NCBI GenBank assembly: GCA_004369045.1
Contig: ML213512.1
Coordinates: 370,698 to 434,697 of the forward strand
DNA length: 64,000 nt
Reading direction: 5' to 3'
Source of the DNA: Heliocybe sulcata
Lineage: Eukaryota > Basidiomycota > Agaricomycetes > Gloeophyllales > Gloeophyllaceae
Positions 1 to 64,000 of the stretch are shown here, piece by piece. The translations under genes were made by a program, and so were the position numbers. Below the pieces are notes generated by a model, which was given only the letters and a program-made list of their open reading frames with translations, was not told where the DNA came from and searched no databases. How positions within the stretch are numbered: position 1 is the stretch's first letter; every line of letters begins with the position of its first letter.

Positions 1-1595
1 GCTGCCGTACGATGTGATGGCTATTGGGAATCACGAGCTGTACATCTACGCCAACACCTACGACATGTACACCAACTTCGTTCCGAAGCTTGGAGACCGC
101 TACCTCTCCTCGAACGTCAACATCACGGTCTACGACAAGAACAACAACAGCGTCAGCGTACCCGTCGGCTCGCGCTATCGCAAGTTCAAGACGCTTAAGG
201 GACGGCAGGTCACCGCTCTGGGTGTCCTATACGACTTCACTGGCAACGATGTCAATACGACAGTGCAGAAGGTGGAGAACATGGTCAAGGAGGAGTGGTT
301 TGCGGACGCGATCAAGGATGAACCAGACTTCTTCTTATTGGCAGGCCACATGCCCGTGTCTAACGACAACTGGCCCCTCGTATTTGATGCAGTGCGTGCA
401 GTGCATCCGGACACGCCAATCATCATCCTTGGTGGCCACACCCATATTCGGGACTGCAACCAGCCGGATGGGAGGTCCATGGCGCTGGAGAGCGGGAGAT
501 ACATGGAGACTGTTGGATGGATGAGCGTGAACTTGGACACGCCCGACAGCACAGGCAACTTGACCTTCACCCGGAGATACCTCGATCCCAATCGTGTTAC
601 GTACCAGGTTAGTGAAGTTATATTCCGGTATATGACTGTTCTGAGATACCTCTAGTATCACACCTTGACGAGCAACTGGACGTTCGACACTTTCCAGGGA
701 AAGGCTATCACTCAGGGTCTGCTTAATCTCTCCGAGGAGTACGACTTATCCGACCAGTACGGAGTCGCTCCCCATGACTTTACGATCAGCCAGTGCGTTC
801 TTTTAATGCTGCTCTCCATTTATGGTTTACTGACCTACCGTGTCGCAGGTCTCCCTACCCCTCGGATAACTCCTCCCTCTCTCTCTTCATACAACAAGCC
901 GCCCCTATTGCGCTGACCATCAACAACACGCGTGCCAACGTCCCGAACATCATGATCACCAACTCCGGCTCCCAGCGCTTCGACATCTACTCAGGTCCAT
1001 TCACGAAGAACGACCAGCTCACCGCGTCGCCGTTCGCGGATGCGTTCCTGTACATCCCCAACGTCACGTTCTCAGTGGCGAATCAGGTGCTGCCGGCGCT
1101 GAACGGGCAGGGCGCGGAGGAGAAACGTGGGCTGGAGAACCACATGTATGGTCGTGGAGATGTGGAGAGCGTGTATAGGAAGTGGCTGGCTGAGATGAAT
1201 ATGCATGCGGAGAGGGAGCTAGAGAGAAGAGTGGCTGCGAACGGGACGTTGGGATACGTCACTAAGGATGTAAGCGCCATTGCTCTCATCCGTCGCCATC
1301 ATCTTATTAATTTTACCAGGCTTGCCCCGGCGTGGGCGACGACACCTACCACACGCCTCTTCCATACTACTCGTCTCCCGACTTCATCGGCTCGATCCCG
1401 CCCTCGAACGTTAGCGACTTGGATCCCGTTGACCTCGTCTTCGTCGATTTTATCGAAACGCAACTGCTTGGGATTCTGAACACGGTGCAAAAGGCCAAGA
1501 ACTACACTACGGCGGACGTGCTGTCGTATACGCCGATTTTGTCCAATGCGGTGTTGGGGTTGTATGCTGAGAGGGCCTGGAATACGACTTCGTGA
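1..1595 (+). CDS. Calcineurin-like phosphoesterase / 5'-nucleotidase-type protein (5' end missing)
   Basis: The first bases are already coding, so the N-terminus lies outside the window. Visible exons are <1-607, 656-792, 849-1269 and 1320-1595; all joins keep the frame. Near the start is the metal-binding motif DVMAIGNHEL, and later LLAGHMP and GGHTHIRDC, the His-containing motifs of the calcineurin-like metallophosphoesterase fold. A C-terminal 5'-nucleotidase-like part follows, with several N-glycosylation sequons. This arrangement matches the fungal family typified by yeast YHR202W (vacuolar or secretory-pathway phosphoesterase). The substrate cannot be read from sequence. The 3' end is the stop at 1593-1595. 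Confidence 0.85.
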
Positions 1596-1857
1596 GGGAG
1601 GGTGGTAATATATGGTGGCTCTTGTATCTTATTTGCACTAATATTATAGGCTTTTGGCTATCAGAACATTTGCATGGTGCACGAAATACGGCGACCAATG
1701 TTCTAGCTGTTGCGGCTGCGGGGTGATCCCGGACGTGACACTTGACTGTGACGCACTGTGACCAAACGCGTCCAAGCTCGACTTACCCGTTACTGCGGTC
1801 TCTTGGTCCACAACGTCCTGCACTGCAAGCTGATTGGTATTTCCGGTCATGGGGAAG

Positions 1858-2510
1858 ATGGCGCTTCAGCTTGAAGAAAACTCAATTTACCTGGCAGCTT
1901 TCTACAGATCATATCCACCAGGAGAGCCTTTCCATTACGGACTGTACGCAAGGACGAGGTATGACAAGGGCTGCCTTTATCATGCGACCCAGGCGCCTGG
2001 GTGGGCGTTTCAAGCCAAACCTTCGAATCCTTCATCGGAACTTGAAGGTGAGCTTTCTTGATTCCTTGGCTTTTCGGGGTATCTTGCTCAGGACTGTTGG
2101 TGCCACGCCTTAGCTGTGGCTGTTATGAAAATCGGCACAATTGACGAATGCGCGGAAAAGCCTGAGAACTCTCTATTCAACACGTTGAAAGAGGTCCCGA
2201 TTCTTCGGTCTACTCTCATTGCTCCAGGCGAGGAGTGGCGGGCGATGCAATCATTGGACCAGGGATGCCATTGCTCTGCTTGTCGAGAAAGGTTAGCTGT
2301 CCTCGCTATGTCTGGATCTGGTGAATGACGCTCTTATGTATGTCCACATCATCTGTACGCACGGAGTCGATTGCATATTCAACAGACTCGGTCCGTGTAG
2401 ATGATGTGGACAAGCTCTGGGGTGATGTTCGTCAAGCTGCTCTTCCCCACCGAGACTCCGTCCCAGCGGGGGAGGGTTCCTGTGTGTCCGTCACTCCCAA
2501 TGGCCGGTGA
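1858..2510 (+). pseudogene. Small DUF6914-like protein gene with an apparent one-base frameshift
   Basis: Not in a characterised family. Exon 1 (1858-2047; an alternative ATG is at 1849) encodes a start resembling fungal proteins annotated DUF6914: an aliphatic opening, then FHYGLYA and YHATQAPGW. A 66-nt intron (2048-2113) joins in frame to VAVMKIGTIDE and EVPILRSTLIAPGEEWR. The family's next block is WxC..WV.+A, and here CNHWTRDAIALLVEKG is present but one base out of frame (around 2237-2245). The shifted frame then splices in phase (donor GTTAGC near 2292, acceptor at 2400) to a last exon ending at 2510. Either this is a recently broken gene or the assembly has an indel. The family assignment is from memory of the motif order. 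Confidence 0.5.
2341..2412. repeat. 14-bp perfect inverted repeat spanning a predicted splice acceptor
   Basis: TGTCCACATCATCT at 2341-2354 is repeated in reverse complement at 2399-2412, and the match continues inward with small gaps to about 21 bp. The loop is about 44 nt. It lies in the last predicted intron of the DUF6914-like gene, and the right arm covers the predicted acceptor (TGTAG at 2396-2400). It may be a small foldback element or a chance hairpin. Confidence 0.6.
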
Positions 2511-3026
2511 CTCTTAGGCTTCAAGTCTACGGTTCGTAATATTGAATTGAGCATCTCAGTCCGGTGTAACCTTCCGCTCACACTGCTAGTGCCCGCGGGC
2601 CGCACCCTACATTTCATTAATAGTCGGAGCTATGATCTATTTTACACCGAACTAGTCGTATCTGCCTACCTGTTATATGTACCGTGTCCCAAGGCCTTTG
2701 AAATCAAATGAACGGCTTGTCTGATTGGAGGGCGTGGCGTGAACCGCAGCTTCGTGGGATACTACTTGATACAGCCCTCCGCCGTCGATTCGTGCTTCGG
2801 GAAGGCGCGGTCAGAGCTCGTCTCGTTTCCTGTAGCCTCAGGAGAGGTCTCTGTATTGTGGATTACTTGTGCGAGGTACGCCAGAGCAGAGGCAGTGCGC
2901 AAGGTCTATTGGAGCAGCCGGGCTGATCAACATCATTCGCTCATCACAGCCAGTGGCAACCGCGGCCTTGTCTCATCAATATACGACACATCTAACGACC
3001 CTTACGACTCTTTGACTCCGTCTACT
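2511..3026. other. Intergenic, no gene seen
   Basis: Between the DUF6914-like gene and the F-BAR gene. Open frames run through part of it (from 2739 into the F-BAR start) but lack a supported start or splice structure. It should hold the F-BAR promoter and 5' UTR. Confidence 0.5.
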
Positions 3027-6000
3027 ATGACTGCTCGACGGCAGGCCTCGACGACATCGCTCGCAAAGTATGCGAGAGCCAACTCGCCGGATTTATCGCA
3101 GCGGTCGCTGGACTTCTGCAACGCATTCTGGGGAGCAGGGGATGGCGGCGTTGACGTGTTATTTGCCCGGATGCGTGGTGCCGTGAGGACGATGGAGGAG
3201 CTGAGGAACTTCTGGAAAGAGAGGTGAGCCATGGTCAGTTGTAGCACCAGGGGTTGCTCAGTGCCCCGAGCCAACAGAGCTGCGATTGAGGAGGACTACG
3301 CTAAGCGGTTGGCGAAGCTGACCAAGATACCCCTAGGGCGAGACGAAATTGGGTACGTACACATACATGATAACTCCTCTGGCTGCTCATCGTCCCTCGC
3401 AGAGAGCTCCGAAACTCACTCGATACGCTACGCCTCGAAACCGACAAGCAAGCCACGTTCCATCTTCAGCTGAGCCAGCAGATCCGGACTGATCTCGAGG
3501 GCCAGACGGCGACGTTCTGTGCGAGACAGGCACACCACCGCAAGACCTTCCAAACTGCCATTGAGAAATCGTTCAAGATCAAGCAGGCGCAGGAATCCCA
3601 TGTGAACAAGGCCCGCGAGAAGTACGAGGCCGACTGCATGCGGATTAACGGCTACACGGCCCAGTCGACACTGGTGCAGGGCAAGGACCTGGAAAAGATC
3701 CATCAGAAGCTCGAGAGAGTGCAGCAGACGGTGCAGGCGAATGAGAGGGATTTTGCCAACTTTGCGCGCGCGCTAGCGGAGACGGCGCGACAGTGGGAAC
3801 TGGACTGGAAGGCGTTCTGCGACAGCTGCCAGGACATGGAAGAGGAGAGAATGGATTTCATGAAGGATAATGTGTGGGCCTATGCGAACGCTGTCTCGAC
3901 GGTCTGTGTACACGACGACGAGGTGCGTAGCGGCGTTTCTACTCCTGCGGTAAACTACAGTTTGCTCTATAGTCCTGCGAGAAGATTCGTTTGTCTCTGG
4001 AGCAATTTGAGACCGAGAAGGACATGGAGAACTTTGTGCGCGACTACGGTACAGGCCCGTCTATCCCCGAACCTCCACAGTTCATCAACTACACCGACCC
4101 CGATGCTGTCATGAACTCCTCTTCACGCCCGACGAGCCATACCGCACGCTTCACGCGAGCATCACAGCGGCGGGCACAGCAACCTCCACCTCCACAAGCA
4201 CCACCACCAGAGGAGGAGGAGCCACCAGTTAATACTGCAGGCCGGGGCGCAGGCGGAGGACCAGGGCCCAGCCCGATGGATGGTGCTAACGGTGTCACTC
4301 GCAGCCAGACGCAGAGCCGCTCGGGCACGGCGCAATCTAACGTACGTCGCGCAGACACGATGTCGTTCAGGCCGCCGAACGAACCCCACGCTGAGCTCAT
4401 TGACCCGATGAGCAAGACAATGATCAAGATCGGGGAGAACGCGTATGAGGTGGACCCCAGCCAGGATCCGCAGGGGCAGGGGTCGAGGCGTGGACATGCT
4501 CAGCAGAACGGCGCACCGAAGCCGGGTGTCGGGGACGATACTGACCCTTTGGCAAGGGCCATGACAGAATTAAGGACCCAAGCGGGGACAGTCCGCCGTG
4601 CGCCGACGAGGAAGGATACGAGTAGCTCGAGGCCAGGTACGAGCCGCGGGCCACCGTCGTCTCATGGTCCTGGGTCGCCCTCGAACACGAACCTGGCTGC
4701 CCCGCAGTCGTCCAGCAACGTCAATGGGAACCAGAGCAACAAATGGCGGAACTCTGCTGAAGTTGTCGTCGGCTCCTACCCCCTGCCTGCCTCGCAGTCA
4801 CGCTCAGCCTCACCCAACCCGCCTACGGCTGCGTTCATGAGCCCCAGCAGGCCGCCATCGACTATTGGCGACTCGAACCTCCCTGTGGAAGATGTGCTGA
4901 AGGACTACCAGCAGAGCTTCCCTGGTGAACGGAAGTCGCTCAGCCGGCAAAATAGTCGTAGGAGCAGCGTCAGCGGTCTGAGCCAGAATGACCAAGGGCA
5001 GAGGATAGGCAGACCTGTGAGTCGAGAAGGACATGCGGGCATCGGGGCGCATGGACGCAGCCCGAGCCCTGGCCTGCCGATCTCGAGGAGTGCGAGCCCT
5101 TCGTTGATGAACGTGGCGCCCCAAGTGAATGATAGTCGCAACAGCTTGACATCGCCAGCCCGACAAGTTGTCCGAGCCGGATCCTCCGCATCGAGCACGC
5201 GAGGCCCGCAGCGCGCTGTGTCCCCGAATCCCGTCGGCATCGCGCTGGACCCAAACGGGCGGGTAGCCATGGACTCGATGGCGGACAGGTATGCTGCCGA
5301 GCAGCAGCGGCGACAGCAGCAGCAGCCTGCGTACAACCAGAATCCGCCACCGCCTGCAAATCAAGTCCGCAGGACGAGCACGTATGTGTCACCTACTGGT
5401 CCGCCGAATGGGCAGCAGCAGCAGCAACATTCCTCCTATGCCGCTCCGCCTCCGCCACCTGCAGCTGCTCCGCCTGCAGGCTACCAGCCAGCCCAGCCGA
5501 CGTACGGACACCCACCCCAGCAGCAGTACTACCAACCGCCGCCGCCTCATGTGCATCAACCCCAACCCCATATGGGCTATGGCAACACGCCTGCTGATTT
5601 GCAGCGCGGGGCGTCGTTGTCGTATGGTGGTGGTGCGCCTTCGCACTTGCAACAACCTGGGTATAATGGGTATGGGTATAATCCTGCAACCGTAGCTAGA
5701 ACGCCATCGCCCCAGCCACCACCAGCACAAATGGTGCCTAGCTCGCAAGCTCCGCCCCCTACGAACCAGTATACCGAAGAGGGCAAGCCGGTCTTGTTTT
5801 ATGGTATGTTGGTCCATTCGCTAAATCCACGTATCTGACGATCTTGTGATTTATTAGTCAAAGCACTCTTCGACTACCAAGCGACCATTGAGGAAGAGTT
5901 TGATTTCCAGGCTGGTGATATCATCGCGGTTACCTCGACGCCAGAGGATGGGTGGTGGAGTGGTGAGTTGTTGGATGAGGCTCGGCGACAGCCCGGGAGG

Positions 6001-6036
6001 CATATATTCCCCAGCAATTTCGTCTGTCTGTTCTGA
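3027..6036 (+). CDS. Cdc15/Imp2-type F-BAR and SH3 protein (cytokinesis)
   Basis: Five exons: 3027-3223, 3278-3352, 3403-3922, 3973-5803, 5858-6036; they sum to 933 aa. Residues about 20-270 are a helical F-BAR domain, with the FCH signature FW+ERAAIEEDYAKRL followed by long coiled coil (KAREKYEADC, QWELDWKAFCDSCQDME). Residues about 300-870 are disordered, rich in Ser, Pro, Gln and Gly, with many RS.SP sites typical of a phosphoregulated linker. The last 60 residues are an SH3 domain (KALFDYQATIEEEFDF...GDIIAV...DGWWSGE...FPSNFV) split by a 54-nt intron. This order is that of the fungal contractile-ring scaffolds Cdc15, Imp2 and Hof1. Which paralogue it is cannot be decided here. The ATG at 3027 is the first in frame that precedes the F-BAR helix directly. 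Confidence 0.9.
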
Positions 6037-7225
6037 TTCCCATGTTTACTGTGAATATGTGCCACTGCTCTCATGTTGTGCTTGCTAGTCTGGTAATACC
6101 TGGACTCGTTATTATTTACTATACCTCGTCTTAGTGCAAGTACAACCCCGGCTGGGTAATTGATCCGAGGCTGATGACGTCGTCCGCTCAGCGTATCCAT
6201 ATTATCCGGTTCTGCCTCACTACGCCAATTTACGCGTAATTTGAACCCGGCGCCCTCAAGCCCTTCAAATTCACGTTGCTAGCTGCCGTTACGACCACAC
6301 GCAGTCTTAGGCCAAACTGGGGGAGACGTTACACTATATTTTGTAATGTATCCGGTCGAAAAGGTCCGTGTTGCCAAGTATGGAGGTCACTGCTACTAAT
6401 ATGTTGACCCTCGGCGTAGGATGCTGGATACCACTACGTTCTTGGGAGCAGGTAGCTTAGCGAGCCGCTGACCTGCCCAATAGGCTACCTGCTTTGATAC
6501 GACACCACAGAAAAACCGTAGCCATCGGAGCTCTGCCTTTGACGGTAAGCGACCCTGGCGGTGTTGTTCCGAGGAGAAAACGGTCCGGCCAATTGCTTTT
6601 CAAACCCAAGGCTTAGGCTGGCAGCTATAGGTCAGAGGCCGCAATTGCCTCCGGTTCCTCATGAACCAATAGGGATGTTGCTCGCTAGGCGTGACGGTTC
6701 ATATCCGTGGACCCCTGCATGTATAGCACTGCTCTAGCCTTACATACAACAGCTGGACTGGCCACCACACTTATGAACGTGAGGCAGATCCAACCAGACC
6801 CTGTTATAAAGTGGTTTAGCGCGGTGAGTGATCAAATCGGCCATTGATTCGTTGCGGCACGAATATTGATCGAACCTGTCTGCTAGCCTATCTCCTCAAA
6901 AGCTTTCTGGATCTCGTGAAGATCTGTCCCGTCATGTGTTCGGCTAATGTCACCGCGCTCGCGTACCTCGTCGGAAGTGGCTGTTACTGGCTCTCATAAT
7001 TCCTCAGATCTGCACCCTACGGGAGGAACCGTATATAATGTTCCGACGGAGCCAGCTATCCACCTTGCATCTTGTCGCTCTCGGGGTATGGACCTCTGCG
7101 TTCCGTCTCGGTGGAAGCACCTCGACGCGGACAAGCCTCCTTTGCCCATCGCCGACTTGTCCGCCGTATATCTTCTGCTGCGCAGTTGGTGGGCTGGCCT
7201 TTTCATCCCAGATACCCTGCCCACA
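6037..7225. other. Intergenic, 1.2 kb, no gene seen
   Basis: Holds the 3' UTR of the F-BAR gene and the promoter of the CoA-transferase gene. The open frames in it show no family motif and no consistent splice structure, and no repeat was noticed. Confidence 0.5.
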
Positions 7226-9725
7226 ATGTCTTCTACGATGCCCGTCTTCGAGGACACCCCAGTGCCGCAGGAGGCCATGACGATACTCATGAAACTCTTC
7301 CACGAAATCGAAGTGCCCGCTGAGGTACGAGATGTTGCTCAGAACACCATCTTTACTGGCACGGCCGAGCCCATTGTGAGTTCAAAATTCTGTCAGGATA
7401 TCGCCGTATCGTACTAATCAACTTGTGAACAGCTTCCCCTTCCTCATAAGCACTTTGCTATTGCATCCGCCCTACAGGGATTGTACGGTGCCTTTGCGAG
7501 TCATATTTTCGCTTTGCGGACTGGAGAGACTCCGTCATCTGTATCTGTCGATGTCGATCACGCCGGTTTGTCCCTGGCCGGTTTGATGCTTGTGGAGGTG
7601 GATGGAAAGCCCCTCTGTAGCGCTTTGAAGCGAATTCCCAAGATTCCTGCGGAGGTAAGTGCCTTCATAGATACAAATTCATGTCATTCACCGCTTTCTA
7701 GGATCCATTGTGGTACCAGCCTATCAAATCTATGGTGTCGACAGTGTATCGGTGTACCGATGGTGTATACTTCCATCCTCATGGCTCCCTAAACCCCCGC
7801 TTCACAATAGCGTCCATGGGTATTGAGCCAGACTTGGAGGTGGATGAGCAGGGTGCACGGGAAGCTGTTCAGGCATTTGTTGAACGGCGGACCGCCTCGG
7901 ATATGCTCCAGTGGTCTGTTGGGCTAGGATTACCCGGCGATGGTCAGTCGCCTCCTTCGCCGATCTCGAGGAACCGCAATCTGACCTCACTATTATTTTA
8001 ACTTAAAGTTTGTCTGCGGCCCGCCGAGTTCGACAATAGCGGACATGTGCGTCGACTACAGGCGCCAGCCTCCCGGTGCGGGAGCTAACTTTTTCTTTAT
8101 TGTCTATAGGGACATATCGCATCCGCCTGGAAGCTGATAACTCCCCATGCCCAACGGGAGGACTTGACACCTCCCATTCGTTTTCTGAAGTCGCCTAATA
8201 CTGGCAGACCATTAGATGGTATCAAGGTCTGATAGTTCAGCGCAGTCTTCCATAAATGTCGGCTGAAGTAATTGCCCAGGTCCTTGAGATGACCCGTGTC
8301 ATCGCCGGGCCAGCTATCGGGCGCCATCTCGCCGAACTGGGTGCCACTGTAGTGCGTTTCATTTCCCCCCATCTGCCCGATTACGGGTTCTACTTCCAGG
8401 TGAGTCGGATCGAACCTATATGCATCGTTCCCAGCCAACCTTGCTTCCGAAGCCGGACTTCAACTTGGGTAAACGTGCAGTCCACATTGACCGTGAGTAC
8501 GGGCTTCACTTGGTTAGATCCTAACCTCACGTCGCCTCAGTCCGCACAGACCGAGGGAAAGCCCAGCTCAGGCACTTGCTGGAAGAGGCGGATATATTCG
8601 TCCATGGATACCGACCAGGTGTAACTGATCGTTTGGGATTCGGGAACGAAGTCCTCAACCAGATTGCGGTGAATCGTGGGAAGGGATGTACGTTTTTTTT
8701 TTTTTTTCCAGACAGCTGCGAACCGCATACTAAATCCTACTTGCAGTCGTCATCGTATCCGAGAATGCGTATGGACACGAGGGTCCATGGGCTTGGAGAC
8801 CTGGGGTAAGTACCCTTCAGGCTTCCGCGCCCAGATGCAGGGCTCGATGCGGATGCCTTTACTGACCCTCATCGTGGCTATCCGCCAGTTCCAGCAGATT
8901 GCCGATGTCGTTTCTGGGCTTGCTTGGGAAACGGGAGCGGCTTGCGGGCAGAACGCGCCTATTGTGCCTTGCTGGCCTATTACCGGTACGTCTATTCCAC
9001 ACAACTCGCGCCTTGGCCTCGGGATACTGACCGAGCTGTCCGATATCCTCCGGCCCGTTGTTATGTCCGAACACATAATAGATTACTGCACTGGGTTGAT
9101 GGGCGCCATCGCGGTCCTGCAAGGCCTAATCAAGCGCTCCCGACACGGAGGCTCGTGGCATGCCCCTGTGTCATTGCTGCAGTACGTATTCCTCTTGCTT
9201 CTCCCGGTCCTACAGCACGCAAGGCCGATGCTGATGTGCCTCGGTTCCGAACAGATACGCACTGTTTGCGCGTAAGCAAGGGCAATACTCGCATGCGTAT
9301 GTCCGTGCATTGTACGAGTCTGGACCGCGACACACGGGCGCGCACGCCATGCCTGCCATGACCTCGGCGTGAGTTGCATATACCCTAACCTAACGTATTG
9401 CCCGAATCTCATTTGGTATCTTTATGCAGACAAATCTCTCACTTGAAGACCACTATGCCGACCCTCTTCGACGCCAGGTTTTTCGAGACATCGGGTTCCT
9501 CTTACGGAGTCATTCGTCATCTCAAGCGCGTGGTGCGCTTCACGGAGGCCGAGGATATGCCCTCTGGATTTGGGTATAGCCCGTCATGGGGTGAAAGCAA
9601 GGTCGGGTGGGACGATGAAGATGCACAGCAACTGGAGGCCGAGGTCTGTCACGTTACATTATATGCTGCGCTGCGCCTGAAGTTGACATAAACGTTCTTC
9701 ACAGCTGCGCAGAGCTGGACTGTAG
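7226..9725 (+). CDS. CoA-transferase family III (CaiB/BaiF-like), two-half fungal form
   Basis: Fourteen exons, all in frame, give about 565 aa: 7226-7375, 7433-7654, 7702-7942, 8009-8046, 8110-8226, 8280-8399, 8435-8492 (or from 8453), 8541-8687, 8747-8805, 8889-8985, 9082-9181, 9255-9368, 9430-9643, 9705-9725. The C-terminal half has the classic family III start (RPLDGIKVLEMTRVIAGP, then LAELGATVVR), the helix-strand block LNLGKRAVHIDL and ITDYCTGLMGAI, whose Asp is at the place of the catalytic acid that forms the mixed anhydride with the CoA ester. The N-terminal half resembles a second, more divergent copy (YGAFASHIFALRTG.....DVDHAGLSLAG; later YRCTDGVYFHPHGSL). Family members move CoA between carboxylic acids or racemise acyl-CoAs; the substrate is unknown. 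A T17 tract lies in intron 8 beside the donor. Confidence 0.85.
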
Positions 9726-10363
9726 CTGCGCCAAGCCGAGCCCTGCCTTCGGGATTGTGTGGTATCCTGTTCTGATGTTCATGACTCTGACGGTCTTGAT
9801 TATACGTATCCTTATATGTCTTCCTTATGTAGCGCTATGACTCTAGACCCATTACTATAGACGAGATCCTCCCTGTAACGACCCACAGCCTAGTACCCGT
9901 GTCATAGTCGTACTGAATAGCTAGTTCATGTTGTACTTCACAGCGACCATACACAGCGTTGCTTCCTTCGCAGCCTATGTGATGTAACCAGATAGTACTA
10001 TGGTCGATCCAGGCGGAAGATCATGATATCAGTGAGGATCCCCACTGGACCAGACTGCGCAAGCCTTCAATGGATCGTGGTATTATCATATGTACGAGAT
10101 GCACTGTATAAGGGGTGAATCAATGAGCTTCAAGCTGAAGCGCTGACTAGGCACGTAACGGCCCGGAGGCACTAAGGGCTGCGTATTAACTGAAATTATC
10201 CCCCACCGCCCTGCCTGATCGCATACGAACGACTTTATAGTGAAGAATGGCGGCGTTCATAGCCGCGACAAAGGAACTACATGGACATACATTCACGCAT
10301 TACGACAAAACAAAGCCTCACATAACATATGAAAGAACGCAGGAAACAACAGGGTACAGTAAC
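9726..10363. other. Intergenic between convergent genes
   Basis: Space between the convergent CoA-transferase gene and the reverse-strand membrane-protein gene. I see only likely 3' UTR sequence, with no open frame of note. Confidence 0.5.
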
Positions 10364-13300
10364 TTATGCAAAACGAGTCGCTGTATGTCCGTAAGCAGCG
10401 AATGACAAGAAAAATGGCGGTTTGTCGACTGGGTGTGTATCCTTCGATCGTCCCTCCATATCGCACAGTCTCAGAGGGAAGCCACCGAAGGTCTGTCTCC
10501 GGTTGCGCTTCATTGTCTTCGCGGCCAAAGCTCCAGGGAGAGGACACAGCGCTAGGCGCTCAGATTGCTTCATCATGACTTCTTTCCGCCCAAGCCAGCG
10601 AGTGCCACTGCAAGCGTCTGGACCATGGGGATGCCTTTCAAAAGCAACGGCTCGTGCCCCATCCCCTATGGCAAAATCCCGGCGAGCAGGAATGACGTAC
10701 GCAGAGGGCTCGAACCCATCCAAGGTCGGCGATGCCGGAGCGCTGTGCGAGCGACTATGCGAACCGAACGTCCTAGTAATAGACCCGTTTAGTAATATAC
10801 TTCAAGAGCAAAGCGACGGCACGTACTCTTCGTTCAAGCGATCCGCTGCTTCCTCCAATTCTGCCCACCCAGAGCTAACAGGGCTAACAAGACCGATGGC
10901 CTCCTCGCAAGCTTCCTCCGGATCTGCCTGCTGCCGAAGAGGGAGCGTGGACTTTGGCCTACGACCCAGTGAGTGATGAATTCGGCTCGTTAACGGAAAC
11001 CGCTTACCTCAGCTTCTCGAACTGGAACGCATCCAAGGTCGACGCCGGCGCGCTGTGCGAGAGACTATGCAATCCGAACGTCCTAGTAAGAGACCAGTTT
11101 TGGTAAATATACTTCACAAGTAAAGCGATGGCACGTACTCTTCGTTCCAGCGATCCGCTGCTTCCTCCAATTCAGTCCGTCCGGGACTAACAGGGCTAAC
11201 AAGACCGATAGGCTGCTTGCAAGCTTCCTCCGGATCTGCCTGTTGCCGAAGAGGGAGCGTGGACTTTGGCCTACGACCCAGTGAGTGATGAATTCAGGCC
11301 CTTAACGGAAGCCACTTACCTCAGCTTCTCGAACTGGAACACATCCAAGGTCGACGCCGGCGCGCTGTGCGAGAGACTATGCGAGCCGAACGTCCTAGTA
11401 AGAGACCACTTTAGTGATATACTTCAAGAGCAAAGCGTTGGCACGTACTCCTCGTTCAAGCGATCCGCTGCTTCCTCCAATTCAGCCCGCCCGGGACTAA
11501 CAGGGCTAACACGACCGATGGGCTGCTCGCAAGCTTCCTCCGGATCTGCCTGTTTTCGAACAGGGAGCGTGGACTTCGCCCTATGACCCAGTGAGTGGTG
11601 GGTTCAGGCCTTTAACGGAAACCACTCACCTCAGCTTCTCGAACACAACACGGTTATCCCAGTCAGCCGCGAGCTTCCTGACATCCACATGAGGAGGGTC
11701 CTCTCGCGAACGGTCTCCCTCAGTGTCCTGCACTGCAGCCTCGCTGTGAACAACACCGGACGTTACGGTCATGCCTCGAGCCCTCCTTCTACGGGGAATC
11801 ATAGTCTCCGTAGCTTCTCGTTGCCGAACAGGAGCAGCAGAGTGTACTACCGTCTCATCATGCTGATGGTCATTCGTAGCAGACGGCAAAACTACAGCGG
11901 GTTCCGTATACGTTCGACCACTAGATGATGCCGAGAAAGCACCTGCACCAGAAGACGAGGAGGGCACAGCCCCCGCAGAATACACTTCCTTCTGAGACGT
12001 AGGCGGAGTCAATGCGATTGACAGAGTAGCAGTGGTCGGCGGAGTTACCTGCGTCTTCTCCTGGGCAACAAACGGCTGAGGAACACTTATATATCCAAAA
12101 GACGCTCTAGCAGGTGCCTCAGCAGGGTTCATTCGCTGAGCAGGAGTAACAAGAGACGCCATAGGCGCGACAGGTGCCTGAGAAGGACTAGGCGTCCGAG
12201 TCTTAGCACCGGTAGATTTAGCCTCCTTGATCTGAGAAGGCACGCGTGGCTGCGCAGGAGAAGGGCAAGCAGAGCATCGGGGAGCCTTCTCTTCCTTAGA
12301 CTCCGCTTTCCGACCTAGAGCATCACGCAGCGTCTTCCCAACATACAGGCGACTTGGAACAAAAGACGGACAGCGATCAGTAGAAGCAGGAGACACAGGG
12401 TTAACGGACTTCGAAGATCCCGGAGGTGTCGTGGACACATTTTTCGTCTCCACAGCTTCCGGTATCTGGGTCTGAGAGACAAGGTCTTTCGAAAGAGTTG
12501 GCACTTCATCAGTGGGAGTAGACGCCAGAGAGACGGGAGATTCCGGAGCCTTCATTTCCGGACTCTCCATCTCCTGCACCTCGATAATAGGAGACAGCGT
12601 CGGAATAGGCGATCTTTCTCTCGAGATAGGAGTCCGAGAGAGCACAATAGAATACAAAGACGGCGCAGCCTCAGGTCCCGTACATTCCACACGTGAAGTC
12701 TCGGAAACCAGGAGCATCGTCTCGACTAGCGACTCATCACTTGGAGTAGACAGGTCAGAGACATTCACAAGTTCCTCGGGCTCGGTCCTGCCCATATCTA
12801 GCTGACTAGAATCCAATACCGGAGACAGCTCAGCGAGAGTAGAGGACGATGACGTTGCAGATCCAACAGCGTCCGCTTCATGAACCGCAGCGACGGAGGA
12901 GTCAAGTGGCACAGATTCATCGTGCGTGGCCGCGCGCTCGCATTCCACCTCAAGAACGGGAGAGTCTGTCGCAGACTGCGCATCATCACCAGAATCATAC
13001 GACAGACAGATACCAGCGGGAGGAGAAGACGCAGCAGTCCCAGTCACCGGAGACAGCACTCTCAGAGCCAGAGCGGCGCGGAGCTTTCTACTAGCCTGTG
13101 GCCGACTAGGCACCAGAGGCTCCTGGTAGACACCACTGGAACGAGGATACACTATGACTTCCGCATCTGCAAGATCACACTGGACGCCACAATCCAACCG
13201 CCCAAGATCCGGAGCCGCCAAATCCACGACCTGAGATGGGTCCTCAAGCCCGTTTGCGTCCGTCGACTCCTCAGACCCACTCGTCTTCGCCGCTTCCGGC

Positions 13301-14643
13301 AGATTATCTTCCGTCTTCACGCCAAACTGCAAAGCCGTACTCGAAACGGACGGACAGGCGAACCCAAACTTGACCGGAGGGCTCTGAACGCCGAACTGCA
13401 AGACCCTAGTGGGGAGCGGACCGTCGTTGGAGGGCAGTTCGCACTTGAACTTTACCGGAGGGCTCAGAGCCAGACCCAAAGGACCAGAGCCAGAACGACG
13501 TGGCACAGGAGGCATGGACCGGCTTGTTTTCTTCACTGGTATGGGCGCTTTCTTCAATGAAGGTGTGCTCTCAACAACCGAGTCTGCGTTGAAAGTAGGG
13601 TCGCCTGTCCAGCGGGTCTCATAGAGTTCCGGCTCGCTGCAGAGGGATCCAGGCTCGAGCTTGACCTCCGTGTGAGTCAAGGGCGTAGGCTGAGAAACAT
13701 CCAAGCCAATGGACTTGAAGTACTCCGTCTGGCAGTCAGCCCTGAATATGGCGTCAAAATCCTTCTCGGCGTCCCAAGTAATGTGCATGTCGACAGCGGG
13801 AGCTTCGACAATGGCCAGGACGTCCGCAGAGCGAGGTGAAGGCGGCATATTGCAGGTTTCAGGGAGTTGAGGAGACTGGATGACAACCGGTGATTGGGCG
13901 AACCTGACGCTCCTTTCGGTGCCGTCCGCATCCTTTGCTTTAGGGGTGACTTGACAAGCAGTAACCACCTTGGCTGAGAGCGGGCTTGCGCAGGCGGTAG
14001 TATCGCCAGTCTGCGAGATAGCGGAGACACTGGGAGCAAGAGTAGGCCCACCGGGAGTATCGGCCTCCTCGCCAAGTTTCTGAGCAAGAATATAGTCTCC
14101 GAGAGTCATGACCCGCGCTCGCCCGGATTTCGAGACCTTCCGCTTCGATGGCTTTGGTTTTGGACGAGGTACCACGAGCTTAGGCATAGCCAAGAATAGA
14201 AGTCCAGCGAGAGTAGCACAAAAGGCAGCTACTGTGACGCCGGTGTAGAGGGTGTATGCGGCCTTGGATGGGTCATCGGACGAGAACGAACCGGCAAGAC
14301 AATAGATCTGATGGTCAACTTTTGAAAGGAGTGGACGTGAGTCTGCCCATTGATTCTTGAATATCCTGCCCAGACGGCTAGGGAACCACTCATGACCAGG
14401 TTTGTCAGGAACAAGCTCTATTTCCAGGGCCGATGGCAAAGGCTCCCCATCTGACGGTTCAAAGCTCAGCTGCTTGGGCTCTTCCGGAGGACTTGCTTCC
14501 AAGGTAGGGACCCGCTGCCGACCAGGAATACTCTTGACGAAGCGGCCAACGCTGCGAAAAGTATCCACCGGACTTATAAGGAACTGGATGATATACGGCG
14601 CATAGAAAATGGCGGAAACCGCCAGTGCAACGATAGGAAGCAT
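10364..14643 (-). CDS. Membrane protein with long disordered tail and tandemly repeated 3' exon pairs
   Basis: Unrecognised protein. Start is the ATG at 14643; frame upstream of it is open but begins with GTG. Exons on the reverse strand: 14643-11630, 11580-11449, 11394-11320, 11270-11139, 11082-11008, 10958-10827, 10772-10364, about 1,322 aa. Residues 1-25 form a first hydrophobic helix (IVALAVSAIFYAPYIIQFL), and a second follows near residue 155 (VTVAAFCATLAGLLFLAM) just before a basic stretch rich in Lys and Arg. The remaining 1,100 residues are Ser/Pro/Thr/Glu-rich and probably disordered; an internal duplication carries SPPVKF...LQFGV twice. The single large reading frame stops just past 11630, but that stop lies inside a 49-nt intron. 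Downstream, three pairs of exons (132 + 75 nt) repeat in frame, each pair adding 69 residues (starting near AKSTLPVRKQADPEEA, ending FQFEKLR). The last exon may hold another intron, so the extreme C-terminus is uncertain. Confidence 0.7.
10710..11640 (-). repeat. Three tandem ~311-bp copies, each an exon-intron-exon-intron unit
   Basis: Three head-to-tail copies with period 310-312 bp, each carrying exon A (132 nt), a 54-56-nt intron with donor GTACGT and acceptor TACTAG, exon B (75 nt in the two inner copies) and a 49-nt intron. Splice sites and reading frame are kept in every copy. The copies differ by scattered substitutions. The 5' boundary shares TTCGAG with the 3' boundary, so unequal exchange at short homology could have made the array. 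Confidence 0.9.
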
Positions 14644-15537
14644 ATTAAACAAGAGTAAATAGCGAGAAAAGGAGGGGAAGGAGGGAAGGAGTATCGCCGG
14701 AGGAAAGGGGAGACGCGCTCTCCCTCTAGTCGCGTCCACGAACTTGAACTCGACATACGTGCGAACCTCTCACGTGACCGCGCACGGACTGAGCGGGGCC
14801 AAGCCGGCCCTAATGCGCAGATAGTATATAGCATCGTCCTCTCACATTTGTGTTTCCTTAGAACATACTCAGCTAGGATCTATTTTATAGGTACTAACTC
14901 GAGTCTCGCATGTTTACACATGCCACATCCTTCAAGTCCACTCGATGACTTCGGTGCCCGCTCGTTTGACTGAGAATATGCTCTCCTTTGGAGAGCTCGA
15001 GGACGTTTTGGTTCTTCGCTCTGGGTTCTCGCGAGAGGATCTGGACGAGAGCCAGCGAGCTGGGTACTTGTCTGATGGATTGCTTCCCTATACTTTCTTG
15101 TAAACCATGCTCGTTTGTAATGCTTCTGTTGAATCGATGTACATACTGCAATATATGCTGATCCAACGTCACCACATCTTATATTTGAAGTTAATGAATG
15201 ATGATTACGGTCATTTGAAAATGGTGTAGGGAAATTTGCTGAAGTCGGCCGCAGCATCTGTGGAATACTGGCCTTCCGGGAGAACTCCAACGCATAAGCA
15301 CGGCCGGAGAACAAGTGCCACAAAATTTTCAATTCGGCGGACTCGGAGATCATGGCCTTTGAAGGTGAATACATGCGGACGGCGTGTAGAGACATCACAT
15401 TAACATCATGAGCAATATCTGCGTGAACGGAGCGTCGATAACAGTGGAACAGAGCACCTAGACAATCAAAGATAAGAAATACTGCTATTCAGATGAAGCA
15501 GCTAATCAGAAACTTCACGCAACGCACCATCAGATTT
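14644..15537. other. Intergenic, 0.9 kb; only short unsupported open frames
   Basis: Promoter side of the repeat-bearing membrane protein gene. A reverse frame of 172 codons (14880-15398) and a 52-codon forward frame starting at 14945 are open but show no motif, no splice partner and no family resemblance. I leave both unannotated. Confidence 0.4.
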
Positions 15538-16191
15538 TTATGACGTGGGCTTCTCTGAAGGGGGCGCTTGATCTGGGCGGCCGATGTTCATTCGCGCAAT
15601 CTGACCATCCGCATCTTGAATCTCCACCTCAATATCTTGGGCGGCTGGGCCAGAAGCCACCTCTTCTGCTTCCTCCTTGCCGCCGCCGTCATCCAGGTTC
15701 ATCACCTGCACCAGCCACTTCGCACCCTCCTCCCATCCGGCCATTTCGGCCTCAGCGAGCGGCGACCGCCCAGCAGCGTTCTTGATGTCGATCAGATCAA
15801 CGCCAGGACCACTTGAAGATTGCACGAGCTTTTGCACCACCGGTAGATGCGAGTTGACGCATGCCCAGTGGAGGGCGGTTGATTTTGATTCATTTTGCAC
15901 GGAGAGCAGCGATGGCGGGACCAAGGGTAATAGATACTCGAGGAGTTCTATAGGATACCTTTCGTACATCAGACGTTTTGTGCGAATATCATAGGAATGG
16001 GGATAATATTGGAACTCACCTACATGGCCATTCCCGCTCGCCATGTGCAGGACCGTGTTCCCGTTCTCATCGCGGGCGTCGGCTAGAGACGCTTGCCCGT
16101 GCGTTTTAACAAAGTCTTGGACATCGTCGAGGTCGCCGTAGCGGCAAGAAAGGAGGAGGTCGTCTCTCTCTTCGTCTGTAATAACCGACAT
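15538..16191 (-). CDS. Small ankyrin-repeat protein, Yar1-like
   Basis: Two exons, 16191-16020 and 15947-15538, with a 72-nt intron; 193 aa. The start is the ATG at 16191 (MSVITDEERDDLLLSCRYGD), not the upstream codons of the same frame. About three ankyrin repeats are visible: DDVQDFVKTHG, the consensus GNTVLHMASGNGHVELLEYLL, and STALHWACVNSHLPVVQKLV followed by D..NAAGRSPLAEAEMAGWE. An acidic C-terminal tail follows (GGGKEEAEEVASG). Length and repeat layout match yeast Yar1, the chaperone that escorts ribosomal protein uS3 during 40S assembly, but Nas6-type ankyrin proteins are an alternative. The assignment as Yar1 is an inference. Confidence 0.75.
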   Translation of the reverse strand: MSVITDEERDDLLLSCRYGDLDDVQDFVKTHGQASLADARDENGNTVLHMASGNGHVGEFQYYPHSYDIRTKRLMYERYPIELLEYLLPLVPPSLLSVQNESKSTALHWACVNSHLPVVQKLVQSSSGPGVDLIDIKNAAGRSPLAEAEMAGWEEGAKWLVQVMNLDDGGGKEEAEEVASGPAAQDIEVEIQDADGQIARMNIGRPDQAPPSEKPTS

Positions 16192-17117
16192 GGCTGTGAA
16201 AGATTGAGAGCGTGTCAGATCTGGATTTGAGTTTGAGAGGCCCCGCCACACCGGCTCGGCTAAATTTAGGCGAAACGAAGCCGGTCATCCTTCTCCTGCT
16301 GCGACGCCAATTGATGCTGTGGATACATCCGTTCGGCGTGGAACCGCTTCACTCAAGCTTCAAGTGACAACTGCAAAGCAAATAACTCGTCAAGTTCCGT
16401 CTAACGGAGGTGTCAGACCCGAGCTCTGCGATGCAGGGTCGTCACCGACCGTTATAGAACGCTGGGAGCCCACAGAACGAAGAACCAGATGGGGAATGGG
16501 TATAGCAGATTGCCGCTAATTGCTCGGAATCTCAGTGAAAATGATGACCAGGAAAGCGAGAATCGCCACCTTCGTCAGCTAGCACATGCTCGCCTGACCT
16601 GGCCATCACACACTGGGTAACGGCTCTGGAGCCATCAGTGCAACGCATCATGCGAGTGGCTAGTTTTAGAAACAGGGCGAACAATATATGCCAAGCTGCC
16701 CCTAGCAGAAGGCGGCTCGAGTGGTCCTATTTCTGACAGAGACCTGCGCGCAACGCGACCCTCTTCCCCTACTCTCTCCAGGCTCGAGTTTACTAGTGCC
16801 GATGTCGCACACATCGCCCGCGACGTATCTCGTATGGTCGATACTATCATGCTTGGTACGCCGACATCATCCTCTTGACCGCGCGGGAAAGCTCATTATT
16901 CTGGTTTGCCCAGTTAGGAGCGTTTCTTGTATTCCATCTATGGTCGTTTGATCGCTTCAAGTGTCTAAGGTGAGCGTCGATCGTGTATTCCGATCCGAGT
17001 GAGTGCCAGGAAGGAAGGCTGCATCTCCATGTGTAGATGGAATAGTGGTCCATACTCGGGAGCGTTCAAGCGCGTTATGACAGTACGTCTCAAGCCAGAT
17101 CTCGGTGGAATCATTGA
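16192..17117. other. Intergenic between divergent genes
   Basis: Divergent promoter region between the ankyrin gene and the next membrane protein gene. No open frame with family motifs, no repeat seen. Confidence 0.5.
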
Positions 17118-18918
17118 ATGACGCCCGCGTTCGGCCAGTACTCATACCTGTTATGCGTGCCGCTGGTTGCCATCTATTCTCTTGGCTTCTGCGTGATCAA
17201 GTACAGAAACGGGTTCACCTACATGCCGGGGCAGGGAGGTGAGTACCCGAGTATGCATCCGCGGAAGTCTAGCGAGTTTTGACAGTACCTTCTGTCAGTC
17301 ATGCCAACTCCTTACCAGCTATGGCCCCAGTCCGATCAAGACGTGATATTCCCGCTGTATTTAATTTTTGCGATCGCCTGGAGCCTGGAGATGTGCGCTG
17401 CCCCATTGACTATCTATCCACCTCACTGACTTCCGTACTTTAGGGTGACGCATTTGGAAGGTCAGAGGAAAGGCTATCAAGCTGCCGTCAGTATCCTGAT
17501 CATCAATTTCTTACCGAAATAGAGCTTTGTTTCTGGCTCTTCCTAGTCAACTCGGGATCGACGCAGCAAGACTGGTTCAGGAGCTTGTATTTTCGTGCTT
17601 GGACTGTCGGCTCTATAGTCGCCGTTCTGTATATGCCGCTTGTGACCATTTTTACTCGCGATGGCAATGATCTTCTGAAGGTAAACTTTATTGTCCTTGG
17701 CAGACTCTCGCGTACTGAGGTGTCGAGGGCATCCTTTTTAGTGCGAGGCGTACACCTTCTTGGCCGGAAGCCTGGGCAGCCTTACCTTGACGTGCTCCTT
17801 CACGCCCATTCTGTGCGTGTCTTTGGCCATAGTCTCAGGTCTTTCAAGCTGATGACCTGATGTAGATGGAAGTTCCCTTCCTTCCTGCAGCAGTTGGTAC
17901 GTGCATTGACTCGATACTAGGTCAAGTCGCTGAGGTTCCATCAGCGAAACGAAGGTGCCGACATGGGTACCGTCGCTCGATTGACAAAGTTCCATGAATT
18001 AAACGTGCGGCCCTGGCTCTGCCTCCCCTTCGCTATTTCTGACGTCGGTGCATTAGACGCTACGAGTCATATTCCGCTTCATGTTCGTAGCGCCGCTTCT
18101 GATTCTTGCTGTTGACGGCATAAGGCCACACCAGCACCTCAATGAGAGCATGTGAGTGGCGCTCGTCACCGTAAATAATCTGGACATGAGCTGATGGCAT
18201 CTCATCCACAGGGCCGTGACTGGTGCGTTGCCACTGTTCACACTGACGACACAGCGATTCTGAGATCCCAACCAATAGATGTGCTATCCATGCTGGCGGG
18301 TGTGGGATGCACTATATCATCTGCTCTGACGCTTGTGGTAAGTCCTATGCTGTCGCTTCCTTCCCTGCTCTATCTCAGTCCCTCGCTTCCCTTCCTCTCC
18401 CAACCCACATATATATCCGGTCTCTCCTACCCGACCCGAAAATAGATCTTCTTCCCTCGCCAAATCGAAACGGAGATCCAAGTCAAGGACGCAAAGAAGA
18501 GCGCCCGCACGGCACGCAGCCAAGGACTCACGCAGTCGCACTCGCACTCGCACTCGGACGACACGGTGCCTAAGACCGCACAAACTGGGCGGCTGCACCT
18601 CCTCGAGAACCACGACGAGGAAGTGTACGGAGTGAGCAAGCCCGGCTTTGCAAACCCGTGGGACGCCGAGCCCGCGAACTTCAAGGAGGATATTATCTTG
18701 CCGCCGCTGTCGCCAAACCGCAGGAAGCCCGATCCTGCGCCGTGGGACGTGGAGCAAGGCGGGGGGAGGCTGTCGGAGAGGAACTTGAAAAAACACGATC
18801 AGAGGATGTCAAAGTATCACCGCTTGGTGCATAGCTATACATCGCCTATTGGTAAGTCTGCTGGTTTTCCTTACGCACTGCGAACGCTCATGAAGGCCCT
18901 CTAGATCTGATGAATTAG
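17118..18918 (+). CDS. Multi-pass fungal membrane protein of unknown function
   Basis: Twelve exons join in frame to 386 aa: 17118-17238, 17299-17392, 17444-17460, 17523-17680, 17742-17812, 17866-17896, 17921-18004, 18057-18151, 18212-18222, 18279-18337, 18446-18851, 18905-18918. Six or seven hydrophobic segments are visible: YLLCVPLVAIYSLGF, FPLYLIFAIAWSLEM, ELCFWLFLVNS, WTVGSIVAVLYMPLVTIF, TFLAGSLGSLTLT, FRFMFVAPLLILAVDGIRP, VGCTISSALTLVIFFP. The cytosolic tail is hydrophilic and ends NLKKHDQRMSKYHRLVHSY. I know similar proteins only as conserved hypothetical basidiomycete proteins; no function is claimed. Oddities: exons of 17 and 11 nt, and an intron of only 24 nt (17897-17920) that must be removed because it contains an in-frame stop. 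The last 14-nt exon is the least certain. Confidence 0.7.
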
Positions 18919-19189
18919 ATGCAGCCTTCATCAAAAACCAGGCGTCCCTACGGCATTCACCGTCATGTACTACCATCGCGCTCTTTGCTTACTTTGCTTC
19001 CTGTACCAGTGTTTTCGATGCTTTCGATTGTTTATCTTATATTATAATCATCATAGTCCCGTCGCAAGTTCGTCGTGATCGCGCTCTTGCAGGCATTTCT
19101 GCTCCGGCACAGTGAGCCGGCGATAGCCGGCAGCCGGCGGCGCCACTTCAGCCTGTCTCTCGTTCCAAGTCCCCAAGTCCTCCGCTACC

Positions 19190-19971
19190 ATGTGGTCAGT
19201 ACCAGCTCGATAATCGTATTCAAACTTCGCTCAATGAACAATATCTCGCATGCTGCTCATAAACGTTGAACTGGCGCTCTGCAAATCCCTTCTGGGTTGT
19301 TCGTGAAATGCAGCAAGCATATCCTCAACGCGCAGGTGTCCATCCGCGCGCCGTGCTGTCGGCAATGGTTCGACTGCGCTGAATGTCATGCAGAGGCGAG
19401 CCCGGACCATAAGCTGCGGCGGACGACGGAGATGACGATGATGTGCAAGGCGTGCAGGAAGGCGTTTAGGAAAGATACGTCGGACCCGGACGAGTGGGAA
19501 GAGTCGGACGAACATTGTCCGCATTGCGATAATAAATATGTGAGTGATCGGTTTCGTTCTCTGAGATGGGATGGCGAGGCTTGGGATTAGTTAGTTGGAA
19601 AAGCTATGAAGGGTTTGAAGTCGGGAGGCTCCGAGGAACGGACGAGACCTGCTGGGTTCATTCGCCTGCGCGAACTTACGCATGTATGCATCGGATGCGG
19701 CCATCTTGCTAATGCAGAACTCGTTCTAGGTTATTGAGGCGAGGACGCCGCGAGCCGTTATTAGCGTCGAAGCAGACGATCCTAGAAAGGATAACCGGTA
19801 CGCTCACTCTCCCTCCGACTCGCCATCTCGCTCTTATATGCGCACGACCCTAGGATGATCAAGGACGAGCGGATGCGCCAGCTTGCAAAACCAGATGACG
19901 AAGTACCAAGACAGCATCCGATGGAGCTCACGCCAGAGGAGCTGGCTGAGCTAGAGGAATTGACTGGGTAA
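19190..19971 (+). CDS. CHY-type zinc-finger protein
   Basis: Four exons: 19190-19194, 19314-19539, 19730-19797, 19854-19971; 138 aa. The first coding exon is only ATGTG; splicing over a 119-nt intron gives MCKHILNAQVSI, the canonical start of a CHY finger, whereas unspliced DNA offers no in-frame ATG. The zinc ligands follow the family pattern: CKH, CC, CAECHAE, DHKL, CKAC and CPHC. The tail is short and acidic (MELTPEELAELEEL). CHY proteins include the yeast mitochondrial Hot13 (Helper of Tim) and the N-terminus of RCHY1 ubiquitin ligases; no RING follows here, so this is the short CHY-only type. Its partner is unknown. Confidence 0.85.
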
Positions 19972-22061
19972 AGGAGGGCCGTGATGTTTATACGGAACGA
20001 GTGCGGCCCAATCATCTGCTGGGCACGAAGGTTACAGGTTACATGGCCATTCGTCGTAACTATTCGTGTCTGTGTCCCGAAGTTACAGCTATATTACACT
20101 AATCGATTCAGCGAATGTTACCCTTCCCTGTTCCAAGATCCGGGCCTATGGAGGACGCCTGAAACACTCGTTTGTCCTGAGTAATCGAACTCTAATCCTT
20201 CGGCGAGTCGGACCAAGTACTTCTATTGGGGAGATATGGAGGTGAGTCACGATCAGCGGCTTGATGAACGTGTCTTATGGTTTGTCAGTCGCAGGTGTCA
20301 GTCGCAGGTCCGAGAAACACGAGTGGCGGGACGAGACCATAGGTTCACATCGGGATGTCCTCGTTGTATGTGATGCTGACAGACGGAGCACCCGTGTTTT
20401 CCCGAGTGCATATGATGCAGGCTTCAATATTCAACAGAGGTGTCGAATGCTGAGCGATTTGCATGACCAATTATAGGTCAGAACGCGGTTGGTCCGCTCC
20501 GCGCGGCAGTGGGAAGCTGAGAACGTATGATGGAATCGTCTAGTACTCCATTCTAAACGGACCCATGCAGACGAAGCGCTTCGAGAACTAAATTGCGTGG
20601 ACAGTAGCTTGTCCACCTGGTCTAGACTGACGTATACTGGATAACCTACCGAGACTCCGCAGAACATGCTTCCCTGTAGCATGATCTGGATGGGAGTCGA
20701 AGAACTGGTATGTATTGCGTCCATGTCCGTAATACTGACTCTACACGTATTGAGGTTGGGATTGCCGTCGGTTCAGGATAATACAGCACGAAGTAGGACA
20801 CGGTGGGGCCAGGGCGTTCCGCAGAATCGCCGAACGTTTGGCGTTATACACTGTCAGCAAGGTATGGAACGTATGTTCGGGTCATTCAGGATAACATAAG
20901 ACTTTTCGAGAGGTCGCGGACTAGACTGCGACATGTGCCGAAGGATCTGGAAGACAAGCAAAATCCGAAGCCGTTCTCAGGACAATTGCATTCAAATTCA
21001 TCAGATCTGGGTTCCGGTCGTGACCGAAGATTACCTACGCCTCGAGCACTCTCGATTATTTCCCCCGGGAGAGACTAGTCGGTCGTGCTCTTCCGCATTC
21101 AATGAACAGGTCGCAATCTCGACACGATTGTATGCGCAGCTGGGGTGGGATATGGGAGTGTAGGGAATGCACGGTGAGATTCTCTGGTGTAGTCCGAGAA
21201 GAGACTACTAAAGATCGATATGGGTTCTCGATCATGAGGCATACATTTCTCGGGAGTCAGTCACGCATCATTGTTTGAGTCATCGCTTGGGGCTCTGGAA
21301 TACTTTGGCACGCCCATAAACCCAGCCAGACCCCGTGGACCGAGAAAAGCACCGCGGACACTGCAGCTTTCTGGGAGGCTTGAGAAGTCGAGAAGTCAGC
21401 TGAAATAGCTCAACTAGCTAAGTGGTACATTTCTAGTCATCGTCCATTGCTCCTCTTGGCAGAATACATTTTTTGTTAGTGTTTCAGTCGTCTTCGTCTG
21501 TGGTGTTAGGGGGCCGGGATGGTGTGGCATCGGACTTCCTCTGGAAATGTTCCCGTCATCAAGGCAAGAGCGTATTCATGCAACGTCACGCATTTGTCGG
21601 GTCAGTCATTTCGCCTTGGGACACGCTTGCTGAACGCTCGGAACCCAAAATAACGGATGAATAGGAAGATGGCATATAACTCATCCATCAATTCGGGACT
21701 AGCAATGACAAATTTAGTACAAGAGAACGGAAGATCTCGGTACTTGTGGAAACGAAGCTGTATGACGAATCGAACTGGAATATCCCTGGGATAGGATCGA
21801 ATGTTCACGAAACGGACCAGGCAGTTCCATGGGCCGACTGGACTCGTGCAGAGTGCCGCTCCAGTGCTCGACCGTCTCATGACATACCCTGTGTATGGGA
21901 TGACTTAATTCTGTTCTCTTCCTTGGTCGGAAATCTATATAATGGCGCACCTCGAGGCATTCGAGGCCGTCGTCGTACAGACACAGCGCCTCCGCACTCC
22001 TCATACGGAGTAGTCATTACTACCTCTCTGATCTAGTAGAGCTCCACCGACATCCATCACC
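19972..22061. other. Gene-poor stretch of 2.1 kb
   Basis: No reading frame here shows family motifs or a convincing splice pattern. A 13-bp direct duplication (TGTCAGTCGCAGG, twice) lies near 20285-20312. The last few hundred bases should hold the promoter of the opsin-like gene. Confidence 0.5.
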
Positions 22062-23064
22062 ATGCCGTCTCTACCAGACTTCAGCCAACTCAACCGCGCG
22101 CTGGACCTAAACCCAGTCAATGCGAACATTCACCTGAGCAGAGCCGGGTCTGACTGGCTCTGGGCGGTGTATTCCGTCATGCTCTTCACGGACCTCCTCT
22201 TCATTTTGTGGTCATTCTCTGTAAGTGATGAGCAGCTTGCTATTCGTGATAGTCAGCCTCTGACGGATGTCTCCAGAGACCTCGTGGCCAACGCGTCTTC
22301 CACCAATTGCCTATTATTATTTTGACTACGGCCTCCATCGCCTACTTCTCAATGGCTTCCGACCTCGGTGCCACTCCCATCTTGGTTGAGTGGGCTCGTC
22401 ACGGTGGCGGAACGCGCCAGATCTGGGTAAGTAATTGCAGTAATATCGCAAAGGTTGGCTCTCCTCATATTATCTGTTGTAGTACGTCCGCTACATCATG
22501 TGGTTCATCACCGCGCCCTTGCTCCTTCTCGAGCTCCTGCTCGCCACCGGTCTCTCCCTCTCCGAGATCGTCACCGCTTGCTTCATGATCGACGTGACCG
22601 TCATCTGCGGCCTCCTCGGCGCGCTCACTCACAGCACCTACAAGTGGGGCTACTACACCATGGGCGTCGCTGCGCTCTTCTACGTCTGGTGGGAGTTCCT
22701 CGCGCACGGTGGTCGCTCCACCTTTGCCGCCCCCGTGCAGTCCACCTACATGGCCGGCAGCGGCTGGTTCAGCTTCCTCCTCCTTCTCTACCCCATCTGC
22801 TGGGGCTTGAGCGAGGGTGGCAACGTCATCACCGTCACGTCCGAGATGGTCTTCTACGGCATCCTTGACCTGTTCGCCGGCCCGTTCTTCCTCCTCTTCC
22901 ACCTCTGGCGCCTGCGCGCGGTCGACTACGCTGCGTTTGGCCTGCACAGTGGCAAGCCCACCGACTACTACCGGTTCTCTGGTGACGGTGCGGGTATGAG
23001 GGGTACCGGTGCACCGGTGACGGGAGCACCAGTTGCTACCAACGGTGCCACCGCTACCGCGTAG
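22062..23064 (+). CDS. Opsin-related (Hsp30/Mrh1/Yro2-type) seven-helix protein without retinal lysine
   Basis: Three exons (22062-22220, 22277-22426, 22483-23064), 296 aa, seven hydrophobic helices. Helix C reads RYIMWFITAPLLLLELLL, aligning with bacteriorhodopsin RYADWLFTTPLLLLDLAL: Arg82 is kept, Asp85 is replaced by Met and Asp96 by Glu. Helix G reads YGILDLFAGPFFLLFHLW: Asp212 is kept but the Schiff-base Lys216 is Gly. It therefore should not bind retinal covalently and belongs to the opsin-related proteins (yeast Hsp30, Mrh1, Yro2), plasma-membrane proteins induced by stress and linked to control of the proton ATPase. The C-terminal tail is Gly/Ala/Thr-rich. It sits alone downstream of a long non-coding stretch. 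Confidence 0.9.
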
Positions 23065-23796
23065 ACTGCCTTCCGCTTCCTTGAATGACCCATTATGCTC
23101 CCGAAAACATGATTTACGGCCTGTTGATGCTTTGCGACGTCCTTTCCATATTAACCTGCTCGAGTCACTGTATCCGCAAGTCAATCCTGTAAAATGTATT
23201 GTATACTAGTTTAGACGTCCTTGTAATACCTCCTGACATCGACAAATAACGTGTAATAATAATTCGTTTGTACATCCAGATGCTAAGACTGTGTACTCCG
23301 CTCAGATTGACGTGAGCATTAATGACCAGGCAATGTTAGTGCAAAGACCTTACGTTTGTTCGTTGATTGATATTGAGGGTTGTCAAACGAGAGACGGGTC
23401 TGTGCATGAGCTGTGGATGTTCAGATGAATGGGCAAAATGTTCGACGCTCCACTATGCCAGAACTGCAAATATTGAACCGGGAGCTACCAGAATATCTTC
23501 CGCTCGTCGCAGAGGAATGTCGGACAACTCTGAGCTGATCCACTAGTAACATATTTACATATATAGTATAAATACCTTACCTGATTGCTTAGCCCGGCGA
23601 CAAGGCCAGGCAAAAAGTATCTACGCCGCGTATGTGTCCCCGATAAATAAGTCATGTATACAATGAAGCTTTTGTATGACAGATGGAAGTACGTCCTGGG
23701 TAGAACAACATCAATGGCACCGGAGCAGCAATAGATCTCATCCGGCACTGCTGGGACTCGAGTCCTCTCCCTAGATGCTGGGGAACCACATATTTC
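23065..23796. other. Intergenic between convergent genes
   Basis: 3' flanks of the opsin-like gene and the following reverse-strand gene. AT-rich in part (23550-23580). No gene seen. Confidence 0.5.
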
Positions 23797-25173
23797 CTAG
23801 AGCTCCGGAAGTGAAGGGTATCCTACCCGCTCACCGCTTATTGGCAGCTCAGCCGAGGAATATCCCAACGCTGGGCTTGCGGGAGCTGGGTAGGTGCTGG
23901 GATCATCAGGGTTCTGCCGATGATACATCACGATGTCAAAGCATCCGATCTTATGTATTACAAGTGGAAAAACTCACGTAGACCTTCCGCGCGAAAGGGG
24001 GCAATGCGGGGGCTGCGGAGAAATGGGCCTGCTCTTTGTCCGTAGAAGGCTTCTCGGGTGAGACTGGCTCCTGTTGTGACCGCCGCCTACGTACGACGGC
24101 GAATATTATGATACCAGCTACTGCCGCCGTGCCGAGTACAGCACCCACAACGCCACCTGCGATGGCTCCCTTGCGCGGAGCGCTATGACTGTCACTGCCC
24201 GTAGTTGCACTGGCAGATGCACTGCTCATTGACGAAGCGGACGTGTTTGTCGATGAAGCGGACATGGTCGTCGACATTACGGCTGAGGACACCGCGGTCG
24301 ATGACGCCGTGGAGCTTGTTGACTGACTTGGAGGCGTGGACTCCGGAGCACCTGTCGCCCATGTTAGATCGGACTTACGATGCTTGCTGTTGGAAGCATA
24401 CCGATGTCATTCTCAGCAGAATTCGCGTCCCAATAATCGTTCTGCCGCTACAAGTGAGTTCACATAATCATGTGGAATATTCATTGCGAGCCACGCACGC
24501 TAGCAGGCAAGTATGCCCAGGCTGGGACACTGGTACCGGGAGGTATCGGTTGAGGATATCTATTGTCATATGAATACAAGGGTCAAAAATGACAGGGAAG
24601 CCCCCACCCAGTCAAGGAAAAAGTTGAGCAATTGGTCAAGTAGTCGTGCCAGGGAACCAAGCTACACAATATATAAACTCTGCGGTCAGAATGAATGCCT
24701 ATAAGCTCACCTCGATGGCACGGAACAATTCTGGCAGGCGGAGCAGGCACTCAAGAGGTTATACACCACAAGACTGCATAAGCAAGGGGCTGCCAAAGTT
24801 AATAGGGAAGGTGTAAGTGCATAACCACAGATGCCTGAAGGCACAGCAATAGCTGTAATGTGCACGTCAACTATTAGCAGTCTTGGACACAGATGGGCGG
24901 CCAACCTGAGGTACTACATGCACTTATCGTATATGAGGCAACTAGACAAGGACTCTGGTGCAAGGAGTTGTATGTCTACAGGAGCGATATGAGTGAGGAC
25001 TTCCCTTCCTTCAATCGAATATCTGAGGCTGCACGTACCCATTCATACGCCGTGCAAGCAACATTTGACTCTCCCGGATTCGCCGCATTTGTCCTTGTGT
25101 CATTCAAGAGCAAGACAATGATCCCGGTAAAGGCCCATGCAGCGATGACTGCCCTGCTTCTGCCAGAAATCAT
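23797..25173 (-). CDS. Cysteine-rich ectodomain, single-pass membrane protein of a common basidiomycete family
   Basis: Eight exons on the reverse strand, all in frame, 332 aa: 25173-25039, 24975-24906, 24852-24711, 24661-24608, 24559-24499, 24447-24402, 24351-23978, 23913-23797. Order: N-terminal signal peptide (AWAFTGIIVLLL), the ectodomain blocks YNSLHQSPCLVASY, CLCSLVVYNLLSACSACQ and IPPGTSVPAWAYL, a Ser/Thr-rich stalk, one transmembrane helix (AIAGGVVGAVLGTAAVAG), a stop-transfer RRRR, and a cytosolic tail ending PSLPEL. I recognise the layout from many Agaricomycete proteins; the ligand or function is unknown, though it looks like a cell-surface sensor or adhesin. The seven introns are 48-64 nt. 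Confidence 0.8.
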
Positions 25174-26096
25174 GGCCTGAGAGGCGAATGGGTAGAAGAG
25201 CGGGGATGCTAACTAGGGTGGACCAGGCTCTTTCATATTCAGCGGGGCTTCTATACAGCTGAGTTGAGAGTTCTCACCTGATCGCAGCACCCATATGCTC
25301 TTTGCTGGAGTTATATATATATATATATATCCAGAGCTTCACCTTCTCACATCTACGTCCTGCTCTGGTAACGGATCAAAGACGGCCAACACCATGCAGT
25401 GCCCAGGACGAAGAGCATCGAAGCATAAGAGCTGCGCGCACTAACAACGGTAGTCTTTCCGTGCCACGCCAGCACTACCATCAGCCGTCAGCTCCTTGCT
25501 TTGGTAATGGAATGAGTAGTGGCCCGGTACCAGCTTGGCCGTACCAAAGATGGATAGCGCCCATCCATCAGGGCCGCCGAAGCAAGCAGTCACCACATAT
25601 ACCGACCAACTCGCTTTCCTTGACCAGGAATCTTTGAGCACATCATATATAATAAGCCCACGTCATACAGCTTAGTTGAAGGGAACACTTACATCGTTGA
25701 TATCGAAGCAGAGGTCTCGTCTGGGGTGAACGAGATGCTCCAGTTCATCATGGCAATGTCAATCGCGGTCTTTGGGACCGGACGTCCGGACTTTGTCTAT
25801 GCGAGGGGCCTTAAGTGGTACCCAAGATGAACGTGGTAAGCCGCAGAGAATCGAGAAAGGGGGGAGTATCGACATTGAATATTTGGTCCGCAGAAGATAG
25901 GATAGTAGCAGAACGAAACGGTTCTTACGTCGTAAGAAGCGACCCAAGAAATCGTTAATCCATCTGAGGTTTCAAATTCTGTGGGTACATACGATACTGC
26001 AGCATAGCATGTCAATATATGATCAGGACCCAGATCTTCGATCGTTTAAGACGAATGGGCGAAAACAACTGCGTCTCCAGCAGTGACGAGGATGAA
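25174..26096. other. Intergenic with a doubtful reverse-strand gene
   Basis: A short (TA)n tract lies at 25312-25330. On the reverse strand between about 26015 and 25440, two exon-like pieces (FETSDGLTISWVASYD before a GTAAGA donor at 25928, and TAIDIAMMNWSISFTP) could join with others into a short protein. I found no start, no complete structure and no family for it, so no gene is called. Confidence 0.3.
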
Positions 26097-26182
26097 TGGA
26101 CACTACCGGAATTGAACCGGTCCCCTCCCGCATTTCATATGTATGCTAAGCGGGCGTGATAAACCAACTACACCAAGTGCCC
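26097..26182 (-). tRNA. tRNA-Ala(AGC) with an 11-nt intron
   Basis: On the reverse strand the sequence folds as a cloverleaf. The acceptor GGGCACT pairs with AGTGTCC and includes a G3:U70 wobble, the identity mark of alanine tRNAs. The D arm GTGT..TCAC is followed by anticodon stem CCCGC/GCGGG and T arm ACCGG-TTCAATT-CCGGT, with discriminator A. The anticodon loop is TTAGCA, then an 11-nt intron after position 37, then T, giving anticodon AGC. Confidence 0.92.
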
Positions 26183-26317
26183 TTAAACCCTGACTAGCTT
26201 ATAAGTTATAATATTTGAAATTGCTGAGCATTGAAGTAGATCAGCCCAGAAGATGTGACATGCCTGATCATAACACCAGAAAATGTGCGTCATGGAATAG
26301 TGGCAAAGCAGCTTGCG

Positions 26318-27616
26318 TTAGAAAGCGTCCTCCACTACAAACCGCCCGTTCTCTCTGGCACCCGCTCGAGCCATCGTATCATCTGCTTTCGCTCGCGTCC
26401 ATAACCCGTCTTCACCGACAAGGAACAGGTTCGACCTGTCCATCGACATCAGCCTCCATCTACCACACAAGCGCGAGTAAGACATACCGCTCATACTCCA
26501 GCTTGAAGGACTTGCACGCGCTCAGGAGCACCTTCGACACCGGATAATCGCCGCGCGTGCGGAACAAGGCTTGTTTGCCGGTAGCACGGTGTTCGATCGT
26601 GACTAGGAATTTGTCGGTGGAGGCAGAATCGCCTTGGGATTGCTGCGAGGCGCTGGAGTACTCTGGGCACCGGGAGAGGTCAGACGATGACCTATCCGGT
26701 ATGGTGAGCGTACTTGCCCTGCATGCTTGAGATGGGTTGATAAACTGGGACAGAGCGGGCTTTTTCTTGCTTGATCGTGATGGTGGCTTGACTAGAGTTG
26801 TTTGCTATGTCCAATATTGACGTTACATGTGGACATCCGCTACAATGCTGCTCACCGTCTTCCATCGCATGGTCGCTAGGTACTCGGTGCATAGGTGGCT
26901 GACCCGCACCACTATCCGAGGCAACGCTTGCAAGAGATTTGATCGGATCGCTTGAGCTACCCTCCGGTTTGTTAGGTTCCCTGTCCTGAAGTAGTTTCCG
27001 TCCGATTTCGCCGTCGGTCTGCATCTCTAGCTTGATACGATCACGAGTTGGCGAAGCTGGGCTTTGCTCCCTAGAGTACCTAGGCGGCTCTTCATCGACT
27101 GAGTGCATTTTGCCTTTCGTCACAGTACTCAAAGACTTCAAGACCACAAATTCTTCTTTCTCGTCTGCCTCTGAGCTAGAGTCAGATCGCGGCCGGCTGC
27201 TGCCTGCCTCATTGTCTACACAGGGCAACAGTAAGGTAGAGTAAGATCCCACATTGCGGCATACATACCTGAAGAGGAAAGCTGCCGCTCTCCATCGTCT
27301 ATGTCAATCTCAATCGTGGACAGAAGTAGGCGAAGAGCATCCCATGCTCGTTCGTTAATGAAGGCGGGCTTGCCACCGCAGGCGTCGAGATCCTGGGTCT
27401 TGAAACCAAGTTTTCCTCTCCGATCGAGGCCAAATATTTGGCGAGCGAGCGTTTCCGTATCCTTTCACGAGTCAAGCAAACTTATCAGCTAGAAAATTCA
27501 TCGCTCACAGCATATGTACGGGGCAGAGGCACGATTTCTCTCCTGTTCGAATACGACAGTATGACTAGGTCTATACTGGACTTGAGAGAGGGATTTATAC
27601 AAGCAGAGAACAGCAT
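26318..27616 (-). CDS. Conserved fungal protein of unknown function with N- and C-terminal globular blocks
   Basis: Reverse-strand exons: 27616-27509, 27461-27269, 27215-26718 (perhaps split by a 51-nt intron from 26855), 26662-26488, 26435-26318. The N-terminal block reads IDLVILSYSNRREIVPLPRTY then DTETLARQIFGLDRRGKLGF and GGKPAFINERAWDALRLLL. The middle is disordered and acidic. The C-terminal block has KFLVTIEHRATGKQALFRT, DYPVSKVLLSACKSFKLEYE, and LFLVGEDGLWTRAKADDTMA ending FVVEDAF. I know both blocks only from uncharacterised Agaricomycete proteins. The join 26718/26662 needs a GC-AG intron (donor GCAAGT) to keep frame; that is the weakest point. A tRNA gene lies 136 bp beyond its end. 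Confidence 0.65.
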
Positions 27617-27922
27617 AGTGGCAAATCTGAGCACCGATGTAATTGAAGCAGCCCTATGAGATCGAAGCAGACAGGCTCCGGTACTGGGGCTCGCATCGCG
27701 CGACGCGCGGGAGATTCAGACGCGACTAAACAGTCACGTGACTGACAATATTGTGTCCAAAATAAATAATATCACATGAACTTGTCAAGCGTGAGGAGCG
27801 CAATATTCGTCCACGAGAGTACTTAGTCTCCTAACCAAAAGAATAATAATAGTAATAATGCTACAAGTACTATCCGGACGAGCAACAACCAACAAGGGAC
27901 AAACGCTACAGACATGTAGCCA

Positions 27923-30886
27923 CTAACTTTGAGGAGGATTGGAGTTCCGATTGTTTGTACTGGTATCAGGAGATGTCCCTTCCGGTAGCTTCTTCTTCCT
28001 AGGCCTGCCCACAGGATTTTTCTTCACAGGTGTAGGCGCAGGAGCGGGAGCTGGAGTAACCGGAGCAGTCGTGGGTGCAAGGGAGCGACCGTCGGCGTTG
28101 CTGTTAGGTGCGGAATGGGGTGCAGTAGCGGATACAGTGCTGGTGGGTGCCATACTGGCGCTTGTGTCTGCAGCTGCAGCAGGCTTCGACTTTTTCTTTG
28201 CCGAACTCGAGGCAGGTGGTTTCATGATCTGTCCGAGGGGTCCTATCTTCGTCCGAGACGGTTGGGGCACATCATCAGTTAGCGTGGGTTGTGGAACAGA
28301 GTAACCAAGAGAAGGCGCCGCCGTAGTTGTGGCCATGGCAGATAGTCGCTGTTGATAGTAGGGCTTAAGAAGGCCGATCTGCTCTTCCGCGCCGTTTACA
28401 TCGAGAGGGAGAAGGGGCGGAGGAGGCGGGAAGGGCGGTGGAGGTTCGGCGGGCTTGGCACTACAACACGTGTAAGTAGGATACATTTTCGCAACTGTAG
28501 TCGCAGCACGTACGCAGCAGAGCTTCCCTGACCCGCCTTGTTCTTGCCTCTGAGAAGCTTCTTGGGAACAGACAAGCTGGAAAGTCCGAACTCGTCTGCA
28601 ATTCCTAGCTCCTTCAGGCCCAGGAAGTCATCTCCCAAGGCGTCTGCAAAGTTGCCCCTGCGTATGCGCTTCAGTTGGGTCTGGCGGTCTGGCAAGATAC
28701 TTGATTACGTACATGACAAATGCACCGTCCTCATTCTCGTCATCCTCATGCGCGAACAATGCATCGTCATCCATGACCTCATCCGCGGCCTACCCATCCG
28801 GACTTAGTCGAGCACCGTCGAAGATGAGACGTGCATAACTCACAGCATCGGAGTATGCAGTAGACAACTTCTTCTCCAGCTCGCCCAGCCGACTGCCATA
28901 GCGGACGATGTCGTCCTTCACATAACGCTCCAAGTCCTGTATCTTCGTTGTGCCGCTCTCAAACAGAGTGTGCAAGATAATTTCCTGGAGAGACCTCATC
29001 AGCCAGCCTGCTAGGCGATGACTAACCTCGCACCTCAGCAGTCATATTTCCGGAATACCGGTCCACCAGAAACCGAAGTGTGCGTCCAACATTCTGGAGA
29101 TACTCTGACGTGACTCCGGCGAGCACATCGAGAGCGGCCTTGGATGTACCTTGAGTGCAGATCAGTCAGGAATTCTCAGCGATACCGGCTGTCCAACCTT
29201 GAAACCCGGCATGCTCTAAGATCTTCGAGCCCATCCAATGCAAACAATCGTCCGCAAGCTCCTCCCCCAGTTCAATACCGCGTCCCGCAGGCCTCCACGG
29301 TTTCTCATCCACCGTATCATCAATATCTGCCGCTACAGACGACAAATCTGGGGGCTCGGGTGGCTGCGTACCGCCCTCCTCGTTCTGCGCCTGCTGCTGG
29401 CTGTTTAGAGTCGCAAGCTTCGCGTGTGCGTGCCGGACGCGCTTGATAGTGCGGATGTTGTCGTTGATCAGGTTCAGCGTCGAGTTTGGCTTTGGGGCGC
29501 CATCCGGTTTCCTCTTCTTTCTCGTCTTCTTCTTTGCTAGGGGGAGGTCTTTGCTTTCTTTCAAAGAGTGTCGCCGATTATCTACGTCAGCGGACTCGGC
29601 GCCAGTGAGCGTCGGGAATCCATTTGCTAGGAAAGCAGGTGATTGAACTGCGAGCCACCATAGATCAAGTGCCTCCTTCTCTTGTTCCGAGGGTATATGA
29701 GACTGCAATCGTGTCCGTTTCCGAGGACGTGAGTCCGCGCCACCATTACTGTCCTTTGCTATAGCCACGGGCGTTACAGTGAAAGGATCGCAGCACTCAC
29801 ATTTTCCGCTTTTCCCCAACCTCACCATCCACTGTCCACTGGTCACCGGAATGCGGCGGTGAAACTACTCCACTAAGCACTTCCCTCAACTTGTCAATTA
29901 CATATACATGGTCTCCGTGTTCGAGTTCCTCGTCCAGGTGTTTGAACAGAGCCATACCCTCCGGTGTACGGTCGAGAGTATACGAGTCTGCGAACGGTAC
30001 CTTCTCTCCGGGCTTACGAGAAGGGATGATAAGCTTGACAGGGGCAGCAGGCGAGGGCTTCTTGGGCGCTGCCATCTGAGGCGGTGACACAGGTGATCGG
30101 GGACGGAAGCCATGCGACGTGAAGCCGTTTACTTTGACATTTGATGCACCAAGCGCAGCTGGGATGACGGGTTCAAGTCGCTCTCTGCGGTCGGTGATAT
30201 TCGCCAGCAACCGCTCAGCTTTGGCTTTCAGCCTTGTGGCGCAACCCCGGATAGGATGGTTCTAGAAACGGTTGGTGATTCGGCATGGTAGCGGACATTG
30301 GACGAGCATACCTCGGCCGCGTTATACGTGAGGCAGTTAGACCATATCAAATCCAAGTCATCTTTAAACTCCTTCTTCGATTTGTAAGACTTTTGTTTCA
30401 CCTTCTTGAGCATGGTTTGGAGGTCCATGGGATTTGGTATGACTGCTGTACGTCAGTCACGGAGGCAGTTCCGAGTACCAGAGAGCGCACCATCGTTATA
30501 GTCCGGAGCCTCTGCTCTTGATACGGGCTTCAGAAATGGCTCCGCATCTCGGTTATCCTGGATGGAGGTCAGGGATGCGTGATACGGGCACAAGTGGGTC
30601 ACTCACCACAGTCACCATCCGCAGGTCATGTAGGAGATCCTCTAAGGCATCATAGAATGGGTCAGAAACCTTTGGATCGTTGATGTTCCGCTACCAAGCT
30701 GTCAGCAGGGACGATGGGGCGGAGACCAGCGCGTACTCACGCGGCTCTCCTTGACGGTGGTCAAGAGTAACTTGAGCTCATGTTCCGGAAGCGAGGACTT
30801 GAATTTGCTCTCGGTGAGCGTCCTTAGCAAGTTCTATGCAAAGTCAATAAACTTAAACTGGGCATGGCACGGAGACTCACGTTCAT
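27923..30886 (-). CDS. SPT7: SAGA complex subunit Spt7 (bromodomain and histone fold)
   Basis: Many exons on the reverse strand. The first coding exon is only ATGAAC (30886-30881); others traced are 30833-30741, 30690-30607, 30557-30491, 30442-30312, 30261-29826, then from 29758 on. The bromodomain has [39 protein letters not shown] and [11 protein letters not shown]. After a basic linker comes the histone-fold (Bromo_TP type) that pairs with Taf10: [20 protein letters not shown], then [20 protein letters not shown] and [20 protein letters not shown]. An acidic segment ([20 protein letters not shown]), [20 protein letters not shown] and a proline- and alanine-rich tail follow. This order is diagnostic of Spt7, the scaffold of the SAGA coactivator in the nucleus. 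It is divergent from CDH1, 435 bp away. Confidence 0.92.
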
Positions 30887-31321
30887 GCTCCTTCCGCTAC
30901 GATGGCACGGAACAAGAGAGCATTTAGAGCGGCGATCGCATTGCTCGGACACTGCCGTACGTACCTTCAGCCACAGCAGGCGAGCGCCTGTGGCAGATCA
31001 GTCCCAAGTCAGTTCTGCTGAGCAAGTCCGGTGTGGCAAAAGTGTGGCATGCAATGAACAATGGTGGCAGGTTGCAGCAGGTTGCAGGTTGCGGCCCGGT
31101 CGTACCTTGCCGCGTAGGACGACGATTGGGAATTCCATCTCCGCTCCTGCCAAACGTGGTACAACGCGCGATCGAGGCCTTATCGACGCGTTCGCGACGC
31201 GTATTACCTAAGCGCGTCCCTCGCTGGTTGACCTTCTGCCACAACGTCGATCCTACCAAGTCGATGCCACAGGCCGTAAATTAGGCCTTTCCTCCCTTTA
31301 CACTCTCGACTACAAGCTACT
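30887..31321. promoter_or_regulatory. Shared divergent promoter region of SPT7 and CDH1
   Basis: The two start codons face away from each other across 435 bp. No clear TATA box or repeat stands out. Near 31055-31095 there are short runs of GGTTGCA / GCAGGTTGCAG repeats (CAGGTTGCAGCAGGTTGCAG). Bidirectional use is an inference from layout. Confidence 0.5.
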
Positions 31322-33527
31322 ATGACTAGCCTAAAGAACTCGCCCTGTGGCAAGCGTCTCCGACAAACCCGGCAAGACGGACAAGATGAATTCTTGGAGC
31401 CGCCCCGTCGAAAGGTGCGCATGGAGAGCATCTTCGGTGTAAGCTCGTCGTCGACGCCATCGTTGGACTCGGGCGAAACATCTCGGAGCGACAGCGGTGG
31501 ACCGAGCTCTCCAGTACGGGTCAGGTATACATACGGGGACCGATTCATACCCTCCAGAGATGCTGGGGATGTCCGTACAAACTATCATATCCAAGAGGTG
31601 CCATCGTCACCGTCGAAGAACAGGATTATTCCGTCTGAGTCTGACGCACAGAAAGGTGGGTGCTTTCTGTTCACTTTCCGGGTTCTCCAGCACTCGTCAT
31701 GCGTCTGCCACATACCGCAATTTCATGCACTCCCGCCGTTACAGTCTGTCACGCTTAACTACAAGACTTCTGTCTCGGTCCGTGCCACCTCTGTATATGC
31801 CACTGACAACATGTGGCGAGGTAAGCACCTTTCATGTGGCAAATGTGGCACGAAATGGCTGTTTTGAATCGAGAGGCATGAGGAAAGGGAAACTTACGCC
31901 GGCCATACTGGACTGGATGAAGTGTGCTATGCATCTTGTATATGCGCTTATAGCATCAGGTCTGCAAGGACCCCGCCACTGTCATCTGTGTTACGTCGTG
32001 GGCCACGTTCAATCCCTAACTGACTTCTTTACGATTTTGCAGAACAAGCCAACAACCTATTCCACGGTGCACTCTTTACCGAATTCTCCGCAAACCCAGA
32101 CCCAGACCGTCCAAGCTCGCCAACTCGGCCTCGTTCTGCAAACCTAGCCCTCCCAGCAACCCCGAGTAGAACCCGGATCTTCGGTCACTACTCCACGACC
32201 CCTGCGTCGAATCCATCCACGCCCAGCAGGCGTCTCGACACGGTCACTGACCAAATATACACCTTGAGTCCCCTCCGTCCGGCCAGCCAAGCTCTCCTGG
32301 CAAGCCCGCAGCCGACCTCGCGCAATGTATGCAAGACGCCGTATCGTGTCCTGGATGCGCCGGAGCTTGCAGACGATTTCTATCTCAATTTGGTCGACTG
32401 GTCGAGCACCAATGTGTTAGGTGTGGGGCTTGGGACTTCCGTGTATCTGTGGGCGGCGCATACAGCTGCCGTGTCGAAGCTGTGTGATCTGGCTAGTAGG
32501 AATGACACCATCAGCTCTGTCTCATGGGTGCAACGGGTACGTGTCCAATCTCATCTGCCACGCAGGCTGTAACTAATCTTCTCTTCTACATGACAGGGCA
32601 CCTACCTTGCTGTTGGAACGTTGTCCGGCCGCCTCCATATCTACGACGCAACTACCCTGACCCTCATGCGCACCTTCCAAAATGCACATACGCAGCGAAT
32701 CGGTGCGTTAGCATGGAATCAGCACATCCTGACCTCCGGCTCTCGGGACCGCAGCATCCACCACAGAGATGTTCGTATGAGCGATCCAGATCCAGTCAAG
32801 AAGTCACAAGGCCACAAGCAAGAAGTTTGCGGACTGAAATGGAGCACTAACGGAGGGGCGCAGACTGCTCTGCTCGCCAGTGGTGGTAACGACAACAAGG
32901 TCTGCATTTGGGATCTGCGAGGATCGACGAGGCCGTCGTACAATACGCAGAGGCAGACGACTTCAGGGAATGGAGTCACTAATGGAGAGGATACGTCAGG
33001 TGGCGACGGGGCGGTGTTCAAGTTCCACGACCACACGGCGGCGGTGAAGGCACTGGCGTGGAACCCTCATGAAGCGAACACTTTGGCTACTGGAGGCGGT
33101 ACTCAGGACAAGACCATTAGGTTTTGGAACACGTCGTATGGGACAAAGACCGGGGAGCTCGACACCGGCAGTCAGGTAAGTGCTCCCATACCCTCCTTTC
33201 ACGGCCGAGGCTGACTACTGGAACCTCGATAAGGTTTGCAACCTGCTGTGGTCGCTCAACTCGCACGAGCTCGTGTCCACGCATGGGTTCTCTTCATCCC
33301 ATGCACAGAACCAGATCTGCGTGTGGAAGTACCCGAAGATGGAGACGATTGCGTCGCTGAGCGGCCACACGCACCGTGTCCTCTATCTCGCGATGAGCCC
33401 CGACGGCGAGACTATTGTTACCGGGGCTGGCGACGAGACGTTGCGGTTCTGGAATGCCTTCCCCAAGAAGGAGAACTCGGACAAGAACAAGGAGAGCCGC
33501 CTCGATATTACCAAACAGATCCGTTAA
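31322..33527 (+). CDS. CDH1: APC/C activator Cdh1 (Fzr/Ste9/Srw1 type)
   Basis: Exons 31322-31655, 32043-32536, 32597-33175 and 33234-33527 give 566 aa. The C-box DRFIPSR (near residue 77) binds the anaphase-promoting complex, and the protein ends in the IR dipeptide, which docks on Cdc27-type TPR subunits. Between them are [20 protein letters not shown] and seven WD40 repeats (for example [47 protein letters not shown]), the receptor for D- and KEN-box substrates. The [11 protein letters not shown] segment fits Cdh1 better than Cdc20. Ser/Thr-Pro sites in the N-terminal third are expected CDK targets. Intron 1 is 387 nt, much longer than any neighbour. Confidence 0.93.
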
Positions 33528-34432
33528 TCTGTCTTCTATTCCACCTGCTCCATTTTCACTCTCCCATTCCTACCAATTACCCCCGACATCGCCCTTGTGC
33601 GTCCCGGCCATCGGGTTGTAAAGCTGTTCAATGTTTTCCGGTTCAGCTTCCTCCCCCGAATCTGGCGAGTGCTCTGTTTCCGCTATGACCACGACGTCTC
33701 TCGGTTCCTTGCCGTGTTCGGCTTTGTTCGACAACTAAACCACACATACACGCGTCACGGTCTGCTTATTGCACATATTGTATCTGCCATTTCCCATTCC
33801 TCGTTCCTCCTACTGCTCCAATAGGCGTCGTTTTGTCTTCTTCATGATCATCATGCCCATTCTCGTTCTATCATTCAGCATCAATTTGTTTTGTACTATG
33901 GGCCGCTTTTGCTTTTTACATGCGCTGCTTATGTTTTATGTATATGCTTTAGCTACATCGGAAATGTGAATCACCCTTGTTATGCCATGTTGAGCGCGCC
34001 TCCGTTTCTCCCGTCGACGCGCCTCGTTTCGTAACTCTCGTGTGGATCCTGGCCGCATCCGGGCGATCCTCTACCCACGTACCATGCCAGTGGGCTGACG
34101 CATGTTCGTTTATGTTTTCTGTTTAATGCTGTGTTTGACTACGCCGAGTACTCCAATGCTTTGATGGTACAGGAATCCGTCTGACGTATTCTGAAGCATC
34201 GGTCTGCGGGTAGCTGTGCATTACTCCGTGCTATCTGCTGAAGTATTCAGTGATATACCTGTCTCATCGGGTTTCCTCTCTCGACTCTTGCCATTCCCGA
34301 CGGCGGAGGAAAGAAAAACTTGCGTGGTTACTACATGTGAGGCGAACTTGACTTGACCAAAGCAGCGTGGGCTCATGCGGTTCTGTTCACTAGTGCAGTC
34401 AGATAGCTTTCGTGATCTATCTCTGAACGAAT
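33528..34432. other. Intergenic, 0.9 kb
   Basis: CDH1 3' UTR, rich in pyrimidines, followed by the promoter of the next membrane protein gene. No gene seen. Confidence 0.5.
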
Positions 34433-35449
34433 ATGGCGAACAGACAGCAAGTCAATGGCGGTGTTCTAGCAGGAATCATCGTAGCAGTGGTCGTGGTAAT
34501 CCTGCTCGCGGTGGTCATCATCGTTCCTCTAGCAAGACGCCGCACAAAGAGGAGAGAGCAGACAGAGAAGGCAGATGTCGAGCAGCAGAGCGGTCGGTCG
34601 ACGCACACTCGCATGAAATCTGGCGAACTCCCACTCCTGCATCCCATGTCGCCCTTGTTCGGGGAAACCGCTAGCTTACCCACATTCCCGGATCATGCAG
34701 ATGAGAAGGGCTCTCCCCGTCATCCCAGGATTGACACTTTGCATCACGGATCACCAGAGATGCAGGGAACACCCCCGCCGGCTTACCATTCCCCTCATGA
34801 GCGCACATCGCCGACACTCCTTCTCAGTACTCCGGCGGAGGTGTCACCGTCAGGGCTCCCGCCATCGAGCTCGGCCAAATCCGCTGACAACTCGAGCCAC
34901 TCAAAGAGAATCGCCAGGCTCGGCCTGCGACGTTCACCGATGGAGACGCTCGTCGAGCAATCTGATTTATCGTCCGGAGATGAAGCAGCCCGCGCCGCGC
35001 AGAGCCCGCCCGAAGCATTACGTCGGCCCTCCGCCATGACGCGCCTGGTGACCCAGCCTCTGACCTCCGCTTTCCGGAACAGCCTGCGGTCCATCAGCAC
35101 CCAGTCCTCCGGCTCGACGCCCTCGGCTGCCCTCCAACACTACCCTTCCTTCACCGCATCCTCCGCCACGTACGCCACAGCAGCCGAAGACGTCTCGCCC
35201 TCCGCCTCGCGGACCGACATCTCTCTACGATCGCAAACTTCCAACCCACGACCCTCCCGCGCACCACGGGTTAGTACCCTGTCGCAGTCTGCGTCAACGA
35301 AGCGGGCGCACCTCCGCCCGACGGATGTGGTGCAAACGCCCACGTATCACGACAATCTCCTGCCTATATCTATGCCGCGACAGGCGAGCATCAACTTTGT
35401 CGAGTCACCTTTAAATCCAGCGAGGGGCAGTAAATCCTCGAGGCGGTGA
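34433..35449 (+). CDS. Single-pass membrane protein with Ser/Pro-rich cytosolic tail (paralogue of the gene at 38869)
   Basis: One exon, 338 aa. There is no cleavable signal peptide: a nine-residue polar lead (MANRQQVNG) is followed at once by one hydrophobic helix (IIVAVVVVILLAVVIIVPLA) and a basic stop (RRRTKRRE), so the helix is a signal anchor with the long tail inside the cell. The tail is Ser/Pro/Thr-rich with many RS.S sites. It shares with the gene at 38869 the helix plus PLARRR/PWARRR end, a PMETLVE block (PMEPLIE there) and an SAF..SL block. Function unknown. Confidence 0.7.
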   Translation: MANRQQVNGGVLAGIIVAVVVVILLAVVIIVPLARRRTKRREQTEKADVEQQSGRSTHTRMKSGELPLLHPMSPLFGETASLPTFPDHADEKGSPRHPRIDTLHHGSPEMQGTPPPAYHSPHERTSPTLLLSTPAEVSPSGLPPSSSAKSADNSSHSKRIARLGLRRSPMETLVEQSDLSSGDEAARAAQSPPEALRRPSAMTRLVTQPLTSAFRNSLRSISTQSSGSTPSAALQHYPSFTASSATYATAAEDVSPSASRTDISLRSQTSNPRPSRAPRVSTLSQSASTKRAHLRPTDVVQTPTYHDNLLPISMPRQASINFVESPLNPARGSKSSRR

Positions 35450-36381
35450 TGCCATGCCTGCAGGTGGCTGCGCCACATGAGTTTGCAGCTGTTCTTCGTC
35501 TTCGGGCGTGCGATGGACACTTTGACCTGTTTATGTGTCTTAGATCTTGTATCACTTACGACCTGCTATCACCTTCATGTACTTGATGTCATTGTCGAAT
35601 CTCCGTCCTGTTGCTGTCATGTTATCGCTTGTCCTGCTTTCCTCCGAGCCCTGTCCCGGTGCCGCTGTCGTGCGCTCTTACGCACTGTGTATGTCATTGC
35701 GATTGTCGTACTAGTACAAATACACGCCCTTGCGTCCTACCAGCCCTCCTATATCACGGTCCAGATGAATCAGCGCCTCTCATGCACTGCATAGCCTTAG
35801 GTGAGTTCATAGGCCACTGGCGACACCAGTACTATAGACATCACCACCCCGGAATGATCCTCGGAGAAATCAGCAGGATGCGGGGAATCAGGCCTCAGGC
35901 CTTGAATCATACCCGTGTGCCACGAGTGCGGCCTACGCCCTGATACCATGAGGTAAGAACATGGCGCATCATCCTCGAGAAGCATATGAGCGCATAAGGG
36001 CAATTAACTGCAATAAACGGTCTCCACCCTGTTAATGCTCTGAGAGCTGGGCCTCAAGAAATCGAGGGCGGCGAACAACGACAGAAACACGACAGTTAAG
36101 AATTTCCCTTACCAGCTTACGAGACTCCAAACTAAAGTCACTAGCCAGTAGTTTCAAGCCCAGACTAGCAAGTAAGTCAGAGTATACAGCGGTCAAGCAG
36201 ACTCACTTTCATATACTGACAGGGCACTAGACGCTGAGGTATAAATTGCCTAGCTGCCCCCCTCCTCATGGTACGCCAATACAACCGTCACATGAGGCGC
36301 AGACCTGGGCCGCAGCACGGCGAGGTAAAACCAGGAGACAAGCCGCATCCAACCTTATAACTCTGCCCAATTCTGGCGTTT
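35450..36381. other. Intergenic, 0.9 kb
   Basis: No gene seen. Contains the 3' flank of the membrane protein gene and the promoter of the coiled-coil gene. Confidence 0.5.
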
Positions 36382-37781
36382 ATGTCGAGTCTCACTTGGA
36401 TACTTTCTTATACCATGGGCCTTCGCGACTTTGTGTCTTACTATTTCACTCGTGTGCCGGACGGGACGGCAGAGGATGGACGACATGGATCCGTACCTGC
36501 AATTGAAGCGCTTTCGGAAGCGAATGCGAGAGCCGATGTCGAGAAGATGCAGAGGGAGATGGAGGAGATCAAGAAGCGCTCGGAGGTGCTGAGGAGAGAG
36601 GCGGAGGCGGCGCAGCAGCGGCTGCAGGAGGAAGAGAAGCAGAGGAAGAGCACCCAACAAGAGCTCGAGCAGAAGAAGCAAGAGTCGGCAGAGCTCTCCG
36701 TGCGCCTGCGGGAAGCCGAGAGCCGCTTGACCGCGCAGGAGGCCGAGCTGCTCCGAACCAGGGACGAGGCCGACAAGCACGCCACTGCGCTCGAGGAGCA
36801 CACGAAGGCGCTCGCCACAGCACCGGAGGCAGAAGCAGAGCCCTTTCTCTCCACAACCGACTCCGTCTCGGAAAAGGCCGTCATCGCGCTCGTGCAGGAC
36901 ACGAACGCCGAGATCCACACGGCCGCGCAGCGCATCGCCGAGTCGTACAAGTACACCGCGCACAAGATCGACGCGAGCCCGCAGGGCGCGGCCGCGCGCG
37001 AGTGGGCGGAGCACGCGCTCGGCCGGCAGATGACGCAGCTCCTGCAGGAGACGGACGACGCGACGATCGTGCAGGTCGCGTTCCAGGGCACGTTGTCGAT
37101 GTACGCGCATTGGGCGGCGCGGTGTTGGTATTTTGATTTGGCGCGGGAGGCGGAGGTGATTGGGGATATTTATGATGATGTGTATTATCATATGCGGGAG
37201 ACGGGTGAGTGTGCTCTGCTTCACCTGGGGTTATGATTGACTTGCGGATTTGGTTGGGACTTGAAGAGCCGTTGGCCGTTGCGAGGAGGTGGCGGGCGTT
37301 GACGCGCAAGCATATCCAGTCGGTCGTGCATGGGGACTCGGATATCGCGGCGGCCCTCGTTCCCCGGATCGCGGAGCGCCTGACGGACATCCTGCTCGTC
37401 GCGGGGTGCAAGGCGCCCTTGAAGCAGGTCACGGAGACGATGAAGTTCAAGTTTATGGACAAGATCAAGGCGGTGATCGGGCACGCGCTGGAGATCAACA
37501 GGCTCATCGGGCAGGAGGCACTGGCGAGCGATTTCGAGGTGACGTGGGTGTCGCCCGAGGAGGCGTATGATCCTACTTGGATGGCGGATATCGATATCGA
37601 GCAGGAGGCCGGCAAGAAGGACGCGGAGGACCTTGTGCGGGTGCTGAGCACGACAGAGCTCGGCCTTGGGCGCATGGAGAAGGTGAAGAATGATGGCGGC
37701 AGTGAAGAGTGGAAGGACTCGTGCTTGGTGAAGCCGAAGGTCGTACTGGAGTCTATGGTGGAGTGGGACGGAGAGAAGTAA
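36382..37781 (+). CDS. Coiled-coil protein with C-terminal globular domain (copy 1)
   Basis: Two exons, 36382-37204 and 37267-37781, splitting after phase 1; about 445 aa. An ATG 33 nt further in (MGLRDFVSYY) is an alternative start. Residues about 50-160 form a long charged coiled coil (heptads rich in Glu, Lys, Arg, Gln). The rest is a mainly helical domain with SEKAVIALVQDTNAEIHTAA, ARRWRALTRKHIQ, LTDILLVAGC, VLSTTELGLGRME and KPKVVLESM. The same domain, with the intron at the same place and phase, occurs in the gene at 56604. I do not recognise a named family, and the function is unknown. Confidence 0.8.
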
Positions 37782-37999
37782 GGGTTGTCAGTCACTCGAG
37801 AGCCTGTTTCTTTATTTCGCTATTGTATGAATGCACCCATGGACTATAAAGTAGCGCAAGGGTGTCCGTATGGTGAATACCGTATTTACAGATAGCTGCC
37901 GCGGCCATGGCATCGAAAATATTACATCTCAGAGTCTTGACTCGCGAGGGATCAGCTCAAAACGCATGGAGAAGAATAAGCCACATACCGAAGCGTACG

Positions 38000-38318
38000 T
38001 TACTGCGGATGGTTCTTAAGCCATCTGCGTACGACATTGGGCATAGGACATGCAGATGACTCGCCCTTGTCTTGCGTAGCCTTATACATTGACTCGCAAC
38101 ACAGATAAAGCTGTCTCATGTGGCTGTCGCATTTTTCTGGGTTATACGTATTCTTGTTCAGACAGGATTGCAGTTCACATGCTGTAATGTATATCAGAAG
38201 GCTGTATGGTAAAGTCACTGTTTAACAGCGCACCTTGGGCTTGGCAGTCAGATTCCTGCGGCTACAAATGCTTTGGTAGGATAACACAAATGTCAACTAG
38301 ACGAATTACCTTTGGCAT
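38000..38318 (-). CDS. CMC4: Cmc4-like twin CX9C mitochondrial protein
   Basis: Three small exons on the reverse strand: 38318-38310 (nine bases, MPK), 38261-38234 and 38181-38000; 72 aa. Frame is kept by both joins. Cysteine pattern: CQAQACELQSCL, then CDSHMRQLYLCC, then SSACPMPNVVRRWLK, the layout of Cmc4, a small protein of the mitochondrial intermembrane space imported by the Mia40 disulfide relay. The VVRRWLK ending is typical. Its exact role is not known in the family. The nine-base first exon would be missed by most gene callers. Confidence 0.88.
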
Positions 38319-38868
38319 ACTGTTCAATGTTCAACAAGGTGAAGACGTGCATGGCAGATTGTGGCATCGTGAGGAGACGCCCATTTGGATATAGCCAGGA
38401 CCCCGGAACTCTGCCCGTTACCCTTGCGGTGTGAGCTCAGGCCTCGTATACGTTCAGGCCTAGTATACGTTCAACGTTGACCAGTAAGTTGCTCAATTGC
38501 CCTCTTTCCATAATTTATGCTCTATGCTCAGGCGACACAGACAGGGTACATCAGCTGCATCTGCACTGCCTCAGTGACACTGCCAGGTCCGAAGCCACTG
38601 CACCTGACCGACTGCTCAAGATATGTATTCTCGCTGTGGCCTGCTGCGGGTTGTCCAGGTCTCTTGAGCGGGCACTGGACTGTCCGGACCTTACCAGAGG
38701 CCCCTTGTCGGCGTCAATAGAGGACTGGCAGCTATTTCCGGCGCCTATAGGAATTCAAGCACAGGATTATGCTGCGTTTTGATTGATAGATCTGGCAGGG
38801 CCCCCTGCGCAAAAAGAGGTATTGCATAAGTACCAAATGCTCCCTTTCTCCCGCTCGACCACCTAGCC
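38319..38868. other. Divergent promoter region with a short direct repeat
   Basis: Lies between CMC4 and the membrane protein gene. CAGGCCTNGTATACGTTC occurs twice in tandem near 38439-38474. No gene seen. Confidence 0.5.
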
Positions 38869-41365
38869 ATGGGCACTGCGGTCGGTCCCGTTGTTGGGAT
38901 CATCGTCGGAGGTGTGGTCCTCGTACTCGTCTTGGTGGTCTTGATAGTCCCTTGGGCTAGACGCCGATCTAGGGAAGCCAGGACAGCGCTGAAAGATGTC
39001 GAGCAGGCCTCCTCGTCCCCCGTTTTGCACTCCACAGCAGACGAGCACTGGGTATCTACCGTACTCATCACATCCAAACAGGACGCGAGCGACATTGCCC
39101 GCCAAAAGGCGCCACCCAGCCAAGATGGTGCACATGACTCCCAGGCGTCCCAAGTACGGTCCTCCTACGATAGAGATTCTATAACCAAGTCTCTCGACCG
39201 CTCTTCTGCTTGGGACCATACGTCCACAATGTCTGGAGACAGCAGCCTTTCCAATGTACGTCTATCAACTCTCTCGCTACGCATACTGACCACATTCGCA
39301 GGTTCGACTTGTCACTGCAAACGAAGTCATGCGCCGGCCACTGCAGCTTGCGGTCGCACGATCAATGGAAGACCTTCCCCGCGCATCTACAGACTTATCG
39401 CAGCCCGAGACGCCCAGTCCCTCACCCCCAACCTCGTACCCCACAAAACCCTTCCCCTCTGAACGAGCAGTGGGACTCCAGCGGATGAAAGCGGGGCTCC
39501 CGCCCTCCCCAATGGAGCCCTTAATAGAGCGTCGCGAGAGCTCCCAGTCCGGCTCGACCAACGCACCTGAACCGCCTTCCCAACTCCCTCCCCGTCCCAA
39601 TCCCGCCCTTCTCGCCCCTTCTCAAGCTCTCCTTAACACCGACATGGCCTCCCCAGCGTCCACTGTCCCCAGCCACCGCCTCATCTCAGCCTTCGAGGGC
39701 AGCCTGTTGACAAGCAACCCCTCCGTGTCCTCGACTGTCCGGAGCCAGATCGATTCGCTGCTCACAAACGAATCATCGGCGGCATGTCATCCTCTCCAGT
39801 CCACGTCGTCCCCAAGGTCGTCCTACGGAACCACCGCCGCTACGTCCCCACCAGTCACTGCAAAGACCGTGCGCCCCGAACTAGAAGACCAAGTGCCCTT
39901 CGCGAGTGTTCTTCGCTCGCCAGAAGACCAAGCGCCCTTCGCGAGTGTTCTGCGCTCGCCAGAAGACCAAGCGCCCTTCACGAGTGCTCTTCGCTCGCCA
40001 GAAGACCAAACGCCCTTCGCGAGTGTCCTGCGCTCCCCAGAAGCGATACAGATGTTCCTCCAAGCCCAAGACTACGAGACCTGGCCCTTCCGCTCCAGTA
40101 TCCCGTCAATGGCGCCGCACGTCCTGGCGATCCCGTCCCCACCACCGTACCCGCCGCCCACCACACCTCTGCCGCCCACACCCAAGGCTCTGAGGGCCAC
40201 GCCGTCACTGATGATGGTTCCTGTGCGCTCGCGATCTGATAGTGGGACAAAGCTCCGCCCCATCTCGCTTGCATCGTGCGAGCCTGAGCAGCCGTCCGTG
40301 TCGGCGAGCCCCTCTTCGAACGCAACAGTAAAAGGAACGGGAGCCCTCACTCACCCACTGGATACAGACACGTCAGGATCAGATCACGATTCTATCACCT
40401 CCCTGAAACTGCCTCCCCCTCCCCCTCTGCCTATCATCAGGCCACTCTCGTCCCCTCCCTCCCGACGCCCGTCCGGCCCTCGACGACCACCGAAACGCGG
40501 CCGCGACGCACCCTTCCCCGTCGCTCTCAAATCCTCAGATTCCCTTCCTCTCACCACATACGCATCCGGCGGCGAGTGCGAAAGGACGCTCTCACCGCCG
40601 CCTCGCATACCTTCTTTCCCGCCGCTGACGCCCCTGTCGATACGTGCTATCATGGTGGCGCTGGAGCACGAGCCGATGCCGGAGCTGAGGCTGGACTATG
40701 ACAGGCAAGTGGAGGCGGCGAGCAGGCCTGACTCGGTGAAAGGGCTGGTGCTCCCGTCGATATGTACGCTGTCGACGTTGAGCCTTGGGCGGGCGACGCC
40801 GGATCTGAACCTCCCGCAAGAGAAGAGCTCCTTTGCTGTTCATGCACAGGAATGCGAGTCGTCTAGGTCAGAGCCAGAAACACTATCCCGTTGCGTGGTG
40901 GAGAAGGATTATGGCGAGACGAGCACCCCAGATCCGCCTGTTACCGAGGAGCCGCTTCCACTGGCATCTTCTCGACCAGCGTCATTCAGACCCAGGTGGA
41001 AGGACATCTCTCCCTCAGTGGCAGACCCTGAGAGCGCCCCGATCCCACCCATCGGTCGCCGGCACCAATCCCTCCTCCCGCCCATCGCCCACCAGTCACC
41101 AGCACCCTCCAGACCCGTCTCCCAGGACTCATTCTACACGGGGGACCTTCGAAACAGCACCCCAAGCACGTCCTCCGCCTGGGACCTGCTCTCCTTACCC
41201 GAACCATCATCGACAGAGCGGCCGCAGCTCGCAATCGAGACGTCTTTCCTGGATAGTCAGCTCGAGAACGTCCGCCTCGCCTGGTTGCGCCCGCCATCAC
41301 CGCTGAGGGTCGCGAAACGACCTAGGCCTGTATCCGACATGGTATATCCAGTCAATTCATTCTGA
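38869..41365 (+). CDS. Large single-pass membrane protein with Ser/Pro-rich tail and 13-residue repeats
   Basis: Exons 38869-39255 and 39302-41365, phase 0, 816 aa. As in its relative at 34433, a short lead (MGTAVGPVVG) runs straight into one hydrophobic helix (IIVGGVVLVLVLVVLIVP) and a basic stop (WARRRSRE), so it should be a signal-anchored protein with an intracellular tail. The tail is rich in Ser and Pro, with proline runs (PPPPPLPIIRP, PPSRRPSGPRRPPKR) that could bind SH3 or WW domains. Four copies of EDQxPFxSVLRSP lie at 39884-40039. No enzymatic domain is visible and the function is unknown. Confidence 0.75.
39884..40039 (+). repeat. Four tandem 39-bp units coding EDQxPFxSxLRSP
   Basis: Four adjacent in-frame 39-bp copies differ at a few bases: V, A, A and T after EDQ, then FA, FA, FT, FA. 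The near identity indicates recent amplification, and copy number probably varies between strains. Confidence 0.9.
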
Positions 41366-41644
41366 TATTTATACATACGGACACTTCCCTGGTTATTTAT
41401 CATTATTCTTTTCGGGATCCTCATTGTCGTTCGTTTCGTACTCACACTAGCCGGAGAACCCCCCATGTCACTGTCGTTGCTATCGATGTCATCGCATGCT
41501 ATCCTGTATTACGTGTCGTAGATTGTGTATTATGATGTAGTTTGATGTTCAGATAGTCTCTGAACCGGTACAATAGATGTTGGTATCAATACAACTTTAT
41601 GTCTCGCTGCTTCGGGATATGGATAGACATATGATGTCTCCCCG

Positions 41645-43657
41645 TCAAGCACTCTCTATACCACTCCCCTCCTGTAAGCGGAACTGCCTTATGCTCTCCC
41701 CGCCCTCCTCTCTCCTCCATGGCACCTCCTCCTCCCAATGCGTCACGACAACAACCGCCTGCTCCTGACCAACCCCTCCCTCCCTCAAATACCTCTTCGC
41801 ATTCTCGATCATACTCCCATCCATCCCACTCCAAACCTCGTCCAGGATCACCAACGGCGGCCTGCCCACAAGTGCGCGCATAAGCAGCACGAGGCCCTGC
41901 TCTCCCGCGCTCAAGTCTGCGAAATTCCGTTGTCCAAACCCCTCGCCCTTCTCACTGTCCCCCCATCCGCTCGGCCCTAGCGCGCTGATAACCTCCTCCA
42001 CCCTCTCCAGACGCCACTTCTCCTCCTCCTCCGTCAGACCGCCCTGCAATCCCAGCCCAACACCGCGCTTTCCCTGGGGCACATACGTCCCATCAAACCC
42101 CGTCCCGACCGCCTCCCGCACGGTCATCGCCCGGCGGCGCGGGAAGGCGTTGTAGATCTCAGGGGAGACAATGCCGACGCGCGTGGCAAGGAAGGATGTC
42201 GCATGTTTGGAGCGAGGCTTGCCGAAGAGCGTGAGGTGGGAGGGGGAGCGCTGGGTGTAGGACTGGGGGTGGTCGCCGATGAGTATGGAGAGGAGGGTGG
42301 TTTTGCCCGAGCCTGGACAGACATGGGTGAGTGGATATGTTATTGAGAGGATGTGGGTGTATGTGCTCACCATTAGGGCCTTGTAAGTGCCAGCGGTCGC
42401 CCGCGTGAATTTTCCAGGTGATATCTTTTAGAACCTGGAATTGATAATCGCATCAGTGGGAGTGGGGGAAGGCAAGAAGGCTGACGTACGTGCCGTTCAT
42501 GATACCTCACGTTCACATTCTCCATATGCACGAGGACATCTCGCTTCTCCCTCGGTATACTCGTCTGCTTAGGACTTGTGCTCTTACCACGCCCGGTCTG
42601 GGCGTTCCATTTCTCGCTGAGTTTACGGAGGATATCTTCTTTCTCCCCAGTTCTGACCGATCCGCCCATGACTGCAGCAACATGGGTGATCCATTCGGGG
42701 ATGGGATCCTGCTTTCTCAGGCCGAGGACGATCCGGGGGCTGCGGGCTGCGTGCAGAGAATGTAATATAGTAAGAAGTAAAGGTCGGGTGGCTGCATCGA
42801 CACCCGCTACGGTTGAGAGCGTCAGCGAACTGTAGCGAGACGAAAGAACCTGTACATACTTAGAGGTTCATCAAGTAGCATTAGCTCCGGCCGTACGAGC
42901 AGCGCCTTGAGTATCCGCGCCTTCCTCGTCTGCCCATTACTCAGCGCAATCAGCGGTAAATCCAACAACCTCTCCAAATCCAACTTGTGCACAAGCTCGT
43001 CGAACAGCTCCTTATCCTCCCGCGTCATCTCCACAGAATGCACGTTGTCGCGCCTCGCAAACTCGGGCAGCGTCTCGGGGAACATGCTCTGCCGGAGCGT
43101 AATCCTGTCTTCCTCCCAGACGGAGCCATAGCGTGCGGTGTAGTCGTAGAACTGGCCGCCCGAGGAGCGTGGCCGGTGCGCGAAGGAGACGAGGGACACG
43201 GCTTTCGCACTGCTACTGGAGAGGAATGGGAAGATGCCTCCGTGAGGAGGGGGTTTGAGACGGTAGTTGCCATCTAGAACCTGATTATTAGTACTGTTGT
43301 GTATTTCCGAGGTATACAGGTAGATAGAAGGTATACAATGCGCATATACGGATAAAATCGCTCAGTAGTAGTCATACTCACCTCGAGCAATGTTGTCTTC
43401 TCTCCCGAGCCAGCGCCGACGACAGCCCAGCTCTCACCCTCTCGCACCGTCCACTCCAAACCACAGAAGATTGGAGAGGTGCTCTTGGTGTCATCGAAGC
43501 GATAAACATTGCATTTTGGAATATGAATCAACAGGTCCTTTGACAAGGCATCCGTGTGGATCAACGCCGAGCATGGCAGGCTCTTCAGACGAAAGCTAAT
43601 AGTTGTTCGCCGAGTCCAAGACATGGCTTCAGGTAGAGATATCAGAGGTCGAGGCAT
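41645..43657 (-). CDS. ModF-like tandem ABC ATPase (yeast YDR061W type)
   Basis: Five exons on the reverse strand: 43657-43382, 43280-42860, 42806-42490, 42434-42371, 42312-41645; 581 aa. No transmembrane segment. It has two ATP-binding cassettes. Cassette 1 has an altered Walker A (GAGSGEKTTLL, with Glu where Gly is usual), signature LSNGQTRKARILKALL and Walker B ELMLLDEPL. Cassette 2 has a normal Walker A, GPNGSGKTTLLSIL, split by an intron, signature LSAGEQGLVLLMRAL and Walker B LVILDEVWSGMD. The N-terminus is rich in Arg, Ser and Thr without acidic residues (MSWTRRTTISFRLKS), which suggests mitochondrial import. Such soluble ModF-like proteins are widespread in fungi and poorly characterised. 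Confidence 0.85.
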
Positions 43658-43928
43658 CAGAGCCAGCGAAGGTCGAGCGAGTCAGTCTGGAAGGCAAAGG
43701 TATTTATAACAGTCATCATGGAAGGGACCAACGAAGCGATCTGCCGTAGGTATATATTATGCAGCCACTCTGACTTCAGACGTTAATATTGGACAGAAAC
43801 TCTTTATTCACGTCAGCATACACTTAAAGACATACATGCATCGCAGTGTCAGGATTCGTCGAAATCAGCATTACACCTGAGTAATCAATCAATATCGTAC
43901 AAGACGCATCCCACTTCACATTCTAGCA

Positions 43929-45039
<1,111 letters not shown>

Positions 45040-45801
45040 ATTCAATGTTCAGTATCGGAGACTCAGTACTCAGGGACAGATGTAGTCGATGACGAAGAGG
45101 ACTGCCGCTCGTCCGGCTGCCTTATTTATAGGAATCATCGATAATGAATTTGAGGCAGTGCAGGAAGCGAGATTGCCACAATGCGGTGCAGAAGCACTGC
45201 GGGTATAGCCGGTCATAGCCACAGTGGCAGAGCGTCGGTTTGAGGCTCGAGTCCAAAGCTTAGTGTATGGCCATGTGCCAATTTCTGAAGAATTCTGACA
45301 CATTTTTGCTGTGTCTCGGGAAGACTTTTTTTACAAGACCGTGCGAGCCATATACTGCATGTCAGAAAGATCGGTGTGCCATCTTACATATTTTTGAGCT
45401 CATGCATCCGCGTATTAGCGGAGAAACAGTTCACTTCCGAACATCATGCTACCCTCTGTACTAATATATGCCTACGATTCTTGCTTGATTGTTTTGAGGA
45501 AAAGATATAACTATCTACATCTACAACTATTAGGAAGACCGTCTACCAAAAAGTACGACAGTCAACAATACGGAGACAACCTAGGCTAAATCTACGTAGA
45601 TCTAGGCGGCTGACATTTGAGAGCATTTTGACGAGGAACAAAAACAGCAATAGACAAAGCAAGGTACAAGAACGACGAGGGACACAATAAAGGCATCATT
45701 ACGGAAGAGACATGGAAAGCTCTACCTCAGAGCATTTTGATAAGATTCACACAACTACTTGCAGTCCAAGGAACCGAAAACAGACGGACAGAAGCAAAGT
45801 C
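45040..45801. other. Intergenic, 0.76 kb
   Basis: Promoter of the penta-EF-hand gene and 3' flank of the next reverse-strand gene. Purine-rich AT-rich region near 45480-45700. No gene seen. Confidence 0.5.
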
Positions 45802-48540
45802 CTACCAGAGACGCCTTGCACTAGCGCCTCGAGTAGTACCCCCTCTGCCTCTGCCTCTACCCCTGCCTATCTTTTTGGGCGCGGTGGATATAAACCCGCC
45901 TCGCTTCTGCTCCTCCTCCTCGACCTGATCTGCCCAGCTAGCCTGCGCGGCAGGAGCTGCGGAGGTCGTACCCCAAGGCGTCGGCCCAATCGCGCTCTCA
46001 GTCGCCCACTTGTCGCTGACAACAGACTTCACGTCCCACGGCGTCTCCCCGACCGCGCTCTGCGTCGCCCACTTGTCGCTGACAACAGACTTCACATCCC
46101 ACGGCGTCTCCCCGACCGCGCTCTCTGTCGCCCACTTGTCGCTGACAACAGACTTCACGTCCCACGGCGTCTTCCCAACCGCGCTCTGCGTCGCCCACCT
46201 GTCGCTCACGACGGACTTCGCATCCCATGGTGTCTCTCCGACCGCACTCTCCTTCGCCCATCTATCGCTGATAACCGACTTCCCGCTCCAGCCTCTGGCA
46301 GCCGGCTTCACGTCCCAGGGCGTTTCCCCGATTACGCTTTCCGTCGGCCACCTGCCGCTGGTAGTTGACTTCGCGTCCCACGTCGTGTTCCTGGGCGCGC
46401 TCTGCGTCGCCCACCGGTCATCGTCGCCCCGCTCACTTTCTACGGGCTCTCGGCTGCTTGGTTTCACATAAGTTTGAGTCTGATGAGTCTTCTTGATACT
46501 CCACGGGGTTTCACCTACAACACTGTCCGTTGCCCACGGCTCTCCCCCAATCGACGGCGCAGGCCGCCTTACCTCAGGATCGCCCACGTTCGAGCCGGTA
46601 GACTTGCCCGCCGGCGCCGCATCCTCAGTCGTCCAGGATTTGCCGCTAAAAGACTTTGACCTGGGCTGAGTGACCTCGCTGCGATCTGCATCCTGGGCAT
46701 GAGCAGACTTGCTTGCTGAACTGTTGGCCGTCCACGCTTTGCTGCCACTGCTGTCGTTTAATGTCCAAGCCTTACTGACAGACTTCGAGTTCGCTCCTGA
46801 GGCGTTGCTAGCTCCGGACCCGGCCGCTGCACTTGAGCCTTGGCCAGTATCCTTCCTCCACGCCTGGCCAGTACCGTGGTTGCCGTTTCTGGCTCGCCGC
46901 CCCCGATCTGTAACAAACAAGACCGATGAAGACTCCGCCCGAAAACTCCAAGGGCAACCGTCACTCACCTCCTCCCCTTTCCCTTCCCCTCCCTCTTCCT
47001 CTGTTCCCACCCTCTTTCCTCTCCCTCTCCCTTTGCTCCCTCTCCAACTGTTTTTTCCAAGCGGCGCGAGTCTGACAGATGCCCTTCCCGCACGTCGTCC
47101 CATGGTCCGGGCAGAGCATTTCGTTCGGGTCTGCCGCGGCATCCTTCACCTCCGTGCCGTACCCCGCCCAAAGATTTTCCTCGTCAGGCGTAGAGGGAGG
47201 GGGAGCCATGTCGGCGGCCTCAAAGACGTGGGACTCCAGCTCTCCGCCATCCATGATTGTCATATCGTCCATCTGCGTGACCATCGCAGACAAGGGAAGA
47301 TACTCCGAGTCTGCTTCCTCCTCATTGTCCGTGTAGATGGAAGGACTGATGAACACCTGTCGGCTAGGGTGCACCAAGCCGGGCGGGCCTTGATCGACAG
47401 TGATGCCATACGGGGTTAGCAGGCCTGGCGGGGCGACCGGGATGGGCACGGAGGACGTCGGGCTGGGAGTGGCGAGTAGGCGGCCGTCACTCGTACTGCC
47501 CAAGGATGATGGCTCGGAGGAGCCGGAGTCGGATGGCGAGATCCCCCCTGTGCAGCATGCAACATTAGTCTGGTGTCTCATCGTCCAGTGCATCCTCACA
47601 GAGGTCAAGGGGCCCACGGTCCTCGGGCCCTTCATTGGCCTGAGGAGACCCTATGCTCCACGCAGGGCCGCCGACTGAAATGCGCTTCTTCGGGGTGGAG
47701 GCTTCTCTTTTCTTTGCCTCGAGATACGCCTCCGATCCAGCTGGAAAGATTGGCGAATGTAAGCTAGTGAGGATAGGTTCTTGTAAATAACATACGAGGC
47801 GGGGCTCTAGTAGGCGGTGGCGGTGGAAAGTGTCCAACCGGTAGAGGCCGAGCGAGGGACCTATGTATCACGTCTTGGGGAGGCAGGCCGCATCCGTGCG
47901 TCGAAGGATACGGATATTTTACAATCCTGGATGCGATCAGATAGGACAGATATCACCAACAGGCACGAGTGACATACGAGTTGTACAGACGCCACTGGCT
48001 GGCGTGGAACCACGCAGCCTCCACCTCCTTGCGTCTCCATCCTGCAACAAAGCCAAGCAGGCTGTAATTACTGCGGCTCAGAAATAAGACCGACATGCTC
48101 AGTGCTCACCATCTTTCTGGACGTGGCGCCCTGTGTTATAACTGCAATAGTATATCATACTAGCGCGGTCTTTTTCGTCTGCTTGAGATGTGCGCAAGAA
48201 CTCTTGCCACCTGTGGGCTCCGAGGAGGGCACGGTCATTGGTAAACCCTCTCTTCACTTCTATGATGACTATACTCTGGGACTTGAATGACAAATGGTAT
48301 TAGATGCGGATCTGGAGCCGGCCCGAGTCGATCACGATTGGCCAAGGAACATACCGAAGGTTTATGATAGAGGGCATTCAGGTACTCTGGATCACCGAGA
48401 ATACACGCCAGCCAGAAGCTGCAACGTATACGATCCCCCGGTAACTCCATGTTGGCGTTGATGGGGTAGGGCTGGTACACAACGAAGTACTTGGGTTCGT
48501 CGTCCCAGGCGGGTGGGGGTGTCGGAGCTCTCTTTACCAT
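45802..48540 (-). CDS. Disordered protein with Trp-periodic 21-residue repeats and an RG-rich C-terminus
   Basis: Reverse strand, start ATG at 48540 (MVKRAPTPPPAWDDEPKYFV). Exon 1 is 48540-48355; later exon pieces include ALLGAHRWQEFLRTSQ, WRRKEVEAAWFHASQWRLYN, FPAGSEAYLEAKKREAST and a long one running to about 46970; the last is about 46910-45802. The upstream exon chain is in frame where checked but not complete. A Cys/His cluster (CPDHGTTCGKGIC) is followed by a basic Arg/Glu helix and RGRGRGR. The last third is about eight repeats ending in TPWDVK...DKWATESAVGE, then WADQVEEEEQ and GRGRGRGRGG. Not a family I recognise. Arg-Gly ends and a possible zinc knuckle suggest RNA association, but that is inference. 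Confidence 0.6.
45975..46560 (-). repeat. 63-bp tandem repeats, about five near-identical and three degenerate units
   Basis: Each unit codes 21 residues, consensus DVKSVVSDKWATESAVGETPW without the last residue counted twice. The near-identical units lie at about 45985-46265; upstream in the protein (higher coordinates) are weaker copies such as GRWPTESVIGETPW and DDRWATQSAPRNTTW. Trp recurs at spacings of 10 and 11. Confidence 0.88.
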
Positions 48541-50193
48541 GATGAATTCACGAACAGGCAATATGTTCGACTTCAAGACTTCAAATTTTTAAAGCTTCAA
48601 GCTTCATTTAGAGACGATCGGCCGCCTTATCATGAGGCATGCCACTCAGATACGTTCACGATACATGCTTCGACTCACAACGTACCGGTAAAGTGCATCT
48701 GACGAGCCGTGGCCCTCGAAGCCAAAAGACGCGTCAATAGCAGTTAACAGACCAGTCGACGATGAGCGCTGAGCGACGTTAGTATGAGTACGCGCACGAT
48801 GAGGGTAGCAGTTCGAGGGAGCTCAACATGAACGGTTTGGGAAGAGTATCACATGTGCAAGGACCCTGAACACCCTAGAGCAGGTCTTAAGTTACATAGC
48901 GCCAATTTCCTAAACACATCACTTACATTTCGGCGACTGGGCTGTCTTCATATGCGTGGTGCGGCGCGAAATGTGCAGGCATTTGCAGTGCTATCAAGAT
49001 TAAACGTTAAATGAGCAGCTGGCACGTAATGATTAATGCATCCATAGCGAGACGCGTCGCGGGTCGCGTTTGCCACAACCGCGTCTTCTGGATCCTAACT
49101 CTCACTCACACTGCTGTGAACCACCATGTTTTACAAAATGACTGCTGGCTCCCTACTCATATACTTTGGTCTTCATTCTGCGAGCATAGCTGAAGAAACT
49201 GATAACCGTCCCGCAACTATGCTCAGCCGGAGATGGAACACGGCCTATTGCTATGGCTTGCTGACGGGGAAGCGAGCTGGGGACGAGCTAAGATGACAAG
49301 TCCACGGACCGTGGATACTCCCTCGATTCAACGCGCATTTATATACCAGAGTCTCGGGTGAGTGTCCCTGATCAATGCGGAGGCTTTATGCTTTCTGATT
49401 TCAACATTCGATACCCAGGGACCTGGCGCATACATCCCTGACCTCCATACATGCATCAAAGTCTCTCTATTCACGTCTAGCTTCAAGCCAAGCGCCCTTG
49501 TGGAAACAGTATCTGTAGGTGCATGCATTACTCTTCTTGCCCTGCATCCGAAATAATGTTCAGGACCGCCACCAGAAGTCATTATGCGATGCCAGTCAAG
49601 TTTTCGAATGTTTCTCGGGCCACCGGGTTGTCGCCTGCTTCTGCGAGAGGCGTATATTCCCTCTGTTGATGACACCCTCCGTTGTATGACATCGACATGC
49701 CAAGGACCCTGGGTGACTGTGTACGGATGCCATGAGACTTTGGGCAAGTCTGCTTTTGACTGCGCATATACCCATAATCTCAGTGCGTACCTTGTACTTT
49801 CGCCATCACATCGAGCACCTTACGGTTGTTAGCACCCAATTAACGACTTCTTCATTAGAGTGTATCTGCAGTGGTAATTCCTACAGGTGGGGCCGCTCAA
49901 TAAGGGAATTTCGAAGGATTTTTGCGACGTGATTGGCTGGGAGCTGCTCCACACTGTAGGAATTACCACTGCAGATACACTCTATTACCCGATCCGGTTA
50001 CTCTCTCAGCCCCAAATAGGGGCTAAGACCACGCTTCAGAAATAGCAAGGCGTCTTCTATATTTACGTTTCCCGTTGAATTATGACGACTCACGGCCTTG
50101 CAATATTAATGCTGCTCTCTTTCTCATGTCGACTGGTGACCGATAACCAGCAACACTGGTGGCTTGAAGCTCGAAATCTCTGTTCCTGCTGAA
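48541..50193. other. Gene-poor stretch of 1.65 kb
   Basis: No supported gene. It contains the inverted-repeat element at 49856-49984 and the promoters of the two flanking divergent genes. Confidence 0.5.
49856..49984. mobile_element. 125-bp inverted-repeat element flanked by TA (MITE-like)
   Basis: A 29-bp stretch beginning GAGTGTATCTGCAGTGGTAA at 49858-49886 recurs as an exact reverse complement at 49954-49982. TA dinucleotides abut both ends (49856-49857 and 49983-49984), as in a TA target duplication. The similarity extends inward with one indel. The 67-bp core codes nothing. This fits a non-autonomous miniature transposon of Tc1/mariner-like type, and the perfect repeats suggest recent insertion or recent activity. 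Confidence 0.75.
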
Positions 50194-53100
50194 ATGGCTG
50201 TTAAGGATTATTTGGTCAAGGCTTTCGCCTTTCGTACCATCACAACGACTCTACTGGCTGTCCTTATATATGTTGTCTTGTTTCTGGCGGTCAGCATCAC
50301 GGACGACGTTCCAAGTATCCCGAAGAACTTGCATGGCTTGAATTTGACTCAGGCCGACTTGGATCTGCACCTGGTTCGTACGAACACTGCAAAGTTATGG
50401 CAGACGCCTTGTGCGCCGTGGTAGCGGTGGATTCTCTCGTTACATCTTCTCCCCGGATATCTCAAAGCTGTTGTACATATGAACGAAACTGTTCACGTGC
50501 GACGACTATGCATTTGTGCTTCTGAAGTCTCATTCTCTTTTTCCTTCGGCTATAATCGACCGCGCGCTAACCCTCCCATAGATCACCCTCCGCCCTCACC
50601 CCTACATCTCCCACTTCAACGACGTCGTTCGCTCCTACATCCTCTCGCGAGTTCAAGACGTCGCCTCCGTGCACCCGTCTTGGGTCCACGTCGACTCCGA
50701 CACCCGCTCCTCCGCCTCCTGGGCCACCAAGGCCTCCCCGCACGCAGTTTACTTTCAGGGGACGAACGTCCTTGTCAAGATCGACGGCACTGATCCTAGC
50801 TACCGCGACAAAGACGCCGTGCTATTTTCCGCGCACTATGACTCGGTATCGACGGCGCCAGGGGTGACGGACGACGGGATGGGTGTGGTGACGCTTTTGG
50901 CGATGGTTGAGTATCTGGCAAAGAACAGGCCGAGGAGGACGGCGGTGTTTAATATCAATAATGGAGAGGAGGATGGCTTGAATGGGGCGCATGCGTGAGT
51001 TCATGTGTTACGGGTACTATAATTTGACCTTGAATGTCTCAACAGATTCCTGGAACATCCCTGGTCCAACATAACCTCCACCTTCCTCAACCTCGAAGGC
51101 GCCGCAGCAGGCGGGTATGTACCATCCCACATGCTGCTATCTTTCTTCAGAAAGAGCTGACCCTTTTCCAGCCGCCCAATCCTCTTCCGCACCACTTCCC
51201 ACTCCCCCACCCGTGCCTTCACCTCCAAGTACGTCCCGCACCCGCATAGCAACGTGATTGCCGCCGATGGCTACTCTACCGGTGTCCTGCGGTCCTACAC
51301 CGACTACTCTGTCTACGAAGCCGCTGGGTACGAGGGCCTGGATTTGGCGTTCTACAAGGGAAGGAGCAAGTACCATACGAAGTATGACGCGGTGCCGACG
51401 ACCGAGGGAGGGAGGAGGGCGCTGTGGGCTATGATGGAGAGCGTGTTGGGAGCAGGGAATGCATTGTTGAATGAGGAGGGTGTTGGCAAAGGAGGAGGGA
51501 AGGCGGTTTACTTCGATTGTGAGTGCATGCTTCGGGAAATAACTTGTTAACTGACTAAAGATGATGTAGTCCTAGGGTCGAGCCTCGTCCTCCTAGCCCT
51601 CCGCACTGAGTTTGTGCTCGATGTCATCCTGCTTGTGCTGGGCCCTATATCCTTGATCGTGCTAGGCGCTCTGATATACGCAAGAAAACAGCGCGAGAGA
51701 GCGAACGCGCTTATGGTAGGCGAGCACATTGTGCCCAAGAAACATTGGGCGAGGGGGTGGGGACGGTTTTGGTTGGCCCTGCTCGTCGGCATCGGAGCGC
51801 AAGTCGGGTTAGTTGCGGGATTCGTGAACCTCAATCCATTCGTGAGTCTTTTGCGTATGTCTATGTGTACTTGGTTAAGAGAGGTATCATGTAGATCATC
51901 CACTCTTCGCCGTTCGTCGTTTTAACATCCACAATGTCCCTCGCGTATCTCGGCCTCCTCCTCCCGCTCCGGCTCTTCACTCGCTTCCTCCCGGTACCGC
52001 CAGCGAAGCAGAAGCTCGCGATTATGCTCGAGATGTACCCCCTTACTTGGGTGTTTCTTGTTATCGCCACCGTCGCCGCTGATCGTTGGGGGATCGCCGC
52101 GACGTACTGGGTGACGGTGCTCAACCTTGCGGTGTTGTTAGGGTGTGTGGTAGGGTGCGTGGAAGCGCTGGTGGGGAAGGGCCATGCGGGGTTGGAGGAG
52201 GGCGACAGGGAGAGGAGAAGGTTTGTCAGAGGGGTCAGGTATGAGGTGGGCAGCGAGAATGGAGAGGACGGGATAAATGGGGCGGAGGGGAGGGAAGTTG
52301 AAGACGAGGTGCCGACCGAGATTACGCCGCTGATGCGGCAGCAGCGTGTCAGAGACAGAGATGGGCATGAGTATGTTGTGGCAGACGATGAGACTGGTGC
52401 GTTGCAGTTCACGTGGCTTGTCAGCGGTATCTCATCCTTTCATGTTTTATGGATCTAACAGACAAGGAAGAGACGGACGAGGCGGTGGGGTGGTGGGCGG
52501 TGCAGATGCTGTTCATGACAGTTCTACCGGTCGTGTTGCTTTTGCAGGTTGCATTCTTGGTTGTGAATACCCTGGGGCAGAGTCTGGTCGATGGGAGTCC
52601 GGCGTGGGTTGGTATGTATCTGATTCTGATTCTGACTATTTCCGAGTGACATCGAATGCTGATACCACGATTTAGTTTACGCAGGGACATGCGTCATATC
52701 CTTCTTGACGGTGCTCCCTCTCGCACCGTTCATGCATAAGATGCATAAAGGTGTCACCTTTATCGCCGTGGCTATCTTCATCCTGACGATATTGTATTCC
52801 TGGACCGTCTTCCCGTTCACATCCGCTGCACCATTCAAAGTCTTCTTCCTCCAGTCCGTCGAGATCAGCGGGCAGCAGACCGTGGCGACTACGAGCCTCA
52901 TCGGGGCGCCATCCTACCTGAAGAAGGTTGTTGCGGAGCTGCCGTCTACATACGGGACGCATGTCAATTGCAGTGATTCGAGCGTCCGGGCGGATCTCAC
53001 AGCCTGCACGTGGCATAGCGAGTTGATGCCGACGCCTGAAGCTGGTGCAGAGCAATTTATCACGCTCAATGCGACGAGGCTGAACGGAACAAGCGCGGAG

Positions 53101-53496
53101 CTCTCTTTCTGGGGTACCAACACCCGCGCGTGCAGGCTGTACTTCGATAACGGTCCTGTGCAGTACTTGCACGTCTATGAGGGCGACAAGAAGCGCACGG
53201 AGATGCAGCCTGGGTACGGGATCTCGGAGAAGGGCCTGGTGGACGTGCGGCTCTGGAGCAGAGAGTGGGACGAGGCGTTCAGGGTCGAGGTGGGATGGGA
53301 CCTCGAGCGCGGATTGGAAGGAAGGGTTGCGTGCGAGTGGGCGGAGTATGAGAGCGGGACGGCTGGCACGGGGCTGCCGAACAATGGCGCGAGCATTCCG
53401 GCGCTGGAGGAGGCGTTGGCTTTTCTGCCGCAGTGGGCGGTGCTGACGAAGGCAAATGATGGGCTTGTGGAGGCTTGGGAGAGGTTTGTGGTATGA
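50194..53496 (+). CDS. PFF1: Vacuolar membrane M28 protease (Pff1)
   Basis: Eight exons, all in frame, 917 aa: 50194-50373, 50582-50994, 51046-51114, 51172-51518, 51570-51841, 51895-52396, 52462-52611, 52676-53496. An N-terminal helix (TTTLLAVLIYVVLFLAVSI) precedes a lumenal M28 peptidase domain with zinc-binding motifs AVLFSAHYDSV, GVTDDGMGV, NINNGEEDGLNGAHAFL, LNLEGAAAGG and the distal His in KYHTKYDAVP. About eight further membrane helices follow, then a lumenal C-terminal domain of about 250 residues. This is the layout of yeast Pff1 (YBR074W), a multispanning vacuolar metalloprotease. The start is the ATG at 50194; the frame upstream has only non-ATG codons. Intron 1, at 208 nt, is the longest. 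Confidence 0.92.
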
Positions 53497-53961
53497 GATT
53501 GTCTTTGTATAATATGTGTCTCGATTGGAGTATACACGTCGATGTCTTGATCTATTCTGCTGCCCGTGGCGTTCCCGAGGGAAGTTCAGCCTGCGCACTC
53601 TTGACTGGGCAATGGCGAAGGCATGCATAACGAAACGCGGGGTTCTGAGTGCCATAGTACTCTCCGACGGTTCATAAATCAAGCCGTGTAGGAATTAAGC
53701 AATTTGATATCGTACATTGTGCGCTCTCGTACCTACTACTGGGCGGGACTAGAGTTCAAAGGAAGAGTAGTTGAGTAGTTGACTGGCACAGAACACTGTT
53801 GACGGAACCCTTTGGGAAACACTAGTCGTCCCCGAGATACACGATGGTAGCTGGGCTCCTATGATTTCATGTCAGCCCTCGGGTCGCTCGAATAATTCAG
53901 GAAGGGTAAATGCGTACCGCTCCTCTTTACCCTATGGAGCAGTTGGAGCGTCAGTTCTCGG
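53497..53961. other. Intergenic between convergent genes
   Basis: 3' flanks of the protease gene and the Hsp70-like gene. No gene seen. Confidence 0.5.
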
Positions 53962-56289
53962 CTAAGACTTGGAGCGTATAGTGGTACGCACGTCCACCAT
54001 CCACGCTATCTGAGCCTTCAATTCCGCGAGTCCAAAAATCAAGATAACTCTGTGGTCGAAGCAATAGTATGTCTGGCCGATGCAATTTCGGAGAGGTACC
54101 AGGGATGATATTGCCTCTGAGATGTCGGCGTGGACCGTGCACAGCGTGCTGTACAATTCTGGAAGAATGCTGATCAGCCATAAGTATCAACTGTCATATG
54201 TCTGACAGACTCGCCAGTATCAACGTCTGTCCACTCGGGGTGTATGGAGGAACCATCGTACGTCGTGATCAACAAAGTCTTATGGCACACAGTTCCGTTC
54301 AAAAATCGTGATTCAGACCCCAGGCTACGGAGTTCAATTGAAAACTCTTGTCCCATTCTGACTTTCTCATCCTTTTCATGGAACAGATTCAGTATGAGTA
54401 CATCCAGCTAATGCTCCCACTTACTTTTTTGAGTATGTGAAAGTATGCTTCGGGCAGGGACCACGCCCCGGAGGCATCGCGAAATATACTCTGCTTCCGT
54501 GCGACGTGCTCCGTCTCGCTGGGATCATACGCCCTTATCCCCTTGACACCGTACGTGGTCCTGGTCACGCGGACACACACAATATGATCAACATAAAACG
54601 CGACTGCGCCATCAGCTACTGCCTTGTTCCTGTCGAAAGGATCACGATAAGTCGGATTTCGTAAACAAAACAAGCATCAGACGCTCACGTGTAGCCGTCT
54701 GGTCGAGATACCTCCATGCCACTGCCCATAAGCTCTCGACGCAAACTGTCGAACAAGTGTTCACTTGCGGCGAAGCCGCCCACAAAAAGGATGTTCTGAC
54801 CAGATCATTTAGACGGAACTGAAATTCAAATCATGAAGACCACACCTTTATGAGTCCACCTGCGAACTGTTGCTCTATAATAGCTTCGAGTATAGCTCGC
54901 AGCGAAGGATTGAAAAAGCCGGCCATGTCAGTCCTAGATATGGAACGTTAGGGTGCCCTTCCATAACAACTTCACTCCCTACGCACCCTGTCAACTTTAG
55001 AGCTCCCCTCGAGATACCATAGTCTGGATCGTCGTCAGCCCTCGTCCCAAACCGTATGTGCACTGCCTCGCTCGCGGACTTGAATCTTCGCTTTGCGGTC
55101 CTCTCGAAGGACCGTACAATATTCTCAATATCTTCAGGGTCGTCGTAAGCGGAGCCCTTGAGTTTTTCTACTCCGTGCCAGTTCAAGCATCATTTGAAGC
55201 AGTTGACATCTCTATATGAACAGCTCACCGAAAAGGAATGCTTCCATTCTGCGATTGACGAAAACGGACCCTTGTAGACGACCTTAGCGACATGCAAGGA
55301 TCAGTCCATAGCACGCGGAAAGATTTTTGAGTAACAGACAGTCCGGCGATGCAGCCTCCTCTACTTTGATAGGACGGGACTCGCTGATGATGTAAGAGCT
55401 GATGTCGATGGTTCCTCCTCCTGCATCGACGATCATTATTTTGTTGCCAGCCTACGAGAGATGATAGTCAATACAGTGCGCATACAATGTAAGGTGAGTC
55501 CGACCTCGAGTGCATCAGAGGACAGGCCATGTTCCAAGCAATAGTACAGACTCGCCTCCCCTTCCGTGACAAACTGTATTCGGTCTCGGGCGGCCTGCAT
55601 GTTGGGTACCAGACGAGCCTGCACGGCGGCTTTGCGCATTTTCTGCTCTTCCAGCCCACCCCATCCGTTCGGATGTCCCAACACGAAATCAATGCTTCCC
55701 TCCAGTGAGCGAAGGAGGGCATCACCAGCTGCATGGGAAGTTCTGATGTACTCCTTCGCGCACTCGAAGAGAAAACTGAGATAGTCAGCCAATATATCCG
55801 CGATGGCGATGTTAACCGGGAGTGGAGGTATGCATTCGTCCGTGATGTCAGAAGCATAGAGATTCTTTGGCCGGAGATGAAGCTTGAACCTGTGGAACAG
55901 GACATGGATTACGATAAAAGCTTCCTTGGGGACGTGCCTACCATTCGACGCGAATCCATTCGTTCTCATCCGTTTCCCCATCCTCACGCAGATTTTCTGC
56001 CTCCTGACCGATGGCCTGCAGTGCGCCATTCGCATCATAATACAGTACCGAGGGTACCTTAGAATCAGCCCCAGAAGTGCTTTGGCCTGGAAACCTGGAT
56101 ACATAGACGATCAAAATAACCAGCACCCGCAAAGGAGATGCCATACTTGGTGACCGTCCGAATCTGCGGCACTTCTCCTGGATCCAGAATGGTGTACGAG
56201 ATACCGCTGTACGTCGTCCCAACGTCGAGCGCAAGAACAAGCTTGCGTGAAGCGCCTGTATACGGCCTGCGAAACTGAGCGCTGGTCAT
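53962..56289 (-). CDS. Hsp70-like ATPase (HspA12-related fungal family)
   Basis: Multi-exon reverse-strand gene; start ATG at 56289. The N-terminus KLVLALDVGTTYSGISYTIL is phosphate-binding loop 1 of the actin/Hsp70 ATPase fold. Then come FPGQSTSGADSKVPSVLYYD, FVLGHPNGWGGLEEQKMRKA, EGEASLYYCLEHG, NKIMIVDAGGGTIDISSY (phosphate loop 2) and NILFVGGFAASEHLFDSLRR (adenosine motif). No canonical Hsp70 substrate-binding domain follows; the C-terminal part is a shorter beta-rich segment. This is the expanded Hsp70-like family of mushrooms, related to animal HSPA12; clients are unknown. It is divergent from the coiled-coil gene at 56604. Confidence 0.85.
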
Positions 56290-56603
56290 GGTAATGAGCT
56301 GTGGGGAACCCCCGTTCGAGCGAATAGTCAGCCTTATAAACAGTCAGGCTGAGCATGCCCGTGACGCCGCCGCTTCATCATCATGACGAACACTTATAGT
56401 ACCTGTACTTGTATTAGGCTTCGATGGACCATGCTTGGATACGGATTGAATGCGAGATTTCCACCAAGGAGACCTGTATGTGGATTCTGATATCAAGTAT
56501 GTCGAGGCTCTTATCAGTCCGAGGACTCCGAGGTCCGAATTCAGGGTTGCCTGACCCTTATATACGTACACCAGCACTTTTCGTCCTGTACCATCTTCGA
56601 GAC
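56290..56603. promoter_or_regulatory. Divergent promoter region of the Hsp70-like and coiled-coil genes
   Basis: Only 314 bp separate the two start codons, so regulatory sequence is probably shared. A CTTATA and a TTATATACG lie near 56332 and 56560, possible TATA-like sites facing opposite ways. Open frame on the + strand extends upstream of the chosen start. Confidence 0.45.
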
Positions 56604-58078
56604 ATGGAAGGAATCCGAACTTGTCTCAAATTGCTGGGAGCTGGAGCTCTCCGCGTCCTCCAACCTCTCGTCCCGATCGCGATAGCCATAGCGAGGGATC
56701 CAAAGGCACCGTCGGGGCATGAAGGTCATGGCGCCCAGGATGAAGAAATGGTATTATTGACACATCATGAGGCCGATTATGCCGGGAGGCGAGCTACAAG
56801 GGAGCAGGAATCTGGCGAACTAGAGGGCTTGAGGAGAGCTTTACAGGAAACCAGCGAGACGTTGGAGCAGGAGAGGCACAGAGCGAATCAGCTGGAAGCC
56901 GAACGTAACAAGTTGGTGCACGCTATGAAAGATGGCATTAATCGCATGGAGGCAGAGCTTTCAGAGCGTGACCACCGCTACCAAGAACTCGAGGCGGGTT
57001 ATCATGCACTGGAAAAGCGATTGGAGGACCAGAGGCAATTGCTGGAAGCTCGTTCGGCGGAGCTCCGTGTCGCCCAGACTTTCCTCACAAAGACGGATAC
57101 GATATCAGTTACGGACGTCAAGACCATGGTCACGGATCTCAACACCGACATTTTCCAGGCCGCTGTGATGCTCGCGGACATGCTTAACTTTCGCCAAAGG
57201 ACCAAATACGGAGTGGCAGAATCGAAGCACGCCCAAGGCAGAGTCAAAGCCTGGTTGGAACCAGACTTTGCTCGGGCCTTGAGCGGTGCAAACGATTCGT
57301 CCATCTTGCAGATTGCGGTTCGAGGCGTGATCTGCCACCATTGCAACCTCATCATTAACAGCTGGCCGTCTCAGGTCTCGGAAGGCGGAGTGCGTAGTCG
57401 TGAGGAATACAAGACCTTATACAGTAGTATGATCGGATCTGGTGAGCATATCGTCTTCATCAATCGGGACAACGGCTAAGACTACCTTTCATAGAATCAC
57501 AGGCCGTGGCAGGCCGCTGGCGCTCTCTGACCCGCGAGCACATGCGACGAACGGCGGGCGAGGGCGGAGTCGAGCATGAGTTGTATCTTTCGAACGCATC
57601 CTTGCACGTCCAGCTCCTTTGCAGGGTAACTGGCCGTATAAGTAACGAAGAGCTTCGGTCTTCGATTGACCATGCCGTCCATGGCAAGTTGTCCGACATT
57701 ATCCGGCTTGCTCTGCGCCTACGAGAAGTAATCGGGGAAAACATCATCTCCTGTGATTTCATAGCATTGTTGCCAAGTGGGGACGAGATATTTAATGGCC
57801 AATCGATGCAGGAGGATGGAGCCGACCCATCCGAACACCAAGACAACCTGGGCGGTTCGCGAGTACTTTGCACGACGGAATTAGGGCTGTTGCGGGCCGA
57901 GACGGTACCTAGGGAGGATGGGAGTCAACGGATTCAGGATGTTATCCTGAAACCCAAGGTAGCCTTGACCTCGCTCCTTCTTGCCTCGACGCTTCAGGCA
58001 CTGCCGAAGGAGCGTGGTAGAAGGCACAGGGCAGCGGCTGACGACAAGCAGGCCGCCTTTAAGGGAAGCGCTACTTGA
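56604..58078 (+). CDS. Coiled-coil protein with C-terminal globular domain (copy 2)
   Basis: Exons 56604-57441 and 57495-58078, phase 1 at the join, 473 aa. The start is set at MEGIRTCLKLLGAG; the open frame reaches back to 56424 with another ATG. An N-terminal hydrophobic stretch (LLGAGALRVLQPLVPIAIAIA) is followed by a coiled coil (about residues 65-165) and the domain shared with the gene at 36382: DVKTMVTDLNTDIFQAAVML, AGRWRSLTREHMR, LCTTELGLLRAE, LKPKVALTSL. The intron is at the same position and phase in both. The two genes are clearly related but well diverged. Function unknown. Confidence 0.8.
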
Positions 58079-58640
58079 TAACTCTTGTGTATTAACGTTT
58101 AGGAGCAGCAGGTGTATCTGTTCGACTTCAAGACCCTATACGTAGGATCTAAACTGCTGCGAGAGTCTTCCTGGCTTCAAGTTCTTGGTGTTTTTCGTGT
58201 AATGTTTAGTACTGAATCAGCAGTGTTTCTGTGGGTTCGACGCACCAGTATTCTGTATAATAGAACGGAAAGAGTGTACTGTATTAGTGGGCGCCACTCT
58301 CGGGTTTCAATTGAGCGTGGGCAGTCTTATATCGTCCGAACGTCCGCCTTCATCTCGCATGAGTGCAGGCGCCGTAAATAAGACACAGACCACCATACCC
58401 GACAACGGCGAGTCTAGTCAGTTGTCGATTGCAAAGGTCGGTGTCGCCTCGTCGATGTGCAAGAGAAGATATCGAGAGTGTCTCTGAGACTGACTCCAGG
58501 CCGGTCTGGCCCGCAAGGCTAGTCGATATATCCCCGCTCCTGTTCTTACCGCTCTGTTGCTCTCGAGCCTCGTAGATGAGGCGCCTGGGCTGAATACGAC
58601 GACCAGGCTGCATACCCAAGAGCAATCCCGTGCAGAAACC
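58079..58640. other. Intergenic, 0.56 kb
   Basis: 3' flank of the coiled-coil gene and the promoter of the zinc-finger gene. No gene seen. Confidence 0.5.
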
Positions 58641-60065
58641 ATGCAGGACTCGCCTCCCAGCTTTTCGTGCCGATGGGACTGGTGCCGGGCCACGTTCTCG
58701 TCCAATAAATCCCTTGTAGACCATGTCGTCGACGACCATATCAAGACAGCCGAACCCGTTAAAAGGAGAGACGTTTCTTTGATACGGAGGGCGGAGGAAG
58801 GACAAAGTGGTATTACAGGTAAGCTCACATCCGCGCCGAAGATAAATGCGCGATACATCATATGCAAGTGTAATGTCGAGGACAACGTACTCATATAGCT
58901 TTCAGATAGTCTGCTTGTCAACAGTGAGAAGGCGACCTCGCAGAGTGGCGACCATGCATCATCTGCTAGTCGTTTCCCAGAATCATCGCCGGTGGCGGCC
59001 ATCCGCACACCGTCGCCATCCCGAGCGTACCAGTCCCCAGCACTGACGCCCCCAAGTACGCCTCCGGGTGGTGGGCAGCATGAACGATCTCCTAGATTGA
59101 CATTTGGCCATCATGCCACTCAATCTTCCCCGGCTGTGACGCCGTCAATACCCTCCGTCTCTGGATCTCCACCTCTCAGTAATCTAGTAGCGAACGCGAT
59201 CAGTGATCTCTCCTCTAGTACCGCTAGTCGGTCTCGTGGGTCACCCATGCTTCAGCGGCCGACTGAGGAGAGAATCTTTTCCTCTCCCAGCACGGCGTCG
59301 ACTCCTGACCCTGCATCACATGCTATGAGCACGAATGATTCTGCCCCCACGCCATCAGCCGGGCCTAGCGCTGGCGAGACGCAGACGTCTCGCACTGAGC
59401 CGGACTCGATAGACATCAATATTCGCTCTACATTCTCAGAACACCGCCTGACGCAAGGCCTGGATATTCAACTATCAGAATCACAACACGGAGCCTCTCA
59501 GACCCTCCAATCTCCGCAGCCTGCAGCCGAATCGCCCGCGTACCAAGTCCGTACGCAGGCTTGGTATCAGTCTCATCCTCATCCTTCCGCGTCCTTCGCA
59601 TCCCAGAGCCCGAGTAACTCAGCCCACAAAACGCATCAAGGCCATATGCACGTCCACTCGCACCCGTACCATACTCCCACGTTTACCTTCCGCAACCCTC
59701 CGACGACCACGTTCACTTTCAGCCGTACGAATGCAAAGATAACCCATGGATCGTCCACCCACGCAAGGGAGGAACGCGCCCATTCTCGGCCTATTTCCGC
59801 CTCAGGCGAGAGGCACGGTATTGTGGTTCATCACGTCCACCACAACCGCCGGCACGACCACCCTCACTTGCAGCTGACATCAGATGAGTCTGGCGCTTCG
59901 ACTCCCTCGCAGTCGACTAGCTCTCTGCATGAGGAAGAACAAGTCAGTCAGGCCATAACGATGGACGATACGCCACAGAGCCTGCCCTTGCACCTCCAAA
60001 TGCAGACGCAGGCACCATATCAGAGTCGGCTGGAGACTCAAAGCACGAATGGCGAGCATATGTGA
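58641..60065 (+). CDS. Protein with one N-terminal C2H2 zinc finger and a long disordered tail
   Basis: Exons 58641-58818 and 58906-60065, phase 1, 445 aa. Residues 10-33 form a C2H2 finger of the wider C-x4-C type (CRWDWCRATFSSNKSLVDHV...H), like the GLI/Zic class. The rest is Ser/Pro/Thr/His/Gln-rich and low complexity, with HVHSHPYHTP and HHVHHNRRHDHPH histidine runs near the end. Probably a nuclear regulatory protein, but a single finger is weak evidence for DNA binding. I know no close named relative. Confidence 0.75.
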
Positions 60066-60201
60066 TTAGCTGACTGTTTAGGCTCAGGTCAACTTAATAT
60101 CCGCGGGAGGATGTGTATGTATCAGGGAATGTCTCATATTGTTATACTCAGGGTGTGTGTACGACTATAATCGCCTTCGATCTTATGTTCCGTTCGTACA
60201 T

Positions 60202-63200
60202 CTATCCCGTATTGTACTTCACCTGGAATGCCCAAGCTTCCGCACCGCCAACTGGGTTCAAGGGGATGTCACCGATATCGACGGTAAGGTACCCAGTGTT
60301 CGGTTCGGTGGACCATGACAGCGACGTGTTGTTGGGATCGCCCAGATACACGACCTCGTCTCCAGGAAGGATAGGAATCTGGCCGTTGACAGATAGCGTC
60401 TGCGAGGGTTCGACCAGTGACACGATGCAAAACGTCTCAGGTGTCGTCAAAAATCGCAGCGTGCCGTTGACCGAGTCTTGGGCCCCTTTGAACCAGTACG
60501 ACTGCCAGACCAGGGTCTCAGTGAAAGCACGGCGAAAGACAGGCGTTTACTCACGGTGTTGTATACGCATGCTCCGGAGCTTGCAAGCCACTCTCCTGCA
60601 GCCAGGAGGTTGTCTGTCATGGGCGCAATGATTTCTCCTTCCGCCGTCGGTCCCACATCCAGAAGGCTGGAACCTGGTTAATACCTGACGTATCTGACCC
60701 TTCATGGCACTTACTAGTTGCCGTTCTTGGAGACAACGTCAACCAATGTCTGAATGATGGTAGTAGCATTCTTATACTGGCTTGCATTCGTGTTCGAGTT
60801 CAGGCCGTAGCTGAACGGATCCATGCCTTCGTTGGTCTCCCATTTCTGCGCCTGGATCGCTCCCAGAGTCTGATACTCGGGGGTAGTGAAATCAGGTACG
60901 GCGCCACACCCTATATAGCGATCTAAGAAACGGCCTCGGCAGGCGAGGTGGACCAAGACTTACGATTGTTGATAGTCACTTGCGCGCCCTTCGCCATTGC
61001 ATTATTGTAAAACTGAGCAGCAAATTCGGGTGTTCTATTTGGACCACCAATGTCGCACCACTGAAGGTGTCGCGTAAGCTCAGGCGGCGATTTCAGAAGT
61101 ACTTGTACGTACCATGATTTCCGTTCCATATCTTTCGGCTAAAGTTAGCATGTGCGGCAGCTGCAGATCTGTCAGATAATCCGATATGTTGAGGTGACCG
61201 GTGTAAGGCTCGAATTCGGATGGATGAAACACGTTCCGGGCCAGTCCTCCCGGCCATTCAGAAAATCCGTAGGGGGCATAGTCAGGATTGAACCTATGTC
61301 GATGATCAGAGTGTGACTTTCGCGATATGTTTGCATTGCCTACCACTCGGGCATTGAGTAGTATGTTCCGCGATGAAGCCACGGTTTCTCCTGTTTGGCA
61401 GTATCGAAAAGTTCGCCGAGCAAATCCCTCTGGGGTCCCATATATACACTTCCTCTGTGAGTTGTATTTTCGGTATCAAAGAGAGCGAAACCATCGTGAT
61501 GTTTCTGCCAAGAAAGAAGGCGCTTAATTGAATGCCTTCCATCCTAGGCTTGACAAGCTTACCGTCACAAGTACGAAGTATTTCGCACCCGCTTTATCGA
61601 AGATATCCAACCAGGAGCTTGCATTGAACTTACTGGCCGTGAAGTTGGCAATGAAATCGTCGTAGACCACATCCTGAATGAATCCAGGGTCAGAAGATTA
61701 GATTAGTCTGGAATCGAAAATCACTTACAGGTCCGTACGTGTCGAGTTGGTGTACGTAGAATGGGTTGCTCGAGTTGGGTGGGTTGTGCAAGTCCCAGCT
61801 TCACGAGCTTGAACTTCTGGATACAATCAACGACTTGGAATTGACTTACTTGTACCACTCCGCATATGTACCCTCGGGTGCCTAAGCATTCACTGTCAGA
61901 CAAGTTGAAGATACGAGAACGCGAACACCTACCCAAGCAGGCACACTGTATACGCCCCAATGAACACTGACCGACTTGATTATGTGTTGCCTGTGCATCG
62001 CAGTATAACATACTTACAAGATGCCGTACTTCGCCTGATTATACTGTAACGTTGTGTGAATATACTGATAGCTGTAAGAGGGTACTGGACTCTACCCAAG
62101 TGGGAGTCTCATGGGTGCTTAAGAGCTCCGGGTCCGCGGTCCATTCTGCAGGTATAGGTGTAGCCAGCCATCCTTCTGACGTCCCCACGACAGCACCGTG
62201 TTCATCTTTAACCGTAACAGTGGCATTGGACGTTCCGCTTGTCGTTACCAATACATCGACGCTAACCTGGTCAGAGGGGATCAATCGCCTGACTATGCCA
62301 GGCACGACCGTGGAAACCGTAGGGCCGGATATTTCGACCGTGTAAGGGGAATTAATGGAGGCATTCACAGAGAGAGCGCTGATCGGCAGCAGATTAGCAA
62401 GAGTCACTTGCACGGCTTGTGGCCGAGTCTCGTTCACTTGCTCCCACCGGGTCGAGAACTGTGCCCGGCGGACGGATAGAACAGCATTGGTTGCAGAATC
62501 CGGACTCAGTGTAGATGGCGTGATTGACACAGCAAAGATATGGAGGCGAGAGTCAGGGTCGGTGTCGGACGGCAACATGATACTTTCCACAGCGCTGCCA
62601 GAAGGGACAGAGGCAGACCACTGGAATATAGACGTCGCATTCGAGTTCTTCGCCGAGGTTTGATTGATAAATGAATATGGGCTTGGAGGCAACATCAGCA
62701 AACAGGCCTAGCAAGCATCAGAGGATACTAACGTATTAATCACTCCGACATTGATCTCTGGCCATCGCCACCACGCTTTGGCAGACACTTATGGGCCATT
62801 ACACGAACTTCCTACGAAGCGAAATAGATTAAGACGTACTTTCTACCTCTTCGGTGGAGTTATCCACGAAATTGAAGATGAAACTCATGGGCGTATCAAC
62901 TAGCAGACGGATACTTTAGTCGGTGACTTACAGCGAAAAAAACCGAGGTACCGTCGTTGCCATCCATAGCGTAGAGCATATGGATTTCATGGAGTACCGT
63001 AGGTTCCGGTAAAGCCAGTACCTGATTTCGAGTGACGATATTATCATTGCTCCCGCTGGTGTTGTTGCCCCAGGGTAACTCATACTAGACAGATCGGTCA
63101 GCAAATAAAACAAGTGAGCTCTGTATGCCCTTTACACTGATACCATCGTAATTCCACGCTCCGGTGGGCAGGAGGCTCACATCATAGCTTGACCCCAAGC

Positions 63201-63357
63201 CGTCAAAGTTGCCACCGGATCCATTCAAAGAAGTGGCTTGATTATTGAAAAGATCAGCGAGAGAAAGAGGAATAGACGTGAATGGCACAAGGCTGGCAGC
63301 CCGCGCGCCAGCAAAGATCAGTCCAAGCAAGACGACGCTGGAGCGTAACAGTTTCAT
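60202..63357 (-). CDS. Secreted alpha-L-fucosidase, glycoside hydrolase family 29
   Basis: Many exons on the reverse strand; start ATG at 63357 with a signal peptide (LLRSSVVLLGLIFAGARA). The first third is a non-catalytic beta-rich part with many N-glycosylation sequons. The GH29 barrel follows: KYGIFIHWGVYSVPAW (strand 1), APEGTYAEWYKW, YFVLVTKHHDGFALFDT (catalytic-site histidines), YYSMPEWFNP, then WCDIGGPNRTPEFAAQFYN, whose Asp is at the nucleophile position, and NGNYLLDVGPTAEGEI. A C-terminal beta domain ends QVKYNTG. The enzyme removes alpha-linked fucose from glycans outside the cell. The long N-terminal extension is usual for fungal GH29 members. Confidence 0.9.
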
Positions 63358-63805
63358 GCCGGAGTGCTTAAGAAAAGTTGCCCCTTGTTACCCCCTTATA
63401 TATCTCACAAACACTTCCATCAGAAGGCCCCAAGGTCACTTGATAACATCGGGGGATAACATTACCATGTCGAAGGTGAAAGAGCTGAGCATGATCACGG
63501 ACAACCGCACACATCCCTAGAGGTCTTCTCGGGGGTTGTGTTCGGCCCGGTCGAAGCTTCTTCAGACCAGCACTCGTCGAAGTGACGTTATAGCGAAGTC
63601 GCGGGACACGGTTCTATACCAAGCGTTCAAGATTGCTGCATATGCTATTATCGTCCTATAAATGTGAGGCATCCTTAAATTCAGCTGACCATACCGAGCT
63701 ACGATTGCAGTGCTGCGCTCACCTACTATTACCACTACCATTAGGAGCGTCCCTTTCCACCCTGTCTGAGCGCCGAAACGAATTCGTGTCAAGCAGCGGC
63801 ATAGT
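63358..63805. other. Intergenic, 0.45 kb
   Basis: Promoter of the fucosidase gene and 3' flank of the last gene. A T/A-rich GTTACCCCCTTATATATC near 63390 on the + strand sits just upstream of the fucosidase start, and read on the reverse strand gives a TATATAAG box about 45 bp before the ATG. Confidence 0.5.
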
Positions 63806-64000
63806 TTACTCGTAGAAAAGAATAAATATCTTCCCCTCGCTGACGGAGAGGATAATCGACCCCTGACTCTGGTCAATATTGATCGTCTCCACGTTGTCGA
63901 GGTTCAGCTCTTCCGGTATCTCCAGTGTTCGCACTTCGCCCTCGACCTCTCTTCCCTTCATATCCATCTCCACCCCTTTCCCTTTCCTGACGTATCCGTT
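63806..64000 (-). CDS. 3' end of a gene, possibly an F-box-type protein
   Basis: Reverse-strand frame open from the window edge to a TAA at 63808-63806, about 64 codons: VEMDMKGREVEGEVRTLEIP, then INIDQSQGSIILSVSEGKIF and FYE at the end. The ending resembles the C-termini of large mushroom F-box proteins, where a beta strand pair closes the protein (SxGxIxxxxxGxIxIxxY). Too little is present to be sure. Confidence 0.45.
   Translation of the reverse strand, partial: NGYVRKGKGVEMDMKGREVEGEVRTLEIPEELNLDNVETINIDQSQGSIILSVSEGKIFILFYE

Follow-up and report, generated by a model that had tools for sequence, protein, structure and literature searches.

The question raised by this locus was where a gene ends when its open reading frame runs into a tandem repeat. 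The gene lies on the minus strand of a 64,000-nucleotide stretch of Heliocybe sulcata DNA (here called the window), which belongs to a 31.6-Mb assembly in 51 contigs. Its start codon (ATG) is at 14643, and our reading of the open reading frames agreed with the original prediction that the unspliced frame stops at 11626. Tandem Repeats Finder (TRF) placed an array on the same strand at 10712 to 11644 (period 312, 3.0 copies, 89% matches, score 1476), and this was the sole TRF array in the window with a unit of more than 100 bp. When introns were removed, the reading frame contained a single stop, the terminal TAA at 10364, and coded for a protein of 1322 residues.

We started with the layout of the array. 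Read on the minus strand, each copy consisted of intron A, exon A, intron B, and exon B in that order, and the last copy merged into a unique 3' exon. The first exon of the gene (11630 to 14643, 3014 nt) was followed by intron A1 (11581 to 11629, 49 nt, GTGAGT...CATAG), exon A1 (11449 to 11580, 132 nt), intron B1 (11395 to 11448, 54 nt, GTACGT...ACTAG), and exon B1 (11320 to 11394, 75 nt). The second copy contained intron A2 (11271 to 11319, 49 nt, GTAAGT...CGTAG), exon A2 (11139 to 11270, 132 nt), intron B2 (11083 to 11138, 56 nt), and exon B2 (11008 to 11082, 75 nt), and the third contained intron A3 (10959 to 11007, 49 nt, GTAAGC...CGTAG), exon A3 (10827 to 10958, 132 nt), and intron B3 (10773 to 10826, 54 nt). 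The terminal exon (10364 to 10772, 409 nt) completed the gene, and its first 64 nt corresponded to the third exon-B segment plus one extra codon. All six introns in the array were in phase 2. All six were delimited by the spliced frame as well as by the gene finder described below. Codon scores, the gene finder, and the spliced frame supported all of the internal repeat exons, together with the alignment of the copies in the case of the B exons.

This layout bore out the coordinates and the reasoning of the original prediction and modified some small details. Three copies were present as claimed, but their lengths were 310, 312, and 313 bp rather than a fixed length of about 311 bp. Exons of 132 and 75 nt had been assigned to every copy; exon A was indeed 132 nt long in all three, but the 75-nt exon B was found in two copies only. 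The splice sites, which had been given as GTACGT/TACTAG and GTAAGY/TAG, were intact in every case, but intron A1 starts with GTGAGT.

The boundaries of the repeated unit did not coincide with those of the exons. The start of the unit lay within exon 1 (which ends in GAGAAGCTGAG), so that it included the final 14 nt of that exon (TTCGAGAAGCTGAG), and its end lay within the terminal exon, after 61 to 64 nt (GTTCSAG). The word GTTCGAG was found at both ends of the repeated stretch. Exons B1 and B2 each consisted of 61 nt resembling the start of the terminal exon and 14 nt resembling the end of exon 1. Thus, the duplication is in frame, as had been claimed, but the duplicated segment is not a whole exon pair; both breakpoints are inside exons, and exons B1 and B2 are therefore fusions of the two ends.

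The spliced unit was 207 nt, or 69 codons, when compared without the further codon of copy 3. At the DNA level, only the 312-bp unit was a multiple of three, so the array looked out of frame as DNA and was in frame once spliced. The alignment of the copies contained just two indels, one of 2 nt in intron B2 and one of 3 nt in the last exon-B segment, and these fit a spliced reading because the 2-nt indel is intronic and the 3-nt indel is exonic.

To examine the predicted splicing, we used a purpose-written gene finder whose training set was 200 kb of this contig from outside the window. Training was started from an intron length near 55 nt and from splice-site weights, both set by hand, was unchecked against annotation, and dropped genes scoring under 10; the last round kept 53 genes with 411 introns (median length, 55 nt) and 33,079 codons, and 1,157 of the 200,000 bases were N. 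The output for these 200 kb indicated a very intron-dense genome, and this density, together with the content of nearby genes, suggested a fungus and probably a basidiomycete. When applied to the locus, the gene finder predicted a gene that started at 14643, ended at 10364, and contained all six array introns, exact to the base.

The alternative is that the gene ends at 11626 and that the array beyond it is noncoding, either as satellite repeats within the 3' untranslated region or as the decayed 3' end of the gene, in keeping with the stop in the unspliced frame. The full gene model scored 141.2, and the score dropped to 88.8 when the sequence was cut at 11615, which retained the stop at 11626. 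In addition, none of 300 dinucleotide shuffles of the region from 11623 to 10200 reached the score of the full model (best, 98.9; mean, 91.2). The shuffled sequences also yielded introns (mean, 1.42; maximum, 8), and therefore a count of introns cannot by itself separate the two readings. The gene finder does make errors, since it called two weak introns in exon 1, which is open throughout, at 12409 to 12353 (57 nt) and 11942 to 11892 (51 nt). Both are multiples of three, their donors ranked at the 20th and 22nd percentiles of model introns, and both calls are probably false; otherwise, they might be optional introns.

Splice-site quality and codon usage gave further information about the array. 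Its donors fell between the 45th and 99th percentiles of model introns, and the acceptors of the A introns fell between the 67th and 76th, but those of the three B introns reached only the 18th. Intron lengths (49 to 56 nt) were close to the model median of 55 nt. Codon scores were derived from 41 long open reading frames in the same 200 kb, with stops counted at -6. In the predicted frame, the five whole repeat exons scored 0.11 to 0.20 per codon, compared to 0.10 for exon 1, and the last exon-B segment scored 0.08. All 18 forward frames of the six array introns (three per intron) had negative scores. In composition, then, the repeat exons are coding-like and the introns are noncoding-like. 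The terminal exon scored near zero in its unique part (-0.012, with its own stop counted), which is a point for a noncoding 3' end. Six intact splice-site pairs, intron lengths typical of the genome, and coding-like exons would be unexpected after 10 to 12% of unconstrained drift, and they argue for a coding array.

The branch-point words were less favorable to splicing. The word YTRAY was absent from five of the six array introns, as a noncoding array would allow, and it was present in 210 of 416 model introns and in 96 of the same 416 after reversal of their interiors. CTRAY was found in none of the six, compared to 150 of 416 model introns, and CTNAY was found in three, all of them A introns, compared to 234 of 416 (126 when reversed). 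NTNAY was present in all six, but this word occurred in 369 of 416 model introns and in 323 of 416 reversed ones and was hence barely discriminating. Introns B1 and B3 carry an ACTAA word near the acceptor, which may be the branch point. Intron B2, which is 2 nt longer, lacks this word, and if ACTAA is the branch point, that of B2 may be shifted or weakened. About half of the model introns also lacked the YTRAY or CTNAY word, and the shortfall in the array amounts to at most two independent misses because the six introns are copies of two. The weak branch-point words thus count against the splicing reading without overturning it, and they leave room for inefficient splicing.

The results of these analyses indicated that the locus very probably contains a spliced, in-frame, intron-bearing array at the 3' end of a single-copy gene, and a gene ending at 11626 is a very improbable alternative. 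The independent gene finder and the codon scores bore out the earlier claim of three tandem intron-bearing copies that are in frame once spliced and code for 69 residues each. The consequence for annotation is substantial, as 317 residues would be missing from a gene model that overlooked the short intron A1.

The proposed origin of the array starts with an ancestral single-copy gene in an intron-dense fungus. This gene would have contained two introns close to its 3' end, both in phase 2, and coded for a Ser/Pro-rich protein with a probable N-terminal membrane anchor. A stretch of about 310 bp, made up of the final 14 nt of exon 1, intron A, exon A, intron B, and the first 61 to 64 nt of the last exon, would then have given rise to three tandem copies; we infer that a single ancestral unit was duplicated. 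Each extra copy would add 69 residues, and about 138 would be added in all, because the spliced unit is 207 nt and both breakpoints are at the same position in the frame. The repeated splice sites would remove the stop-bearing introns, which are presumably spliced in the cell, and the longer tail would be tolerated or mildly useful. We also considered whether the duplication itself created the introns and rejected this idea, since A1 and B3 each also have a unique exon as a neighbor. For the same reason, introns A and B are likely to be older than the duplication.

We also enumerated splicing outcomes. With five internal exons that may each be kept or skipped, there are 32 combinations (counting the full set), and every one was in frame and had no stop but the terminal one. 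When a single intron was retained, the protein ended early, at codon 1006, 1057, 1075, 1126, 1144, or 1195 for introns 1 to 6, respectively. The array might accordingly be read as a source of protein variants, in which exon skipping or pairing of paralogous splice sites produces in-frame mRNAs that code for varying numbers of the 69-residue unit and intron retention produces graded truncations. The missing ACTAA word in B2 and the weak branch-point words across the array would be compatible with such variation. However, the shared phase follows automatically from copying one ancestral pair of introns with the same phase. Among internal exons in the training genes, 123 of 363 were symmetric; two ancestral introns sharing a phase, about a one-in-three chance, suffice, and so the uniform phase is no evidence of isoforms. 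Short fungal introns are spliced by intron definition, and exon skipping is uncommon, which also disfavors this reading. We consider the production of variants quite unlikely. A broader version, in which the phase-2 array makes splicing a length dial that yields in-frame tails of one, two, or three units as well as graded truncations from one gene, with array length also varying between strains, seems very unlikely.

Divergence among the copies was examined by part, with gapped columns dropped from the counts. Intron A varied at 11 of 49 columns and exon A at 20 of 132, intron B varied at 11 of 54 and exon B at 7 of 61, and the shared lead was invariant (0 of 14). An assembly artefact is unlikely, since the copies vary at 49 ungapped columns. 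Copies 1 and 2, 1 and 3, and 2 and 3 differed at 30, 37, and 34 of 310 columns, respectively. These values correspond to differences of 10 to 12%, and therefore the array is not a recent expansion.

The original prediction took divergence with preserved splice sites and frame as a sign of selection. The dN/dS ratios (NG86) for pairs 1-2, 1-3, and 2-3 were 0.44 (0.059/0.135), 0.30 (0.073/0.242), and 0.33 (0.073/0.217), which is the expected direction. The difference between exons (27 of 207 columns variable) and introns (22 of 103) was weak (Fisher's exact test, P = 0.07, uncorrected). We also compared the observed changes to simulations in which the same changes were placed at random, and the P values were uncorrected for the several tests performed. 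Nonsynonymous changes were fewer than simulated (16 versus 19.4; P = 0.11), synonymous changes were more numerous (11 versus 7.4; P = 0.09), and second codon positions accounted for fewer of the variable sites (5 of 27; P = 0.04). The absence of stops was unremarkable, as it was expected in 40% of simulations. All of the measures point to mild purifying selection between the copies and none proves it, so the sequence comparison suggests such selection weakly, and this weakness is also what a noncoding array would lead one to expect.

The same alignment was used to examine whether ongoing unequal crossing over between copies keeps the array uniform and variable in length. The 5' part of copy 2 tended to resemble copy 3 and its 3' part copy 1, as would be expected from one crossover, and 25 of the 34 sites at which copy 1 or copy 3 was the odd one fit the best split. 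However, this footprint was marginal (permutation P = 0.03 for one direction and 0.056 for two). The pairwise differences were nearly equal. The longest exact tracts common to the copies were just 41, 52, and 32 bp, which argues against frequent exchange. We regard ongoing exchange as unlikely. Judged by its divergence, the array is not recent, and we would not assume that its copy number is unstable.

We next examined the predicted protein. The first exon codes for two hydrophobic segments (residues 1 to 26 and 131 to 160) followed by a long Ser/Pro-rich stretch (residues 161 to 1005; 13% Ser and 11% Pro). The two N-terminal segments suggest membrane anchoring and fit the earlier description of the gene as coding for a membrane protein. 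Residues 1006 to 1180, which roughly correspond to the repeat part, contained 14% Glu. A known domain was rejected as an explanation, since a Pfam search of the protein gave 0 families and a search of PDB chains with the repeat unit gave 0 chains, each at E values up to 1. Our best guess is that the protein has a membrane-tethered, probably disordered tail that was lengthened by the array.

Searches of the 31.6-Mb genome gave at least one match for the array DNA, at least one for the first-exon protein, and at least five for the spliced 3' part, and all of these were at this locus. An origin from a paralogue or gene family was rejected because the array DNA and both protein pieces matched this locus only. 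The first-exon query had no relative among plasmids (megablast), and it gave 23 pattern matches with 0 confirmed in genome_contigs and 1 pattern match with 0 confirmed in viral_contigs; these negative results say little because none of the three is a collection of fungal genomes. Structured RNA or tRNA was also rejected as an explanation, as the window contained 0 Rfam matches at the gathering score and 0 tRNAs.

As a class of change, the array is an intragenic tandem duplication that carries introns, that is, an ordinary partial-gene duplication of a known type. Adjacent copies of exons and introns lie within one gene, and the spliced unit keeps the frame. Coding minisatellites in fungi are usually short and intron-free. 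In Aspergillus, such in-frame tandem repeats reportedly lengthen the protein (Levdansky et al., 2007), and the array in H. sulcata resembles them in this respect. It differs from them in that its unit is 310 to 313 bp long, includes two introns, and is in frame only after splicing, whereas the DNA unit of an intron-free coding minisatellite is a multiple of three. Surveys that look for multiple-of-three repeats could therefore miss the array, whose DNA units of 310, 312, and 313 bp look out of frame and noncoding.

Animal genes such as Dscam and U2AF1 contain tandem exon duplications whose copies are alternatively used. As in those genes, exons were duplicated here together with introns inside one gene; unlike in them, all copies are most likely included and the breakpoints are inside exons. 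In a mutually exclusive exon cluster, each mRNA would include one copy; any combination of exons in the present array would be in frame, and the sequence does not decide. The nearest described system of which text was compared was the leucine-rich repeat (LRR) genes of Tetrahymena (PMC6564038), which have tandem 90-bp exons and phase-2 introns and are attributed to unequal crossing over, possibly with retrotransposition. Both systems have tandem exons of multiple-of-three length, phase-2 introns, and copies in frame. The ciliate arrays are spread over thousands of genes, with exons of a single length that number in the tens of thousands and code for LRRs (PMC6564038), whereas the array described here is in one gene and has three copies, a two-exon unit, and no known domain. 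Among the literature matches listed, which were seen as titles and abstract openings and leave most subscription papers outside their coverage, there was no intron-bearing tandem exon array in a fungus.

Finally, we surveyed 264 kb (the 200 kb and the window) with TRF for units of up to 500 bp and scores of 60 or more. The survey produced 12 rows, some of them overlapping; seven were outside predicted genes and five were inside, and one of the latter, the array described here, contained predicted introns. Two other repeats with multiple-of-three units were noted inside predicted genes of the window, neither with a predicted intron. One, a 39-bp repeat in four copies at 39883 to 40043, is in the predicted gene at 38869 to 42765 and codes for repeats of a SPEDQAPFASVLR-like peptide. 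The other, a 63-bp repeat in about five copies at 45972 to 46282, is in the predicted minus-strand gene at 45727 to 48982. Two further predicted genes, at 36415 to 37781 and 56450 to 58078, had a similar makeup of a coiled coil followed by a helical part, and when their translations were compared by eye, they appeared to be diverged paralogues.
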